Assembly (NCBI RefSeq): GCF_000151105.2
Contig: NC_014804.1
Coordinates: forward strand, 1,364,001 to 1,428,000
DNA from: Thermococcus barophilus MP
GTDB lineage: Archaea; Methanobacteriota_B; Thermococci; Thermococcales; Thermococcaceae
Direction of reading: 5' to 3'
Length of the DNA: 64,000 nucleotides
Shown: positions 1 through 64,000 of the stretch, in pieces
Numbering within the stretch: position 1 is the first letter of the stretch
How the letters are laid out: each line of letters begins with the position of its first letter
Translations under genes and position numbers: made by a program
Notes under the pieces: model-generated
Told to the model about the DNA's origin: nothing
What the model saw: the letters and a program-made list of their open reading frames with translations, nothing else
Database searches by the model: none

Positions 1-2450
1 ACGAAGGTGTTCCCCCTGACTATAACCTCCTCAACCCTGATGTTCTTTCCCGTCCTGACGGGGAGTCCAAGGATAACTCCCCCACGGGAGTTGTTTTCAA
101 CCCTGTTGCTGGTAATTTTTACATTTTTACCGTTCCAGACGTGTATTCCCGCAAGCTCGTTTTCGAGAATCTCGTTGCTCGTTATCTCCAGTCCGGTGCC
201 GTTGACCACTACCGTCGCTATCGGCGAGTATCCTACGTTTATCCCGGGGAGCCAGGGGTAAGGACGCTCAAAGACTGGCACTGCATAGAAGTAGTAACCG
301 AAGACCGGGTCGTAATAGTATTCGCCGCTCCATCCGAGGAGCCTTTTTCTCATTACCGCGTCATGAACCCTATTGTCTGCTATTCTGCCGTTTTCGATGT
401 TGAGGGCAACAATTCCTCCCCCAGAGGAAAACGCCTCATTTTCCCTGATATCAAGTCCCTCAACCCCACTGGCAAGCACCGGAATCCCAAAGTTCTCTGA
501 GAACCTGTTGCCCTCAATTAGGACATCCTTCGAACCTCTAACCCCAATAGAGGCGTAATAGTTTCTCTCGAAGTTGCTCTCCACTATCCTGACTCCACTT
601 GAATCCTGGACGTAGATGCCTGCTATGCCCTCAAGCTCTTTAGCATTTACCGCCCTTATCTCAACGTCCGACGAACCTGACACAATAACAGGCGTTGCCT
701 TGTAACTTTGAAACTCCAGCCCCTCGATCCTAACGTTGCTTGAGTTAACCACAAACACCTGGCCTGCATTGTTTATGAGGACGTTTTTCGCATTCTTCAC
801 CATCAGCACAGGCCTTCCGTTCACGGTCGTTTCCTTTACCTCAAAATCCGTAAAGTAGCCGTCAGTGCCAATCGTGGAGATGTAATCGTTAACGAGAACG
901 TTTTTCTCCAGCTCATCCCTGGAGCGGAGGTAGATGCCTATTCCGGCGTTATCGTGGATGTAGTTTTCCCTGATGGTGTTGTTCTCACCTTCGATGTCTA
1001 TTAAAGCCCCGATATAGCCGAGGGGGGCGTGGTTTCTGGCCATGTCAGCTATATACCCGCAGGAGTCGCAGAAGGGGAGATACTCCAGAGTGAGTGGTCC
1101 GATACCGTTTCCAAAGAGCTCGTTGTTCTCTATCAATGAGTTGGAGACGTTGTGGAGGTAAAGCCCTATTCCATAGAGGGAGAAGCTGGGAATTGCATAG
1201 GCTCCTACTTCCTTTCCGTTTGGCAGGGTGTAGGACACTTCCTCATAGGTATCCCTGTTGTCCGCTATTAAGTTGCCCGAAATGGTCAGGTTTTCCGCCG
1301 TTGATATTGTTATCCCCCATGTGTTGTTGGTTATCTCGTTCCCTGAAATTGTTACGTTTGAGGTAATGCCGATCCAGTATTCAGAGAGGCAATTCACATC
1401 ACAGTGGAGTATTCCATTGTCTTCGTCTTCAATATTAATAACCTTGGATAGGTTCTTTTCGCCGCGGATTATTACTCCAAACCTGTTGTTCCTCACCGAG
1501 TTGTTTATGAACCCGACCCTCTTTGATGCTACTATAGTCACTCCCTGCGTGTTGTTCACTATTTCGTTGTTTACGAGCGTTGGTCCTGTGGCTATCGGAA
1601 GCTTATCGAAATATCCCACTTCCCTAACTGCCGGAACAGAAGTTAATATATAGATGCCCAGGTATGACCTTCTCACCGTGTTATTGGCTATGAGAAACGG
1701 GACCGTAACATTGCCCCCTGCCGCCGTACCTGAGATATGTACACTTATGATGTTGTCCTCGAAGGTGTTCTCTACGAGACCTGAGAACGTCGGCAGGACA
1801 TCCCCTAAATACCCGAAGACGTCCCCTTCCAATATCCCTGGGTCCGATACAACCGGCCCAGCTATTGCGATGCCAACTATCGTGTTTCTTATGGTGTTGT
1901 TATACAGGAGGAAGTTTGTCTTCTTCTCGGCGTCTATTTTAAACTGAACATAGTGGTTGGAATACACTATCTCCAAACTTGGATTCATTATGTCCTCAAC
2001 GGTATAGCGGAGTTCACTTACCCCCGTGTCCACCCCTACGTCCCAGCCATCTATTACGAGATTCTTTATCTCCTCTGCTATTGCAAAAGTCTCGAAGCTT
2101 TCAACATAAACCGCCGAAAGTGCCAAGGGAGGTCTTTCTTCCATGGGGATTTTTAGGATTATCTTCCTCCCGTTTCCGTCTATTATTACGCCCTCTGAGT
2201 AGATGGCTATGCAGGATAAACCCGCGTTGTTTCCCTCGTTGTCAAAATTGACTGGTATTAGCTGGCTGATATCATTCACAACTATGTCGTTCGCGAGCTT
2301 ATAGTAGCCACTCTGGGTTATCATGGTGCACTGGGTTATGTAGCACGGGTTATCTGGCGTGCACTGCCCTTCGCCCTTCACAGGGTAAAACGTTCCCATA
2401 ATGCTAAATACAAGGAGTATTCCAATGACGAAAGCTCCCAACTTCTTCAT
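1..2450 (-). CDS. Secreted right-handed beta-helix (NosD/PbH1-type) protein, partial
   Basis: The minus-strand frame is open from an ATG at 2450 to the window edge, so at least 816 residues are present and the C-terminus is missing. The N-terminus (MKKLGAFVIGILLVFSIMG) is a signal peptide. A Cys-containing segment follows, then an IDGNG motif near residue 80, as is common at the start of archaeal NosD-like and pectate-lyase-like beta-helices. The rest is rich in short Asn/Val/Ile repeats (for example RNNTV- and NNTIRNN-like turns), as expected for parallel beta-helix coils. GGAGGG lies 6 nt before the ATG. It is the last visible gene of a secreted-protein run (4895 to 1). Probably extracellular or cell-envelope bound; the ligand is unknown. 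Confidence 0.8.
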   Translation of the reverse strand, partial: MKKLGAFVIGILLVFSIMGTFYPVKGEGQCTPDNPCYITQCTMITQSGYYKLANDIVVNDISQLIPVNFDNEGNNAGLSCIAIYSEGVIIDGNGRKIILKIPMEERPPLALSAVYVESFETFAIAEEIKNLVIDGWDVGVDTGVSELRYTVEDIMNPSLEIVYSNHYVQFKIDAEKKTNFLLYNNTIRNTIVGIAIAGPVVSDPGILEGDVFGYLGDVLPTFSGLVENTFEDNIISVHISGTAAGGNVTVPFLIANNTVRRSYLGIYILTSVPAVREVGYFDKLPIATGPTLVNNEIVNNTQGVTIVASKRVGFINNSVRNNRFGVIIRGEKNLSKVINIEDEDNGILHCDVNCLSEYWIGITSNVTISGNEITNNTWGITISTAENLTISGNLIADNRDTYEEVSYTLPNGKEVGAYAIPSFSLYGIGLYLHNVSNSLIENNELFGNGIGPLTLEYLPFCDSCGYIADMARNHAPLGYIGALIDIEGENNTIRENYIHDNAGIGIYLRSRDELEKNVLVNDYISTIGTDGYFTDFEVKETTVNGRPVLMVKNAKNVLINNAGQVFVVNSSNVRIEGLEFQSYKATPVIVSGSSDVEIRAVNAKELEGIAGIYVQDSSGVRIVESNFERNYYASIGVRGSKDVLIEGNRFSENFGIPVLASGVEGLDIRENEAFSSGGGIVALNIENGRIADNRVHDAVMRKRLLGWSGEYYYDPVFGYYFYAVPVFERPYPWLPGINVGYSPIATVVVNGTGLEITSNEILENELAGIHVWNGKNVKITSNRVENNSRGGVILGLPVRTGKNIRVEEVIVRGNTF

Positions 2451-2503
2451 ACATTTCCCTCCGCTACTAAACTTAAGCAAAAAATACTGAAAGCAAACAT
2501 CAG

Positions 2504-2653
2504 CTACACCCTTCCCTCTTTCTCAAGTGCCTTCCTGATCTGCATCATGAAGAAAGCCTCTTCGGCGCGGAGAACTTTAACCACTGTGTCTTTATCAATA
2601 CCCGTGTTCCTGCTTATGTACTCCACAAGCTCCTTCTTGATCTCCCTGAGCAT
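2504..2653 (-). CDS. Small conserved-looking protein, 49 aa
   Basis: A 50-codon frame including the stop starts with ATG 3 nt after the stop of the upstream membrane protein gene and ends 54 nt before the beta-helix gene. The product begins MLREIKKELVEYISRNTG and ends RKALEKEGRV. It is highly charged and predicted helical, with no membrane segment. Tight packing between two same-strand genes supports a real gene translated from the same message. I do not recognise the family; a small helical regulatory or scaffold protein is possible. Confidence 0.5.
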   Translation of the reverse strand: MLREIKKELVEYISRNTGIDKDTVVKVLRAEEAFFMMQIRKALEKEGRV

Positions 2654-2655
2654 TC

Positions 2656-3270
2656 TCAACCCCTCTTCAGGGGGACGTTGAGGAGCACAAGTCCTATCAG
2701 GGCTATTACCGCGAGCCCGAGGAAGATTGGGTTTTTACCGCTTTCTTTGTAGGGAAGCTCGTACTTTATGGCGCCGTTTTCGAAGCGAACGTTTCTGGCG
2801 TCCTTCGGTAAGACAACGGTTATCGTCTCCACAAGCCTGCCCTGCCCCCCGAATAGCGGCTGAACGCCGGTGAGGACGATAGTATTCTCGTTTTGAGTTG
2901 ACAGTGTCAGGTCGCCCTCTCCCAGGTTGAGTTCCCAGTAGGAGCCTTTATTCACAGCTGCTCCAAGCATCACATAACTTGCCTTTATCTGGTTGTTGGA
3001 GTCATCCCACTCAATTTTCATGTTCTTGTACTCTGTATCGCTCCTCTTGTTTTCGAACTCCCGCTTGAGCATGTAGGTTGTCGGGTAGGTCTGCTTCATC
3101 TGAAGGTATAAGTTTGGGGTGAACTTCCACACTTCATTGACCTTGGCATTTCCAACATCATCAACTGTAATTTTCATTGTACCATCAACCTTGAACTCCA
3201 CTATCTTTATCTCCTGAGCAACTGCCAATGGAAGTAACAGCAACAAAAATAGGAGTAAAATCTTCTTCAT
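2656..3270 (-). CDS. Secreted, C-terminally membrane-anchored protein of unknown function
   Basis: The 204-residue product has a signal peptide (MKKILLLFLLLLLPLAVAQ), a beta-rich extracytoplasmic region of about 150 residues, and a C-terminal membrane segment (IFLGLAVIALIGLVLL) followed by a short basic tail. The ATG at 3270 is preferred because GGGGTGA sits 5 nt upstream; the upstream GTG at 3279 overlaps the previous stop. It follows the transglutaminase-like gene directly (translational coupling over GGGTGATG). It probably works at the cell surface with that protein; no catalytic motif is visible. Confidence 0.75.
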   Translation of the reverse strand: MKKILLLFLLLLLPLAVAQEIKIVEFKVDGTMKITVDDVGNAKVNEVWKFTPNLYLQMKQTYPTTYMLKREFENKRSDTEYKNMKIEWDDSNNQIKASYVMLGAAVNKGSYWELNLGEGDLTLSTQNENTIVLTGVQPLFGGQGRLVETITVVLPKDARNVRFENGAIKYELPYKESGKNPIFLGLAVIALIGLVLLNVPLKRG

Positions 3271-3275
3271 TTTCA

Positions 3276-4895
3276 TCACCCCAGCTTAAAGGTGCTTACA
3301 ATGTACTCACCAAGCTGATTGTACTCGTTCCTTCCAACGGGAAAGTCATAAACAACTGCAAATCCCATTCCATTCGCTGTGAAGTATCTTGCAACTGCTG
3401 AGTAGTCCCCATAACCTGTGTCAATTGTGTAAAGAACAGTGTAAACCGTTTGACCAGCTATACTCGCCTGTGTCTCCTGCCTGTCCTTTATCGTTGCTCC
3501 AGCCTCGGCCAAGCTGTTCTCGAAGGCATAAACCATGTCCTGAACACTCGCCCCCTGGGAGTAGATCACCATGAATTCAAACTCCCCATCGGGGCTAAGC
3601 AAGTAAACGTAGCCGCCGTAGTCCTCTGGATTGTCCCAGTCAGCGGGATAGTCAAAGGAGAAGTACTGCCCGAGATATGTATTCCAGCGTTGGTTTCCGT
3701 TGTTTCCCCCGGTTTCTCCGCCTGTTTCTCCAGTTCCTCCACCACCGGTGCCTCCCGTCATGCCCCCTGTTGTACCTTCCTGGGTTCCGCCCGTGGGTTG
3801 CAGGGTTATACCCCACTTGCTCAGTATATCCGCTGGAAGCTGGGGCAGTTCCGGAGGAACTATCCCCTTCGAATGCTCCTCAGCGATGTTCACCACTATA
3901 TACGGTCCGCTCATTGCCTTCTGCCATGTGTTGATGCCTGCTTGAATTGCCTCTTGGAACGAGACGCCGGAGTTTATTGCTGTAGCTTCAACTGGAATTA
4001 TTGCCCCACTCGGAAGCTGAATGAGTGGGAATGCATGACCCGGCATCAGCACGATGTAGGCTTTAAGCCCCTGGGACATCGCCAGGGAAGAAAACCAGAG
4101 TGCTAAATCGATGCACGTCCCGCTTTTGTCCCTTATCACATCTCTGGGGAACATTATGTGCTCTGCGAATTTGCCAGTCCAGTAGCCTTCTCCCTCGGTC
4201 TTGTAGGAGAAGCCGTTTATAACAGCTAAAGCCCACATTCCGCTGAGGCTTTTTATTGCCTCATCATCGCTTAAGCTTGCCCCCGCTCCCCCAGCTAATT
4301 TGTTTCCCATATCCGCAAACTCCCTGACAACTGGATCGCTTGGCGTTACCCATGCAGCAAGAAGCGGAGCATTGCTGAAGGTGTCGTAGAAACTGCCGGT
4401 GCTCTCCTCGGGGCTCAGCGATGAAAACACAAAGTCGTTGACGCCAAGTATTGAGAGAGACTTTGTAATGCTCTCCTCCTTGGTTTCACCATTCACCTCG
4501 TATGTTATCCGTATCCTCAGGTTTGACGGCGTTGAGGCAGTTAGCTTGGTCACCTCGCTCGAGAGAATCGGAAAATAGAGATCAACGATGGTACCGTTTG
4601 GTACTAAAATGGGATAGCTTCTCTCAACCTCAGGAGCATAGTTGTCAATGGAGTAGCTTATCTTTATGTTTTTTATTGCACCATTTCCTGAGTTGTGAAG
4701 AACAACTTTTGCAACCCAAAAGCCAAGCTTTGGATTGCCGTAGACCTTGTAAGCCCCGGACATTATCTGCTCCTTCGAGTAAACCTTGTACTCCAGCTTT
4801 CCTTCTCCTCCGCCTCCAAATGCTCCGACATAACCCACTATAGATAACACAAGCAGTGCAGCAAGAACTCCCGAACCAATAATCTTGGTGTTCAT
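3276..4895 (-). CDS. Membrane-anchored transglutaminase-like protein
   Basis: The 539-residue product has an N-terminal membrane segment (residues 5-26), then a beta-rich CARDB-like region. A transglutaminase-like core follows with Cys261 (GTCIDLALW), His287 (PGHAFPL) and an acidic residue at 303 (PVEAT), a plausible Cys-His-Asp/Glu triad. A Gly/Thr-rich linker at about 365-400 leads to a C-terminal domain (YFSFDYPADW...), resembling PsbP/DUF1795-like modules. GGTGATGGT precedes the ATG. It is the first gene of the envelope run and shares a divergent region with the fumarase beta gene. Archaeal transglutaminase-like proteins may act as proteases or amidases; the substrate is unknown. Confidence 0.75.
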   Translation of the reverse strand: MNTKIIGSGVLAALLVLSIVGYVGAFGGGGEGKLEYKVYSKEQIMSGAYKVYGNPKLGFWVAKVVLHNSGNGAIKNIKISYSIDNYAPEVERSYPILVPNGTIVDLYFPILSSEVTKLTASTPSNLRIRITYEVNGETKEESITKSLSILGVNDFVFSSLSPEESTGSFYDTFSNAPLLAAWVTPSDPVVREFADMGNKLAGGAGASLSDDEAIKSLSGMWALAVINGFSYKTEGEGYWTGKFAEHIMFPRDVIRDKSGTCIDLALWFSSLAMSQGLKAYIVLMPGHAFPLIQLPSGAIIPVEATAINSGVSFQEAIQAGINTWQKAMSGPYIVVNIAEEHSKGIVPPELPQLPADILSKWGITLQPTGGTQEGTTGGMTGGTGGGGTGETGGETGGNNGNQRWNTYLGQYFSFDYPADWDNPEDYGGYVYLLSPDGEFEFMVIYSQGASVQDMVYAFENSLAEAGATIKDRQETQASIAGQTVYTVLYTIDTGYGDYSAVARYFTANGMGFAVVYDFPVGRNEYNQLGEYIVSTFKLG

Positions 4896-4939
4896 ACCAT
4901 CACCGAGGTTAAATTACCTAAAACTGATACTTACAGGCT

Positions 4940-4964
4940 GGGTTTGAGAAAATTAGTCAAACCC
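4940..4964. promoter_or_regulatory. Perfect inverted repeat in divergent promoter region
   Basis: GGGTTTGA and TCAAACCC form an 8-bp perfect inverted repeat with a 9-bp AT-rich spacer. It lies between the divergent starts at 4895 (minus) and 5009 (plus), directly upstream of the plus-strand TATA-like sequence AAGCTTTAAGG (about 4969-4979). Placement suggests a transcription-factor site acting on one or both promoters. The regulator is unknown. Confidence 0.45.
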
Positions 4965-5008
4965 AAAAAAGCTTTAAGGTTAGAGTTAAATCCTATCATG
5001 GTGATGTT

Positions 5009-5533
5009 GTGGACCTAAAAGTTCCTTTGGGCGAGAAAGATGTTCTAAAACTTAAAACTGGCGACATCGTTTATCTTTCTGGAATCATATACACAGCAAG
5101 GGATTTAGCCCACAGAAGGATCGTCGACCTTGCTAAACGAGGTGAACTGCCCTTTAGCTTAGAAGGAGCTACTATCTACCACTGCGGACCCATTGTCCGA
5201 AAAAATAAGGGAGAATTTGAGATAGTCTCAGCAGGCCCAACAACAAGCACGAGGATGAATCGCTATCTCAATGAGGTTTTATCTTTAGGAGTTAGGGGGA
5301 TTATTGGAAAGGGAGGAATGATCCCCGAACCATTTAAGAAGCATAGCGCTGTTTACTTCGCCTTCACCGGCGGAGCAGGATCTTTAGCGGCTAAGAGCAT
5401 TAAAAAAGTAAGAGATGTTTTCTGGCTCGATGAACTTGGCATTCCCGAGGCAGTTTGGGTGTTGGAGGTTGAAAGATTCCCGCTTTTGGTTGCCATTGAT
5501 GCACATGGGAATTCGATTTACAAAAAGAGTTAA
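5009..5533 (+). CDS. fumB: Fumarate hydratase, beta subunit (C-terminal domain type, class I)
   Basis: The 174-residue product matches the swivelling C-terminal (beta) domain of class I Fe-S fumarase/tartrate dehydratase: an ARDLAHRRI segment early on, HCGPIV, PTTSTRMN, GKGGM and FTGGAGSLAAKSI. Together with an alpha subunit bearing the 4Fe-4S cluster it would interconvert fumarate and malate. The start is GTG at 5009 with GGTGAT just upstream; no in-frame ATG fits. The alpha subunit is not adjacent, which is unusual because the two genes are often paired. A malic enzyme and malate dehydrogenase are encoded further along the window. Confidence 0.85.
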   Translation: MDLKVPLGEKDVLKLKTGDIVYLSGIIYTARDLAHRRIVDLAKRGELPFSLEGATIYHCGPIVRKNKGEFEIVSAGPTTSTRMNRYLNEVLSLGVRGIIGKGGMIPEPFKKHSAVYFAFTGGAGSLAAKSIKKVRDVFWLDELGIPEAVWVLEVERFPLLVAIDAHGNSIYKKS

Positions 5534-5557
5534 AAGATAGAGGAAGTTACTCACTAC

Positions 5558-5617
5558 AGCCGATGATGGCAACAGGGTAGCTGCCGATTGATGACGAAGC
5601 CGTTCCAGTCTGAGGCT
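5558..5617 (+). ncRNA. Candidate C/D box sRNA (rRNA/tRNA 2'-O-methylation guide)
   Basis: On the plus strand a terminal stem AGCC (5558-5561) / GGCT (5614-5617) encloses C box ATGATGG (5563-5569, one mismatch to RTGATGA), an 11-nt guide, a degenerate D' box CTGC (5581-5584), C' box TGATGA (5589-5594), a 15-nt guide and D box CTGA (5610-5613). The order and the 60-nt size fit archaeal C/D sRNAs. It lies between the convergent fumarase and stress-protein genes and overlaps the latter's stop codon by 2 nt. It could be processed from the fumarase message. The weak D' box and mismatched C box keep this tentative. Confidence 0.5.
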
Positions 5618-6458
5618 ATTCACACGGTACCAAAAGCACAGGCAGCTTTGAATCCCTTATGACCCTTTCTGCCGTGCTTCCGAGGAGTAAATCCCTGATG
5701 ATGCTTCGTCCCTTCTTACCCATTACAATAAGCGTTGCACCTTTTGCTATTGAGAGACCTATTATCCCTTGAGAGGCAATGCCAGCCAGCACCTCCTTTT
5801 CAACTGGAAACTTCACGATCTTTGCATACCTCTCAAGGTTCTGCTTGGCCTTTGCTATATTTTCTTCAAGCTCCTCAGCTTTGCCGTAGTCAACGACGTG
5901 AAGAAGGACTCCTTCCTTAGCGAGCTCCTCAAACCTCTTAACAGCTTCCATTATCCGTATTGAACACGGCGAAAAGTCTAAAGCTACCAGCGGTTTGTCA
6001 AAAATTTTCTCGCAGTCATGCAGGCATTTTATCTTCTCTTCCTCTTCATCCCATTCATACCTAATCAATAAAACGGGTTTCTTGGTTGCTCTTACAAGGT
6101 TTGAAGCTGTGCTTCCCAAAAACATCTGACGCAGAATATTTTCTCCTTTTGAGGGGCTTATAATTAGGTCAACGTTCCTTTCTCTGGCAATTTCAGCTAT
6201 TTCCAACGAAGGAATTCCAAGCTTCACAATTGATTCAACCTCTATTCCCCGCTCTCTAAGCTCGTCCGCCAAGTTGTTTATCTGTTCCTCATCAATCTTC
6301 ATAAGCTCAAGGGCTTCAATATCTGTTGCAGTGATATCAACTATGTGTACAAGATAGAGCTTTTTAGCCCCAAGCTCAAAGAACTTCGGGACACAGTTCC
6401 TTAAAGCATGTAAGGACACTTCAGAAAAATCCGTTGGGAAAAGTATCTTCTCAAACAT
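5616..6458 (-). CDS. Universal stress protein with two UspA domains
   Basis: The 280-residue product is a tandem UspA fusion. The first half starts FEKILFPTDFSEVS and contains a degenerate loop (ISPSKGENILRQMFLGSTA). The second half has VALDFSPCS and a canonical ATP-binding loop (VMGKKGRSIIRDLLLGSTA) followed by RVIRDSKLPVLLVP. The second domain probably binds ATP. The ATG at 6458 has GGTGA 5 nt upstream; the upstream TTG at 6470 has no such site. It is a single gene, convergent with the fumarase beta gene. A cytosolic stress or signalling role is assumed from the family. Confidence 0.85.
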   Translation of the reverse strand: MFEKILFPTDFSEVSLHALRNCVPKFFELGAKKLYLVHIVDITATDIEALELMKIDEEQINNLADELRERGIEVESIVKLGIPSLEIAEIARERNVDLIISPSKGENILRQMFLGSTASNLVRATKKPVLLIRYEWDEEEEKIKCLHDCEKIFDKPLVALDFSPCSIRIMEAVKRFEELAKEGVLLHVVDYGKAEELEENIAKAKQNLERYAKIVKFPVEKEVLAGIASQGIIGLSIAKGATLIVMGKKGRSIIRDLLLGSTAERVIRDSKLPVLLVPCE

Positions 6459-6561
6459 CAGCTTCACCAATAATATTTTATGCAGTTGAAGTATTTAGGT
6501 GTTGCCAAAGGAAATATAAACACCATAGTTTTCATCATGTCTCGATGTGTGTTTTTGTTAA

Positions 6562-6690
6562 GTGTGAATATGTTTGTGGGTAAGTCCTTGAAATGCAAAC
6601 ACTTTGGCAAAATTACTTTTTTGTTGGAGCTTTGATTTCCGCTTTTTAAGAAGTGTTTGCAACAAAAGAAGCGTTTAAAGCAAACATTCA
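6562..6690. repeat. Nested inverted repeats in the 343-bp gene-free gap
   Basis: The gap 6459-6801 has no supportable gene. It contains a perfect 11-bp inverted repeat TGCAAACACTT (6594-6604) / AAGTGTTTGCA (6651-6661), nested inside a second imperfect pair, GTGAATATGTTTG (from about 6563) and CAAACATTCAC (to about 6690). The two arms align over about 50 nt with small gaps. It may be a decayed inverted-repeat element, a structured RNA or a regulatory region. A TATA-like GGTTATAAACATG lies near 6770, ahead of the ABC transporter gene at 6802. Confidence 0.45.
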
Positions 6691-6801
6691 CCCAAAATAA
6701 AAGCAAATCAAGAAATGATGACAACCCAAAAATATCCAGAAAAACAGGCCATCCCAGATGAGAACTAAGGTTATAAACATGCACACATACTATACTTTGC
6801 A

Positions 6802-7497
6802 ATGGAGCGGAGGATTGTCTTAGAGACCGTTGATCTCGTCAAGAATTATTACATCGGCAGAAAGATAGTGGTTCCAGCTCTCAGAGGGGTTAGTCTGAAG
6901 ATTTATGAAGGGGAGTTTGTTGCAATAATAGGGCCAAGTGGAAGTGGAAAAACTACACTTCTCAACATGCTCGGTTTATTAGACAGACCCACAAGCGGAA
7001 AAGTGTATATTGATGGAATCGATGTCAGCAATCTCAATGATAATCAGCTTTCTGAAATCAGATTGAGGAAAATTGGCTTTGTTTTTCAATATTACAACCT
7101 GGTTCCAATACTAACAGCGCTGGAAAATGTTGAGCTGCCGATGCTCTTAGCAGGTGTTCCAAGGAAGAAGAGAATAAAAAGAGCAAAGGAACTCCTCAAA
7201 TCCGTTGGGCTGGAAAAGTTCATGCATCATAAACCAAATGAAATGAGCGGAGGGCAGCAGCAGAGAGTTGCCATAGCAAGGGCTTTAGCCAACGATCCAA
7301 GCATAGTCTTAGCAGATGAACCGACCGGAAATCTTGACACCCAGACATCGAAAGAGATAATAGCTTTAATGAAGAGGATAAATCTCGAGAGAGGAACTAC
7401 CTTTGTGATAGTGACTCACGATGTCGAGGTTGCAAAAGAGGCTGAGAGAATTCTTCAAATAAGAGATGGGAAGATTAGTGAGGTGAAAAAGTTATGA
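6802..7497 (+). CDS. ABC transporter ATP-binding protein, MacB/LolD type
   Basis: The 231-residue ATPase has Walker [13 protein letters not shown] (about 43-54), the Q-loop at [10 protein letters not shown], signature [15 protein letters not shown], Walker [14 protein letters not shown] and the H-loop at VTHD. The sequence groups with MacB/LolD exporters, which drive FtsX-type permeases. The ATG at 6802 lies about 30 nt after a TATA-like AGGTTATAAAC. The next gene overlaps it by 4 nt. It presumably powers the permease encoded at 9322; the substrate is unknown. Confidence 0.9.
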
Positions 7498-9332
7498 AAA
7501 AGCTTGCCATAGTGTTAATCCTCATGCTTATAACCCCAAGCACAATAAAAGCCCAGCCTCAAAAAGAGGAATATCTGCTGACATTTTCCGGTTATTTAGG
7601 AATTGGAGATGTGCTAACTTTTGGAAACTACACCTTAACGGTTGAGGATATACTCACAAGCCCAAGAACTGGAATAGCCAATACTGTGCTCTTCAAACTC
7701 AGGGACAACATAGTGTTCAACGAGAGCGAGTTTTCCCTCCAAGAAGGTCAGGAATACCAGTACAAAGACGTGAAGATCAAGCTTGTTGTCATAACCCTTG
7801 AAGACAACCCCCGGGCACTGATCAGAATTTATTCAAAAGCTGTTGATGTTTTCTATGGAGATGCCCATGAGAGGTCAATCTTTAGATACGGACCCATAAA
7901 ATTCATGGTTCTTGAGATAAAAAACGGCACATTTTTGGCGAGATATGAGAAGAAAGGAGAAGTTGACTATCGTTATTTTGGAACAGGTTATTATCACTGG
8001 AATGAGCTTTCCATCTACGTGGAGAACATCACAAACAAGACAGTAAGGCTGAAGATTAAAGCACCAAAATATGCCCAGTATGCGATTATAAGGGGAGCGG
8101 AGATAGCTATTGAGAAAGTTGACTTCGGAGAGGTTGAAATAGGCTCGCCCTTCAAGCTGACTATAACACTGAGAAACGTAGGAAACAAAAACGCCAGATT
8201 CATAAGCGTCTATTTATATTCCAAAGAGCAGATCCAAGAAGAGCAAACCCAAACCCTTCTTCCAACAATTACGATTCCACAATTTGAATCTTCTTTGCCA
8301 TTCGCTGCATATAGGGAGAGTCCAATTAAGTACCTCGAGGTCTTGGCTCCCGGAGAAGAGAAGACAGTTGCATTCACACTGATATCTTCAAAAAACCTCA
8401 AAGAGAATGTTTATCCGCTCTACATTAGGATCGAATATCAGGACGAAGATGGTGCAAAGAAAAGCAAGGAAGTTCAGGTTGGAATTCCCGTTGAAGACAG
8501 GATAAGACCAAAGGTAATTATCGAGGAGTTTAAGATAATCCCGCCCATCGTTCAGCCCGATTCAAACTTCACGGTCAGAATAAAGCTCAGGAATATTGGA
8601 AATTCAGTTGCCAAACATGTTAGGGTCAGGGTCACGGGAGAAAAACCTGAGGAAGAAAAACAAACCGCATATCCGTACTTCCCCTCAGGAGGAGAAGCAG
8701 CGCAGCAGGAAGTTGACATATTTCCAATACGCAAACAAAGTCTCCTTTACTTCTCTGAAGTCAATACAACAGCTGAAGGGAAGCTGTACTTTAAGATAAA
8801 ACAAGTCCAGAGGGGAATTTATCCTCTCTATGTCACAATTACCTATGAAGATGAAAACGGTGTTGTCTACAAGGAGGAAACTATGTTTGGGGTTGAGGTA
8901 AGTGCTTATCCCCTCCTTGACCTATATATAGGGAACATCTGGGAGAGCGGGGGGAAGTATAACTTCGAGGTGTATGTTGTTAACGAAGGCAAGGACGTGG
9001 CAAGAGGGGTAACCCTCGATGTTACTTCAAAGCAGCTTGAGCTGTTTCCAATCGGGCAGAGATACGTGGGAAGCATTGCTGGATTGGATTATGACAGTGT
9101 GAACTTCCAGATTCTAAACAAGACAATTCCAAAGGGAGAATACGTTATCCATGCCAAAGTGTACTATAAAGATGAAAAAGGTCAGGAAAAAACTTTTGAG
9201 AAAGATTTAGTCATCAGAATTCCCGAAACCCTAAGCTATTCAGAGAGGAAGCCTTATGAGTACTACATTGGCGGAGGAATTATTCTGCTGTTTATAATAA
9301 TTCTCCTGTGGAGGAGGAAAAGTGTGGAGTGA
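7494..9332 (+). CDS. Secreted, membrane-anchored CARDB/COG1361-type protein of the exporter
   Basis: The 612-residue product has a signal peptide ([20 protein letters not shown]), several extracytoplasmic beta-sandwich repeats with the recurrent motif FKLTITLRNVGN / FTVRIKLRNIGN / YNFEVYVVNEGK (CARDB/COG1361 style), and a C-terminal membrane segment (YIGGGIILLFIIILLW) with a basic end. It overlaps the ATPase gene by 4 nt and the permease gene by 11 nt, so it is translated as part of the transporter unit. By position it may take the role of the extracytoplasmic adaptor in MacAB-like systems. Confidence 0.8.
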   Translation: MKKLAIVLILMLITPSTIKAQPQKEEYLLTFSGYLGIGDVLTFGNYTLTVEDILTSPRTGIANTVLFKLRDNIVFNESEFSLQEGQEYQYKDVKIKLVVITLEDNPRALIRIYSKAVDVFYGDAHERSIFRYGPIKFMVLEIKNGTFLARYEKKGEVDYRYFGTGYYHWNELSIYVENITNKTVRLKIKAPKYAQYAIIRGAEIAIEKVDFGEVEIGSPFKLTITLRNVGNKNARFISVYLYSKEQIQEEQTQTLLPTITIPQFESSLPFAAYRESPIKYLEVLAPGEEKTVAFTLISSKNLKENVYPLYIRIEYQDEDGAKKSKEVQVGIPVEDRIRPKVIIEEFKIIPPIVQPDSNFTVRIKLRNIGNSVAKHVRVRVTGEKPEEEKQTAYPYFPSGGEAAQQEVDIFPIRKQSLLYFSEVNTTAEGKLYFKIKQVQRGIYPLYVTITYEDENGVVYKEETMFGVEVSAYPLLDLYIGNIWESGGKYNFEVYVVNEGKDVARGVTLDVTSKQLELFPIGQRYVGSIAGLDYDSVNFQILNKTIPKGEYVIHAKVYYKDEKGQEKTFEKDLVIRIPETLSYSERKPYEYYIGGGIILLFIIILLWRRKSVE

Positions 9333-10545
9333 GCTAATTAAAATTGCCATTAGGAATTTGACAAGGAGGAAGCTCAGGACACTTTTCACAATGCTGGGGA
9401 TTATAATAGCCGTTGGCTCAGTTACCGCTTTAGTTTCCATAACCCAAGGTTCCCGGATGGCAATAGAGCAGGAGCTTGAAAGCACAAGCAATGTTCTCAT
9501 GATAATGCCCGGAGTTAGCGTTTCCATAATCAGGGCAGCAACGAGCACGATGAGTGAAGACATAGTAAGGAAGATAGAGAAAATTGACCATGTTGAAGCT
9601 GTGAATCCAGCTCTGATAAAGTTCACAACAATCAAATATGACGACTGGATACTTGAGCTGACAATAATGGGGGTTGATCCAAAAAAGGCCCAAAAGTTCT
9701 TCGCATTAAGGGGGCTTCACTTGGAAAGAGGGGTATTCTTGAGGAAGAACGACAGATATAAGGCTATTCTTGGTTATTTATTAGCTCACGGGAAATTTGC
9801 AACTTTTGACGGAAAACCCCTAAACTGGGATATCACACCGGGGCAGAGGATAATAATCTACGATGACCAGGGAAATCCCTACGAATTCAAGGTTGTTGGC
9901 AATTTGGAGGAAAGCGGACAGTCCTTCTTGGCGGGTTTCTTGGATATGATGGTAGTAGTTCCGTTAGATACGCTTCAAGAGATGTTCCACGAGGAGGGGA
10001 AGATAAGCATAGTGGATGTATGGGTTGATGATGTTGCATTCATTGACGAGGTTAAGAAGGAAATCGAGAAAGAGATTCCGGGGGTTACTGTTATCACAGC
10101 AAGACAGAGCGTTCAGATGGTGCTTATTATTCAAAAAATGATGCACAACCTTTTAATTGGAATTGGCAGCATTGCTCTCTTTGTGGGAGCCCTTGGAGTT
10201 ATGAACACTCTTTTAACTTCAGTAATGGAGAGGACAAGGGAAATTGGAACCTACAGGGCGATTGGGGCAAAGAAGAGCTTTATTTTAAAGATGATCTTCA
10301 TCGAGGGCATAATACTGACAAGCATCGGGGGAATTTTGGGCTTTTTCTTTGGAATTGGGGCTGCAAAGATGGTGGTGTTCATATTCAGACAGAGGGGTCA
10401 GCTGTTACCTGATCCTGTGGTGGATATGAACGTTGTTGCGATAGCATTTGTAATAACCCTCCTAATCGGAATAATCTCAAGTTTATATCCGGCAAAGAAG
10501 GCATCTGACTTAAGCCCGGTTGAGGCTCTGAGGTATGTTGAATAA
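9322..10545 (+). CDS. ABC transporter permease, MacB/FtsX type
   Basis: The 407-residue permease has an N-terminal membrane helix (TLFTMLGIIIAVGSV), a large extracytoplasmic MacB periplasmic-core region (about 45-270), and three C-terminal helices of the FtsX fold with the typical VMERTREIGTYRAIGA loop and the SLYPAKKASDLSPVEALR ending. The start is GTG, preceded by GGAGGAGG inside the end of the preceding gene. With the ATPase at 6802 it forms a type VII-like ABC exporter or mechanotransmission complex. Substrate not evident. Confidence 0.9.
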   Translation: MWSELIKIAIRNLTRRKLRTLFTMLGIIIAVGSVTALVSITQGSRMAIEQELESTSNVLMIMPGVSVSIIRAATSTMSEDIVRKIEKIDHVEAVNPALIKFTTIKYDDWILELTIMGVDPKKAQKFFALRGLHLERGVFLRKNDRYKAILGYLLAHGKFATFDGKPLNWDITPGQRIIIYDDQGNPYEFKVVGNLEESGQSFLAGFLDMMVVVPLDTLQEMFHEEGKISIVDVWVDDVAFIDEVKKEIEKEIPGVTVITARQSVQMVLIIQKMMHNLLIGIGSIALFVGALGVMNTLLTSVMERTREIGTYRAIGAKKSFILKMIFIEGIILTSIGGILGFFFGIGAAKMVVFIFRQRGQLLPDPVVDMNVVAIAFVITLLIGIISSLYPAKKASDLSPVEALRYVE

Positions 10546-10554
10546 GCTCCGGTA

Positions 10555-11913
10555 TTATTTTATTCTCTCAAAATCTCGCAAATCGAGTGCCAGAATATTT
10601 CTATCCAATTTATCTTTTTTATCCAGTCTTTTGGCAACTATGCCGAAGTAGTTTTCATAATCTTTCAGACCTACAAGTTCAGCTTTCCTTCTTAAATCAT
10701 TTAAAATACGCTCTGTCTCTCTCAACGTTAAGTCTTTCCACTTAACCTCAACAAACAATGCTTTCCTCTCTTGTTCATTCAAAGCTACCAAATCAATTTC
10801 TTCTCCTCTATGCCACCATCTTCCGATCTTTGTAAAGCTGAACGGTAGTAGATTCTTTTTGCTGAGCTCAATTAAAAGCTCCTGAGCCAATCTCTCAAAG
10901 GCTTTCCCCAAAAACTGATTGAAGTTTGCTTTGAAGTCTTCCAACGCTGCATTAACAAAACCACTCTCAATTTCTTCATAGTACGGATTAACAAACCGTG
11001 ACCAGAACAAGAAGTAATTGTCAGCTATTTCATAGACTCCTCTCTTTCCGAAGATAGGAACTATTCGCTTAACAATTCCCAACTCACTCAAAACCCTCAG
11101 GTAGGGCACCACTTGATTTTCCTTGAGATAACAAAAGTTCGCTATCTGTGTGACCTTCGTGTTTCCCTTTGCTATCGCTTCTAAGATAGCAAGATAAATA
11201 GATAACTCCCTAAGCTCTTCACTGAGCAGAGCTCTTGCCTCTCTAAATAAAAATGAAGACGGGTTAAAGAAGTTATCAATGATTTCCTCTTCAATATTTT
11301 CGCCGCTAAAGAATTCCAGATACTTGGGAGTCCCATTAGTTACCGCATAAATTTTGAAAAGATCCTCAGTTTTTAAACCTTCAAACCACTCAAAAAGATG
11401 TTTAAATTTTAAAGGTGCCACCTTAATATTCGCATCTGTACGACCGTAAATAGGACTCGAGTACCTAAAGAACTCCTTTTCCATAAGAGACACATAGGAG
11501 CCAGAAACTACAATAAGTGCATTTAAATCTCTGTTTTCTTCAATAGCTCGTGATAGTTCACTTAAGATTCCTTCTTCTCTGCGGATTAAATAGGAAAGCT
11601 CATCGAGTATCAGAAGAAGTCTCCCTCTTTTGAGAGTCTTCAGCAACCTCAACAAAGATGGGAAATCTCTAATTTTGATACTAACACCCAAAAGTTCTGA
11701 AATTTTTTTAGAGAGCAGATCAAAGTTATATTCTCTCGGTTTATCCTCAAATATTACAAAAATTCTTTCCTTGTCTTTTGAAAACTCCTCCAAAAGCCTT
11801 GTTTTCCCCACCCTTCTTCTACCATAAACTAAAACAAACACCAAGCCTTCTTTTTTCCAGAGATTTTCAAGTAACTCCAACTCTTCTTTCCTGTTTACAA
11901 ATTTTCTAATCAT
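10555..11913 (-). CDS. Archaeal AAA-type ATPase with DUF234 nuclease-like C-terminus
   Basis: The 452-residue product belongs to the archaeal ATPase family (COG1672). Walker A is [13 protein letters not shown] (about 30-42), Walker [12 protein letters not shown], and a sensor-like VSGSY follows. A winged-helix segment occurs at about 230-300. The C-terminal DUF234 region contains GEEIDLVAL and FVEVKW, an arrangement like PD-(D/E)XK nucleases. Such genes are common, often multicopy, in Thermococcales and are variable between strains. Function is not established; defence or mobile-element links have been suggested for the family. It stands alone between the exporter and gcvT. Confidence 0.8.
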
Positions 11914-12003
11914 AATTATATAATCAAGATTATAGTTTTTAAAAATTTCGTTACAATGAAAAGGGTTATATTATCATCGAAGCAATTCAATTTGGGTGGT
12001 ATC

Positions 12004-13197
12004 ATGAAGAGGGTTCACCTTTTTGACTGGCATAAAGAGCATGCAAAGAAGGTTGAGGAGTTTGCTGGCTGGGAGATGCCAATCTGGTATTCAAGCATAA
12101 AAGAAGAGCATTTGGCTGTTAGAAATGGCGTTGGGATTTTTGATGTCTCCCACATGGGAGAAATATTCTTCCGCGGTAAAGATGCCCTAAAGTTTTTGCA
12201 ATATGTTACAACAAACGATATCTCAAGACCCCCAGCTATAAGCGGAACTTATACACTCGTTTTGAACGAGAGAGGAGCTGTTAAGGACGAAACTTTGGTC
12301 TTCAATATGGGCAACGACACATACATGATGGTCTGTGACAGCGATGCCTTTGAAAAGCTCTATGCGTGGTTTATGAGCATTAAGAGGGCAATTGAGCAAT
12401 ACACCGAGCTGGATTTGGAGATAGAGAACAAAACCTACGACATGGCAATGTTCTCAATTCAAGGGCCCAAAGCAAAGGACATAGCTATGGAGCTCTTTGG
12501 AATTGACATAAACCAGCTCTGGTGGTTCCAAGCTAAGGAGGTTGAGCTTGATGGAATAAAGATGCTCCTCTCAAGGAGCGGCTACACAGGTGAAAACGGA
12601 TTCGAGGTTTACTTCGAGGATGCAAATCCATATCATCCCGATCCAGAAAAGAGAGGAAAGCCAGAGAAGGCTCTCTATGTTTGGGAGAAGATTCTTGAAG
12701 TTGGGGCTAAATACGGAATAAAGCCAGCTGGACTCGGAGCAAGAGACACACTCAGGCTTGAGGCAGGATACACACTCTATGGAAACGAGACGAAGGAGTT
12801 GCAACTTTTGAGCACTGACATTGATGAAGTTACCCCACTTCAGGCAAACTTGGAGTTTGCGATCTTCTGGGATAAGGAGTTCATAGGGAAAGATGCTTTA
12901 CTCAAGCAGAAAGAGAGAGGGCTGCCGAGCAAGATGGTGCACTTCAAGATGGTTGATAAGGGCATTCCAAGAGCCGGCTATAAGGTTTACAAGGATGGAA
13001 AGGAGATTGGAGAAGTTACAAGCGGTACAATGTCACCGCTCTTGGGCATAGGAATTGGAATTGCATTCGTCAAACCAGAATATGCCGTTCCTGGAGTTGA
13101 GATTGAGATAGAGATAAGAGGACAGAAGAAGAAAGCGGTAACTGTTTCACCTCCGTTCTATGATCCTAAGAAGTACGGAGCGTTTAGAGAGGAGTGA
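12004..13197 (+). CDS. gcvT: Aminomethyltransferase (glycine cleavage T protein)
   Basis: The 397-residue product is a full-length GcvT: FDVSHMGE, the [16 protein letters not shown] core, [37 protein letters not shown] and [13 protein letters not shown]. It transfers the aminomethyl group's methylene to tetrahydrofolate (or its archaeal analogue) with release of ammonia. The start is ATG at 12004 with GGTGGT 4 nt upstream; an upstream ATG at 11956 lacks a site. Other gcv genes are not in the window. Confidence 0.95.
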
Positions 13198-13206
13198 GGA
13201 CAGAGG

Positions 13207-13226
13207 TTTCTTTTTCCTTCTTTTTC
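13207..13226 (+). terminator. Pyrimidine/T-rich terminator after gcvT
   Basis: Two T5 tracts in a 20-nt pyrimidine run lie 10 nt after the gcvT stop, as expected for an archaeal intrinsic terminator. No strong hairpin is visible. It also separates gcvT from the convergent taw3 gene. Confidence 0.45.
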
Positions 13227-13246
13227 TGCTACTAAACAGTTGTTAA

Positions 13247-13864
13247 CTAAGTCAAAAACTTCCTTTTAACCTCATAAAACAACTCGTCCTCACCGAGTTC
13301 TTCTTTTAGCTTTTCAAAGTTTTCTTTAAGTCTTGGGAGACGTGATTTTGCCCTGATGAGCATTGAATTTCCTAACTCAACAGCAAACTTAAGATACACA
13401 TCATCAACCAGAACTCTACCATCTTTCCCTAAAGGTGCCGTCAGATACTCGGTTCCGTTTATCTCTACAAGAATTCTATCTTTCACAGCTTTGAACGTTG
13501 TATACTTGAAGCCAGATGCCAAGCCGAGCTCATGGAGCTTTTTACCTATCTTAATGCTCTCCGCAACTATGTGGAATATCGGTGGTTGGGATTTTAAGAA
13601 GATGAAGCCTCTCTGTGCATTTTTCAAGCTTTCTTTTGCCTCCTCAAATGTTATTGGTCTGTGCTCTTTTATGAGCCATCTGCTTAGTGGTTTGGCTCCC
13701 AAGTCTGGCTCCTCGATAATTCCTATCCTTCCTGAGCATGAGCTTGTCGTGTAAACTCCCCTAATTGAGTTTATGAGCATTAAGAGGTCTATTATATCCT
13801 CATCAACCTTTTTCTCTCTCATTGCTGTGAAGAGTGAAACTAAAGCTTCCCTCTTGGCTTTCAT
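13247..13864 (-). CDS. taw3: tRNA(Phe) wybutosine-derivative methyltransferase Taw3 (TYW3 family)
   Basis: The 205-residue product has the TYW3 hallmarks: DLLMLINSIRGVYTTSSCSGRI near residues 25-46, KEHRPITFEEA, FLKSQPPIFHI and the long C-terminal helix. It methylates N4 of the 7-aminocarboxypropyl-demethylwyosine intermediate at position 37 of tRNA-Phe. The ATG at 13864 has GAGGTGA 7 nt upstream; an in-frame upstream start is less likely. It is convergent with gcvT. Confidence 0.9.
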   Translation of the reverse strand: MKAKREALVSLFTAMREKKVDEDIIDLLMLINSIRGVYTTSSCSGRIGIIEEPDLGAKPLSRWLIKEHRPITFEEAKESLKNAQRGFIFLKSQPPIFHIVAESIKIGKKLHELGLASGFKYTTFKAVKDRILVEINGTEYLTAPLGKDGRVLVDDVYLKFAVELGNSMLIRAKSRLPRLKENFEKLKEELGEDELFYEVKRKFLT

Positions 13865-13970
13865 TGTAATTTCACCTCTCACAGCTTGACTGATTTAAAA
13901 CTCCATAAATTCTGGACTAAAGTGGATTAAATGCCCTGAGGTTTGTTCTTTGATGTATTTTGGCGAAAAC

Positions 13971-13978
13971 TTTATAAA
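13971..13978 (+). promoter_or_regulatory. TATA box for tRNA-His
   Basis: TTTATAAA, preceded by a purine-rich BRE-like GCGAAAAC, lies about 31 nt before the tRNA 5' end. This is the normal distance for an archaeal promoter with a short 5' leader. Confidence 0.6.
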
Positions 13979-14005
13979 GATATCCCAAAAAGCTAAGTTG
14001 GAAGT

Positions 14006-14083
14006 GGCCGGGGTGGTGTAGCCTGGTTAGCACAGGGGACTGTGGATCCCCTAGCCCGGGTTCAAATCCCGGCCCCGGCCCCA
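14006..14083 (+). tRNA. tRNA-His (GTG)
   Basis: A full cloverleaf is visible: acceptor GCCGGGG (14007-14013) pairs with CCCCGGC (14073-14079); the anticodon stem GGGGA/TCCCC encloses loop CTGTGGA with anticodon GTG at 14042-14044; the T stem CCGGG/CCCGG encloses TTCAAAT. G at 14006 is the extra G-1 identity base of tRNA-His, opposite C73 (14080), and CCA is encoded at 14081-14083. No intron. Confidence 0.95.
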
Positions 14084-14092
14084 GAAGATGAC

Positions 14093-14216
14093 GAGGGGAA
14101 GGAGAACCCTCCCCTCTTCTCTCCGACTTCTCCCCAACCCTTCTCCACTACTGGGGAAACTACGTTTCCCACACCCTTCCTTGCTCTCCTCGATTATCGG
14201 GGGAGCTCCGCTCCCC
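14093..14216 (+). other. GC-rich hairpin cluster downstream of tRNA-His (candidate structured RNA)
   Basis: This C/T-rich, GC-rich patch stands out from AT-rich intergenic DNA. It holds GAGGGG/CCCCTC (14093-14098, 14111-14116) and two compact hairpins with 7-bp stems and 3-nt loops: GGGAAAC-TAC-GTTTCCC (14154-14170) and GGGGAGC-TCC-GCTCCCC (14200-14216). The two have different stems, but both tips read C-T-N-C-G. No coding frame here is convincing. High GC and hairpins in a hyperthermophile intergenic region suggest a structured RNA or a repeat element. Confidence 0.4.
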
Positions 14217-14529
14217 TCACCCCCACTATGCATTTTCCCTATGCTAGCTCACAGGAGGTGCAAGAAAAGAAGATAGCGAAATAAAAGAGATCCAAGATAT
14301 CCAAAAGAACACTTTAGGTCTTTCTCAAATTTAACAGCTCAAGAAAATCGAGCCCCATATTATTGGAGAACTTGCAATTCGAGAACCTGAACGCAAATAT
14401 ATTCAGGTTTCAAAGAAACCATTGTGATACCAAAATCATTGATTCTAGGATTTAGGACGAGATGCTAATAATGAAAATTGCAAAAAGCAGGATATAAGCC
14501 TCTTCTGAATTCTTTTCATTTATAAAAAA
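14217..14529. other. AT-rich gene-free stretch at the edge of the restriction island
   Basis: No supportable gene is present. The only structure seen is an 8-bp inverted repeat AACCTGAA (14384-14391) / TTCAGGTT (14402-14409) with a 10-nt loop. The stretch separates the tRNA-His region from the 3' end of the restriction-modification block. I found no copy of the tRNA 3' end that would mark an attachment site. Confidence 0.4.
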
Positions 14530-14961
14530 TCAAAGCAAGCTTTCGATCAACTTATAATCCTCTTCTGGCAGTTCTCTCATAGCTTTGCCCATCAAGTGAC
14601 CGCTCCACTTCTTCTTGTTTGTGATGAACTTTAACTTTGGAATTAGTGGTTTGAACTCAACTTCACCAAGCTTTACGGGCTTAATTTTGACTCTCAATGG
14701 ATAAGTTTCATTTAGATGTGGTGGAGACTTGAAGATTTTAGTTGAGTCCTGATAAGGCTCACTCACAACTTCAAAGATTCCTACGATTTTTGGTTCCAAA
14801 ATTTGCTTATCCTTTCTTTCTTGCTTCACATAAATAACAAGCTTATCGCCGGGCTTTACTTTGGCAATAGTGTTCTTATGCCTCTTTGGAACGCCCCAAA
14901 CGTTCTTCTTCTTGATAACTTCCCAGTTATCACGGTTCGTAATGCAAAGCCAGCATGCCAT
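14530..14961 (-). CDS. EVE domain-containing protein
   Basis: The 143-residue product begins [17 protein letters not shown] and shows the EVE/PUA-like pattern: [32 protein letters not shown], then a basic C-terminal part. EVE domains bind modified bases in DNA or RNA and are frequent in modification-dependent defence systems. The ATG at 14961 has GGTGGT upstream; an upstream ATG at 14985 lacks one. It is the last gene of the minus-strand type I restriction block, 36 nt after the metallopeptidase gene, so a link to recognition of HsdM-modified DNA is possible. Confidence 0.8.
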
Positions 14962-14997
14962 GATAACCACCCTTAGAAATTTCACAGTCGAGAGATA

Positions 14998-15666
14998 TTA
15001 AGCTTTGGTTTCTCTAAGCTTTTTCCAAACTTCATTCCACTCAAGAGCAAGCCAAAAGGTCTTCAACTTCTTCTCAGCTTCCTTATATTCAGGATAATAC
15101 TCCCCAATCAATCCCCAAAACTGAGAACCATGCCTCGGGATTCTCATATGGGCTAACTCATGAATGACAATATAATCCCTCAAACTCTCGGGCAAAGCCA
15201 TTAACATTAAATTAAAACTCAAATTTCCCTTTTTCGAACAACTAGCCCACTTAGTTCTTTGGAATCTAATGTAAATTTTTCTATATTTAACTCCCAAAAT
15301 CGAAGCAAAAAGCCTAACTTTAAAATCAAGCTCCTCCCTGAGCTGATTCTTAAGCCACCTCTTCAAAACTCTAAGATCATTATCGGGAAGAAAAACAACT
15401 TTAAACTTTAGATTAACTGAAAACTTTTCCCCATTAATTATTTCATAAAACTCTCCATTAAGCAACAATTTATCTGAAAATTGCGAAAACTGTTTTTTAA
15501 ACTCTTCAATCTCCGCTAATTTTTTCTCTATCCACCCCCTCTTCCTCTTAATCAGTTCCTCGGGATTTTGATTTGGAGGGACAATTACTTTTATTTTACC
15601 ATCTGGCCTTATTTCAATCCTTGAGTGCTTAATATTTCTCACGATTACCTCATAATTCAACCCCAC
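14998..15666 (-). CDS. YgjP/SprT-like zinc metallopeptidase (DUF45) next to hsdR
   Basis: The 222-residue product has the HELAH zinc motif (169-173), RIPRHGSQFW downstream, and the KWASCSKKGNLSFN segment typical of YgjP-like M48-type peptidases. The start is GTG, overlapping the end of hsdR by 10 nt, so the two are translationally coupled. This family is very often encoded directly after hsdR in type I systems. Its role there is not established; it may turn over HsdR or another partner. Confidence 0.85.
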   Translation of the reverse strand: MGLNYEVIVRNIKHSRIEIRPDGKIKVIVPPNQNPEELIKRKRGWIEKKLAEIEEFKKQFSQFSDKLLLNGEFYEIINGEKFSVNLKFKVVFLPDNDLRVLKRWLKNQLREELDFKVRLFASILGVKYRKIYIRFQRTKWASCSKKGNLSFNLMLMALPESLRDYIVIHELAHMRIPRHGSQFWGLIGEYYPEYKEAEKKLKTFWLALEWNEVWKKLRETKA

Positions 15667-18596
15667 CGCTTCAGCACCTCAAGGATGTCATCCCTCGTCT
15701 TGAATAAATCGCCATATCTTCTATTGTACTTACGAACTATGAACAGCATGACTTTTCTTGAGAGTTCACTGACAACATCTGCCTTTTCTTTCCATCTTGG
15801 GAACCTCAAACTTTCAGTCTCATTCAAAAGTTCTTTTACATCGCTTATAAGCTGTGCAGTGTTTGTTTTAACATGCTTTTTCAGAACCATAACTAAGGCA
15901 TATTCAAGTTCCGTAAGTCCTAATTCTTCCCTCTCTTTAGTCCTTTGCTGAATCTTCTGAGCAACTGTAAATAATTCCTCGTAAAGCTTTTCAATTTCCT
16001 CCTTTTTGCTACGCCATCTCTCGACTATCCTCTCAACCTGCTCAACTAAATCAGAAGTCAAAGGCCCTCTGTGAGTGTTTATGTAGTGCCTAACAGCAAA
16101 AAGCAAGTCATAAAACGCCTGTTCTTTGCTTGTGCTTCTCATAATCTTTTTCAAGAATTCCTCATCAAGCTCGATTATTGGAAAATCAGTTCTTAGTTTT
16201 TCAATGTCAATAGTTTCATGGATAAATTTGAGTGCTTCTTTAAAGAATGCATCCATTTTCTGCTCAATCTCCGGATCAAGACCATTAACTTTGCTGTTGT
16301 ATGCATAATAAACTTCAGTAAGCCAAGAAAAGACATTTTTAAACTCGGTTTTGTCTTCTCTCAGCAGCTTGTAATAATATCTAATCTCACGATAAAGCCT
16401 TTGAAACTCCGAACCTTTTTGTTTTTGGAAAAGAATCAGAACAGCTTTCATTATGGTGTCTCTGTCTCTTTTCAGTTCAATTCCATCAAAGAGAGCCAAA
16501 GCCTCGCTTATCTTTTTCCTGAGTTCCTCCTTGATTTCATCGAGCTTGTAAGCAACTCCCTTGATGTCAACCTCGTCATAAATCGCCAAAGCTCTCTTAA
16601 GTTCTTTGAAAATTCCAACATAGTCAACTATTAGACCAAAAGCCTTGATGTTCTCTCCATTCTTAAAGAACGGTCTATTAGTTCTCGCTATTGCCTGTAA
16701 TAAGCGGTGCTCTTTCAAAGGCTTGTCTAAATACATTGTCTGAAGGATTGGAGCGTCAAAGCCTGTTAAGAGCATGTCCGTGACAATCAATATCTTTGGG
16801 AACTCCTTCTTCTTAAAGCTGGTGACAATTTCCTCTCTGATTTCTTCTTGATCTTTTGTTCTATACTTTCTCGTGAGCTCGTTAAAGTACTCTTGAATTA
16901 TTTGAGGATCATTCTGATTGAAAGTCATTACAATTTCGCTGTATTCAGAGGGCAAGAACTTATCAAGAGCCTTCTTGTAGAGAACGCAGGCTTCTCTATC
17001 AACGGCAACAACTATGGCTTTGAATGGCTCAACGCTCTCCTTGTAATGTTTGGCTATATCCTCAGCAATCTTTTCAATTCTTTTTGGATTCTTGAGAAAG
17101 ATTTTGATAGCATTGAGCTTTTTCTTCAGCTTCTCCTCTACTTTTTCACGATATTCCTCTGGAATTTCTTCAAGTTTTGAAGCTAAAAATGCCTCAAGGT
17201 CTTCTTTTCTCAATCTGACTTCGTCCTCAAGTCTTGCCTGATAAGCTATCTTTACAGTGAAGCCGTCCCTTATGGAGTCAATGATGAAGTATCTGTCAAG
17301 GTATGGCTCATCCTTGTAGCCGAAGGTTGCATAAGTGTCCCTGTACTTTTTGGAAATTGGCGTGCCAGTGAAGGCAAAGAATGAAGCGTTCTTCAATATT
17401 GAGCGCATTGTGGCAGCTAATTCGCCGTATTGGGTTCTGTGCCCCTCATCAATGAAGGCTATCACATCCTTACGGTTCATTATCGTCTTTCTGCGCCTGC
17501 TTTCTTTCTTAAGCTGCTCTCTGAGTTCTTTAAGTTCGTCCTCTCTGAATTTGTGAATGAGAGTTACAAATATTCCTCGCTTTCCATCTGAGTGCATCAG
17601 AATCTCTTTAAGCTTTGGAATTGAACCTACAACCTCAAAGCTCAAGCCTATGGATTTAAGCTCATCAGAAAGCTGTTTTTCCAGCTCACGCCTGTCAACG
17701 ATGAAAAAGATTGTGGGATTACCTAAAAGGCGCTTAATCTTGTAAGCAGAGAATATCATTGTTAGAGTCTTCCCACTTCCCTGCCAGTGCCAGATTAAGC
17801 CTTTGTTTCTCTCAGTTTCACCTTTGGCATATTTAACTGCCCTCTCAACTATTTTATTTGTCGCCCTGAACTGCATGTATCTTGGAAGGACTTTTGTTAT
17901 AACTCCCTTATCTTCTCGGTAGAAGATGAAGTACTTTAGAATGTCAAGCAGATTTGCTGGAATCAGAATTTCCATGATGTTGTCCAGATCGTCAAAGCTC
18001 TCTCCCTTCCATTCATAGACTGAAACATCCTCAAGCCATGGAACGTTTGGGAAATAAACGACTCTATCTCCAATGGCAATGCTGAACTGAACGTATTTGA
18101 AAAGTTCAGGCATCTCTTTTTCATAGCGTTTAATCTGCCTGTATGCCTCTTTCCAATCCTTCTTTAGGCGCTTGCATTCAATCAACACAATAGGGATTCC
18201 GTTGATATAGAGAATCATGTCTGGAATTTTTGTTTTAAAGGGATAACCAACTTGGTTTGCAACTAAAAACTCATTATTTTCTGGGTTTTTATAATCTATG
18301 AGCATCAGTCGTTTTGGTTCACCAGTTTCTTCATCCTTAACGGGGACGCCATCCTTCAAGTATTCCAATATTCTGCGAGAGCCTTCAACACCAAAGGGAA
18401 CAGTCTTGAGAAAAGTTATGGCTTCTTCCGCTTCTTTCTCACTAACTTCGTTTATTTTCATAATCGCTCGCTTTAATCGGGAAGTCAAGAGAGGCTCTTT
18501 TTCATCTTCAAGTATTTCAGTACCCCTCTTATATTGCCAGCCTAATGAAGTGAGCCTTTCGATTGTGGGTTTTTCACATTGCTCCCACTCAGTCAT
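15657..18596 (-). CDS. hsdR: Type I restriction enzyme, R subunit
   Basis: The 979-residue product has an N-terminal nuclease domain with Asp126 (PDMILYINGIP) and E140-C-K142. The SF2 translocase follows: Walker A WQGSGKT (271-277), DEGH box (383-386), FAFTGTPI (motif III) and QAIARTNRP (motif VI), and then a helical C-terminal region. It translocates and cleaves unmodified DNA when complexed with HsdM2S. All catalytic motifs are intact. GGTGTGAACT precedes the ATG. It lies downstream of the PIN gene and upstream of the metallopeptidase gene. Confidence 0.95.
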   Translation of the reverse strand: MTEWEQCEKPTIERLTSLGWQYKRGTEILEDEKEPLLTSRLKRAIMKINEVSEKEAEEAITFLKTVPFGVEGSRRILEYLKDGVPVKDEETGEPKRLMLIDYKNPENNEFLVANQVGYPFKTKIPDMILYINGIPIVLIECKRLKKDWKEAYRQIKRYEKEMPELFKYVQFSIAIGDRVVYFPNVPWLEDVSVYEWKGESFDDLDNIMEILIPANLLDILKYFIFYREDKGVITKVLPRYMQFRATNKIVERAVKYAKGETERNKGLIWHWQGSGKTLTMIFSAYKIKRLLGNPTIFFIVDRRELEKQLSDELKSIGLSFEVVGSIPKLKEILMHSDGKRGIFVTLIHKFREDELKELREQLKKESRRRKTIMNRKDVIAFIDEGHRTQYGELAATMRSILKNASFFAFTGTPISKKYRDTYATFGYKDEPYLDRYFIIDSIRDGFTVKIAYQARLEDEVRLRKEDLEAFLASKLEEIPEEYREKVEEKLKKKLNAIKIFLKNPKRIEKIAEDIAKHYKESVEPFKAIVVAVDREACVLYKKALDKFLPSEYSEIVMTFNQNDPQIIQEYFNELTRKYRTKDQEEIREEIVTSFKKKEFPKILIVTDMLLTGFDAPILQTMYLDKPLKEHRLLQAIARTNRPFFKNGENIKAFGLIVDYVGIFKELKRALAIYDEVDIKGVAYKLDEIKEELRKKISEALALFDGIELKRDRDTIMKAVLILFQKQKGSEFQRLYREIRYYYKLLREDKTEFKNVFSWLTEVYYAYNSKVNGLDPEIEQKMDAFFKEALKFIHETIDIEKLRTDFPIIELDEEFLKKIMRSTSKEQAFYDLLFAVRHYINTHRGPLTSDLVEQVERIVERWRSKKEEIEKLYEELFTVAQKIQQRTKEREELGLTELEYALVMVLKKHVKTNTAQLISDVKELLNETESLRFPRWKEKADVVSELSRKVMLFIVRKYNRRYGDLFKTRDDILEVLKRWG

Positions 18597-18615
18597 AGTT
18601 CACACCAGGAAGAAG

Positions 18616-19083
18616 TCATGACGGTGAATCAATAACCTCCAGAAAATCAACTTTCTTAAAGTCTTCATCAAAAGTGGCTATTTTCTGAATTCCATAATAT
18701 TTACAAGTGGCGACTATTATCGCATCGTTGGTTAAAAGAGCGTATTTCTCCCCAATTTCTGCAGATAACTTTAGTATTTCCCAGTTGACTTCAACTACCC
18801 TCAAGAGTTCATTCTTTATCAGCTGCTCAATTGATTCTTTGACCTTTCCATAAACCCAAGCATATCTATCCAAATGCTTTTTGAGATCATAAACACCCTT
18901 CAATCCATCTCGAAGGGCTAAGGTAAACATAACTTTATAGGCTGTTTCAGAGAAAACAACTGGATTTATAACTAAGGTAAAGCCCCTTTCAATCAACGAC
19001 TTCACTAATGCCTTTGCCTTTTCGTCACCAAGGTTCAATCCTACCAGGACAGAAGAATCCACAAAGACTTCAGAGTGACTCAT
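18616..19083 (-). CDS. PIN-domain ribonuclease toxin (VapC-like)
   Basis: The 155-residue product has the PIN acidic residues: Asp in FVDSSVLVGL, Glu in VVFSETAYKV, and Asp in LLTNDAIIVATCKYYG and ATFDEDF. PIN proteins are Mg-dependent RNases. It overlaps the upstream antitoxin gene by 14 nt, and GGAGG lies before its ATG. It sits inside the hsd cluster between the HsdS/membrane genes and hsdR, so it may share regulation with the restriction system. Confidence 0.85.
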   Translation of the reverse strand: MSHSEVFVDSSVLVGLNLGDEKAKALVKSLIERGFTLVINPVVFSETAYKVMFTLALRDGLKGVYDLKKHLDRYAWVYGKVKESIEQLIKNELLRVVEVNWEILKLSAEIGEKYALLTNDAIIVATCKYYGIQKIATFDEDFKKVDFLEVIDSPS

Positions 19084-19267
19084 AGTAAGCCTCCTTAAGC
19101 TTCTTATAGTCTATGTTCTCGACTTTCTCGATAACCATGGAATCCAAGATTTTCTCAAGCTCCTCCTCATCTATTATCTTGATGATGACCTTTGAGTGCT
19201 CTTTGAGCTTTAGCTTTTTTAGGGGTTTCAAAACTCCATCCTCATAAATCGCCTCGATAACCTGCAT
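19070..19267 (-). CDS. DUF104/AF2212-like antitoxin
   Basis: The 65-residue product starts MQVIEAIYEDGVLKPLKKLK, the signature of DUF104 antitoxins, followed by LKEHSKVIIKI and an acidic helical tail that would wrap the PIN toxin. The ATG at 19267 has GGTGAG 4 nt upstream. The longer upstream frame has no ribosome binding site. A TATA-like GGTATAAAAAC on the minus strand near 19335-19345 may give the pair its own promoter. Confidence 0.8.
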   Translation of the reverse strand: MQVIEAIYEDGVLKPLKKLKLKEHSKVIIKIIDEEELEKILDSMVIEKVENIDYKKLKEAYYESL

Positions 19268-19410
19268 AACTCTCACCATAAGGAATTCTATCGTGAGAAG
19301 ATTTAAGGTTTTGGTGTTAGTTGTGTGGTATTTGTTTTTATACCCAGTTAATACGTTAACAAAGGGAGCGAAATAGGGAAGAGATGTTAATGGATTAACA
19401 CTCAATAATG

Positions 19411-19932
19411 TTATTTCTCCGTTTTATGTAATCTCTTGAGAATCACCTTGATTTTCTTTGCAATTAGTACCTGAATGCTTGTGTTAAATAAGGTAGCACT
19501 GATAAGGTCTAAAGTTATGTATCCAGCAAGTGCAATGTTAAGGGCTATCGAAAAAACATAGGTTTTATAATAAACATTATATGCGTGAATAAAGTTCTCA
19601 TTAACAATTTGAAGCTGTTGATCAAGATAGTTTATTTGCAGTTGTGTAATGTTTATCTGTTGCTTAATTTCCTCAATATCTGCTTTTGTGATGTTTTCGG
19701 TTCTTAGCCTCTCATATTCCGCTGAGAGATTCGCTAATTTTTCGTTTAAAACCTCTATTTGCTTATTTAGTGCTTTAATTTGGGCTTCTTTTTGTTGGAT
19801 TTGCTGGATATAAGGCTGGCATGCTCCTTCTTCCAATATGCTTGTTGTTTTAAGGATAAGTCCAAGAAAAATGATTATTATGGGAAGAAGAAAGAGTAAC
19901 TTAATAAGCTCGTTAAAATCAAAATCTGACAT
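19411..19932 (-). CDS. Membrane protein with a coiled coil, unknown function, inside the hsd cluster
   Basis: The 173-residue product has a membrane segment at about 9-30 (LIKLLFLLPIIIIFLGLIL), a Gln/Leu-rich coiled coil at about 40-115 and a second hydrophobic region at about 125-155, then a basic end. GGTGAAAGTGG precedes the ATG, which is 15 nt after hsdS. I do not recognise a family. Its place between hsdS and the toxin-antitoxin pair suggests an accessory role, possibly anchoring or sensing at the membrane. Confidence 0.7.
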   Translation of the reverse strand: MSDFDFNELIKLLFLLPIIIIFLGLILKTTSILEEGACQPYIQQIQQKEAQIKALNKQIEVLNEKLANLSAEYERLRTENITKADIEEIKQQINITQLQINYLDQQLQIVNENFIHAYNVYYKTYVFSIALNIALAGYITLDLISATLFNTSIQVLIAKKIKVILKRLHKTEK

Positions 19933-19947
19933 CCACTTTCACCTTCT

Positions 19948-21174
19948 TTAAACCTTCACCCTCCTCCTTCCCGTCAGCAAATCCTTCATCAAGCCCCTCT
20001 TAATCCTTTCAAGTTTTTCCTTGCGCTTCCTTAGAAGTTCGAGCTTTTTATCAACTGTCATGAGGATTTCGGCGATTTGTTTTTGTTCTTCAAGGGGTGG
20101 GAGGGGGATTTTGAACTTTTTCAAATTGGATGCATTAATATTCGCTTGACTTACTGCTCTTGTAGCCAGCTGGCGTAATTTGTCGTTTGCAAAAATTAGG
20201 TAGAACGTTAAGAATCTTGGATCAATTTGTTTTTTATCTGGTCGTATCCTGATAAGATAGGATGCAAACACATAATCTCCATCAAGCATAAAGACTCCAG
20301 TCCTTCCGACGAGTTCGTAACTGTTAGTTCGATTAATTAGAATATCTCCTTTCTCTAGCCGATATTTTTTGAAGGTATCTTCATCGAGATCCACATATTT
20401 TATGTTAACTGGCTTTACCTCACCATTGATTATGCTGTCCATCTTTATAATTGGATATTTGCCTTTATCGTGCATCTTAATCGATAATCCATATTGGAAG
20501 AGTCCTGTGACTTCTCCAATCCTCACAACCCTCCACTCCTCAGGAATCTCCCCAATCTCCGTTTTCTTAAACCTCTTGTGCTTGATTCCTTTGGTCAAAA
20601 GCCTCTGCATCAAGCCCTTCTTTAAGCGCTCCGTTTTCTCGATTGCCAAGTCTGTTTTTTCAATCGCTTCATCAACCGTTCTCAAAATCTCGGCGATTTG
20701 TTTTTGTTCTTCAAGGGGTGGGAGGGGAAGAAGCAAAGCATTAAGAACATTTTTATCCACGTGGGGTATTCCAGTGCCTTTTGTTTGACCTTTTAAGAAA
20801 GGCTCCCTATGTTTTAAAAGATAAAACAGGAACAGCGAATCATAAACATGTTTTTTCAAGAATATTTTTACCATAGTTGACGACAACACACCCTTCTTTG
20901 CTAAAAAGAACTCGCCAGCATTAGAGCCATCCCATAAAAGAAGGATATCTCCATCTTCGACTATAATTTCATTCCCAGTTATCTTTACAAATTGAGTTGG
21001 ATTGTTGTTCCGTAAATATTCTGTCGAGAGATATGGCAACCATCCATCTTTAGGCTCTTTTGCAACCATTTTTGGTTTTTTGCCTTTTGTATACCCGATT
21101 ATCTTTCCTAACTTTACAACCTGCCAATCCTCCGGAATCTCGCCGATTGGAGTTTTTTTGAATTTAGCGTGCAT
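19948..21174 (-). CDS. hsdS: Type I restriction-modification specificity subunit
   Basis: The 408-residue product has two target recognition domains, each introduced by a similar motif (TPIGEIPEDWQVVKLG; TEIGEIPEEWRVVRIG) and each ending in a conserved helix region (LPPLEEQKQIAEIL...LKKGLM / IKRGLM). This gives a bipartite recognition site. The ATG directly follows the stop of the upstream membrane protein gene, with GGTGAAATAA as its site. Both halves are complete, so specificity is probably functional. The DNA target cannot be read from sequence. Confidence 0.95.
   Translation of the reverse strand: MHAKFKKTPIGEIPEDWQVVKLGKIIGYTKGKKPKMVAKEPKDGWLPYLSTEYLRNNNPTQFVKITGNEIIVEDGDILLLWDGSNAGEFFLAKKGVLSSTMVKIFLKKHVYDSLFLFYLLKHREPFLKGQTKGTGIPHVDKNVLNALLLPLPPLEEQKQIAEILRTVDEAIEKTDLAIEKTERLKKGLMQRLLTKGIKHKRFKKTEIGEIPEEWRVVRIGEVTGLFQYGLSIKMHDKGKYPIIKMDSIINGEVKPVNIKYVDLDEDTFKKYRLEKGDILINRTNSYELVGRTGVFMLDGDYVFASYLIRIRPDKKQIDPRFLTFYLIFANDKLRQLATRAVSQANINASNLKKFKIPLPPLEEQKQIAEILMTVDKKLELLRKRKEKLERIKRGLMKDLLTGRRRVKV
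20069..20727. repeat. 38-bp perfect direct repeat within hsdS
   Basis: Identical 38-bp copies at 20069-20106 and 20690-20727 encode the PLPPLEEQKQIAEI part of the two conserved regions. The same reading frame is used, 621 bp apart. Conserved repeats flanking a target recognition domain are known sites for recombination that reshuffles HsdS specificity. Confidence 0.85.
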
Positions 21175-22230
21175 TTATTTCACCTCACCTGTAACCTTCT
21201 TAGTAAAATATAGCAAAATCTCCCCAACAGCGTTAAGCATATAGTCCTTGAAGGTAGCAGGATTTTCTTCGGTGGGAGGGATCTCATATTTGATTTTTGT
21301 CATCATCATCCAAATGTCATCAACAAGGAATGGATTTAGTATGAATACCTCCCGAATGTCACTAACATCTATCTCATTGATTTTTTTCTTTATTCGCTCT
21401 ACTTTCAGTGTAAAAAACTCCTCATATACCTTCATTAATTCTTGCTTTTCGCTTTCATCCAATATATTCTCGATGCCCCATATGATGGTATACTCTTGGG
21501 GTAGATACGGAACAATGATATTACTAATATTTTTTCCTGATTCTCTGCGCATCCTAATCCATTGGGGAAGTGCTCCAAATAGTTCTGCGAAGGTCTTCTG
21601 CCTTATTTTATTGTACAAGTGGGGTTTTTTATTTTTAAGAAACTCCAAAAATGCCTTGGGAGATATTTCATCGACAAATTGCTTAAGATAATCTCCTATT
21701 GCGTCTGAAATTTTCTCAAGAACTTCCTCTCGGTAATATCTAAAATAAAATTGAAATAAACCAGATAATATTCCGATTATGGACAGGATTCCAAATAATA
21801 TACTGAGATTATTAGGATCCCAATGAACTAGTCCCACCAAAGTAGCTATCCAAAAATAGCCTACCCAAACTATAAGCACCAGAAACATGTAGTTTAGAGT
21901 TGTGAAAAACAATGTTCTGGGTATGATTAGAATAGCAATTTTTGGACCATTCCACCTAAGAGAGAATAAAGATTTAAGGATGCTGTGACTATAAATTTTA
22001 CTTTGGCTTTCTGAGTTTTTGAAGAATGCTAAAAGCCAATTTGGCCTAATAAAAACAACTGTAAGAATGAACCCAACAAGTAGAAATGCTCCTTTCTGGA
22101 ATAAATCCTTATATCTCAAACTGGAAAATTCCAGCAATACCCAAAAAATGACTAAATTTGCTGTTAAAAACGAAATGGATGATAGAATTTTAACAAAATT
22201 TGTGAACAATGTTTCTTTAAGTTGTGCCAT
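21175..22230 (-). CDS. Multi-pass membrane protein, unknown, between hsdM and hsdS
   Basis: The 351-residue product has about four hydrophobic segments in its first 165 residues (around 18-35, 46-63, 105-135 and 140-165) and then a soluble, charged helical C-terminal half of about 185 residues. GAGGTGA precedes the ATG; hsdS starts immediately after its stop. I do not recognise a family. The layout (membrane anchor plus cytosolic domain) and the position inside a type I operon resemble effector or accessory genes embedded in restriction loci, but no enzymatic motif is visible. Confidence 0.75.
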   Translation of the reverse strand: MAQLKETLFTNFVKILSSISFLTANLVIFWVLLEFSSLRYKDLFQKGAFLLVGFILTVVFIRPNWLLAFFKNSESQSKIYSHSILKSLFSLRWNGPKIAILIIPRTLFFTTLNYMFLVLIVWVGYFWIATLVGLVHWDPNNLSILFGILSIIGILSGLFQFYFRYYREEVLEKISDAIGDYLKQFVDEISPKAFLEFLKNKKPHLYNKIRQKTFAELFGALPQWIRMRRESGKNISNIIVPYLPQEYTIIWGIENILDESEKQELMKVYEEFFTLKVERIKKKINEIDVSDIREVFILNPFLVDDIWMMMTKIKYEIPPTEENPATFKDYMLNAVGEILLYFTKKVTGEVK

Positions 22231-22242
22231 GTAGTTGTCACC

Positions 22243-23790
22243 TCAATACCCCAACTCCCTCAAATACTCCTCAATCTTCTCATCAATCTCAGCAAGTTCT
22301 TCGTTAATCTTCTTCAGCTCCTCCCATTCAGCTTTAACGTCAATCTCCTCCTCTTCCTCCATCGGGAAGACGTAGAGGGTAACATTCAGGTTAAAGTCGT
22401 TCTCCTTTATCTCGTCCAAGCTCACAACCCTTGCAAAACCTTCAACATCCTCAAACTCCTCATAGGCTTTCACAATCTTCTCGATGTTCTTCTCCCCCAA
22501 GCGGTTCAGCTTCCTAACTTCTGGATGCTTCTCATACTCAAGAGAAGCATTGATAAAGAGAACTTTCCCCTTCCTCTCCTTCGGCTTGGCTTTGTTGAAA
22601 ATCATTATCGCTCCCGGCGCTCCAGTATTGTAGAACAGCTTTTCCGGCAACAAAATGACGCACTCAAGCAAATCCTCCTTAACGATCCTTGACCTTATTT
22701 TCTTCTCCGCTCCTCCCCTAAACAAGGCACCGTTATCAATGACTATTCCAATCCTGCCATTATCCCTGGCACTTGCAAGCATGTGCTGAATCCAAGCCCA
22801 ATCCGCTGAATTGTTGGGTGGATAACCGTACTTAAAGCGCTCCTCTCTGAATTCCGCTTTCTTCAAAGTTTCTTCCCCATAACCATCCTGATTCCAAGGT
22901 GGGTTAGCAATAACAACATCAAAGCGCTTTAGCTTTTCACCCTCTTTGAATGCTGGTCTCAGAAGAGTGTCACCAACCGCCAGCTTTGCATCCTTAATTC
23001 CATGAATCATCATGTTCATCTCGGCTATTGCATAAGTTGTTGGATTAACCTCCTGCCCATATAGGAAGAGCTTCTTGGCTTCACTTTCACCAAACTTTTC
23101 TTTAACGTGAAGATAACTCCCAATCAGCATGCCACCAGAGCCCAAAGCAGGATCATAAACCTCTTCCCCAGGCCTAGGATCAAGAATCTCAACCAAAAGT
23201 TTGATGACTTCTCTCGGCGTGTAAACCTCTCCTTCCTTGGCTTTCTGAGGGGCAAAATACCTCAAAATCCACTCGTAGGCATCGCCCAAAACATCTGGAG
23301 AAGCATTCCTCAAGTCCAAACCGCTGAAGAGTTCAAAAAGCTGCTTCAGAATCTCGGCGTTATCTCTGTGAAGCATGAACTCCATGAAATCAAATCTATC
23401 AACAACACCCCTTAAGTTGGGATTAAGCTCCGCTAATTTTTTCAATGCCTCCGAGAGGTTCTGCGGGAGCTTTTCAATGTCCTTCTCTCTAAGCTTTCTC
23501 CAGAGATACTCAGAGGGATAAGCAATAGTATAAGCACTCTTATCTTGAAGTGCAATCTTCTCAGCTGTTTTCCTATCAAGTCCCTCTTTCACAAGCTTTT
23601 CTACATAGCCCTCAAACTCTTTCTCCCATTCGTCGCTCAAACGCTTCAAGAAGAGCAAGAGGAGGATGTATTTATAATCCACTCTCGTTCTGATTAAATC
23701 CGCAGCTTTCTTTAAGACTCTCTCAAGTTCCTCTCTTGTGACAGTTTTATTCTGTTTGAGTTTAACATATTCTGTTAATTTCCTCTCCAC
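22243..23790 (-). CDS. hsdM: Type I restriction-modification methyltransferase subunit
   Basis: The 515-residue product has an N-terminal HsdM helical domain (LLLLFLKRLSDEWE), the AdoMet motif DPALGSGGML (about 213-222), catalytic NPPW (about 296-299; N6-adenine methyltransferase) and a C-terminal helical region. With HsdS it methylates adenine in the recognition site. The start is taken as GTG at 23790, because GGTGAT lies 4 nt upstream; a GTG at 23799 would overlap that site. It is the first hsd gene of the block. Confidence 0.95.
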   Translation of the reverse strand: MERKLTEYVKLKQNKTVTREELERVLKKAADLIRTRVDYKYILLLLFLKRLSDEWEKEFEGYVEKLVKEGLDRKTAEKIALQDKSAYTIAYPSEYLWRKLREKDIEKLPQNLSEALKKLAELNPNLRGVVDRFDFMEFMLHRDNAEILKQLFELFSGLDLRNASPDVLGDAYEWILRYFAPQKAKEGEVYTPREVIKLLVEILDPRPGEEVYDPALGSGGMLIGSYLHVKEKFGESEAKKLFLYGQEVNPTTYAIAEMNMMIHGIKDAKLAVGDTLLRPAFKEGEKLKRFDVVIANPPWNQDGYGEETLKKAEFREERFKYGYPPNNSADWAWIQHMLASARDNGRIGIVIDNGALFRGGAEKKIRSRIVKEDLLECVILLPEKLFYNTGAPGAIMIFNKAKPKERKGKVLFINASLEYEKHPEVRKLNRLGEKNIEKIVKAYEEFEDVEGFARVVSLDEIKENDFNLNVTLYVFPMEEEEEIDVKAEWEELKKINEELAEIDEKIEEYLRELGY

Positions 23791-23835
23791 AGTTATCACC
23801 CAAGATAATAGTTACCCAGAGAATATTGGCACAAG

Positions 23836-23848
23836 AAAATATAAACTT
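23836..23848 (-). promoter_or_regulatory. Predicted promoter for hsdM
   Basis: On the minus strand, GTTTATATTTTC within 23836-23848 is a plausible TATA box about 50 nt before the GTG start at 23790, leaving a leader of roughly 25 nt. Confidence 0.35.
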
Positions 23849-23890
23849 AGCCTATTAAATTTCTCAACTACTTTGGAAATTAATACACTT

Positions 23891-24100
23891 TCAGTGCTTC
23901 ACAGCCCTAACCAACGTGTAAACTCCAGCCTCTTCTTTGATGAGCCCTCTCTGCTTGGCAATCTCCAGCAGGGGCTTCAAATCAAGGAGAGGAATCCCAT
24001 ACTTGCTGCAGTTGTTCACAAGAACTGGCCAAGAGGCACTGCCCCCAAAATCCCTAATCATCCTCAGCAAAGCCCTCAACTCAGAAGCTTCTCTATCCAT
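23891..24100 (-). CDS. Small winged-helix-like protein upstream of hsdM
   Basis: The 69-residue product (MDREASELRALLRMIRDFGG...) has a helix, a central WPVLVNNCSKYGIPLLDLKP segment and a C-terminal EAGVYTLV hairpin, which resembles a small winged helix-turn-helix. GGAGGTGAGGCT before the ATG at 24100 is a strong site; the longer upstream frame is not supported. It shares an upstream promoter-leader sequence with the amidase gene at 25626. It may be a regulator, perhaps of the adjoining restriction cluster, but that is inference. Confidence 0.6.
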   Translation of the reverse strand: MDREASELRALLRMIRDFGGSASWPVLVNNCSKYGIPLLDLKPLLEIAKQRGLIKEEAGVYTLVRAVKH

Positions 24101-24119
24101 AGCCTCACCTCCTCCATAA

Positions 24120-24169
24120 CTCTGATTTAAAGAACAGTCAGAATAAAGTTGACAAAAGTTGTATTTATA
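24120..24169 (-). promoter_or_regulatory. Promoter-leader element (copy A) of the small winged-helix gene
   Basis: On the minus strand, TATAAATAC (24169-24161) is followed about 28 nt later by TTAAATCAGAG and then the ribosome binding site. The arrangement and most bases match the region at 25647-25697 before the amidase gene, with one or a few indels. Confidence 0.5.
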
Positions 24170-24324
24170 ACTTATCATGGAGCAAGAAGTATTTGGCATC
24201 TTACCCTTATAGCAAGCAAATTTTGTTTTTATTTATCAAATTGTGTTCCTGATCACTAAGTTGCCAACTTATCTCACAGAGAATATTGACTCATTTCAAG
24301 CTAAAAAAGAAAGAAAAGTTCCAG

Positions 24325-25626
24325 TTAGAATGGCAAGCCATAATGCTTAACAACGAGTTCATCAATGCCGAGTTTCTCCAACAGCCGAAGCGGAACTTGC
24401 ATGGAAACTTGAACTATCCCCGGCAATCTTCCAATTTCAACTGCCCCGCTTATGGTGACCCTGTTCCTAATCTCCTCAACGCTCATGCCGAAGAGCTTTG
24501 CAGCCCTCTTAAAGCCATCCATCGCAGCATCATTTATGTTTGGGCCCGATCCAATTATCTGCACCGGAGCAACTGGTTCAACTTCAATGCCGAATCTCTT
24601 TGCGAGCTTTTGAACATTATCCCACTCATCCTTCCTCCATGGCTTAGCCAACGGTGGCAGGTCTTCTTCCGGTGGGAGGAGTATCGGACCATCAAGGTTC
24701 ATGTTCTTCACAACTGATACCTCTACAACGCTCTCTGCAGTTACGTCGGTTGTATGTCCTGCAACTTCCCCATCGCCCTGCATTGCATGGGCATCTCCAG
24801 CGTAAACTCCTCCTCCGTCCACTTTCACTGGGGCTATTACAATAGTACCTTCCCTAACCGCATCAACATCCAAGTGTCCATCGGTCAATTTGGTCTCATA
24901 GTCTTCTTTTGTAATTGCATATGGATGGGGGGCATCTATTAGGAAATAGCCAAAGTCGCCAGCATTATGAGAATCTGGAATATCCACTGCAGGCACTGTT
25001 CCTAATTGGCCTAAAAATGGGCGAATTCTTGAAGGCACTCCAACAATATCTGCTTTTGCAAAGATGAGAATTGGGACTTGCTTTGAATTTTTGGGCAGAG
25101 CATGCCATTCCCAAGCATTCTTAGCTATTTCCTCGGCAGTCTTTTTGTCAACAGTAACTCCGATTCCTAATCCATGATCGAAAACCATTGTATAACCGTT
25201 CACCATTTTGAATGGCGATGCAGGAGAGCCGCAGTGCTTACATCTTACGGCATCTTCCCCAATTCCCTCAACTTCAAATTCTGGCCAAGGCTCGTTACAA
25301 GAGGGGCACTTCTTTGCAACGTATGGGTCTCCTACAAAGCTCCCCTTCCTTGTCGTGTCAACACCAGAAGAGGCGGCCTTTGACAGAACCCTTACGCTTT
25401 TTATTTTTATTACAATGCCATCCCCAACCTTTGCGCCTTCCACTGCAACTGGGATGTTAACCTCATGTCCCCCTTTAATGGTTGGCGTTATCATTGGACC
25501 CCAGCATCCTGGGGCAGTAAGGAAGACTATTCTTCCACCATCAGCCACTGGGCCAAGCATTTTGGAATGCGGCCCAATAATGCCGTTTGTTTGTAGGTCA
25601 TTAAAAACCTCATCTTCAACAACCAT
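24325..25626 (-). CDS. Acetamidase/formamidase family protein
   Basis: The 433-residue product fits the FmdA/AmdA family: GPHSKMLGPVADGG, GCWGPMITPT, GHEVNIPV, DAHAMQGDGEVAGHTTDV (metal and active-site region) and a long C-terminal domain. It would hydrolyse a short amide to ammonia and a carboxylate. An internal four-cysteine zinc-ribbon-like insert (CPSCNEPWPEF...CKHCG, around residues 105-130) is notable. GGAGGTG lies 5 nt before the ATG at 25626. Upstream is a sugar ABC importer on the same strand; the substrate is unknown. Confidence 0.85.
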   Translation of the reverse strand: MVVEDEVFNDLQTNGIIGPHSKMLGPVADGGRIVFLTAPGCWGPMITPTIKGGHEVNIPVAVEGAKVGDGIVIKIKSVRVLSKAASSGVDTTRKGSFVGDPYVAKKCPSCNEPWPEFEVEGIGEDAVRCKHCGSPASPFKMVNGYTMVFDHGLGIGVTVDKKTAEEIAKNAWEWHALPKNSKQVPILIFAKADIVGVPSRIRPFLGQLGTVPAVDIPDSHNAGDFGYFLIDAPHPYAITKEDYETKLTDGHLDVDAVREGTIVIAPVKVDGGGVYAGDAHAMQGDGEVAGHTTDVTAESVVEVSVVKNMNLDGPILLPPEEDLPPLAKPWRKDEWDNVQKLAKRFGIEVEPVAPVQIIGSGPNINDAAMDGFKRAAKLFGMSVEEIRNRVTISGAVEIGRLPGIVQVSMQVPLRLLEKLGIDELVVKHYGLPF

Positions 25627-25646
25627 CAAAACACCTCCATCATTGA

Positions 25647-25697
25647 CTCTGATTTAAGAAAAGATCAAAATGAAGATCAGCAAAGGGTGTATTTATA
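25647..25697 (-). promoter_or_regulatory. Promoter-leader element (copy B) of the acetamidase gene
   Basis: Minus-strand TATAAATAC at 25697-25689 and TTAAATCAGAG near 25647-25657 repeat the layout seen at 24120-24169. The distance to the start codon is within one base of copy A. Confidence 0.5.
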
Positions 25698-25734
25698 GAT
25701 TGCTACGCCCCATTAAAAATCAGAGCTAAAATAC

Positions 25735-26559
25735 TTACCCCTTAACTGCACCGCTCGTATATCCTCTTATGAGATATTTGCCCAGAGCTATCATGATTAT
25801 CAGCGTTGGCAGTGCCACTATCAAGGCTCCAGCCATTTGAACGTTCCAGTTCGCAACGAAGCTCCCCTTGAGGTTTGCAAGCATGACGGTTGCAGGCATT
25901 GCCTCCTCTCCCCTTGTTAGGACTACACCAAAAAGATAGTCGTTCCAGATGCTCGTAAACTGATAGATCGCTGTTACAACAAAAGCGGGCATTGAGAGGG
26001 GTAGAATTATCTTCGTGTAGATTCCAGCGGCACTTGCCCCATCAACCTTTGCAGCCTCAACCAGCTCGTCTGGAATTTCATAGTAGTAGTTCGTGAAGAG
26101 CAAAGTCGTTATCGGAATTCCATATGCAGTGTGCGTTAAAACCAATCCGGGAATTGTATTGTACAGCCCAAGACGTGAAATCAATCTAACGAGGGGAATA
26201 AGGATTGACTGATATGGCAGAAAAACACCAAAGGTTATCAGAATCAGCAATTTCTTTGAAACACTGCCCCTAAGAAGCTTTGCCAACGTAAAACCAGCCA
26301 AAGAGCCGAGTACTGTTGAAAAAATAGTTGCGAAGGTTGTGAATACCAAGCTGTTTATAATTGGCCTCTTAAGGCTCTCAAAAGCGATTTTATATGCCCC
26401 AAAATAGGGGGGAAGAACAAGCTGTATCGGAGTTGTCAAAGCGACCTGCTCTCCTGTCTTTGTTGAGGTTGTTACAGCGCTCCAGATTGGGAGAAGATAC
26501 CCAAAAGCCAAGAAGATCAGAACTGCATACATGAGAATCCTCAGCGGCTTTACCTTCAT
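25735..26559 (-). CDS. Carbohydrate ABC transporter permease, MalG type (CUT1)
   Basis: The 274-residue protein has six membrane segments and the EAA loop (DELVEAAKVDGASAAGIYTKIILPLSMPAF) that contacts the ATPase. It ends GYTSGAVKG, as MalG-like permeases do. Its ATG overlaps the stop of the MalF-like gene. It is the last gene of a three-gene importer unit; no ATPase gene follows, so a shared MsmX/MalK-type ATPase must be supplied from elsewhere. Confidence 0.9.
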   Translation of the reverse strand: MKVKPLRILMYAVLIFLAFGYLLPIWSAVTTSTKTGEQVALTTPIQLVLPPYFGAYKIAFESLKRPIINSLVFTTFATIFSTVLGSLAGFTLAKLLRGSVSKKLLILITFGVFLPYQSILIPLVRLISRLGLYNTIPGLVLTHTAYGIPITTLLFTNYYYEIPDELVEAAKVDGASAAGIYTKIILPLSMPAFVVTAIYQFTSIWNDYLFGVVLTRGEEAMPATVMLANLKGSFVANWNVQMAGALIVALPTLIIMIALGKYLIRGYTSGAVKG

Positions 26560-27434
26560 TCTTCCTCACCCCTGTAGCTCCAGTATAAGTACGGCAGCAC
26601 AATGGCAAGTGCCATTAGGAGAAGGATTGTTGCTATTGCAGCCCCATACGCGAAGTTTGTCTTTGCAAAGGTTTCCTTATACATCTGAACAGCCAAGATA
26701 AACGTTGAGGTTCCAGGACCTCCGCGGGTGAGCACCCAGATGAAGTCGAACGCCTTCAAGGAGAACACCATGAGAACCACGAATGCACTGAGAGTTGGCT
26801 TAACCAGCTGGGGAATTACAACATACCTGTAAAGCTGCCATGTGCTTGCCCCGTCTATTACAGCAGCCTCATAGTGATCAACTGGAATTGACCTTATTCC
26901 AGCCAGATAAATTATCATCGTATAGCCTGAGAACTGCCATATCAAGGCTATTATTATGCAGTACATTGCAATTTTAGGATCAGTTATCCACCTGCTCTTC
27001 AAAAATTCCAAGTGCAGCTTTCCAAAAATAGTATTTAACACACCGCTTGAGGGATCATACATCCATGCCCACAGAGTTGCGGTAACTACAAATGACAGGG
27101 CAAACGGTAGGGCGTAAATTGTTCTGAATCCGCTCTCAAATCTGATTCTTCTGTCAAGCATGATCGCAAGGAGAAGGCCCATTAAAATCGAACCTGGCAC
27201 AAAAAGAATCAGCAACAGAATGTTATTTTTCAGGGAAGTCCAGAAAACAGGGTCGTGAAAGAGCTGCTTATATTGAAGCAAGCCCACAAACCTATAAGAC
27301 GGCAACAAACCTCTCCAATCAGTAAAAGAGATATAGATATTCCACAAGACAGCGACATACACAAAAATCCCCACAAGTATCAATGCCGGAGACAAAAATA
27401 AAAGGATGTAGGGAAGATCAGGGGATTTCCTCAT
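26556..27434 (-). CDS. Carbohydrate ABC transporter permease, MalF type (CUT1)
   Basis: The 292-residue protein has six predicted membrane helices, an N-terminal PYILLFLSPALILVGIFVYV segment and the EAA loop (DHYEAAVIDGASTWQLYRYVVIPQL). The start is ATG at 27434, with GGAGGGGACTTA upstream and 14 nt after the binding-protein stop. It pairs with the MalG-like permease to form the channel. Confidence 0.9.
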   Translation of the reverse strand: MRKSPDLPYILLFLSPALILVGIFVYVAVLWNIYISFTDWRGLLPSYRFVGLLQYKQLFHDPVFWTSLKNNILLLILFVPGSILMGLLLAIMLDRRIRFESGFRTIYALPFALSFVVTATLWAWMYDPSSGVLNTIFGKLHLEFLKSRWITDPKIAMYCIIIALIWQFSGYTMIIYLAGIRSIPVDHYEAAVIDGASTWQLYRYVVIPQLVKPTLSAFVVLMVFSLKAFDFIWVLTRGGPGTSTFILAVQMYKETFAKTNFAYGAAIATILLLMALAIVLPYLYWSYRGEEE

Positions 27435-27448
27435 TAAGTCCCCTCCAT

Positions 27449-28768
27449 TCAGCTGAGCTTCCACTCCTTTATCTTGTTTGGAAGGAGGTCTTTCTTCATG
27501 GCATTGATTATTTCCGTCATTGCCTTGTTCACATCTTTGCTCGTTGCAAGTTCAGAGATTATGTCATTGAGATCAGCCGCAAATGCCTCTGGAACTGCAC
27601 TTCCGTGAGCAATGCTCGGGATCATCTTTGTCTCCGGTGACTTAAGTTCCTTCATGAAAGCTTTCTGTATTGGGTCATACGGATCAGCGGGAGCGTCCAT
27701 TCTTGGTGGTATCGACCCTTTTATTGGGTTGAACGTGTTCTGGGCTTCAACTGTTCCTATAAAGCTGAGCCACTTCTTAGCAGCGTCTGGATGGGCAGCC
27801 TTAGCTGGAAGGACGAATGTATCTATAACAAGGTCATAGACTCCAGCTGGTATTGGAATTGCCCCATAATCAACATCGGGCTTCCAGCCTTTTGCTTTGA
27901 AGTAACCGTTTGCCCAATCACCCATCAGAGTCATGGCAGCCTCTCCTTTGTAAACCATTGCACATGCCTCATCCCAAGTCTTTGCTGCATGGTCTGGATT
28001 TGAATATTCAATGTATTTCACAAAGTACTCAAGAACCTTCTTGAGAGTTGGATCGTTGTCGCTTATCTCGCCGTTTATGAACTTCTGGTAGTAATCAATT
28101 CCTCCCACTGCAACAAGCATGACTTCAAAGACCTGAGTCGCTGGCCACTTGTTTCTGTCACCGAGTGCAAATGGTGTGACACCGTTCTTTTTGAGCTTCT
28201 CAGCAACGGCAAAGAGATCGTCAATGGTCTTTATGCTCGCAGGATCAATTCCATATTTCTCAAATATCTTTTTGTTGTACCAGATGACATTGGCCCTGTG
28301 AACGTTGATAGGAACAGCATAATAGTGGTTGTTGAAGATCACCATCTGCTCAATGACATCTGGATAGTTCTTCTTCATGTCATCTGTCCAAATGTCATCA
28401 ATTGGAGAAAGCTGGTTAGCTTTAATGTATCTCGCCATTTCGTAACCTGCATGAACCTGGAATGTGTCAGGGGGCTTTCCAGCAAGCATTAAAGACTGGA
28501 GGATCATCTTCATGTTAACTCCAGCCCCACCGCTCACAGGATTTGCTTTTATTTCGATGTTTGGATATTTTTCTTGGAACTTTTTAGCAAGAGCGTCAAA
28601 AGCCTCTTTCTCACCACCAGCAGTCCACCAGTGGTAAATTTCAAGAACTTCTTTTTGTGCCTGAGTTGCAGTGGGGGTTGTCTCCTTTTGAGAGATACAC
28701 CCAGAAACTACTGCGGTTGCTAAAATTCCGATTATCAGATATACAAATAGCTGCCTTCTTTTGGACAT
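27449..28768 (-). CDS. Sugar-binding lipoprotein of the CUT1 ABC transporter
   Basis: The 439-residue product has a signal sequence with lipobox-like VVSGC, then a Thr-rich linker and a MalE-type binding fold (EIYHWWTAGGEKEAFDAL, KYPNIEIKANPV, PPDTFQVHAGYEMARY). It delivers a sugar to the MalF/MalG permeases. The ATG at 28768 has GGGGGGT upstream. The ligand cannot be assigned. A TATA box ATAAATATTTAAAG lies on the minus strand near 28817-28830, next to a TATCAC half-site. Confidence 0.9.
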   Translation of the reverse strand: MSKRRQLFVYLIIGILATAVVSGCISQKETTPTATQAQKEVLEIYHWWTAGGEKEAFDALAKKFQEKYPNIEIKANPVSGGAGVNMKMILQSLMLAGKPPDTFQVHAGYEMARYIKANQLSPIDDIWTDDMKKNYPDVIEQMVIFNNHYYAVPINVHRANVIWYNKKIFEKYGIDPASIKTIDDLFAVAEKLKKNGVTPFALGDRNKWPATQVFEVMLVAVGGIDYYQKFINGEISDNDPTLKKVLEYFVKYIEYSNPDHAAKTWDEACAMVYKGEAAMTLMGDWANGYFKAKGWKPDVDYGAIPIPAGVYDLVIDTFVLPAKAAHPDAAKKWLSFIGTVEAQNTFNPIKGSIPPRMDAPADPYDPIQKAFMKELKSPETKMIPSIAHGSAVPEAFAADLNDIISELATSKDVNKAMTEIINAMKKDLLPNKIKEWKLS

Positions 28769-28976
28769 AGAGAACCCCCCGTAGAGGGATTTCATGGGAT
28801 TTTACGAAACTCAGCTTTAAATATTTATCGGTGATAGATTAAAGAGCTTTTAGTGTAAAAATCCGAGCTTTTGTGTTTTTGATTTTATTTCAATATGTGT
28901 CACTTAGGTTCCTTATTATACGTGAACCAATATTTGGAAGTTTACAAATGGTACAGTTTCTATTTAGTCAAAGTAC

Positions 28977-29669
28977 TTACCACATCGTACTTAATAGCTC
29001 ACCACCATAGAACAGCCACAGCAGAATTGCGGTGCTCATTGGAACTGTGAACTCATCCCAAGCTGAGTAGATGGGCAAGCTCTCCATGAATGTAGCAACT
29101 GAGGCAACGAATGCCAATAATCCAAGCCCATAAGAAGCCCCAACCACTTTGTGGGCAGTTATCAATGCAAAGATTGAGACAACGAACATCGTTAAGCTAC
29201 CGATTACTGTTTTATTCTTGTTCCATGGAATTCTAACTCCACCAACTGCCTGCCCAACAATGGCGTTGAAGCAGTCGCCAAATGTAGAAACCCAAAGAGC
29301 TGCCAAAGCTATAAGTTTCGGAAAGACGGTGCATATCATTCCCATAGTCACCCAGAAGAGAAAGCTCCCCATGTAGTGATTCCCTTCGAGCTCATCCTTC
29401 CTGGCCATCTGTCTGTAGCTAATCTCAGCAATTGGAACCTTAATTTTCCAGCCCTTTCTCAGCTTGAGATGCTGCAGGGTGTAGATGAATGCTAAGAACC
29501 ATACAACAAAAAGGGTGATATACTTTGGTGTGAAGAGTATTATTGGCGCTCCCAAGATGCCGGGGGAAATATGCCAAAGCTTTCTAACTAATTCACGCCT
29601 GCCAATTCTGCTTTCAATTTTACTGAAGACTTTTGATTTAAATTTCAGCGGCATAAATCTCGCTTCCAT
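28977..29669 (-). CDS. Dolichol/phytol kinase-like polyprenol kinase (CTP-dependent type)
   Basis: The 230-residue protein has about six membrane helices and the family signature region WVSTFGDCFNAIVGQAVGG...NKTVIGSL, like the GD-A-A-x-x-G and K-S/T-x-x-G-S motifs of SEC59/phytol kinase proteins. It probably phosphorylates an isoprenoid alcohol (for example dolichol for N-glycosylation) in the membrane. I take the ATG at 29669 as a leaderless start: a TATA box lies 26 nt upstream and there is no ribosome binding site. Confidence 0.75.
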   Translation of the reverse strand: MEARFMPLKFKSKVFSKIESRIGRRELVRKLWHISPGILGAPIILFTPKYITLFVVWFLAFIYTLQHLKLRKGWKIKVPIAEISYRQMARKDELEGNHYMGSFLFWVTMGMICTVFPKLIALAALWVSTFGDCFNAIVGQAVGGVRIPWNKNKTVIGSLTMFVVSIFALITAHKVVGASYGLGLLAFVASVATFMESLPIYSAWDEFTVPMSTAILLWLFYGGELLSTMW

Positions 29670-29690
29670 ATAAATATTTAGGAAAAAGGC

Positions 29691-29700
29691 AATATTTAAA
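29691..29700 (-). promoter_or_regulatory. TATA box for the leaderless dolichol-kinase-like gene
   Basis: Minus-strand TTTAAATATT is centred about 26 nt before the ATG at 29669, which places the transcript start at or next to the start codon. Confidence 0.5.
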
Positions 29701-29736
29701 GTTTTCTTCAAATGTTAATAAAAGCTTCGACAATTG

Positions 29737-31071
29737 TCAATCTTTCCAAGTTTTTCTCTCCTTATTTACTGGAGCAATGACATTCTCATAAAACTCCCTA
29801 AGCTTTCTCGTATGCTCTTCAACCCATTCTCCGCTAACCTTCCTTCTTGCAACCCCCTCCTTCATAGCCTGCTCTGCCACAGCCCTCGCTTCTCTCGGAT
29901 AGACTTCTGGGTTTAAAGGAGATGGAATTATGTATTCCTCAGTGAGTTCCTCATCGCCTACAACACTTGCTATTGCCTTTGCCGCCTCAATTATCATAGT
30001 ATCAGTTATTGTCTTTGCCCTAACATCCAAAGCTCCTCTAAAAATTCCTGGAAAGCCGAGGACGTTGTTAATCTGGTTGGGATAGTCACTCCTCCCAGTT
30101 GCAACTATTTTAGCCCCAGCTTTTTTAGCTTCATCAGGGAGTATTTCAGGAACCGGATTAGCCAATGGGAACACAATAGCATCATCGTTCATTTTTGCAA
30201 TCCATTCGGGCTTTATAACTCCTGGACCAGGCTTTGTGAAGGAAATCAGAACATCAGCTCCATTTACAGCCTCTTCTGGACCACCTGTGATTTCTTCAGC
30301 ATTTGTTTTGCTCAAAAGCCAGCCCCTGTAAGGGAACAATTTTTCCAAATCCATGTCGCTTGTTAAGACAGTCGGCTTGCCATTAACGAGCTCAACAACC
30401 CTGACATTCCCCGGTTTTACTCCAGCTTTTGTTAGAATCCTCAAAGTTGCAAAACCTGCAGCGCCGGCACCAAATAAAGCTATCGTAGTTTCGTCAAGCT
30501 TTTTCCCAACAACCTTCAGAGCATTCAAAAGTCCAGCTAAGACAACAGCCGCTGTTCCCTGCTGGTCGTCGTGAAAGACTGGAATGTCAAGCTCTTTCCT
30601 AAGCCGTTCAAGAATGTAAAAGCACTTCGGTGAAGCTATATCCTCAAGGTTTATGCCTCCAAAAGTCGGTGCTATTGCTTTGACAATTTCGATGAACTTG
30701 TCTGGATCCTGCTCGTCAATCATTATTGGAAACGCATCAACGCCACCAAAGTGTTTGAAGAGAAGAGCCTTACCTTCCATGACAGGTAAGCCCGCTAAGG
30801 CCCCAATGTTACCTAAACCTAAAATCCTGCTCCCATCACTCACTACTGCCACAAGGTTGCCTTTGCTTGTGTATTCATAAACATCATCTGGATTTTTAGC
30901 TATCTCTTTGCAGGGCTCAGCAACCCCAGGTGTATAGGCTAAGCTCAAATCATGCTTATCTTTGAGAGAAACCTTTGGAATAACCTCAATTTTACCATTT
31001 CCAGGGAAATTGCCTCTATGGAAAGATAGGGCTTTTTCTTTAAGCTTTTTTCTTTGCTCATTATCAGCCAT
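29737..31071 (-). CDS. NAD(P)-dependent malic enzyme
   Basis: The 444-residue product has the malic enzyme N-terminal domain (LAYTPGVAEPCKEI, KGNLVAVVSDGSRILGLGN, GKALLFKHFGGVDAFPI), the FHDDQQGTAAVVLAGLLNAL motif, and a Rossmann domain (LFGAGAAGFATL). It oxidatively decarboxylates malate to pyruvate. The ATG at 31071 has GGGGAT upstream. It is divergent from the TctA-like transporter genes and separated from them by a region with a 15-bp tandem repeat. Coenzyme preference is not evident. Confidence 0.95.
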   Translation of the reverse strand: MADNEQRKKLKEKALSFHRGNFPGNGKIEVIPKVSLKDKHDLSLAYTPGVAEPCKEIAKNPDDVYEYTSKGNLVAVVSDGSRILGLGNIGALAGLPVMEGKALLFKHFGGVDAFPIMIDEQDPDKFIEIVKAIAPTFGGINLEDIASPKCFYILERLRKELDIPVFHDDQQGTAAVVLAGLLNALKVVGKKLDETTIALFGAGAAGFATLRILTKAGVKPGNVRVVELVNGKPTVLTSDMDLEKLFPYRGWLLSKTNAEEITGGPEEAVNGADVLISFTKPGPGVIKPEWIAKMNDDAIVFPLANPVPEILPDEAKKAGAKIVATGRSDYPNQINNVLGFPGIFRGALDVRAKTITDTMIIEAAKAIASVVGDEELTEEYIIPSPLNPEVYPREARAVAEQAMKEGVARRKVSGEWVEEHTRKLREFYENVIAPVNKERKTWKD

Positions 31072-31095
31072 GTTAATCCCCCACATGTAACACTA

Positions 31096-31125
31096 TATCT
31101 TTTAGGTCTTTATCTTTTAGGTCTT
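31096..31125. repeat. Tandem 15-bp direct repeat upstream of malic enzyme gene
   Basis: TATCTTTTAGGTCTT occurs twice head to tail with no spacer, 25 to 54 nt before the malic enzyme start. It covers the place where the minus-strand TATA box should be (reading CCTAAAAGATA), so it may be a duplicated promoter core or a tandem operator. Confidence 0.6.
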
Positions 31126-31278
31126 CAACGCTATCATCCTAATATGAGTGCAGAGTCTATTTGCAAGTTGGCGTGATGGTTCACAAAATGTATCATCATA
31201 TCGGCAATTGTCCATACGTTTAGTTCCGATCAACGTAAAGATTAAATACAAAATTGGTTATTCTTTAAAGGTGGTGCT

Positions 31279-31527
31279 ATGCCAAAGGATCAGCTCTACG
31301 AAATCTTTGGGGAGGTTATATCCTCAAAGCACTTCTTGAAGGCATTCATAATAACCGTGGCAGCTACATTCATTATGTACTTTGCCGCTCCAGCTATAGT
31401 AAAGGCACTTGGCAAAGAAGACCTCTTGAAGGCTTTGAGAGTAACTTTAAGCGCTTTGGGAGCTTTTGTAGGTTTCATAATTTCAAGCATACTAATTGAA
31501 CCAAAACGGATAGTGGAGGAGGAGTAA
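31279..31527 (+). CDS. Small two-helix membrane protein, partner of the TctA-like permease
   Basis: The 82-residue product has two hydrophobic segments (about 22-40 and 52-74) and ends EPKRIVEEE. AAAGGTGGTGCT precedes the ATG. The stop is followed within 1 nt by the next start (GGAGGAGG in its own tail is the site for that gene). The position suggests it replaces the small TctB subunit, although sequence similarity to TctB is not evident to me. Confidence 0.65.
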   Translation: MPKDQLYEIFGEVISSKHFLKAFIITVAATFIMYFAAPAIVKALGKEDLLKALRVTLSALGAFVGFIISSILIEPKRIVEEE

Positions 31528-31528
31528 A

Positions 31529-32884
31529 ATGGATGTTGGGGTACTGCTTGTTCAAGCCACATTCCTGACAATTCTCTCAGTTCTCATGTACATCATAATT
31601 GGAATGATCCCCGGAACTGACGAAACTGCAACCATAGCCCCAATAACACTGGCCCTTCTTGCGGCAGGTTTCGATCCACTATTGGTTTTAGCCTGGTTCA
31701 TGGGGACGATAGTTGCATTCAAAGCTGCAGATGCAGTTCCCACAGCCTTGGCAGCAATTCCCGGCGGAGTTATGGCAGTTCCCCAGGTTCCGGATGCATT
31801 GGTTGCAAGAAAATACGGTTATTCTGAGATAATTTTGAGAAAGGGCATAACGGCAAGCGTAATTGGAACAGTTGTCGCTATAGTAATTGCTCTACCCCTA
31901 TCATTCTACTTAACACCGCTGGGAGACCTGCTCAAAACACAGATGGGGCCATTAAACTGGCCCGGATGGGTTTACATAATAGTTGCTGGAATAATTGTAC
32001 TTGCTGTGATGTCAAAGGCAAAAATCTTGGCACTGCTTGCAATCTTCCCGTTCGCAATGCTCGTCCAGGGAATCAGAGCGGTTTATGGAAAGCCGGTCTT
32101 CATAAGCATATTTTTGGCAATCACAATTGGTCCAATCTTATATGAGCTTCTCACGCTGATCTCTCCAAACAACCACCATTTAAAGCGCGATAGCTATGCA
32201 AGAATAAAGCTTGTAAAAACCGGCAAAATAACCCTAAATCCGCTCCACCACCTGGACAGGCTTGAGGTTACACTGTCCTCAATCTTCGCCGGAATAAGCA
32301 GCATCCTCTCAGCCTTTATGAGCCCCGTTGGATTGACAATCCTCTTTGGAGACCTCATAAAGGAGGCGGAAAAAGATGAGCTTAAAGGCTCTTTAAGGGC
32401 ATATGCGGTTAGAGATGCAATAAAGAACGCCACTTACATAGGGGGAACGCTCATTCCGCTGATAGCAATTGGCGTTCCAACAGGCCCAATGTCCGCTGGC
32501 CCAGCGGCGCCGTTCTTTGCAAAGCTCGATGCCTTCAATGGACTCAGTCCAAGGGATATACTTTTGCAGAGATACTCCACACCGACAATAATGCTGGTGA
32601 TAGCCTATGTCACGCTGCTGGCGGCACTGCTGACCTATGTAATCCTGATAAAATATTCAAAGCCATTAACTCGCTTTGTATTCAAAAAGATACCAGCAGA
32701 GGCGTTGTACAGCACGTTTTTAGCCATAGTCCTGGTTCTCTCATACATGGAAGCCGGAATTGCCGGAATCTTTGGTTCAATTCTTGTGGGACTAATTTCA
32801 GCGACCTTTGCAAGGAACGGCGTTTCAATAGGTGTTCTGTTTATGGTTTTAGTTGCAGCCCCATATTTGGTGGGCTTGCTTTGA
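31529..32884 (+). CDS. TctA-family (DUF112) carboxylate transporter permease
   Basis: The 451-residue protein has about eleven membrane helices and TctA landmarks: GMIPGTDETATIAPITLAL, the related second motif IGVPTGPMSAGPAAPFF, and the middle KYGYSE region. The family moves tri- or dicarboxylates. No TctC-type binding protein is encoded nearby. Malic enzyme (divergent) and malate dehydrogenase (convergent) flank it, so malate or a similar acid is a likely substrate. Confidence 0.85.
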   Translation: MDVGVLLVQATFLTILSVLMYIIIGMIPGTDETATIAPITLALLAAGFDPLLVLAWFMGTIVAFKAADAVPTALAAIPGGVMAVPQVPDALVARKYGYSEIILRKGITASVIGTVVAIVIALPLSFYLTPLGDLLKTQMGPLNWPGWVYIIVAGIIVLAVMSKAKILALLAIFPFAMLVQGIRAVYGKPVFISIFLAITIGPILYELLTLISPNNHHLKRDSYARIKLVKTGKITLNPLHHLDRLEVTLSSIFAGISSILSAFMSPVGLTILFGDLIKEAEKDELKGSLRAYAVRDAIKNATYIGGTLIPLIAIGVPTGPMSAGPAAPFFAKLDAFNGLSPRDILLQRYSTPTIMLVIAYVTLLAALLTYVILIKYSKPLTRFVFKKIPAEALYSTFLAIVLVLSYMEAGIAGIFGSILVGLISATFARNGVSIGVLFMVLVAAPYLVGLL

Positions 32885-33979
32885 TTATCCTTTTACCTTC
32901 AATTTTTCCACTCCCACCATTTCAGCTATCTGATTGAGCTCTTCCAGAACTTTCTTGTAAATTGGAATGCCGATCTTTAATCTTGTTTGCATCGTGAGAA
33001 AGCCCTTTTCGCCATGAATCCAGATCCTCTCAAAATCCTTATGCCTCTTCGAACTTTTCAACTCTTCAATCATCCTGCTCATCTTCTCCTTAAACTCCTC
33101 AAGCGGAACAAAAGCTTCAATATTAATCGCCATGAAGAAGTGGTCAACCTCACTGTGCCTTTCACTCGTATTCTTCACATGCCTACTCCAAGTTCCTCCA
33201 CTCAGAATCCCAGCCAAAATGTCAACCATCACGCTGAGCCCATAACCCTTATGCCCACCAAAAAGCTCTCCAAAGCCCCCCAAAGGCAGCAAAGCACCGC
33301 CATTGAAAACCTTCTCCACATCCGTGGTTATATTACCCTCACTATCAATCGCCCAGCCTTCTGGGATTGGCTTTCCCTTTCTGCGGTAAACCTCAAGCTT
33401 CCCAATTGGAACCACACTCGTAGCCATATCAAGCAAAAACGGCTTATCCTTGGTTGGAGCAGCCAAAGCAATTGGATTCGTCCCCAAAAACCTCTCCACA
33501 CCACCAGTTGGAGCAACCAACGGACGAGAATTCGTCATGCTGATTCCAATCATCCCCTCCACAGCAGCCATCAAAGCATAATATCCAGCAATACCATAGT
33601 GGTTACTGTTTCTAACTACAACAACACCAATTCCACTCTTTTTGGCTTTTTCAATCGCCAGCTTCATCGCCTTATAACCAACAACTTGACCTAACCCCTC
33701 ATCACCATCAATCAACGCGTAGGAAGCTCCTTCCCTGACAATTCTAATGTTTGGCTTCAAATTTATTCCTCCGCTGAGAATTCCATCAACGTATCTCTTT
33801 AAACGCTGGACTCCATGACTCTCAATCCCCCTCAAATCAGCCATGATCAAATTGTCAGCAACTATTTCTGCATCTTCTTTAGGAACTCCAAGCTTCATGA
33901 GAACCTTCACGACAAATGAGAAGAGCTCATCCCTGGAAACCCTAACATAATTTTCATCAATGTAACCCTTTTCAAACAT
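32885..33979 (-). CDS. mdh: Malate/L-lactate dehydrogenase, LDH2/MDH2 (YlbC/YiaK) family
   Basis: The 364-residue product carries LDH2-family motifs: ADLRGIESHGVQRL, RNSNHYGIAGYYA, FLGTNPIALAAPT, LLDMATSVVPIGK and GHKGYGLSVMVDI. It oxidises malate (or a related 2-hydroxyacid) with NAD(P). GGTGGTGCT precedes the ATG. It is convergent with the TctA gene (stops adjacent) and divergent from the ABC transporter at 34065. Together with malic enzyme it suggests a C4-acid pathway. Confidence 0.9.
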   Translation of the reverse strand: MFEKGYIDENYVRVSRDELFSFVVKVLMKLGVPKEDAEIVADNLIMADLRGIESHGVQRLKRYVDGILSGGINLKPNIRIVREGASYALIDGDEGLGQVVGYKAMKLAIEKAKKSGIGVVVVRNSNHYGIAGYYALMAAVEGMIGISMTNSRPLVAPTGGVERFLGTNPIALAAPTKDKPFLLDMATSVVPIGKLEVYRRKGKPIPEGWAIDSEGNITTDVEKVFNGGALLPLGGFGELFGGHKGYGLSVMVDILAGILSGGTWSRHVKNTSERHSEVDHFFMAINIEAFVPLEEFKEKMSRMIEELKSSKRHKDFERIWIHGEKGFLTMQTRLKIGIPIYKKVLEELNQIAEMVGVEKLKVKG

Positions 33980-34034
33980 AGCACCACCGAAAAATTTTGG
34001 GCTTTGCAGGTTAAACGCTTTGTGCTAATCAAAG

Positions 34035-34043
34035 TTTATAAAA
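34035..34043 (+). promoter_or_regulatory. TATA box for the leaderless ABC permease gene
   Basis: TTTATAAAA is centred about 26 nt before the ATG at 34065, which therefore is probably the first transcribed codon or close to it. Confidence 0.5.
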
Positions 34044-34064
34044 GAGCAAAACTAAGTTTTGAGC

Positions 34065-35687
34065 ATGAGGACAAAGCTCATCCTGATGATCCCCATAACA
34101 TTCCTAATCCTTTTCTTCTATCTCCCTCTCATCAGCATAATCCATGAAGGGCTCTGGGACAATGGATTTACGCTCAAATACCTCAAAGCTGTTCTCTCCA
34201 ACAGCTATCACCGGGGAATAATCCTTTTTACCATTAAGCAGGCTTTAGCCTCAACCCTGCTCACTTTGGCTTTAGGTCTGCCTGGAGCCTACATCTTTGC
34301 AAAATATGACTTTCCAGGAAAGAGCTTTGTGAAGGCAATTCTCACTGTCCCATTCGTGATGCCAAGCATAATGGTCGCCCTTGGTTTCATCCTACTCTTT
34401 GGAAAGCAGGGCTTCTTTACACAGCTCATTGGACGGGATTTGGGAATCCTCTACTCCTGGAAAGCCATTTTAATAGCTCACGCTTTTTACAACTTTCCCA
34501 TTGTAGTTCGAATGGTCTCCTCTCTTTGGCAGCGCATAAACCCCCACTATGAGGAAGTTGCAATGAGCCTTGGAGCTAAGGGGTTCACGCTTTTTAGAAA
34601 AGTTACTTTGCCAATGCTTTTGCCCGGAATCTTTGCGTCATCCATGCTCACGTTCATCTTCTGCTTCCTTAGCTTTTCAATTCCCCTTATTTTAGGAGGC
34701 TACAAGTACGCCACAATTGAAGTCGATATCTTCACTTCAATCATGACCCTGCTGGATTTCAAAGTTGGCTCTGCTTTAGCTATAATCCAAATCACCCTAA
34801 GCTTTGCATTCATGTACATCTACATCAAAAGCCTCGACATGTATGCGAAAGCTGAGGAGCAGAGAATTTTTAGACAACCTCAAAAGCTGACGTTGAAGGA
34901 GCTGGCGAGCTTAAAAGGTTTATTGATTGGAATTTACTCCCTGGTTGTATTCATATTCATAATCTCACCCCTCTTGGCAGTTCTTTATGACTCCCTGATT
35001 TTCCAGGGAAAATTCAGTCTTGAATGGTATAGGAGGGTATTCAGTGCAAAATACAACCCAATCTTTGGAGCTAACACTTTAATTGCAATCAAGAACTCAC
35101 TCCTCTTTGGATTTTCAGCTGTTTTGCTATCAACAACAATCGCTTTAATTATAGCATATGCCTTACATAGATGGCAGTTTAAAGGCAAAAACATCTTTGA
35201 GGCTCTGGTAATGCTACCCCTTGGTTCCTCGGCAATAACCCTTGGTTTGGGATACATAAGAACCTTTCACAAGCCGCCGCTTGAGCTTCTTGGCACTTGG
35301 TACATCATCGTCTTTGCACACACAATCATAGCCTATCCCTTCGTTTTAAGAGCAGTCTCAGCCGTATTAAGAAAAATAAAGCCAAACCTAAAAGAGGCAG
35401 CATTGAGCTTAGGAGCAAAAGAATGGCAGGCTTTTCTTAAGGTTGAACTGCCTCTATCTTTGGGAGGAATAATCGTTGGAGCCATCTTTGCCTTTGCAAT
35501 AAGCATAGCGGAGCTTGGTGCCACTTACATGCTTTATCAACCCGAATACACGACGATAACCATAGCAGTCTATAGATTTTTGAGTGCAAGACAGTGGGGA
35601 AGTGCCTCAGCTTTATCCGTCATTTTGATGATTGTCTCAGCAGTGAGCTTTATGATAATTGAGAGGATTGGTGAGGAGATATGGTGA
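34065..35687 (+). CDS. Fused-permease ABC transporter protein, Fe(III)/thiamine type
   Basis: The 540-residue protein is a tandem fusion of two permease domains with about twelve membrane helices and two EAA loops ([38 protein letters not shown]). This is the FbpB/ThiP architecture. The ATG at 34065 fits a leaderless start; a TTG at 34059 is the alternative. The ATPase gene overlaps by 7 nt. No binding protein is adjacent, so iron, thiamine and other substrates all remain possible. Confidence 0.85.
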
Positions 35688-36682
35688 GCGTTGAGCTTAG
35701 AGGAATCCTCAAGATACTTGGGGATTTCAGGCTTGAAATAGAAAGGTTAAAAGCTAAGGAAGGAGAGTTTCTGACGCTTCTCGGTCCTTCTGGATGCGGA
35801 AAGACAACAACCCTTAGGATAATAGCCGGTTTTGAAAAGCCAGACAGAGGGGAGGTCCTATTCAACGGCAGAATCATGAATGAAATTCCACCATATGAGC
35901 GGAACATCGGAATAGTTTTCCAAGACTATGCCCTCTTCCCACACATGACTGTTTTTAAGAACATTGCTTTTGGTTTAGAGCTTAGAAAGCTCCCAAGAGA
36001 AGAGATAGAGAAAAGAGTTCGGCAAGCTATAAAGCTGGTCGGCTTGGAAGGATTCGAGAACCGCTATCCAGAGCAGCTCAGCGGGGGACAGCAACAGAGA
36101 GTTGCACTTGCAAGGGCTCTGGTAATTGAGCCAAAAGTTCTGCTTTTGGATGAGCCATTGAGCAATCTTGATGCAAAGATTAGGGAGCGTTTAAGGGGAG
36201 AGATAAAGCGCATCCAAAAAGAGCTTGGCATAACAACAATTTATGTTACTCATGATCAGGAGGAAGCGATGGCAATAAGCGACAGAATCGCAGTGATGAA
36301 CGACGGCAGAATTGAACAAGTTGGGAAGCCCCTGGAGCTCTATTATCACCCAAAAACAGAGTTCGTTGCAAAGTTTTTAGGACTGTCAAATATCATTGAG
36401 CTTGAAGCCGAAAATGGGAAAGCCTGTCTCGGAAAGCTGTGCTTCAACGTTGGCAAAGACGGAAAAGTTAGGATATTCTTCAGACCTGAAAGCGTTTACA
36501 TAACTGAAGGAGACTTTGCTGAAATTGTTAGCTATGAGCTCTTGCCTGGAAGGATTAGGCTGAGATTTTCCATTGAGGATAAAGAGATAATTGCCGAACG
36601 CTTTTTAGATGAACTGCCATTTAACGTTGAAAATATGCCAAAAAGAGTTGGTGTGTATGTGAAATCGTTTGCTCTCCTTTAA
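35681..36682 (+). CDS. ABC transporter ATP-binding protein, Fe(III)/thiamine/spermidine type
   Basis: The 333-residue ATPase has Walker [14 protein letters not shown]-loop [10 protein letters not shown], signature [15 protein letters not shown], Walker [14 protein letters not shown]-loop VTHDQEEAM, and a C-terminal TOBE-like regulatory domain (about 235-333). It overlaps the permease gene by 7 nt and would energise it. Confidence 0.9.
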
Positions 36683-36749
36683 TTTCACGGATTTTCATAA
36701 CATTCAACTCTTGGCCCATCATTATTCCGCTTCATTGTTTAACATTTTC

Positions 36750-36788
36750 TTGTTGAAAAACTTTAAATATTTTGCCGATTTTCAACAA
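36750..36788 (+). promoter_or_regulatory. 10-bp inverted repeat flanking the TATA box of the purine permease gene
   Basis: TTGTTGAAAA (36750-36759) and TTTTCAACAA (36779-36788) form a perfect 10-bp inverted repeat. The 19-bp spacer contains the TATA box (TTTAAATATT at 36762-36771). A protein bound here would block TFB/TBP access, so this looks like a repressor operator for the gene at 36822. Confidence 0.6.
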
Positions 36789-36821
36789 ATTGATGCAAAT
36801 CAATAGCTCAAGGTGATTCGG

Positions 36822-38186
36822 ATGGATGCCGTTAGGGAGGTAGAGATTGGAGTGAAGAGAAACAAGAACTGGTTTGAGGAGTACTTTGACTTCGCTTACC
36901 ACAACACTGACTTGAGAACGGAGATTTTAGCCGGGATAACAACCTTCATGACAATGGCATACATCCTTTTCGTTAACCCAGCGATTTTAAGCGATGCCAT
37001 TGGTAAAGACGCAATTCCTTCACTGGTTACGGCAACAGCCCTTTCAGCTGGTCTGGCAACTATCCTCATGGGGCTGTATGCAAAGAAGCCATTCGCATTG
37101 GCTCCTGGAATGGGGCTCAATGCTTACTTCACCTACGGTGTTGTAAAGGGAATGGGCTACTCATGGCAAGTGGCTTTGGCTGCCGTTTTTGTAGAGGGTT
37201 TAATCTTCATTGCACTCACCCTTACAAAAGTGAGAAGCGCTATTATACACGCAATCCCGCTCTCCCAGAAATACGCAATTGGTGCTGGAATCGGTCTGTT
37301 TCTGACAATCATCGGAATGCAGGAGGCTGGTTTTGTAGTTGACAGTCCAGCTACATTGATAACTTTCGGTGCTCAGAACGTTGCAAAGCCAGAGTTCTGG
37401 TTGGCCATATTCGGCTTGTTCTTTGCAGCAATCCTCATCTCAAGAGGCATTAAGGGAGCTTTGCTAATCTCAATCCTCACAACAACGGTAATTGGAATTG
37501 TTTTGGGTATAACACCAGCTCCTGATAGGCTATTTGCGATGCCAACGCTCAGCCACACGTTCCTCCAGATGGACTTAAGAGGTCTCTTAAGTGTTGGAGC
37601 CATCGGTGTTGTCTTTGCATTCTTCATGGTGGACTTCTTCGATACACTCGGCACAATTACTGGATTGAGTGCAAAGGCTGGCTTCCTGACAAAGGAGGGA
37701 AAAGTCCCAGATGCTGAGAAGGTTTTGCTAACAGATGCAATAGGAACAACGGTTGGTGCTGTCTTGGGGACTTCAACGGTCACAACATACATTGAGAGCG
37801 CTGCAGGTATAGAGGAAGGTGGTAGAACAGGAATGACGGCATTAGTCACTGGGGCGCTGTTCTTAGTTATTGGTCTTTTCATTTCACCAATCGCTACAGT
37901 TATTCCAGCCTATGCAACTGCTCCCGCATTGATCATAGTCGGCTACTACATGCTGAGCGCCATCAGAGGAGTTGACTTCAGCGATCCAACAGAAGCTATT
38001 CCAGCATTCTTAGTTCTCGTTACAATACCCTTCACGTATTCAATAGCAGATGGAATAGGCATGGGGTTCATAAGCTATGCAGTTGTAAAAACATTAAGCG
38101 GAAGGTACAAAGAAGTGCACCCACTGCTGTACATCTTAGCCGGCATATTCGTCTTATACTTCCTCTACCTTGGAGGAGTCTTTTGA
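36822..38186 (+). CDS. AzgA-type NCS2 purine permease (guanine/hypoxanthine)
   Basis: The 454-residue protein has 12 to 14 membrane segments and AzgA-like motifs: an early TTFMTMAYILFVNP, APGMGLNAYFTY, FFMVDFFDTLGTITG and the TSTVTTYIESAAGIEEGGRTG loop. It imports purine bases by ion symport. The ATG at 36822 has AGGTGATTCGG upstream. An inverted repeat around its TATA box suggests tight control. The DtxR-type gene on the opposite strand overlaps its 3' end by 33 nt. Confidence 0.9.
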   Translation: MDAVREVEIGVKRNKNWFEEYFDFAYHNTDLRTEILAGITTFMTMAYILFVNPAILSDAIGKDAIPSLVTATALSAGLATILMGLYAKKPFALAPGMGLNAYFTYGVVKGMGYSWQVALAAVFVEGLIFIALTLTKVRSAIIHAIPLSQKYAIGAGIGLFLTIIGMQEAGFVVDSPATLITFGAQNVAKPEFWLAIFGLFFAAILISRGIKGALLISILTTTVIGIVLGITPAPDRLFAMPTLSHTFLQMDLRGLLSVGAIGVVFAFFMVDFFDTLGTITGLSAKAGFLTKEGKVPDAEKVLLTDAIGTTVGAVLGTSTVTTYIESAAGIEEGGRTGMTALVTGALFLVIGLFISPIATVIPAYATAPALIIVGYYMLSAIRGVDFSDPTEAIPAFLVLVTIPFTYSIADGIGMGFISYAVVKTLSGRYKEVHPLLYILAGIFVLYFLYLGGVF

Positions 38187-38618
38187 TTTCTTTTCCTCCT
38201 TTTCTATATGCTCCTTTATGAACTGCTTGATTACATAAGGGCACTGCTCCTGAATGTACTTCGCAAATTCTCTGATTCTCTCTGCTGTAATCTCGTGGAC
38301 ATAGTGCTCGAATTGGCAAGCATCTTCTTCAGCTATCTCTGGAGGAATACCCAAGATATTTATGAAAAACTCCGTTAACAGCAGGTGCTTAGAATAAGTC
38401 TTTTCTGCAATCTCTCTTCCTTTTTCAGTTAGCAAAATCCTATCATACTTCTCATACTCAACTAAACCTTTCTCGCTGAGCTTCTTAAGGGCATCGACAA
38501 CGCTTGGAGGCCTTACCCTAAGCTTTTTGGCAATATCCTTAATCCTAATTATACCTTTTCTCTTATATAAGAGGTACATCGCTTCAAGATATTCTTCTTC
38601 TCTTTTGCTGATTTCCAT
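38154..38618 (-). CDS. DtxR/MntR-family metal-dependent transcriptional regulator
   Basis: The 154-residue product starts with a winged helix (KREEEYLEAMYLLYKRKG, IAKKLRVRPPSVVDALKKL) and has the dimerisation/metal region with ILGIPPEIAEEDACQFEHYVHE, the Glu/Cys/Glu/His pattern of DtxR-type regulators. It ends with a charged tail. It would repress metal transport genes when bound to Fe or Mn. It is convergent with and overlaps the purine permease gene; targets are unknown. Confidence 0.9.
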   Translation of the reverse strand: MEISKREEEYLEAMYLLYKRKGIIRIKDIAKKLRVRPPSVVDALKKLSEKGLVEYEKYDRILLTEKGREIAEKTYSKHLLLTEFFINILGIPPEIAEEDACQFEHYVHEITAERIREFAKYIQEQCPYVIKQFIKEHIEKEEKKSKDSSKVEEV

Positions 38619-38715
38619 TCAACCCACCCAAATTAGATTTACCTAAAGAATTTAAGTGCTTTTTGGTAACGCAGATATTAAAAACTCCAAAGCAAAACTC
38701 CAAATGGTGGTGTGT

Positions 38716-39306
38716 ATGAAAGTTTATGAGCCGCTGATGCTGGCAATGCCGTTAGCAAAATGGATGAGTGAGTTTATCATCGAAAACAAAAAGCTCCCCA
38801 CAGGAGACGATGTTAGAAAGTTCTTGAGATATAACAACCTTGAGGAGATTTGTTTAGATGAAGGATTAGTTCTTCACAGAGGAAAATTCGTTCTAACGTT
38901 AACTTTCCCAGCAAAAGAACATATAATCGTTGACATAATTTCATCAAGTGGAGAGCTGAGCGATGCTCTTGAGGTTATAGCGTATCATGACAGAAAGCTT
39001 GAAGCTTACGTTATTGAAATCATCCCGGCAAATGAGCTCGAATTTGAAGGCAATATTGGGCTTGAACCTGTAATTATCGATGACAAGGGCTTTGAGCTGA
39101 AAAGCTATCCGGTTCTCGGACATTTTGAGGAAGAAAAAGATGGAGTGTTTCTGGTTATTGACAGTGAAACGTATCAAAGATGGGGGGAGAGCGGGAAACT
39201 TGACATCTGTCCAATATGTGGTGCTGAAGGATTGGCGTGGAGAAAAAATGAAGCCTACTGCAATTCCTGTGGGTTTGGAATTAAAGTTAAGGGGGGCAGA
39301 CAATGA
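38716..39306 (+). CDS. Unknown protein with C-terminal zinc ribbon
   Basis: The 196-residue product has an N-terminal helical part, a beta-rich middle and a C-terminal zinc ribbon (CPICGAEG...YCNSCG, about 168-192). The ATG at 38716 has GGTGGTGTGT upstream; the longer frame from 38656 has no site. It overlaps the aldolase gene by 4 nt, so the two form an operon. I do not recognise the family. Confidence 0.7.
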   Translation: MKVYEPLMLAMPLAKWMSEFIIENKKLPTGDDVRKFLRYNNLEEICLDEGLVLHRGKFVLTLTFPAKEHIIVDIISSSGELSDALEVIAYHDRKLEAYVIEIIPANELEFEGNIGLEPVIIDDKGFELKSYPVLGHFEEEKDGVFLVIDSETYQRWGESGKLDICPICGAEGLAWRKNEAYCNSCGFGIKVKGGRQ

Positions 39307-39866
39307 GTCAGCTCATAAAGTCTATTCTTGTCAAGTATTCGCGCTTAGCTCATGAGAGAGGATTAACTGCTGCATTTGGCGGAAATCTGAGCATTCTTTT
39401 TAACGGAAAGATATTCATAAAAGCCACAGGAGCTGTTATGGATACCATGACGGAGCAGCAAGTGGCAGTCATTGACCTGAATGGGAAGCAAATCTCAGCT
39501 GTTAAGCCTTCATCAGAATGGAGGCTCCATTTGTTCATTTACCGCGAAAGAGAAGACATAAGGGCAATAGCTCATCTTCATCCTCCATACTCCATTGTTG
39601 CCTCAATCATTTTGAAGGGAGAACTTCCAATAATAACCCCAGAAGCAGAAATCTATCTCAAGAAAATTCCAATTGCAGAGTTTAAGCCAGCGGGAAGCGA
39701 AGAACTTGCAAAAGAAGTCACAAAATACATTAAAAATCATGATGCAGTTTTAATGGAGAGACACGGAATTGTCACAGTAGGAAAAAGCTTGAGAGAAGCG
39801 TTCTACAAAGCGGAGCTTGTCGAGGAAAGTGCAAAGCTTTGGTATTTAATAGAGGGCAAAAGGTGA
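39303..39866 (+). CDS. Class II aldolase/adducin family protein (L-fuculose-phosphate aldolase-like)
   Basis: The 187-residue product has the class II aldolase zinc motif AHLHPPYS (about 94-101), an upstream FGGNLSI phosphate-loop motif, PAGSEELA and MERHGIVTVG with the third zinc His. It would cleave a ketose-1-phosphate such as fuculose-1-phosphate to DHAP and an aldehyde; archaeal members can also act on related phosphates. It is translationally coupled to the preceding zinc-ribbon gene. Confidence 0.8.
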   Translation: MSQLIKSILVKYSRLAHERGLTAAFGGNLSILFNGKIFIKATGAVMDTMTEQQVAVIDLNGKQISAVKPSSEWRLHLFIYREREDIRAIAHLHPPYSIVASIILKGELPIITPEAEIYLKKIPIAEFKPAGSEELAKEVTKYIKNHDAVLMERHGIVTVGKSLREAFYKAELVEESAKLWYLIEGKR

Positions 39867-39882
39867 GCGTAAAAAACAAAAT

Positions 39883-40143
39883 TCACTGAATCTGCTCCAA
39901 GGCACCTAAAACTTCCCAGATTATGGTTCTTGTGTGGAGAGGCATGTTTGGATCTTCACTAATCTCCTCAAGGATTGCGATAGCATCGGCTGCCCTAACA
40001 GCGGGCTCTTTACTTCTATCCATCAAGTGCTCAATTGCCTCTTCAGCGGCCCTTCTAATATTTCTTGGGACAATTGTGTCTTGAACAACTTGCTCCTTGA
40101 GAACCTGAATAATCTGGTTGATCCTCTCCTCAACATCACTCAT
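39883..40143 (-). CDS. UPF0147 family protein
   Basis: The 86-residue all-helical product (MSDVEERINQIIQVLKEQ...SKEPAVRAADAIAILEEIS) matches UPF0147, a small archaeal family of unknown function. The ATG at 40143 is preceded by GGGGGTGATACAA. It is convergent with the aldolase gene. Confidence 0.85.
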   Translation of the reverse strand: MSDVEERINQIIQVLKEQVVQDTIVPRNIRRAAEEAIEHLMDRSKEPAVRAADAIAILEEISEDPNMPLHTRTIIWEVLGALEQIQ

Positions 40144-40232
40144 TTGTATCACCCCCTTTTACTAAGAATTGGTAACTAAAAATTTTCCAGTGGTATATTG
40201 CACTTTTGTAACTAAAAAGTTTTCGGTTGAGA

Positions 40233-40766
40233 TTAATACTCGACCCCTCTTCTGGCTGTGATCCCTTTTTGATAGGGATGCTTTATTTCTCTCATCTCAG
40301 TCACGTAATCAGCAAGCTCAAAGAGTTCCTCAGGACAGTAGCGACCCGTTAAAACAAGCTCGGTGTTTGGAGCTTTGCTTTTTACCAGCTCCTTTACTTC
40401 CTCAACGTCAAGCATTCCAAAGCCAAGAGCAACGCATATCTCATCCAAAACCACCAAATCCCATTCACCACTTTTAACCACTTCCTTAGCCCTTTCCAGA
40501 GCTCTCTTTGCTGCCTGAACATCATCCTCATCTGGCTCTCCATGAACAAACTTAGGCAAGCCATAGGACTCTATAACATAACCGCACTTCTCAGCCATGA
40601 AGTACTCCCCATAAACCTTCGGAGCTTTCATAAACTGGATTATAATCACTCTCCCCCCATTACCGAGCATCCTCAAAGCTAAACCTAAAGCCGCAGTGGT
40701 TTTTCCCTTCCCGTTGCCTGTGTATATGTGAACCAAACCAAGCTTTTTCTTCCAGCTTTCACTCAT
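40233..40766 (-). CDS. cobO: Cob(I)yrinic acid a,c-diamide adenosyltransferase (CobO/BtuR type)
   Basis: The 177-residue product has the P-loop HIYTGNGKGKTTAALGLALR (about 13-32), VIIIQFMK, WDLVVLDEICVAL and the ending HPYQKGITARRGVEY, all standard for CobA/CobO. It adenosylates cob(I)alamin or its precursors using ATP. GGTGATCTAA precedes the ATG. It is a lone gene, suggesting salvage; other cobalamin genes are not seen here. Confidence 0.9.
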   Translation of the reverse strand: MSESWKKKLGLVHIYTGNGKGKTTAALGLALRMLGNGGRVIIIQFMKAPKVYGEYFMAEKCGYVIESYGLPKFVHGEPDEDDVQAAKRALERAKEVVKSGEWDLVVLDEICVALGFGMLDVEEVKELVKSKAPNTELVLTGRYCPEELFELADYVTEMREIKHPYQKGITARRGVEY

Positions 40767-40860
40767 TTAGATCACCAAAGAGAGTTCACCTTGGAGTATT
40801 TATCCATTTCTGTGAAAGAGTTTTTAATCCACCGGTGCTTGATACAAGTTGGTGTTCCCG

Positions 40861-41946
40861 ATGAAAGCTCCGGACTTGGGAATTAAAATTGGATTTTATG
40901 AGCATGGAAAAAGGAACTCAATAACTGACGTTAAAGGCATTAAAGTTGGCCATGTAACTCTGATCAAAGGAGAAGGAAAGCTCGTTCCCGGAAAAGGTCC
41001 AGTTAGGACAGGTGTCACTGTTATTTTACCACATGATGGAAACATCTTCAAAGAGAAGCTCTTGGCAAGTGTCTTTGTGATGAACGGCTATGCAAAGCCC
41101 GTAGGACTGACTCAAATTAGAGAACTCGGCACACTCGAGACCCCCATAGCTTTAACAAATACTTTAAGCGTTTATACTGTTGCCGATGCCCTAACTGATT
41201 ACATGCTCGAGCAGAATGAAGATATAGGAGTTACAACGGGCTCAGTAAATCCTGTCGTTCTGGAGTGCAACGATTCCTATTTGAACGACCTCAGGGGAAA
41301 GCATGTGAAAAAAGAACATGTCTTTGAGGCAATAAAAAACGCAAGCGAGGACTTTGAGGAAGGTTCGGTTGGAGCAGGGACTGGAATGAGCTCCTTTGAA
41401 TTTAAGGGCGGAATAGGTTCTTCTTCAAGAGTCATTGAGATTGAGGGCAAGAGATACACGGTGGGTGCTCTGGTTTTAAACAATTTTGGAAAGAGGGAGG
41501 ATTTAACAATTGCTGGAGTTCCCGTCGGCTGGGAGCTTAGAGATTACCCGGGAAGAGCGAAGCCGAGCAAAGGGAGCATCATAATGATCCTTGCGACAGA
41601 TGCTCCGCTGACAGCAAGGCAGCTCTCCAGGTTGGCTAAAAGAGCAGTGGTTGGCTTAGCGAGAACTGGAGGTTACGCCTATCACGGAAGCGGTGACATA
41701 GCTTTGGCATTTTCAACGGCTCAAAGGATAAAGCACTATCAAAGAGGGGAGTTTGAAATGAAAATGCTCCCTGATGCAAGGCTCAACCGTCTCTTTAAAG
41801 CAGCTGCTGAAGCAACAGAAGAGGCGATAATCAACTCTCTGCTCCAAGCAAAGACAATGACTGGAAGAGACAATCATATACGCTACGCTTTGCCGCATGA
41901 TAAGCTGATCGAAATTATGAAAAAGTACAGGAGATTAGAAGGGTGA
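40861..41946 (+). CDS. P1-family peptidase (DmpA/beta-peptidyl aminopeptidase type)
   Basis: The 361-residue product has SITDVKGIKVGHVTL, VRTGVTVILP, TTGSVNPVVLECND, VGAGTGMSSFEFKGGIGSSS and GSIIMILATDAPLTARQL. In the family the enzyme self-cleaves at a Gly-Ser bond and uses the new N-terminal Ser; Gly238-Ser239 here fits. It probably releases N-terminal residues from small peptides. The ATG at 40861 has TTGGTG upstream. A 41-residue gene overlaps its stop. Confidence 0.85.
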   Translation: MKAPDLGIKIGFYEHGKRNSITDVKGIKVGHVTLIKGEGKLVPGKGPVRTGVTVILPHDGNIFKEKLLASVFVMNGYAKPVGLTQIRELGTLETPIALTNTLSVYTVADALTDYMLEQNEDIGVTTGSVNPVVLECNDSYLNDLRGKHVKKEHVFEAIKNASEDFEEGSVGAGTGMSSFEFKGGIGSSSRVIEIEGKRYTVGALVLNNFGKREDLTIAGVPVGWELRDYPGRAKPSKGSIIMILATDAPLTARQLSRLAKRAVVGLARTGGYAYHGSGDIALAFSTAQRIKHYQRGEFEMKMLPDARLNRLFKAAAEATEEAIINSLLQAKTMTGRDNHIRYALPHDKLIEIMKKYRRLEG

Positions 41947-42068
41947 ACCTTGTATTCTATGTGATCTCAGCGGCAGTGCTTATAGCAGTCCTTTATGCAA
42001 TGGAGAAAAGAAAAGAGCTTTCAGAGTTCACAAACAGAATTTTAAAGTTAGTGTTCAGGCTTGATTAG
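41943..42068 (+). CDS. 41-aa single-span membrane microprotein
   Basis: A 42-codon frame starts with GTG overlapping the peptidase stop (GGTGA) and ends with TAG. The product begins VNLVFYVISAAVLIAVLYA, one clear membrane span, and then a basic tail (KRKELSEF...). The coupled start and exact fit into the gap before the convergent endonuclease gene (4-nt overlap) support it. It could be a small regulator or a subunit of a membrane complex. Confidence 0.45.
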   Translation: MNLVFYVISAAVLIAVLYAMEKRKELSEFTNRILKLVFRLD

Positions 42069-42913
42069 AGTTTTATCCTCTCGTATTTCTTCTTCATCAA
42101 GATTGCATCTCCCTCAATGTTGGGGCTTTCACTTATTACAACACCTTTCACCCTGAACTCTTTCAGCACTTTAAGCAAGTCCTCCCATCTCAAATCGCTC
42201 TCCTGAAGGTTCAAATGATGCTTTTCACCCTTCTCGGTATAGTGGATTCCACTTACGTGAATGTGCATGTTATCTAAAGCCTCTCTTCCAAGTTCCTGCT
42301 CAATCAGTGAAAGCATTTCACGCCACTCTTCTGCTGTGTTCAGTTTTCCTTTGTCTCTCGCATGTGCATGGGCAAAATCTATAGCGGGCAAAACCATCTC
42401 CACATCCTGACTCAGCTTTATCAGCTCCTTGAGCTCGCCAAACTGAGTTGGTTTTCCTGTGAGTTCTGGCCTTATCCAGATTTCTATCCCCTTGTCTTGG
42501 AGTTGTCTGACAATGTCTTTAATCTCATTTTTAATCTTCTCATATACTGTTTCTGGAGGTTGCTTAAGGTAATAGCCGGCATGAAACACAACGCTCCAGC
42601 CACCGGCTTCATGCAAACGTTCAGCACTCTGAATAATCCTCTTCTTGCTTGCCTCAACCTTGCTCTTCTCTGCAGCGTTGAGATTTATGTAGTATGGAGC
42701 ATGAGCCGTTAAAAGGACATCATGCCTCTGAGCAACGTACTTTATTTTCTTTGCCATTTCCGGGGAGATGTTTACACCTCTTACAAACTCAAGCTCCATT
42801 GCATCTAATCCAAGCTCCCTAACCCGCTGAATTCCGGTGATAGTTGAGGGTTTTGGGGTTGAGAGCGGAATCCCCGCTGTTCCAAACCTCAATCTGTCTA
42901 TCCTAATCTTCAT
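42065..42913 (-). CDS. nfo: Endonuclease IV-like AP endonuclease
   Basis: The 282-residue product is a xylose-isomerase-like TIM barrel with Nfo motifs: RFGTAGIPLS, LTAHAPYYINL, VVFHAGYY, IRPELTGKPTQFG, PAIDFAHAHARDKG, MHIHVSGIHY and VVISESPNIEGDA, which supply the His/Asp/Glu zinc ligands. It cleaves 5' of abasic sites in base-excision repair. GGTGATGGGAG precedes the ATG at 42913. Confidence 0.85.
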   Translation of the reverse strand: MKIRIDRLRFGTAGIPLSTPKPSTITGIQRVRELGLDAMELEFVRGVNISPEMAKKIKYVAQRHDVLLTAHAPYYINLNAAEKSKVEASKKRIIQSAERLHEAGGWSVVFHAGYYLKQPPETVYEKIKNEIKDIVRQLQDKGIEIWIRPELTGKPTQFGELKELIKLSQDVEMVLPAIDFAHAHARDKGKLNTAEEWREMLSLIEQELGREALDNMHIHVSGIHYTEKGEKHHLNLQESDLRWEDLLKVLKEFRVKGVVISESPNIEGDAILMKKKYERIKL

Positions 42914-42955
42914 CTCCCATCACCAATAGAAAATTAGGCTTTCCTAATTATAAAT

Positions 42956-44026
42956 CTATGGTCTGTCTATGCTTGTGTTTAGGAGTTTCTCAAGCTTTGA
43001 GAGTGACTCGTCTAATTCTTTTTCAAGTTCAAGTAGCTTATCCTTCAAGCGCTTTATCCTTCTTTCTTGTTCCAGAATTTGTTTCTTGATAGCCTCAATT
43101 TCGCTTTCAAATTTTCTTTTCTCACGAAGAATTTCGGCTCTTTTATTTTCTAACTCCCTCAGCTTCCGCTTTCTCTCTTGGATTTCTTTCGATTTGGATT
43201 CTAAGTTCTCCAAGATCCAGTCTGCGGTCTGCTTGTATTTTCCCTCCAATCTGCTCCTTATTTTAATTAAAAAGCTCAAGAACTCTTCCGGATGCTCGAT
43301 TCCATATGAGCTGTCTTTTAAAATTTCATTAGCTGTTTTCTCTCCAGTACGCATTCTCTTTATGGGTTTTTGAAGCTTTGATATTTTGGATCGAATTTCA
43401 ATTTCGTCTTTTGCAATCAAAGAGTTCAGAGTTCTAATTTCAGATTCAATTTTTTCCAGTTCTTTCTCCAGTTCGGCAATTTTTGATTTAAACTCCCTTT
43501 CCTTTTCCCCAAGTTCATTTTTTAAAAGTCTTAAATCCCCTTCTTCGTTTTCAAGCTGCCTCCTGGCATATTCAATGTCACTTAAAATAGAATCAAGTTC
43601 AATTGGTTCAATGCTGATCTCGGATACCTTTCTAATGTATTCGGAGTACTCCTCAGAAACGGCTTTCAAAAGCTTGTTTATTGCGTATATCTCCTTTTCA
43701 AATACCAAAAGGAGATACTTCCCATGGGAAATATGGAGCTTAGAGAGCTCTGGGAGAAATCTGCCCAGCTCCTCAATGTTTTCAATTCTCTCAAGTGTCC
43801 TTCTTAGAGTATCAACATAACTCCTTCTTTCCCTTTCCACAATCTTCTTGATCCTGTCATCAATTTTCTTTGAAATCTCCTTTTTTTCAAGCTTTTCAAG
43901 ATTTTTTAGGATTTCTTTTTTCTTTTTTAAAAGTTTAGAGGTGTATTGTTCTTTAAGCCTTTTCTGCTTATCTTCAGCTTCTTTTTTTCTTTTTTCATAC
44001 TCCTTCAGGGCTTTTTCCAATTTCAA
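42956..44026 (-). CDS. Long coiled-coil protein downstream of DUF373
   Basis: The product is almost entirely charged coiled coil (for example ENEEGDLRLLKNELGEKERE and a second coil near the end), with a short break around RMRTGEKTANEILKDSSYG. It looks like the arms of an SMC/Rad50-type protein but has no ATPase. The start is uncertain: TTG at 44026 (GGGAG 4 nt upstream) is used here; a TTG at 44068 would overlap DUF373 by 74 nt. It overlaps the DUF373 gene end, so the two are co-translated. Function unknown. Confidence 0.65.
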   Translation of the reverse strand: MKLEKALKEYEKRKKEAEDKQKRLKEQYTSKLLKKKKEILKNLEKLEKKEISKKIDDRIKKIVERERRSYVDTLRRTLERIENIEELGRFLPELSKLHISHGKYLLLVFEKEIYAINKLLKAVSEEYSEYIRKVSEISIEPIELDSILSDIEYARRQLENEEGDLRLLKNELGEKEREFKSKIAELEKELEKIESEIRTLNSLIAKDEIEIRSKISKLQKPIKRMRTGEKTANEILKDSSYGIEHPEEFLSFLIKIRSRLEGKYKQTADWILENLESKSKEIQERKRKLRELENKRAEILREKRKFESEIEAIKKQILEQERRIKRLKDKLLELEKELDESLSKLEKLLNTSIDRP

Positions 44027-45125
44027 TTTTCTCCCATCCCTTAACTTTCTCCCTAAGATAGATCCCAATTAAAGTTCCAACAACAACATCTCCTATTGCC
44101 ATGACGATTTTTTTGAAGAACTGTAGCAGATAGGGGGATACAGTGGACATTGCATACAAGGTAGTCAGGTCAATGGTTATCCAAAGAGCCGGAAGTAAGA
44201 GCAGACCAGTGATATAATACCAAATATGCGGATCCTTCCTCAAATATGACTGAAGAACTTTCCCAAGCACCATAACGCCTAATCCTACCACAAAGGGAGT
44301 CTTTAAGATGTTCAGATAAAGCAAGACTGCAATTAACTGAGTGCCTGGCAATCCTCCAAGCTTTTCCATCGCTATGTATTCCAGATTGAGGTATGCATTT
44401 ATAGCTCCAGCCACCATTACCAGCATACCAGCGATGACTGAAATAAACTCGATAAAGCCCTTTGTTATTGTTTCCCTTAAAGACACGTGTATCCTAAAGC
44501 CCTTCGAGAAGAGATATGTCCCAATTATAAACAGTATTGTTCCAGTAACTGTTGCAGAGACTATCTGGACACTCTGGGGATACTTGACAGAAATAAGTTT
44601 TGCAACTCCATAAAGGAGCATTACAAGTCCAGTAAGTCCAAATACAACCTTTGCAACTTCCGGTTCGCTGAGTATTTCCTTAAGATACCTGTAAATAATG
44701 TAATATGTTGTCTCAATGCTCTCACTTTGCTTAACAACAACTCTGCGCGAGCTTATTATTGGAACCTTAGAAGTTATAATTGGAAAAATCTGCTCATCTT
44801 CAGCCCCATCTGTGACCGGGATAATTCCATCAGCTGGAAACACTTTCAGAACTTCATCAAGCTGTTTGCTTAATTCTAAATCACTCTTTACACCAACGTC
44901 ATGGTGACCTGTAATGAGGGCAACTTTAACATCCTCAAACTCACCGCTCTCTTTAAGCTCATCATGAAGCTTAACAGCGGCATAAACAACGTTGGCATCA
45001 CTATCCTCTGGATCTGCCAAGCTAAGCTTAAGGGCAGCGTCTATACATGCATCTCGCCCAATAACCGGACCTTTTACCCCAGCTTTAACCCCAAAGTCGT
45101 CATCTCTGTCAATTGCCAAAACCAA
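43995..45125 (-). CDS. DUF373 family membrane protein
   Basis: The 376-residue product has the DUF373 N-terminal domain (AIDRDDDFG, ITGHHDVGVKSDLELSKQ, VTDGAEDEQIFPII), then about seven membrane helices and a cytosolic tail. It is an archaeal family of unknown function. The start used is TTG at 45125. The conserved family start is a few residues earlier, and an ATT at 45134 has GGAGGG 6 nt upstream, so initiation may be non-canonical. It lies between the DUF77 gene (upstream) and the coiled-coil gene (overlapping). Confidence 0.85.
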   Translation of the reverse strand: MVLAIDRDDDFGVKAGVKGPVIGRDACIDAALKLSLADPEDSDANVVYAAVKLHDELKESGEFEDVKVALITGHHDVGVKSDLELSKQLDEVLKVFPADGIIPVTDGAEDEQIFPIITSKVPIISSRRVVVKQSESIETTYYIIYRYLKEILSEPEVAKVVFGLTGLVMLLYGVAKLISVKYPQSVQIVSATVTGTILFIIGTYLFSKGFRIHVSLRETITKGFIEFISVIAGMLVMVAGAINAYLNLEYIAMEKLGGLPGTQLIAVLLYLNILKTPFVVGLGVMVLGKVLQSYLRKDPHIWYYITGLLLLPALWITIDLTTLYAMSTVSPYLLQFFKKIVMAIGDVVVGTLIGIYLREKVKGWEKIEIGKSPEGV

Positions 45126-45136
45126 AACCCTAATTT

Positions 45137-45439
45137 TTAACCCTCCCGGGCTTTCTCCAACACTGACTCAACTTTATCTTCCATCTTAACCTTTTTATCT
45201 CTTCTGTCATCAATTCGAATCGTCGTTGAAACCCTTTTTGCTCCAAGCTTGAACATGAGCTCATGGGCCTCTTCAATTACTTTAAGACCCTCTGAAACTG
45301 TAGGGACTTCAATTATGGTACCCATAGGTGTCAGCTGATACTTTACACCCTTCTTCTCTAAAAGCTTTATTACCTCGGCAACGTACTTGCTCAGGCTGAG
45401 CTCTCCAAGGGGCACTATGACAAACTCAATGATGACCAT
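45137..45439 (-). CDS. Thiamine-binding protein, MTH1187/YkoF-like (DUF77)
   Basis: The 100-residue product (MVIIEFVIVPLGELSLSKYV...YQLTPMGTIIEVP...STTIRIDDR) is the MTH1187 family, a ferredoxin-like fold that binds thiamine or related pyrimidines. The ATG at 45439 has AGGTGTCGAAA upstream. It starts a three-gene minus-strand run with DUF373 and the coiled-coil protein. Confidence 0.85.
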   Translation of the reverse strand: MVIIEFVIVPLGELSLSKYVAEVIKLLEKKGVKYQLTPMGTIIEVPTVSEGLKVIEEAHELMFKLGAKRVSTTIRIDDRRDKKVKMEDKVESVLEKAREG

Positions 45440-45533
45440 TTTCGACACCTAACTAAGCTAAGCTCGACAATTTTTTAAGCTTTGCGCAACACCTTAAAAT
45501 ACTCCAAAGACGTAAGAAAATGTGGTGAGGGAT

Positions 45534-46157
45534 ATGCACAAAATCAAAGATGAATGGGGGGAGTTCTTAGTCAAGCTCGCGAGGAGAGCAATTGAAGAGT
45601 ATTTAAAGAGTGGAAAAATTATTAAGCCTCCAAAGGACACTCCAGAAGAGCTTTGGGAAAAGATGGGAGTTTTTGTTACTCTAAACAGGCACGGTGTTCC
45701 AAAGCAGACAGCACTTAGAGGTTGTATTGGATTTCCCCTGCCGATCTACCCACTCGTTGAAGCTACAATAAAGGCTGCCATATATGCAGCTGTTGATGAT
45801 CCCCGCTTTCCTCCAGTAAGTTTGGATGAGATGAACAACATAATAATTGAAGTCAGTGTTCTAACTCCTCCTGAGTTAATTGAGGGCCCTCCAGAAGAAA
45901 GACCGAAGAAAATTAAGGTCGGAAGAGATGGCTTGATAATCGAAAAGGGCATCTATTCGGGGCTTTTGCTACCTCAAGTGCCGATTGAATGGGGCTGGGA
46001 TGAGGAAGAGTTTTTAGCAGAGACATGCTGGAAAGCCGGTCTGCCTCCAGACTGCTGGCTTGATCCAGACACAAAAGTCTACAAATTCACGGCGGAAATA
46101 TTTGAGGAAGAGTATCCGAGGGGACCTGTAAAGAGGAAGCCCCTTAGCCAAACTTAG
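45534..46157 (+). CDS. AMMECR1 domain protein
   Basis: The 207-residue product has the invariant LRGCIG motif (61-66), DPRFPPVSLDEM, SVLTPPELIEG, GLIIEKGIYSGLLLPQV and CWKAGLPPDCWLDPD, all characteristic of AMMECR1/Memo-associated proteins. Its biochemical role is unclear; an RNA or modification role is suspected for the family. GGTGAGGGAT precedes the ATG at 45534. Confidence 0.9.
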   Translation: MHKIKDEWGEFLVKLARRAIEEYLKSGKIIKPPKDTPEELWEKMGVFVTLNRHGVPKQTALRGCIGFPLPIYPLVEATIKAAIYAAVDDPRFPPVSLDEMNNIIIEVSVLTPPELIEGPPEERPKKIKVGRDGLIIEKGIYSGLLLPQVPIEWGWDEEEFLAETCWKAGLPPDCWLDPDTKVYKFTAEIFEEEYPRGPVKRKPLSQT

Positions 46158-46184
46158 CAATGGTAGTAACACCAGGGGAATTAG

Positions 46185-47402
46185 ATGGATGTAATCAAAA
46201 AATACAAAGTCCTCTATGCTCTAATGAACACAGGCTTTGTGGGAAACATCTTAGTCATCTACTACCTTGCAAAGGGCTTAACATACACTCAAATCGGAAT
46301 AGCAACCGCAATATCAACCATCGGCTTCTTCCTCTTTGAAGTCCCAACGGGAGTAGTTGGGGATAAAATAAGCCGAAAGAAAAGCGTGCTAATCGGCTTA
46401 ACACTCTTCCCAATCGGCACAATAATCCTAATATTCTTAAAAAACTTCCCCATGCTGATAGCTTACTCAATAATAACCTCCCTCAGCGTAACATTCATCA
46501 GCGGAAGCTTAGAAGCATGGCTATACGACAATCTAAAACACTTAGGCAAAGAAAAAGAGTATAGAGAACTCATGAAGGAAATAAAAACAATAACCCTACC
46601 ATTATCAGCAATAACAATCGTAATCGGAAGCCTCTTAGCCCAAGAATACGGCTTCAAACTACCACTAATCCTAAAATTAATCCTCGAAATAACAACGCTC
46701 ATGACAGCCCTCAGCATTCCCGAATATGAGTTTAAGAAGCCCGAACTTGCCTATCATGTTCATGTTTTGCACTCAATCAAGGAACTAATGAAACCAAACT
46801 TATTCTGGCTAATCATCATGGCAATAACCGTAACCATGTCAATCAACCAATTTCGACAATACTTCGAGCCTTACTTGGGCAACATCTTAGCCCAAAGCCT
46901 CAAAACAACAATAATGGAAACGTTAGGACTTTTGGGACTAATCGAAGCAATAGTAAAAGTCCTACCCAAAATAATCGGCGTTAGACTTAAAGAAAAATGG
47001 AGTGCCTTTGCCTACTCAATAGCACCCGTGAGCATTCCAATACTTACGGCTCTCTCAGTAATTTATCAAAACCCAGTCTTCATCGTGATACTTGGAGTTA
47101 TTGCAACAATAATCAATACTGCCTTTGCCTTCAACTTTGGCATTGAACTGCAAGTAAGAATCTCCAGCGAAAAAAGAGCTACCCTAATTTCACTCTACTC
47201 AATGATTTCAGCCCTGATAATGGCATTTTTCTACGGAATCTACGGTTTTGCCGTTGATAAATTAGGCTTAGCAGAGGCAAGATTAGTGTTCGCCCTAATC
47301 CTCTCTGGCATTGGCTTAGCATTCAAAGGAGCACAAACAATCGGAATCCTAAAAGAACCCCTAAAACTAAAACATCTCCAACTACATTCAAAAGAGAAAT
47401 AG
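46185..47402 (+). CDS. Major facilitator superfamily transporter
   Basis: The 405-residue protein has 11-12 membrane helices and the MFS loop between helices 2 and 3 (GVVGDKISRKKSVLIGL). The rest is a DHA1-like efflux architecture. GGGGAATTAG precedes the ATG. The coding strand looks unusually A-rich and C-ending (many ATA, CTA and AAC codons) compared with neighbours, which could reflect recent transfer. Substrate unknown. Confidence 0.85.
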   Translation: MDVIKKYKVLYALMNTGFVGNILVIYYLAKGLTYTQIGIATAISTIGFFLFEVPTGVVGDKISRKKSVLIGLTLFPIGTIILIFLKNFPMLIAYSIITSLSVTFISGSLEAWLYDNLKHLGKEKEYRELMKEIKTITLPLSAITIVIGSLLAQEYGFKLPLILKLILEITTLMTALSIPEYEFKKPELAYHVHVLHSIKELMKPNLFWLIIMAITVTMSINQFRQYFEPYLGNILAQSLKTTIMETLGLLGLIEAIVKVLPKIIGVRLKEKWSAFAYSIAPVSIPILTALSVIYQNPVFIVILGVIATIINTAFAFNFGIELQVRISSEKRATLISLYSMISALIMAFFYGIYGFAVDKLGLAEARLVFALILSGIGLAFKGAQTIGILKEPLKLKHLQLHSKEK

Positions 47403-47424
47403 AGATGTCACGAACAAACACGAA

Positions 47425-48780
47425 TTATTCTTTCCTCAATTTCGCAATGAAAAAGCTGTTGCAGTCATGCAGATGAGTCCAAGCTCTGAAAACTTTATCT
47501 CCAATCTCCAAAAAGCCCCTTTCACCCCAGCTGAATGGATAATCAACAAGCTCAAAGCCAATCTTATTCATTGCATATTTAATGTTCTCTTCGTTTTCAT
47601 CGATTCTGATTGAGCATGTCGAGTAAGTCATCTCCCCACCAATCCTTAGGTTGCGATAAGCATTCCTCAGCATAGCTTTCTGCACTTGGATAACCTTCTT
47701 GATTTTCCTCTCATCAAAACGCCACTTCACCTCCGGGAACTGCCTGTAAGTACCCGAACTTGAGCACGGAGCATCAAGGATAATCCTATCGAACTCCTCT
47801 TTTTCCTTGAACTTCATTCCGTCGGCATGAACAAGCTTAACATTCCTGACTCCCAGAATCTTCATCTTCTCACGCATCTTGTTGAGTCTCTCCAAAGAGT
47901 AATCAACAGCTATTATCTCACCAGTATTTTCCATTAGATGAGCAACGTGGAATGTTTTACTTCCAGGAGCAGCCGCCAGATCTAAAATCCTCTCTCCTTT
48001 TTCTGGGCCTAAAACATGAGCAACATAAGCTGAAGCTAAGTCTTGAATGACAAAGTAGCCCTGCTTGTACCATTCAAGCCTTGTAATTGGAGTCTTGTAT
48101 TCTAAAATCTTGAGAACATCATCAACCGGAGTTCTGGCAACCCTGACGTTATGCTCCTCCAAATAATCAGCTAAGCTGTCAATATCTGTTTTAATGGGAT
48201 TCACCCTTACATAGTAGCGCTGAGCCCTGTTGTTGCTTAGCAGAAGCCTAATAGCATCATCATAACCGAGCAGCTCGATTGCATATTCAACGTACCATCT
48301 TGGATGAGAGAACTTAACACTCAAATACTCAATTCTGTCCTTCTCTTTTAGCTTTTTCAAAGCTTTTTCGAGGTTAAAGTTCTCCACTTCTCTAAGCAAA
48401 GCATTCACAAACTTAGCTTTTGCCAGATCATATTTCTCCTTAACAACTCTAACAACGGAATCAGTGGCAATTGCTGGGTTTACTCCTTTAAACTTCATTT
48501 CAAAAACACCAATTCTAATTAAATTAGCCAAATAAAGCTCTAAATCTTCAATTTTTGAACCCTTGAGAACAGAGTTCACTATGAAGTCAATTTTCTTTCT
48601 CCATTTTTCAATTTCAAATACATAAGCATGAGCTAACCCACGAGCTTTTTCCCTATCTTTTCCGCTGACTCGCTTAAAAACCCTCTCAAGAGCATTTTTT
48701 GAAGAGAGCTCACGCTCATCAATTAATGTCAGTATGTCAGCTATGAGCTCGTGAAGAGTTATGCGATAAAACAGCTCCAT
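47425..48780 (-). CDS. RsmB/NOP2/Sun family RNA m5C methyltransferase
   Basis: The 451-residue product has an N-terminal NusB-like helical domain and a PUA/RNA-binding lead-in, then the Rossmann methyltransferase: DLAAAPGSKTFHVAHLM, IILDAPCSSSGTYRQFPEVKW (first catalytic Cys) and MTYSTCSIRIDENE (second Cys). It methylates C5 of cytosine in rRNA or tRNA. The ATG at 48780 has GGTAGGAGC upstream; the frame extends further to 48840 but without a site. It is divergent from polB. Confidence 0.9.
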   Translation of the reverse strand: MELFYRITLHELIADILTLIDERELSSKNALERVFKRVSGKDREKARGLAHAYVFEIEKWRKKIDFIVNSVLKGSKIEDLELYLANLIRIGVFEMKFKGVNPAIATDSVVRVVKEKYDLAKAKFVNALLREVENFNLEKALKKLKEKDRIEYLSVKFSHPRWYVEYAIELLGYDDAIRLLLSNNRAQRYYVRVNPIKTDIDSLADYLEEHNVRVARTPVDDVLKILEYKTPITRLEWYKQGYFVIQDLASAYVAHVLGPEKGERILDLAAAPGSKTFHVAHLMENTGEIIAVDYSLERLNKMREKMKILGVRNVKLVHADGMKFKEKEEFDRIILDAPCSSSGTYRQFPEVKWRFDERKIKKVIQVQKAMLRNAYRNLRIGGEMTYSTCSIRIDENEENIKYAMNKIGFELVDYPFSWGERGFLEIGDKVFRAWTHLHDCNSFFIAKLRKE

Positions 48781-48862
48781 GCTCCTACCTTCGATGGAGA
48801 GTTTAAAAATTTGGTGGAAAATTTTATCTAAAATGGGCATGTATTTTTAAAAGGGTGAAATT

Positions 48863-51800
48863 ATGATTCTCGATACTGACTACATCACGAAAGATGGAAA
48901 GCCCATAATCAGGATTTTCAAGAAAGAAAATGGCGAGTTTAAGATAGAGCTTGACAGAAACTTCCAGCCTTACATTTACGCTCTTCTTGAAAGTGATGAT
49001 GCTATTGAAGAGGTTAAAAAAATAACGGCAAAAAGAGGAAACAAAACTGTCAGAGTTTTGAAAGCTGAAAAAGTTCAGAAAAAGTTTTTGGGAAGACCAA
49101 TAGAGGTGTGGAAGCTCATTTTTGAACATCCACAAGACGTTCCAGCGATTAGAGAAAAAATAAGGGAGCATCCAAAAGTAATTGACATTTTTGAATATGA
49201 CATACCTTTCGCAAAGCGTTATCTCATTGATAAGGGTTTAATCCCGATGGAAGGAGATGAAGAGCTCAAACTCCTTGCCTTTGACATAGAGACCTTCTAC
49301 CACGAGGGGGAGCAGTTCGGAGAAGGCGAGATAATAATGATTAGCTATGCTGATGAAAATGAGGCAAAAGTTATAACTTGGAAGAAAATTGATCTGCCGT
49401 ATGTTGAGGTTGTTTCCAGCGAGAGGGAGATGATAAAGCGCTTTGTTCAAATCATCAGGGAGAAAGATCCAGATGTCCTCATAACCTACAACGGAGACAA
49501 CTTCGATCTGCCGTATTTAATCAAGAGAGCTCAGAAATTAGGACTGAGGTTGTTCATTTCAAGAGATAAGGAAAATCCGGAGCCGAAGATACAAAGAATG
49601 GGTGACAGATTTGCCGTTGAAATCAAGGGAAGGATCCATTTTGACCTCTTCCCTGTTGTGAGGAGGACAATAAATCTGCCCACCTATACTCTTGAGGCTG
49701 TATACGAAGCGGTCTTAGGCAAGAAGAAAACCAAACTTGAGGCTGCGGAGATAACTGCAATATGGGAAAGTGAAGAAGGAATGAAGGAACTTGCAAAATA
49801 CTCAATGGAAGATGCTAAAGCGACCTATGAATTGGGCAGAGAGTTCTTCCCTATGGAAGCGGAGTTAGCAAGGCTTATCGGGCAAAGTGTCTGGGATGTC
49901 TCCCGTTCGAGCACAGGGAACTTGGTTGAGTGGTTTTTACTGAGGATTGCATACCAGAGAAACGAACTTGCTCCGAACAAACCAAGCGACGAGGAGTATC
50001 AGAGGAGGCTGAGAACGACATATCTTGGAGGCTATGTTAAAGAGCCGGAAAGAGGATTATGGGAGAACATTGTTTATTTAGATTTTAGGTGTCATCCAGC
50101 CGATACAAAGGTTGTTGTTAAGGGGAAGGGCATCGTCAATATAAGCGAAGTCAGGGAAGGAGACTATGTCTTGGGAATAAATGGCTGGCATAAAGTGCTG
50201 AAAGTATGGGAGTATGACTATGATGGTGAGCTTGTGAATGTAAATGGGCTTAAATGCACTCCAAACCATAAGCTACCTGTGGTTACACAGAAAAAGCGAC
50301 AAACTGTAATACGGGACAGCTATGCAAAATCTATGTTAACCAATAAAGTTAAAGGAAGAATTATTGCCACACACCTCTTTGAATCAATAGGGGAAATTGA
50401 AAAAAGAAAATCAGAGTTTTCTGAGGAATTCATCCTAAAAAGTGAGCTTGCCGGCATAATTTTAGCAGAGGGACACTTGCTAAGAAAGGATATCAGATAC
50501 TTTGACTCTTCACGGAGGAGACACCGAGTATCGCATCAGTATAGGGTCGCGATAACTGTCAATGAAGATGAAAAGGAGCTCATAGACCGTATAAACTATA
50601 TCTTTGAAAAGCTCTTTGGCTGTAAACCGTCAATAAAAAGAAAAAAGAACAGCAAAGCCCTAACATTACAGTGCGCTAAGAAATCAGTTTACTTAGAAAT
50701 CGAGAATATCATGAGGGAAATTGAAAACCTTGATGCCGCTTCGGTGCTTAGAGGCTTCTTTGAAGGAGACGGCACCATAAACACGGTTAGGAGAACAGTT
50801 GTAGCAAACCAAGGAACAAGGAACAAAAAGAAAATTGAGCTCGTATCTAAGCTGTTGAACAAACTTGGCATTAGGCACTCCACATATACCTACACAGACG
50901 AAAAGAATGGGAAGAGATACACACGTTACATAATTGAAATCCCATGGCGGGGAGAGCTTGTTAAATTCGCAATTTTGGTAGGATTTATAAGCACAAGAAA
51001 AAAAGAGCTTTTAAAACAGATTATCGAGCAGAAAGAAATGTATCAAATAGAAAACAGCGGCTTTTACAGGTTAAATGAAATTCATGCAACAAAAGAATAC
51101 TACAAGGGCAAAGTTTATGATTTGACCCTTGATGGTGCTCCCTACTATTTCGCAAATGGAATTCTAACCCACAACTCTCTGTATCCTTCAATAATCATCA
51201 CACATAACGTTTCGCCCGATACCCTCGAAAGAGAAGGTTGTAAAAACTATGATGTTGCCCCGATTGTTGGCTATAAGTTCTGCAAAGATTTCAAAGGATT
51301 TATATCATCCATACTTGAAGAGCTCATTGAAACAAGGACAAAGATAAAGAAGGAGATGAAAGCCACAATCGATCCCATAAAGAGGAAGATGCTTGATTAC
51401 AGGCAAAAAGCTGTGAAGCTTTTGGCAAATTCTCATTACGGTTATATGGGGTATCCAAAGGCGAGATGGTATTCAAAGGAATGTGCCGAGAGTGTAACGG
51501 CATGGGGAAGAACATACATAGAGATGACGATTAAAGAAATAGAGGAAAAATTCGGGTTTAAAGTTCTATATGCCGACACAGATGGACTCTATGCGACAAT
51601 ACCCGATGCTGACGCTGAGACTATCAAGAAGAAGGCTAAAGAGTTCTTAAAATACATCAACTCTAAACTCCCCGGGTTGCTGGAGCTTGAGTATGAAGGC
51701 TTTTACTTAAGAGGGTTCTTCGTTACAAAAAAGAGGTATGCAGTGATAGATGAAGAAGGAAAGATAACCACAAGGGGACTCGAGGTTGTGAGGAGGGACT

Positions 51801-52279
51801 GGAGCGAGATAGCAAAGGAAACCCAGGCAAAGGTCTTAGAGGCAATTCTGAAGGATGGTAGCGTTGAGAAGGCCGTTGAAATAGTCAAGAAAGTGGTTGA
51901 AGACTTGGCAAAGTATAAAGTTCCACTTGAAAAGCTCGTGATACACGAGCAGATAACAAAAAGCTTGGACGAGTATAAAGCCACCGGGCCGCATGTTGCG
52001 GTTGCAAGGAGGCTCAAAGCTAAGGGGATTAAAGTGAGACCGGGGATGATAATCAGCTATATAATCCTCAAGGGGGACAAAAAGATAAGTGACAGGGCGA
52101 TTCTATTGAGCGAATATGATCCAAAGAAGCACAAGTACGATCCGGATTATTACATTGAGCACCAAGTTCTGCCAGCAGTTTTAAGGATTTTGGAGGCTTT
52201 CGGATACAGGAAGGAAGATTTAAGATATCAGAAGACTAAGCAACTTGGATTGGGAGCCTGGCTGAATGTCAAGAAATGA
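48863..52279 (+). CDS. polB: Family B DNA polymerase precursor with an intein
   Basis: The 1138-residue precursor has exteins totalling 776 residues, the usual size for Thermococcales PolB. The N-terminal uracil-sensing domain and 3'-5' exonuclease ([33 protein letters not shown]) are intact. Polymerase motif A is split by the intein (YLDFR / SLYPSI); motif B is [18 protein letters not shown] and motif C is YADTDG. It is the replicative/repair polymerase. GGGTGAAATT precedes the ATG. The motif B His differs from the Tyr/Phe I would expect from KOD and Pfu. Confidence 0.97.
50090..51175 (+). mobile_element. Intein with LAGLIDADG homing endonuclease in polB motif A
   Basis: The insert covers residues 410-771 (362 aa), the same site and size as the KOD pol-1 intein. 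It begins with Cys ([10 protein letters not shown]) and ends ILTHN, followed by extein Ser, so Cys1, the penultimate His and the C-terminal Asn needed for splicing are present. Dodecapeptide motifs [11 protein letters not shown] and [12 protein letters not shown] indicate an LAGLIDADG endonuclease with acidic residues in place; homing ability is therefore plausible. Confidence 0.95.
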
Positions 52280-52288
52280 GGTGATTTA

Positions 52289-52471
52289 ATGAAATAGAAT
52301 GAGCAGGAAAAAAGAGAACTCCTGAAGAAAGCATTAAAACTGCTGGAACAGAGTGAAAGCTCAGTAGAAGATGGCTTTTTCCACCAGAATAATAAGGGAA
52401 TCAAGAGACAAAAATTAAGATTCCAAAGAGTTCTTCAGTTTACACTTTTTATCACCCTACAAATAAACTAA
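52289..52471 (+). pseudogene. Degraded small gene just after polB
   Basis: GGTGAT lies 3 nt before ATG AAA TAG, so the third codon is a stop. The same frame then stays open for 57 codons (NEQEKRELLKKALKLLEQSE...) to TAA at 52469-52471. The early part is a well-formed amphipathic helix. After about codon 25, another frame gives a more protein-like sequence (RIIRESRDK, then DSKEFFSLHFLSPYK), which suggests a frameshift in the T-rich GGCTTTTTCC as well. The likely original is a small helical protein. Confidence 0.4.
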
Positions 52472-52485
52472 TGAGAATTCAGAAC

Positions 52486-53178
52486 TCATCGGATTAACTT
52501 CAAAACCTCCTCTAACTCCCCGGCATTCCTTACCACAAAGCCCCTCTCTGCTATCCTCTCAACCTTCTCAGCATCTGGATTAATCCAGACTGCCCACAGT
52601 CCAGCATTTAAAGCTCCTTCAAAATCCTCTGCATAGGTGTCGCCTATGTGGAGTGCCTCCTCCGGCTTAACTCCAAAATACTCCAACGGCTTCAAGAAGA
52701 CTTCTTTCATAGGCTTGTAGGCTTTGAGTTCATCGGAATAAAACTGCCTATCAATGAAATCCGCCAACCCAAACCTCTCAAGAATTAAGCGCGTATAGGC
52801 AGAAGGCCAGAACATTACGTTGCCTGTTGTGATTATGATTAAATCCTTCTCTTTTGCCGCTTTCAAGCCTTCAATTGCTCCTTCAATGACAATCCTCTCA
52901 TCAACTCTGAGCGTTGCTTTAGCAGCAACCCTCTTGATGATCTCAATATCACAGCCAAGCTTTTTTGCGAGGATTTCTTGACTCTCTTCGAGAGCTTTCT
53001 CTGGGTTGCCTCTTTTGCTCTTCCTCAGCTCCTTGATTTCTCCTCTTGCTTCCATGACTTTTTCAAAAACCTCTTTATAATCTTTCTTTGTCAGCTCAGC
53101 CAAGGCTTTTGTCAGTTCCTCCAGCATAACGTTGATATCCAGGAGGGTGTTCCAGACATCAAAGCTCACAAGCTTCAT
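52486..53178 (-). CDS. HAD-superfamily hydrolase
   Basis: The 230-residue product has the HAD motifs: FDVWNTLLD (motif I), IITTGN (motif II), the Lys in KAYKPMKEVF (motif III) and HIGDTYAEDFEGALNAG (motif IV). The first motif reads DVW, with Trp in place of the more usual Gly/Phe. It has a helical cap at about 15-95. It probably dephosphorylates a small metabolite. Its ATG overlaps the end of the TOPRIM gene by 4 nt. Confidence 0.85.
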   Translation of the reverse strand: MKLVSFDVWNTLLDINVMLEELTKALAELTKKDYKEVFEKVMEARGEIKELRKSKRGNPEKALEESQEILAKKLGCDIEIIKRVAAKATLRVDERIVIEGAIEGLKAAKEKDLIIITTGNVMFWPSAYTRLILERFGLADFIDRQFYSDELKAYKPMKEVFLKPLEYFGVKPEEALHIGDTYAEDFEGALNAGLWAVWINPDAEKVERIAERGFVVRNAGELEEVLKLIR

Positions 53179-54179
53179 TCAATCACCTCCGCCAGCTTAT
53201 CCAAAAGTCCAGCAGCAGAGAGAATTTCTTCAAGGTTTTTCTTCCTTGAGCGCATTACAAACATTTCATAGAACCCCTCGAGGTTTCCCCAGAAGCCGTA
53301 GGAAGCTAAAGCTAAATAAATTACCTCTTTCGGCTTCAGTTTTCTCTTTAGATCAATGCACAGAATGTTTATTGCCCTCTCAATTTTTCTCAGCACTCCC
53401 TGCTTTTCCAGAAGCTTAAGCATCAAATCCTCAACAGTTGGCTTTTTCCACTCCACGCATGGGTGTCTAAAGTGGTAGCCAATTAAAAGCGGGACTATAA
53501 CAACATCTCCAACTCTAAAATTCCCTCCCTCTCTTGTGAATTTGAATGAGGAAAGCTTGCCCCTTATTGACTCCATTACCCCTTCGGCACTCTCATCGAT
53601 ATCAATGGCTAATCCTATCTTGTCAACTTTAAACTCAAAAACGTCCATAGCTTTCAAAAAGTTTCCCAAGTTCCTTATAACCCCAGCGTTGCCTTCACTT
53701 GGGATTATTGCCAGAAATACATCGTCTTTTCTCAAAAGCTCGAAGTTGTCCCTCTCAAAGACCTTCTCAATCAGTTTTAAATTTTCAGGCGTTGTTCTGC
53801 TTTCTTTAAATCCGAACAGCTTTTTATAAACCCCTTTGAAAAATTTTGAGTCAGTTTTGCCCTCACAGAAGATAATGCTGACTTTGGAAAATCCACCAAA
53901 TGATGCACCTCTTAGATCAAAATCGAGGTATTTTCTGAGCTCATAGGCTTCTTTCAAAGTTAAGCTTTTCATTGTATCGGAATATAGAAGCTCTCCACTT
54001 TCTGTTCTCTTAAACCGTTCCAGAATAAGGTCAATTAACTCCAAACTTGCTGTAACCACTGTTTCTTCTCCTTCAAGTGAGCTCACAAACTTCTTCAGCT
54101 CTTCACTGTTCTTTCCATGCTCTGGGAAAAACACCGCATCTTTAAAATTCTCATAACGCTTTCCCGTCACAATTCTCAT
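53175..54179 (-). CDS. TOPRIM-domain protein (DUF3226-like)
   Basis: The 334-residue product has a TOPRIM-like core: FCEGKTDSKFF with the catalytic Glu (EGKTD, 106-110) and IDIDES with the D-x-D pair (193-195). An N-terminal alpha/beta segment and a C-terminal helical region surround it. TOPRIM proteins of this kind act on DNA or RNA phosphodiester bonds (OLD-like nucleases, DUF3226). It overlaps the HAD gene by 4 nt and follows the membrane protein gene with no gap, so the three form one operon. Its target is unknown. Confidence 0.7.
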   Translation of the reverse strand: MRIVTGKRYENFKDAVFFPEHGKNSEELKKFVSSLEGEETVVTASLELIDLILERFKRTESGELLYSDTMKSLTLKEAYELRKYLDFDLRGASFGGFSKVSIIFCEGKTDSKFFKGVYKKLFGFKESRTTPENLKLIEKVFERDNFELLRKDDVFLAIIPSEGNAGVIRNLGNFLKAMDVFEFKVDKIGLAIDIDESAEGVMESIRGKLSSFKFTREGGNFRVGDVVIVPLLIGYHFRHPCVEWKKPTVEDLMLKLLEKQGVLRKIERAINILCIDLKRKLKPKEVIYLALASYGFWGNLEGFYEMFVMRSRKKNLEEILSAAGLLDKLAEVIE

Positions 54180-54656
54180 TTACTTCACCATATCAACGGC
54201 TATCGCACCAATCACGGCAAAGGTGCTTATTATGATGGTCGCACTTATGTACTGATTCAGGGAGAACTCAGCAAGCCTGTTTATACCATACAGGTAGATT
54301 AAGCCCGCGGATATCAGATATGAGATTAAGACTACCGTTAAAAGGCGTTTTGGTATATGGAACAGTTCCTCCCTCTCAATGTTTGAAACTTTTGCTTTTG
54401 TTATGAAAAGATAAGCAATTGAGAGGGTCAAAATCAAAATTCCAACCGCCCGCTCCATAGTTAAAGACTTTGCTATGTCCCAGATTTCTTGTGTAAAGAG
54501 AAATGGGAGAGAAAAAGTCAGGGCACCAATGATTTCCTGAGCTATATCATCCCACCCCAGCTTATCAGGTTTCTTCTCAAACCTCTTCTCTAACCCTTCA
54601 ATCTGTTCCGAGAGCTTTTCAAAACGTTCATTAAGTTGCTTTAGTTCCTCACTCAT
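54180..54656 (-). CDS. Coiled-coil membrane protein (possibly DUF2391)
   Basis: The 158-residue product has an N-terminal coiled coil (residues 1-40, EELKQLNERFEKLSEQIEGL), then about four membrane helices. The frame extends to a TTG at 54680, but the ATG at 54656 avoids overlap with a candidate C/D box sRNA. It is the first gene of the operon with the TOPRIM and HAD proteins. Function unknown. Confidence 0.7.
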   Translation of the reverse strand: MSEELKQLNERFEKLSEQIEGLEKRFEKKPDKLGWDDIAQEIIGALTFSLPFLFTQEIWDIAKSLTMERAVGILILTLSIAYLFITKAKVSNIEREELFHIPKRLLTVVLISYLISAGLIYLYGINRLAEFSLNQYISATIIISTFAVIGAIAVDMVK

Positions 54657-54658
54657 TT

Positions 54659-54715
54659 TGCTCAGCCACTCTGGGGTCAATCATCAGTTCAGCATTGGAT
54701 TCATTCATCATCGCA
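54659..54715 (-). ncRNA. Candidate C/D box sRNA, well formed
   Basis: On the minus strand, a terminal TGC/GCA stem (54715-54713, 54661-54659) encloses C box ATGATGA (54711-54705), a 12-nt guide (54704-54693), D' box CTGA (54692-54689), a 2-nt spacer, C' box TGATGA (54686-54681), a 15-nt guide (54680-54666) and D box CTGA (54665-54662). All four boxes match the archaeal consensus in order and spacing. It ends 2 nt before the ATG of the membrane protein gene, so it may be cut from the 5' leader of that operon. Confidence 0.65.
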
Positions 54716-54738
54716 CATTTAAAAAGTCTTGGGACAAG

Positions 54739-54747
54739 GTTATAAAC
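54739..54747 (+). promoter_or_regulatory. TATA box for the S-layer-like gene
   Basis: GTTATAAAC lies about 36 nt before the ATG at 54779. AGGTGAGTAAGT provides a ribosome binding site within the short leader. Confidence 0.5.
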
Positions 54748-54778
54748 TTTGAGGACTACAAAATTTAGGTGAGTAAGT

Positions 54779-56242
54779 ATGAGAAAAGTTTTGAGCGTAA
54801 TACTATCTGTTTTGTTTTTAGTATCTGTTGCAGGAGCAGTGCAGGGGTTCAATTTTAAAGTAAACTCAACAAACAGCATTATTGTTTTACCAACGACGAA
54901 GATAGTTAATGGACAGCCCCTCCATATAGGCGAAGATGCCATCACGGGGTCAAAATTGGGGGCTCTGCTTGTGCTCAAAGGCATAAGAGAGGTAACATAC
55001 TCCACATACGTCGATGTACCTATTGAGTACCACAGCGTTCTAATCCAGGATAACAATCAGTACTACAAGCTGAACAGTGTGGATATGCCAGATGTAGGGA
55101 TTAACGTCGGGGACTCTCCAGTAGGGGACACAATTGTTGTTGCAGTCAACTTTTCGAGGGTCTTATACAACGATACAATCAAAAAAGCACAGTTCAACGA
55201 CAAGAGCGTTGAGATAATCTTCAATGAAAATACAACTCCCCTGAATCTTGGGGGGGAAACCGCTAAAATAGTTTCCACAGTGGTTGATGGAAAGGACACC
55301 ATGTACATCTACTCATATGAGGAAAACTCCGGTTCAAAGGCTCTGGGTGAAACGCTGACAATAAATGGATGGAAGATCAAGTTCAGAGATATTGACACCG
55401 AGCAGGAAAAGACCCTTGTGGACATATCCTTCCCGAGCGGATTCGTGAGGACAGACACGCTCTATAAGAACAAGTACTACATCCTCTACGTTGATGCCAA
55501 CGGAGATGAAGACTTTGAACCCTTTGACTCTTACCCCTCAGCAAGAATTCAGGAGCTTTTACAGGCTGGAATTAAGAAGATGCTGATCATCTCTCCAACA
55601 GACTTCTTTGTTGGTATAGGAGGTACAAGACAGGTCACATACAAATACGAATATTACGAGAAGGTTAGGATGTATCAGGATGGGGAAGTCTACGAGGGAC
55701 AGTGGATTTGGGACATAGACCCAACCAACAACTTGTTCGTGCTGTATCTCCATGTCGATCCAGACAACAATTTTCCCAAAGTTGTACTCGATGACGGTCA
55801 AATGCTGAAACTTCCAATTGATGGGCTTAACATTCAGCCTGTGTTCGCAAAAGATGAAAACGGTGAGATAACTGGAATCGCAGGATACAGGTTTGTCAGA
55901 ATTGATACAGTGAAAAGGAAGGTAACCGTAAAAACAGTTAAAGCTGATGTTATTGACGATGTAAACAAGTTGATAATAGAGGACACTCAACTAACAAAGC
56001 TGCCCAGTGATAAGAATGTGATAATCGTTGGAGGGTGGGTCAGCAATAAAGCATGGAAACTACTGGAGCAGGTTTATGGTTCAAGCACAATCCAGAGCAT
56101 AAAGGATGAAATAATGAACAAGGGATACGTTGTCAAAGTCCTGGACAATCCAAACAATCCAGAGTATAAAGTTATAATACTTGCGGGTAAGGACTACACA
56201 CTGACAAGGAAAGCTGTCGAGGAGTTTATGAATAAGATTTGA
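54779..56242 (+). CDS. S-layer-family secreted protein
   Basis: The 487-residue product has a signal peptide (MRKVLSVILSVLFLVSVAGA), long beta-rich domains without further membrane segments, and a C-terminal region (NVIIVGGWVSNKAWKLLEQV; VIILAGKDYTLTRKAVEEF) like that of Thermococcales/Methanococcales S-layer proteins. It has its own promoter and is monocistronic, compatible with an abundant envelope protein. The length is shorter than the main S-layer proteins I would expect, so it may be a paralogue. Confidence 0.8.
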   Translation: MRKVLSVILSVLFLVSVAGAVQGFNFKVNSTNSIIVLPTTKIVNGQPLHIGEDAITGSKLGALLVLKGIREVTYSTYVDVPIEYHSVLIQDNNQYYKLNSVDMPDVGINVGDSPVGDTIVVAVNFSRVLYNDTIKKAQFNDKSVEIIFNENTTPLNLGGETAKIVSTVVDGKDTMYIYSYEENSGSKALGETLTINGWKIKFRDIDTEQEKTLVDISFPSGFVRTDTLYKNKYYILYVDANGDEDFEPFDSYPSARIQELLQAGIKKMLIISPTDFFVGIGGTRQVTYKYEYYEKVRMYQDGEVYEGQWIWDIDPTNNLFVLYLHVDPDNNFPKVVLDDGQMLKLPIDGLNIQPVFAKDENGEITGIAGYRFVRIDTVKRKVTVKTVKADVIDDVNKLIIEDTQLTKLPSDKNVIIVGGWVSNKAWKLLEQVYGSSTIQSIKDEIMNKGYVVKVLDNPNNPEYKVIILAGKDYTLTRKAVEEFMNKI

Positions 56243-56828
56243 TGTTCGACTCTTTCCTTTTTGTCTCTTTTAGCATTTTGTGGCTTATCACAACGATCCA
56301 AGAAAGTATAAAAACGGCACCTATCATTTCTGGCACAGCCAATCCAGATTTTCCAAGTGTTGCTATCATTAAAGCAAATGTGCCAGCACTACCTATCATG
56401 CTGAATAAGGAGAGCTTTTGCTTCCCACGTTTTCTAAGGATAACACCAGCATAAAAGATTCCAGTAAGGGACAACAAATAAAACAGAATCGCAGGGATTG
56501 AATGAATTTTACCGTACTCCTCTGGGAAAATCCCTACGGCTATTAAAAATGCCATTGCAACTGTAAGGATGTGCATCATATTTGAGCCAAAATACCTAAC
56601 AGCTGCCAAAGAAAAGACAATGCCAAGGATACCCATGAGAATTAAGCCTGAATTGAAAACATACCGGGTTTGGACTTTAAGAGAGCCCAAGTCGCTCAGG
56701 GCATTTTTATGGAAAGAAAACCAGGGGTTAAGAGTTATAGCTACGCTTAACATTACTGCAAAGATTATAGGCAAGAGGAACCCAGACATGGCACCTATCT
56801 CCAAGAGATTCTCGGACTTCACCTTCAT
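56226..56828 (-). CDS. DUF998 family membrane protein
   Basis: The 200-residue protein has six membrane helices and the DUF998 pattern HKNALSDLG after the first helix. The ATG at 56828 has GGTGTCTGGA upstream. Its 3' end overlaps the S-layer gene by 17 nt (convergent). Function unknown. Confidence 0.8.
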   Translation of the reverse strand: MKVKSENLLEIGAMSGFLLPIIFAVMLSVAITLNPWFSFHKNALSDLGSLKVQTRYVFNSGLILMGILGIVFSLAAVRYFGSNMMHILTVAMAFLIAVGIFPEEYGKIHSIPAILFYLLSLTGIFYAGVILRKRGKQKLSLFSMIGSAGTFALMIATLGKSGLAVPEMIGAVFILSWIVVISHKMLKETKRKESNIKSYS

Positions 56829-56975
56829 TCCAGACACCTGATGAATTCATGGAGCTAAAACTTAAAATTACAAAAAGATTTGAGCGTATAGCAGAGGTTG
56901 GTGCATTATGGCATCAAACAACATCTCCCAACGATCATTAATAAGCTTTGTGTCCCTCATGTTATCATTTCGATA

Positions 56976-56985
56976 AATTTATAAG
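56976..56985 (+). promoter_or_regulatory. TATA box of the leaderless MFS gene
   Basis: AAATTTATAAG is centred about 27 nt before the ATG at 57008, and there is no ribosome binding site before that ATG. Confidence 0.5.
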
Positions 56986-57007
56986 CGTTAAGACATTAAG
57001 TTAAACC

Positions 57008-58180
57008 ATGCTCCAGAAGTTCAATAGAGACGCAAAGATACTCATTGCATTGAACGCAGTGGGGCAGCTGTTTCTCCAGTTTTCCTTCTTCATAATTCCG
57101 TTCTATTTGAGAGCACTGGGATATTCAATGAGCGATATGGGAGTGTTCTTCTCACTGAGAACATTTGTCGGTGCTCTGTTCTTCTTGTTTGCCGGTCAGA
57201 TCTCATTGAAAATCGGCTATAAAAAATCCCTCCTTCTTGGAGCGGTTTTAGGCTTTACTGGGAGGATACTCCAGGTTACTGCTCTAAATTACTACGTTCT
57301 CCTGCTCGGATTTCTCCTTGTTGGAGTGAACATGGGAATAAGACAGCCAAACTTCTCTGCCCTCTTAAGTGAAGAGGTTGGAGACGAGCTTAGGCATCAT
57401 GCGTTTTCAATAAGCTTTGGTCTCGGAACCATATTTAATGCTGTGGGCGTTCTGTTGGCAGGATTTATGCCAAATTTCTTAGAGAATGCTTTTGGAATTA
57501 CTACCCAGTTGGCATATAGATTGGTTTTAGCATTTTCCTTTCTGCAGTTTTTAATCACCATCCCCGCACTTTTGATAATAAAGGATGTTCCGGTGGAAAA
57601 TCCAAAAATAAGGTGGAGGAAGGAGCTGATAATAAAGATCCTCAAGTTTTCAGTCCCTTCGGCGATAATAGGTCTCGGTGCGGGCATAACAATCCCCTAC
57701 ATGCAGCTTTACTTTGATATGCGGTTTGGAGTTACTTTAGCAGCTATAAGCGGTGTTTTCTTCTTCCAGCAGCTGGTTATGGGTCTTGGATCATTCATAC
57801 TTCCAAAGCTTGTAGATAGAATAGGCCCAGTAAAAACAATAACATTATTTCAAAGCTCTGCGGCTCTGCTTTTTGCTGTCTTCCCATCAATTAATATATT
57901 CACATTAGCGGCTTTTTTCTACATCATAAGAAGCATACTGATGAACATTGTCTGGCCGATTAACGATTCCTTCATGCTTGGATTTTTCTCAACTGAGGAG
58001 AAAGCCACAGCTGTTGGGATTAGAAGGGCATTTTCAACCTTCATGAGAGGGGTAGGGAACTACATAGGTGGATTTCTCTTTGGAATATCCCTCAGCTATC
58101 CGTTTTATACTACGGCAACTTTGTACATAATTGCCACCCTTACGTTTTACTTCTTCTTTGCCAAGTACAACAAAGCTTAA
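57008..58180 (+). CDS. MFS transporter, tandem copy 1
   Basis: The 390-residue protein has 12 membrane helices and the MFS loop (GQISLKIGYKKSLLLGA). It is closely related to the next gene: both start with RDAK followed by a hydrophobic helix, and they share IPSALIGLGAG-like and PYMxLYF motifs near residue 220. The start is probably leaderless. Substrate unknown; such permeases often export drugs or import small metabolites. Confidence 0.85.
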   Translation: MLQKFNRDAKILIALNAVGQLFLQFSFFIIPFYLRALGYSMSDMGVFFSLRTFVGALFFLFAGQISLKIGYKKSLLLGAVLGFTGRILQVTALNYYVLLLGFLLVGVNMGIRQPNFSALLSEEVGDELRHHAFSISFGLGTIFNAVGVLLAGFMPNFLENAFGITTQLAYRLVLAFSFLQFLITIPALLIIKDVPVENPKIRWRKELIIKILKFSVPSAIIGLGAGITIPYMQLYFDMRFGVTLAAISGVFFFQQLVMGLGSFILPKLVDRIGPVKTITLFQSSAALLFAVFPSINIFTLAAFFYIIRSILMNIVWPINDSFMLGFFSTEEKATAVGIRRAFSTFMRGVGNYIGGFLFGISLSYPFYTTATLYIIATLTFYFFFAKYNKA

Positions 58181-58215
58181 CCACTTTACTAACATTGTTT
58201 AAGCGCTTCGACATG

Positions 58216-58224
58216 CTTATAAAT
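58216..58224 (+). promoter_or_regulatory. TATA box of the second leaderless MFS gene
   Basis: CTTATAAAT is centred about 25 nt before the ATG at 58245, and no ribosome binding site precedes that ATG. Confidence 0.5.
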
Positions 58225-58244
58225 TGACACCCCAACTCTCAACC

Positions 58245-59438
58245 ATGAGCCTCGAGAAATACAGAGGATTCAGCAGAGATGCAAAGTTAGTTGTAGCCTA
58301 TTCTTTTTTTGGCTGGTTAGGGGGCAATATAGCATGGTTTATTCTGCCATTCTATCTTAAATCCCTTGGAATGGACTTTACAAAAATTGGGATTTTGTTC
58401 TCCCTATCAACAATAGTTCAAGCTGCTCTTTTACTGATTTCTGGGCAAATCAGCATTAGATTTGGCTACAAAAGGACAATCCTGCTTTCATTATCCCTGA
58501 TTTTCATCGCTCGCTTGATTCAGGTCTCTGTTCCAGTATTCTGGGCTTTGGCACTGTCATCCGTAATTGCTGGAATAGCTATGGCACTTGAATGGCCTTC
58601 TTTGATGGCTCTGCTCAGTGGAGAAGCAAGCGAGGAGAAGCGACACTATCTGTTTACTCTAAACAGTGCTCTCGGAACAGCAGGGGCAGCCTTTGGAATG
58701 CTCTTAGGGGGAATCCTGCCAAAGGTTCTGGATGGAACAAACCCCTATAGGAGAACTCTACTCCTTGCGGCTCTTCTGATTTTAATTCAAATGGTACTGA
58801 TGTCCTTCGTCTCCCCAGTGCTTGGAAAAGAAGAGAGAAAGCTTAGACTCAGGAGAGAGCTGTTGATAAAAATAGCAAAGTTTTCACTCCCATCAGCTTT
58901 AATTGGTTTGGGTGCGGGGGTGACAATCCCGTATATGGGGCTCTACTTCAACTTGAAGTTTGGGACGAGCTTAGAGAGCATAGGTGGGCTCTTTGCACTG
59001 CAGCAACTTGTCATGGCATTAGGAATGTTCTCCATGCCCCTCTTAGCCGACAAAATTGGAAGCGTGAAAACAATAGTGAGCTTTAACGGAAGTGCCACAG
59101 CTTTGATAATTGCCCTCCCGCTTGCTCCAAGCTTTCTGATAGCTTCGATCATTTACATAGTTAGAACAATCCTCATGAACATCGTTAACCCAATATGGGA
59201 TGCCTTCATGATGAAGTTCTTCACAAAGGAAGAGAGGGCAACTTCAATAGCACTGAGAAGCTTTGCCTGGACCTCAACCTTTGGACTCGGGCAGTATTTG
59301 GGAGGAATTATCTTCGACAGATCTTTAGTATTCCCTTTCCTCATAACCGGGTTTCTGTATGCGGCATCCATAGTTATATTTTGGATGTTCTTTGCTGGAT
59401 ATGAGGAAAGAGTTATAAGCAACGGTACATCTCTTTAA
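58245..59438 (+). CDS. MFS transporter, tandem copy 2
   Basis: The 397-residue protein is a paralogue of the gene at 57008 (SGQISIRFGYKRTILLS; PSALIGLGAGVTIPYMGLYF; MNIVNPIWDAFMMKFFTKEE), with 12 membrane helices. The ATG at 58245 is preferred over an upstream frame start at 58224 because of the TATA spacing. Each copy has its own promoter, so the two can be regulated separately. Confidence 0.85.
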   Translation: MSLEKYRGFSRDAKLVVAYSFFGWLGGNIAWFILPFYLKSLGMDFTKIGILFSLSTIVQAALLLISGQISIRFGYKRTILLSLSLIFIARLIQVSVPVFWALALSSVIAGIAMALEWPSLMALLSGEASEEKRHYLFTLNSALGTAGAAFGMLLGGILPKVLDGTNPYRRTLLLAALLILIQMVLMSFVSPVLGKEERKLRLRRELLIKIAKFSLPSALIGLGAGVTIPYMGLYFNLKFGTSLESIGGLFALQQLVMALGMFSMPLLADKIGSVKTIVSFNGSATALIIALPLAPSFLIASIIYIVRTILMNIVNPIWDAFMMKFFTKEERATSIALRSFAWTSTFGLGQYLGGIIFDRSLVFPFLITGFLYAASIVIFWMFFAGYEERVISNGTSL

Positions 59439-59463
59439 ATGACTGTTCTAAGGGGTGAGCAAG

Positions 59464-61692
59464 ATGGCAGTTAAAGACTGCCCAGAGTGCCATGGAACTG
59501 GGAAAGTTAAAGTAGGCGAGAAGGAGTGTGAGGTCTGCAACGGATGGGGCTACGTTCCAGCTGATTTTAAATTAGACGAGCATCTGAAAGGCTACAAAAA
59601 CCTCGATTACTTTGGTGTTGATGAGGAAGTTGATGAGATCCCTTGCCCAGAGTGTCATGGAAAAGGGATCGTGCCAGTTTATGATGCATGCCCAACCTGT
59701 GGGGGGACTGGGAGGGTTTTAGCCTGTGATATCTGCGGGAAAGTGAAAGAACCTTGGGAACCTGGCATGGAGACAACTTGGGTGTGTCCAGAGTGTGAGA
59801 GGAAGTTTAAAATTGTATACATCCTTGATAAGACATGTGATTATGAAGACGTTGAAATCGGAAGGATTTACAAAGGTGTTATTGATAGAGTAGAGCGCTT
59901 TGGGGTTTTTGTTAAGCTCAATCCTCACGTTGTTGGTTTAATCAAGCGTAAGGATCTGCTTGGAGGAAAAGAATACAAGCCCGGGATGGAAATTTTGGTT
60001 CAAGTTTTAGATGTCAGACCAGAGAAGAGGGAAATAGACTTCATTGAATCAGCATTAAGACAGTACAAGGAAGTAATCGTGAGAAAGGAGTTGCCTGTCA
60101 CCCCAATCGAACAGCTCAGCGAGGAGTTGGCCGGAAAGACCGTGAGAATAAGGGGCAAGATAATCCAAGTGCAAGTTACGGGTGGGCCAACAGTTTTCAC
60201 AATAACAGATGGAACTGGCATAACATGGGCAGCGGCTTTTGAAGCCCCGGGCGTTAGGGCATATCCCAACATAAACGTTGGGGATATTGTTGAGATCATT
60301 GGAAAAGTGTCATTCCACGCTGGTGAGATTCAGATAGAGATAAGCGACATGTCAAGACTGTGGGGACCTGAGGCGGCTGAGGTCAAGAAGAGGATTGAAG
60401 AAGAGCTTGACAAAAAAGCACAGCCAGAGGATGTTGGATTTTTAGTTGAAAGTGAGGTTTTGGAGAAGCTTAAGCCAAAAATTATGAAAGCTGCTTTCAT
60501 GATCAGGAGAGCAATCTATGAAGGAAGGCCTATTCTGCTCAGACATCATGCAGATACAGATGGCTATGTCTCGGGATTGGCTCTGGAGAGTGCTATAGTT
60601 CCTCTCCTAAAGGAGGTATCACCAGACCCAGAGGCTGAGTGGCACCTCTTCAAGAGGAGACCATCAAGGGCACCGTTCTATGAGCTTGAGGACGTTTTGA
60701 AGGACATAATCTTTGCTGTCGAGGATTCGATGAAGTTCGGTGAGCCTCTGCCGTTAGTTGTGATAGTTGACAACGGCGGAACTACGGAGGATATCCCAGC
60801 ATACAGGAGGTTAAAAGCATATGGGGTTCCAATTGTTGTCATTGATCACCACGATCCAAGAGATTTCATAAGCGAAGACAAAGCGGCAGTTGATGAGTGG
60901 GTTGATGTTCACGTCAATCCCCATCTCGTCAAGAGAGGATACTACGAATTAACAGCTGGAATGCTTGCAACTGAGCTTGCAAGATTCATTAACCCAAAGG
61001 TAGAGGATAAGATAAAGCACCTCCCAGCCATAGCTGGAACTGGAGACAGGAGTAAAGCTCCAGAATTTGAGCAGTATTTAAAGATCGCAAAAGAAACAAA
61101 AGGGCTGGAAGAGGAAGATTTAAAGAAGATCGCTGAAGTAATTGATCACGAGGCTTATTACTGGAAGTTCATGGATGGAAAGGGGATAATTGAGGAGATT
61201 CTACTCTTAACCGGCAATCTTCAAAGACATAGAAAGCTTATTGATGCAATCTACCCAGAGGTTAAGGCAAAACAAGAGAAGGTTCTCAAAGCTTCCTTGC
61301 CGCATGTAAAGAGCATCGTTCTGCCAAATGGGATAAGGTTCAACACGATTGACATTGAGCTTTATGCTCCAAAGTTTGAGTATCCATCACCAGGAAAGCT
61401 CAGCGGTTTAATCCATGATCACTTCAAGGAGAAGTACGGGGAGGATTCGCCAATATTAACCTTGGCATATGGCCCGGACTTTGCAGTGATTAGGGCAAGC
61501 GATGGCATGGCAGCTTACAACTTTGATCTCAACGAAATCATAAAAGTTCTCCAACAGAAGATCCCAGATGCTGGAGTAGAAGGGGGAGGACATAGCTACG
61601 CTGGCTCAATAAAGTTCTTTGAGGGCAAGAGGAAAGAAGTTCTTGAGGAGTTTGCAAAGCAGGTTGTTAAGTTGAAGAAGAATGTTCCTTAA
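59464..61692 (+). CDS. Archaeal DHH-family nuclease with zinc ribbons, S1 and OB folds (HAN/RecJ-like)
   Basis: The 742-residue product is modular. A DnaJ-type Cys-rich region comes first (CPECHGTG, CEVCNGWG, CPECHGKG, CPTCGGTG) with a further CxxC ribbon, then an S1 domain (GRIYKGVIDRVERFGVFVKL) and an OB fold (GKTVRIRGKIIQVQV). The DHH phosphoesterase follows (HHADTDGYVSG near 360; VIDHHDP near 460), with its DHHA1-like C-terminus. This layout matches the second archaeal RecJ-like protein, reported in Pyrococcus as a Hel308-associated nuclease. It probably acts in repair of stalled forks. The ATG at 59464 has GGGGTGA upstream. Confidence 0.85.
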   Translation: MAVKDCPECHGTGKVKVGEKECEVCNGWGYVPADFKLDEHLKGYKNLDYFGVDEEVDEIPCPECHGKGIVPVYDACPTCGGTGRVLACDICGKVKEPWEPGMETTWVCPECERKFKIVYILDKTCDYEDVEIGRIYKGVIDRVERFGVFVKLNPHVVGLIKRKDLLGGKEYKPGMEILVQVLDVRPEKREIDFIESALRQYKEVIVRKELPVTPIEQLSEELAGKTVRIRGKIIQVQVTGGPTVFTITDGTGITWAAAFEAPGVRAYPNINVGDIVEIIGKVSFHAGEIQIEISDMSRLWGPEAAEVKKRIEEELDKKAQPEDVGFLVESEVLEKLKPKIMKAAFMIRRAIYEGRPILLRHHADTDGYVSGLALESAIVPLLKEVSPDPEAEWHLFKRRPSRAPFYELEDVLKDIIFAVEDSMKFGEPLPLVVIVDNGGTTEDIPAYRRLKAYGVPIVVIDHHDPRDFISEDKAAVDEWVDVHVNPHLVKRGYYELTAGMLATELARFINPKVEDKIKHLPAIAGTGDRSKAPEFEQYLKIAKETKGLEEEDLKKIAEVIDHEAYYWKFMDGKGIIEEILLLTGNLQRHRKLIDAIYPEVKAKQEKVLKASLPHVKSIVLPNGIRFNTIDIELYAPKFEYPSPGKLSGLIHDHFKEKYGEDSPILTLAYGPDFAVIRASDGMAAYNFDLNEIIKVLQQKIPDAGVEGGGHSYAGSIKFFEGKRKEVLEEFAKQVVKLKKNVP

Positions 61693-61733
61693 CTCTTTTA
61701 TACCTTCACTCATAATTTCTTCTGGTGATGACC

Positions 61734-61952
61734 ATGTTTATGGCGGAATTCAAACTCAGATACGGTTCTATGAAGTGGTATGTCAGGAGAATTGTTGAAG
61801 CTGAAACTTTTGAGGAAGCAAAAGAGCTGGCAGAAAGATACGTAAAAGCAATAAACAGAGGCGAAGTCAAATGGGAGCTAAATGACATCTATGAGGTTGA
61901 CAAACCACTCATGATAACAAAAGAAATGGTAGAAAGACTTGAAAAGACTTAA
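61734..61952 (+). CDS. Small conserved-looking protein, 72 aa
   Basis: The product (MFMAEFKLRYGSMKWYVRRI...TFEEAKELAERYVKAI) is a mixed alpha/beta protein ending in an amphipathic helix. GGTGATGACC precedes the ATG at 61734. It follows the DHH nuclease gene by 41 nt and its end overlaps the convergent MFS gene by 4 nt. Family not recognised. Confidence 0.65.
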   Translation: MFMAEFKLRYGSMKWYVRRIVEAETFEEAKELAERYVKAINRGEVKWELNDIYEVDKPLMITKEMVERLEKT

Positions 61953-63136
61953 CTTTTCTCTTCTTTAACCATTGTCATCATCAAAATCATTGCAAATGCA
62001 CTCATTGCTGCCGCATAAAGAAAGCTGTATTTCAGCGAATAATTCTGCCACAGCCAGCCTGCAATTGCTGAAGCCGGAAAAACAAACACTCCGAAGACCG
62101 TGTGATATGCTCCGATTATCGTTCCCTTCTCAAAGTCCTTGGCCAAATCAGCCATGTAAGCTCTCGGAACTGTATCTTCAATTGCCAAATAGACGCCGTA
62201 TAGGATAAAACCTGCCAATAGCATCCACAGAGTTTTTGCATATGCAAAAGTTAGAGCTGCTAATGTTGCAACCCCAAATCCAGCTGTAATGATAACTTTT
62301 TTGCCGACTTTATCGGAGTAAACGCCTATTGGGTAAGCAGACAGTGCATAGATAACATTAAAAAGAGCATAAAAGCCTAAACTCTGAACAATTGAGTAGC
62401 CAAGCTCTTGAGCCTTCCACATTGTAAAGGCATAGCTGTATCTTCCAAGAGCTCCAATCGCAACAACAACCAAGAACAGCTTTAAATTCCTATTCCTTAA
62501 TGCTGAGATGCCCCTGATCTTCTTTTTAACCTCCTTCCCAGTGTCCTTTACTAAGAAAATTATTATCAAGATGCTCAACGCGCCTGGGAGAGCAGAGAGG
62601 AGAAAGATCCTTCTGTATGCAACATCAGCTGGATACTTCACGAATAAAGCCAAGAGACCAATGGCAACCAACGGCCCAGCAACAGCCCCCATGGTATCCA
62701 TCATCCTGTGGAAGCCAAAAGATTTGCCGGTTTTCCCTTTTTCGGTTGACTCTGCTATTAAGGCGTCTCTTGGAGCTGTCCTAATCCCTTTTCCCACCCT
62801 ATCAACGATCCTTAAGCTCAGAAAGTCCCACCATGAGTGTGTAAAAGCTAAAGCACCCTTGGAAATCGTTGAAAGGCCATAACCCAAAGTTACAAAAACC
62901 TTCCTTTGTCTGAATTTATCACTGATGTGCCCAAAAACTACTTTAAAGAGGGAGCTCAGGCTCTCAATGAGGCCCATTATTGAACCACTTGCAAGCTTCC
63001 CAACATTTAACACACTGGTCAGATATGCCGGAACAATCGGTGCAATCATCTCACTGCTCATATCGTTGAGAAAGCTTACAAGTCCCAGCAAGAACACATT
63101 CCAGCTTATTCCAAAGATTTTCTTTTCTTTATCCAT
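61949..63136 (-). CDS. MFS transporter under PadR control
   Basis: The 395-residue protein has 12 membrane helices and the MFS loop (GHISDKFRQRKVFVTLGYG), plus a signature like VDRVGKGIRTAPRDALIAES found in MFS efflux proteins. The ATG at 63136 overlaps the end of the PadR gene by 8 nt and has GGGTGATTGCA upstream. With PadR it forms a two-gene operon, suggesting inducible efflux of a toxic compound. Confidence 0.85.
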   Translation of the reverse strand: MDKEKKIFGISWNVFLLGLVSFLNDMSSEMIAPIVPAYLTSVLNVGKLASGSIMGLIESLSSLFKVVFGHISDKFRQRKVFVTLGYGLSTISKGALAFTHSWWDFLSLRIVDRVGKGIRTAPRDALIAESTEKGKTGKSFGFHRMMDTMGAVAGPLVAIGLLALFVKYPADVAYRRIFLLSALPGALSILIIIFLVKDTGKEVKKKIRGISALRNRNLKLFLVVVAIGALGRYSYAFTMWKAQELGYSIVQSLGFYALFNVIYALSAYPIGVYSDKVGKKVIITAGFGVATLAALTFAYAKTLWMLLAGFILYGVYLAIEDTVPRAYMADLAKDFEKGTIIGAYHTVFGVFVFPASAIAGWLWQNYSLKYSFLYAAAMSAFAMILMMTMVKEEKS

Positions 63137-63437
63137 TGCAATCACCCAAGATTTCGTTGCAAAGCTCTTTAACTTTCTTTTTTCCCTCTTCCAAGACTTC
63201 CAGGCCTTTTGGAGTTATCTCGTAAAGCCGGATTCTCCTTCCATCCCTGACTTCCCATCTGCTCTTTAAAAGCCCAGAAACTTCCATCTTATGCAAGAGC
63301 GGATATATCGTCCCGGGACTAACCTCATAACCATGCTTTTTCAGTTCTTCAATCATGAACACCCCGGTTATTGGCTCTTTGCTTGCGTGATGCAGTATGT
63401 GCAGCCCCATGAAGCCAAGCAAAATGCGGCGTATCAT
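63129..63437 (-). CDS. PadR-family transcriptional regulator
   Basis: The 102-residue product has the PadR winged helix (ILHHASKEPITGVFMIEELKK, SPGTIYPLLHKMEVSGLLKS) with GRRIRLYEITPKGLEVLEEG forming the wing, and a short C-terminal helix. It likely represses itself and the downstream MFS gene until an inducer binds. The ATG at 63437 has CGGTG upstream; GATATGATA repeats overlap this region (63432-63471). Confidence 0.9.
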   Translation of the reverse strand: MIRRILLGFMGLHILHHASKEPITGVFMIEELKKHGYEVSPGTIYPLLHKMEVSGLLKSRWEVRDGRRIRLYEITPKGLEVLEEGKKKVKELCNEILGDCNG

Positions 63438-63471
63438 ATCGAACACCGATATCGAATTCTGATATCATATC
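63432..63471 (-). promoter_or_regulatory. Repeated GATATGATA/GATATC sites over the padR start
   Basis: On the minus strand GATATGATA occurs at 63471-63463 and 63440-63432, exactly 31 bp apart (about three helical turns). Palindromic GATATC copies lie at 63466-63461 and 63453-63448. The region sits between the TATA-like TTTTTAAG and the padR start codon. It is a plausible autoregulatory operator. Confidence 0.5.
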
Positions 63472-63513
63472 TTAAAAACTTTACCTCTGTATAAAACCAA
63501 AATCAAGAGAGAA

Positions 63514-63900
63514 TCAAAGCTCGAGCACATGCTTTTCCAAAACATAGCAGTAAAATTCCCCTTCCAGAACCTTTTCATTTCCCTGATTGAAAACTTCAAC
63601 ATGAACCACTTTCTTTTTCCCTAAATCCTCCACAACTTTTGCTTTAGCTAAGAGCTCATCCCCAACCTTCACAGGCTTCGTAAACTTCACTTCAGCCTTT
63701 CCCAAAACAACTGTTGGCTCATTTACAGCAAGCATCGCAGCATAATCTGCCAGTCCAAACGTAAAGCCGCCATGAACTAAGCCGTGTTCGTCAACTTTCA
63801 TCTCATCCACGGTCTTCAGCTTAACTTCTGCATATCCCTCTGTGATTTTTACTGGTTCTCCCACCAATCGTTTGGAAGTTAAATTATGTGTTCTCTGCAT
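63514..63900 (-). CDS. PaaI-like hotdog-fold thioesterase
   Basis: The 128-residue product has VDEHGLVHGGFTFGLADYAA, the hotdog helix with the PaaI HGG motif, and the strand pattern AEVKFTKPVKVGDELLAKA. It probably hydrolyses an acyl- or aryl-CoA. The ATG at 63900 has GGTGAGCATC upstream; the longer frame is unsupported. It is a lone gene. Confidence 0.85.
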   Translation of the reverse strand: MQRTHNLTSKRLVGEPVKITEGYAEVKLKTVDEMKVDEHGLVHGGFTFGLADYAAMLAVNEPTVVLGKAEVKFTKPVKVGDELLAKAKVVEDLGKKKVVHVEVFNQGNEKVLEGEFYCYVLEKHVLEL

Positions 63901-63960
63901 GATGCTCACCAGTGTATTGTAATGCACATGGAAAATATAAACTTTTACACCCATGAAAAA

Positions 63961-64000
63961 CTTTAAATATTCAATGTTATCATCATTATCACAGGTGGTT
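63961..64000 (+). promoter_or_regulatory. Promoter and ribosome binding site for a gene beyond the right edge
   Basis: CTTTAAATAT (63961-63970) is a TATA box with an A-rich stretch before it, and AGGTGGT at 63993-63999 is a ribosome binding site. The start codon must lie just past position 64000. Confidence 0.5.

Follow-up and report, generated by a model that had tools for sequence, protein, structure and literature searches.

The sR46 locus

The stretch of DNA analysed here (the window) comprises 64,000 nt of Thermococcus barophilus MP (NC_014804.1, positions 1,364,001 to 1,428,000), and its positions 54660-54715 hold, on the minus strand, a C/D box sRNA assigned by an Rfam scan (cmscan) to family sR46, RF01130. 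The match spans model positions 1-56 of 56 with 83.3 bits and an E value of 7e-18 (gathering score, 50 bits) and is far beyond chance. sR46 is a known, already catalogued sRNA family with an ordinary role, and the window copy agrees with the Rfam consensus over its full length, in both guides and in all boxes, differing in two bases of the D'-C' spacer and in nothing essential. The sRNA lies between a predicted TTTATA promoter and the start codon of a same-strand gene for a DUF2391 protein, the first of three genes in a row. The features are as follows, with the boxes, the stem and the short ORF read directly from the sequence:

54741..54746, minus strand: TTTATA, probable TATA box for both sRNA and operon, lying 35 nt before the ATG of the C box
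54660..54715, minus strand: C/D box sRNA sR46 (RF01130), full-length cmscan match
54715-54713 with 54661-54659, minus strand: 3-bp terminal stem UGC/GCA
54705..54711, minus strand: C box ATGATGA, its ATG opening a 20-codon ORF
54693..54704, minus strand: D' guide, 12 nt, 10 bp with the organism's own 16S rRNA
54689..54692, minus strand: D' box CTGA
54681..54686, minus strand: C' box TGATGA
54666..54680, minus strand: D guide, 15 nt, 10 bp with the organism's own 16S rRNA
54662..54665, minus strand: D box CTGA
54649..54711, minus strand: 20-codon ORF and stop running through the sRNA (MMNESNAELMIDPRVAEQNE)
54180..54656, minus strand: DUF2391 putative integral membrane protein, 158 aa from its ATG (PF09622, E 4.1e-12)
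53175..54179, minus strand: DUF3226 protein (PF11536, E 1.1e-15)
52486..53178, minus strand: HAD-family hydrolase (PF00702, E 7.2e-20)

A first-pass annotation, made from the letters alone, had recognized a four-box C/D box sRNA here and placed it in the leader of a membrane-protein/TOPRIM/HAD operon; the Rfam match and the C, D', C' and D boxes, which follow one another in order with guide spacing, bear out the former, and the DUF2391/DUF3226/HAD gene order bears out the latter, DUF3226 (PF11536) being the gene it termed TOPRIM. That the four boxes are a chance assembly and no real sRNA is vanishingly improbable and already refuted at the sequence level: box motifs are short, and the fold energy of the free sR46 RNA is no better than that of shuffles (z 0.69), but neither point stands up to the Rfam E value or to the recovery of RF01130 from 89 of 94 genomes. 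Since the kink-turn normally forms with L7Ae, the fold-energy result in fact counts neither for nor against the sRNA.

Within the window's genus, TTTATA stands at positions -34 to -36 relative to the C-box ATG in 7/7 genomes, and the DUF2391 ATG comes 2-3 nt after the sRNA in all six that have the gene; TATA boxes between -30 and -20 are described for T. onnurineus (PMC5316973). In the window the DUF2391 ATG at 54656 lies outside the sRNA, 2 nt beyond 54659, and in another frame than the 20-codon ORF, whose stop codon TGA (54651-54649) falls inside DUF2391 codons 2 and 3, the stop and the start overlapping as ATGAGTGA. DUF2391 could alternatively begin at a TTG that lies in its frame within the D guide. 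A strong Shine-Dalgarno sequence before the ATG was sought and rejected, the best pairing, within the D guide and D box, being weak (-4.0 kcal/mol). A second TATA-like stretch occurs at 54718-54725 on the same strand, its TTTTAAA kept in 6/7 genomes of the genus; it might start transcripts inside the sRNA, within the D' guide.

Distribution of sR46 and its operon in the family

The comparison set was drawn from the window's family and numbered 94 genomes, their genera coded g1 (the window's genus) to g6. sR46 was found in 89 of them, 85 times above the Rfam cut-off, and in 74/74 genomes with at least 90% completeness and at most 5% contamination; the five without a match are 53-82% complete. 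These counts leave out a second, weak RF01130 match (L093) in genome G033 (E 2.7e-6, 34 bits), and six more weak second matches (29.8-30.9 bits) likewise stand outside the locus counts.

All 60 full-length DUF2391 genes, each from a different genome of the 94 (protein search, rows at E <= 1e-50), lie directly 3' of sR46, and no full-length DUF2391 without sR46 was seen in the set. The converse does not hold. Genus g3, which we take to be a Pyrococcus-like genus, has sR46 in 9/9 genomes and DUF2391 in 0/9, and no operon gene stands behind the sRNA in any of the nine; in the two g3 loci examined for ORFs, a convergent ORF ends directly against sR46, and the one tested, in G004, is of the ThiF family. 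Altogether 29/89 sR46 loci are without a full DUF2391 alongside, including one cut by a contig end (G036) and one with DUF2391 in two fragments (G029); in 10 of these 29, DUF3226 starts no more than 110 nt from the sRNA. Seemingly frame-broken or truncated DUF2391/DUF3226 copies were observed behind the sR46 match in G029 (L070), G081 (L009), G086 (L004) and G088 (L006). The nine g3 genomes and the 29 loci mean that the sRNA persists without the operon: the tie between the two is real but lineage-specific, and these cases, together with two loci in metagenome-assembled genomes (MAGs) described next, count against a functional need for it.

In the MAGs, one labelled Methanomassiliicoccales and the other Methanofastidiosia, C/D-like RNAs (L107:5203-5255 and L118:3045-3105) combine the C box and D' guide of sR46 (TGAATCCAATG) with other D guides. 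Their C/D sRNA scores are below gathering thresholds, and the contig DNA examined around them gave no DUF2391 match. By our estimate about 0.1 chance matches of the C-box/D' pattern are expected in the collection holding the two MAGs; shared descent, convergence or mis-binned contigs may each account for these sR46-like halves.

In three Pyrococcus genomes 46 sRNAs were found, with Northern verification in P. abyssi (Gaspin 2000, cited in PMC7994747), and sR46 may be one of them. A circular RNA named 'sR46' in T. kodakarensis (1371729-1371790; PMC9014305) was considered as the RF01130 copy of that organism, since its coordinate and that of the RF01130 match in G024 (87729) differ by exactly 1,284,000, and rejected. 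Genome G024 is T. kodakarensis KOD1, judged by its rRNA coordinates, and these agree with the unrotated map of PMC9014305, so that the published 'sR46' and the RF01130 match at 87729 are two loci; the circular-RNA data of that study were therefore not used for sR46. The RF01130 locus at 87729 is absent from its circular-RNA table, which counts against the two-use reading given below.

Pairing of the guides with rRNA

A search covering the organism's own 16S and 23S rRNA found that each guide pairs with 16S rRNA over 10 contiguous base pairs in the N+5 register. In the D' guide, the C at 54697, fifth nucleotide upstream of the D' box, pairs with G919; in the D guide, the A at 54670 pairs with U1106. 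A MAFFT alignment with E. coli 16S rRNA equates G919 with position 962 and U1106 with about 1148, the latter in a poorly conserved stretch. Shuffled guides equalled the 10-bp run in own 16S and 23S rRNA in 63 of 100,000 cases for D' and 371 of 100,000 for D, the run having to begin at the second nucleotide before the box. The rRNA complementarity on which the first-pass annotation had set its guide check is hence present for both guides. From these pairings we infer that sR46 would direct 2'-O-methylation of 16S rRNA at G919 and, in the window's genus, at U1106.

The two guides differ in their conservation. 16S rRNA was sought in 30 of the 94 genomes and obtained from 22; the D' guide pairs over 10 bp with the equivalent of G919 in 22/22 of these, whereas pairing of the D guide at the equivalent of U1106 is found in only 7/22 (the window genome, 5/5 in g3, 1/3 in g5, 0/11 in g4 and 0/2 in g2). 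A repeat restricted to 16S and 23S rRNA (21 genomes with both) gave the same D-guide pattern. Likewise, the D' guide columns are identical, last base excepted, in 49/49 in-frame 53-nt sRNAs, and the D guide core with its D box occurs in 27/94 genomes (g1 7/7, g3 9/9, g5 7/13, g4 4/61), in 23 of them at sR46; the four g4 occurrences are not at sR46. Pairing kept in every genome tested by one guide and only in some genera by the other makes the D' guide the constant part of sR46.

For the D guides of 11 g4 genomes a common new rRNA target was looked for inside 16S and 23S rRNA and not found, the best proximal runs being 6-9 bp at sites that differ between species. New targets in single g4 species may exist: the guide of G035 forms 9 bp at 23S position 991 (11 with G-U) and that of G020 9 bp at 23S position 41, each equalled by 5/150 shuffles, and those of G022, G028 and G073 form 8 bp near 23S position 278, while the 6 bp of the T. 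kodakarensis guide were equalled by 101/150 shuffles. The idea that a different sRNA took over the U1106 guide across g4 was also considered and rejected, the core with its D box occurring off sR46 in just 4/61 g4 genomes. One of these four loci (L207, G036:C38:304-358) is a homologue of sR51 in which the D' guide matches the U1106 guide of sR46 exactly (CCCCAGAGTGG); the other three gave no Rfam match. sR51 was matched in 11 of 12 g4 genomes searched, with the U1106 guide in G036 (a genome 69% complete) and not in the other ten, and a guide seems to have passed between sRNA genes there.

Reading frame from the C box into DUF2391

Outside the window's genus the relation of sRNA and gene is mostly a closer one. 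Of the 60 loci that have a full-length DUF2391, 53 carry a C box, supplying ATGATG, whose ATG is in frame with DUF2391, and the frame is open (g4 48/48, g5 4/5, g2 1/1, g1 0/6); the exceptions, out of frame, are the six from the window's genus and one from g5. Typical predicted peptides begin MMSESNADGMMNPEPE... in g4 and MMNESNAEEMIDPRVAERE... in g5. Measured from the end of the sRNA to a conserved tryptophan, the spacer is 89, 95, 104, 107, 110 or 113 nt long, values that are equal modulo 3. In 51 different spacers there are 0 stops among 1788 codons in frame and 83 and 122 in the other two frames; counting only as far as the first later in-frame ATG, a possible start present in 35 of the 53 in-frame loci, the figures are 0 of 869 codons against 31 and 67. 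Six of the 53 have no ATG, GTG or TTG between sRNA and domain, so DUF2391 should begin inside the sRNA in these. In 47/58 g4 loci the C-box ATG is preceded by a TTTATA at a distance of 32-33 nt, a spacing that predicts a transcription start a few nucleotides before the ATG and thus a leaderless or nearly leaderless mRNA. The first-pass annotation had described an overlap of the sRNA with the operon leader, and this idea emerges strengthened by the 53 in-frame loci, and restricted to certain lineages by the nine g3 genomes without DUF2391. That annotation also conjectured that cutting out the sRNA would take away the leader of the gene and could couple rRNA modification to the operon; both are hypotheses.

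Other traits of the in-frame loci are less telling. Their sRNA is 53 or 56 nt long in all 53 cases, and lengths in the 29 loci without a full DUF2391 are 52 (5), 53 (7), 55 (3), 56 (4), 57 (1), 61 (8) and 62 nt (1); the association between DUF2391 presence and in-frame sRNA length went in the expected direction and was not significant (sign test on a tree of 73 DUF3226 proteins, median p 0.25). Changes at codon positions 1/2/3 from the sRNA to +28, counted for loci on a tree, were 36/31/41 in 25 loci with spacer 113, 19/13/20 in 8 loci with spacer 107 and 3/1/10 in 9 loci with spacer 95, a bias that is weak in the first two of the three spacer classes. The D guide has no codon-position bias (9/10/7 changes, summed), and amino-acid conservation in the D half of the sRNA was rejected on that ground. 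Nor was the D guide cleanly traded for the fusion: four in-frame g5 loci keep it, so fusion does not require its loss.

A probable single transcript with two possible uses

We consider it probable that one promoter serves both sRNA and operon, that the dual-guide sR46 forms the 5' end of the mRNA and that the transcript is used either as an sRNP or as an mRNA. Family membership, guide pairing, adjacency and frame conservation, all computed here, are its factual base. Transcription would start from the TATA promoter at or a few nucleotides before the 5' end of sR46, and the same promoter would drive the DUF2391-DUF3226-HAD operon, the sRNA being the 5' end of its mRNA. Transcripts that assemble with L7Ae, Nop5 and fibrillarin and are trimmed would become guide RNPs, in which fibrillarin would be directed to 2'-O-methylate 16S rRNA at G919 through the D' guide and, in the window's genus, at U1106 through the D guide; transcripts without assembled proteins would be translated. 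The mRNA would be read from inside the sRNA, from a C-box or C'-box ATG, in most loci that keep DUF2391, and in the window's genus from an ATG 2-3 nt after the sRNA, with a 20-codon frame through the sRNA ending just inside DUF2391. A single primary transcript would thereby have two mutually exclusive uses, and the shared transcript, the methylation, the translation through the sRNA and the competition between the two uses are the steps that we infer. Against the two-use reading count the later ATG in 35/53 in-frame loci, the weak codon-position bias in two of the three spacer classes and its lack in the D guide, the length association that was not significant on the tree, and the seven loci out of frame.

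The chief alternative, to which we allow a considerable chance somewhat short of even, is that nothing but a common promoter joins sRNA and operon, the sRNA being trimmed as usual and translation starting after it with no regulatory meaning. For the window's own copy a shared promoter is explanation enough: there, as throughout its genus, DUF2391 begins outside the sRNA. It also accords with an sRNA that outlives the operon in 9/9 Pyrococcus-like genomes, with the 29/89 loci without a full DUF2391 alongside and with the later ATG in 35/53 in-frame loci; against it speak a frame kept in 53/60 loci, the lack of stops in the 869 codons before the later ATG as against 31 and 67 in the other frames, and six loci without another standard start codon. 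It is improbable that the element is a leader switch only, in which L7Ae or an sRNP on the C/D motif would repress the translation of DUF2391 without release of any free sRNA. Repression by L7Ae through k-turns has been reported (PMC5539422), and some 5'-terminal snoRNA-like k-turns may be cis-regulatory (PMC4247193), but sR46 has two guides in correct register to 16S rRNA, and its D' guide is kept in the absence of DUF2391, in the Pyrococcus-like genomes and at the MAG loci L107 and L118.

A bolder form of the two-use reading, which we hold only tentatively and think rather unlikely, would make sR46 in Thermococcus a dual coding and guide RNA, its 53 nt serving both as a 16S guide and as the opening codons of DUF2391 on a leaderless mRNA with the C box as start codon; assembly with L7Ae, Nop5 and fibrillarin would decide between the uses, and in the window's genus the switch would act through the 20-codon upstream frame. 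It is weakened by the later ATG, by the codon-position counts and by the four in-frame g5 loci that retain the D guide. The guide RNA and the first codons of a protein do appear to share letters, in a frame kept across several archaeal genera, and if the two-use reading is true, sR46/DUF2391 is a concrete example of a transcript put to either of two mutually exclusive uses. The family also provides a natural setting in which the evolution of guides that share a frame can be compared with that of guides that do not: D' pairing with 16S rRNA is kept in 22/22 genomes, and the D core is kept in the four fused g5 loci, its 16S target being lost in the fused g4 loci tested.

Relation to other archaeal C/D box sRNAs

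C/D box sRNAs that adjoin or cover the start of the gene behind them have precedents in the 5'-overlapping and 5'-coding archaeal sRNAs (Tripp 2017, via PMC7994747; PMC4247193). An own TATA-like motif was reported for 20% of the archaeal C/D genes studied, and 7% overlap a downstream 5' end, an overlap that lowered reporter transcription (PMC7994747); in T. kodakarensis, 11 potential snoRNAs were placed in 5'-UTRs and 12 in 5'-coding regions, with release by processing presumed (PMC4247193). In the 5'-overlapping cases described, the start codon concerned usually falls within a guide or downstream of the D box (PMC7994747), whereas in the sR46 relatives, of three genera, the open frame begins at the C box and takes in the entire sRNA; the window's own copy, unlike the 5'-coding sRNAs, sits in the leader and not in the coding frame. 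Sulfolobus L7Ae represses translation in reporter assays through k-turns in the leader or just after the start codon (PMC5539422), and the likeness to sR46 would be a k-turn near a start codon that could block translation; there, however, it is a simple k-turn in the l7ae leader, and here a complete dual-guide sRNA. The literature searched gave no account of a frame shared by sR46 and DUF2391, and the T. kodakarensis copy may be included in Tripp 2017 or Gaspin 2000.

The window holds a second C/D box sRNA, sR22 (RF01275, 80 bits), at 5559-5615 on the plus strand. A Fumerase_C ORF of the same strand precedes it by 25 nt, and a convergent ORF of the Usp family (5616-6470, minus strand) has its 3' end directly against it; a circular RNA, sR22 of Jager 2014, is listed at the universal stress protein gene TK2034 (PMC9014305). 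At 48863-52279 on the plus strand, the window also encodes a family B DNA polymerase with an intein that carries a LAGLIDADG domain (PF00136, PF14890, PF14528).
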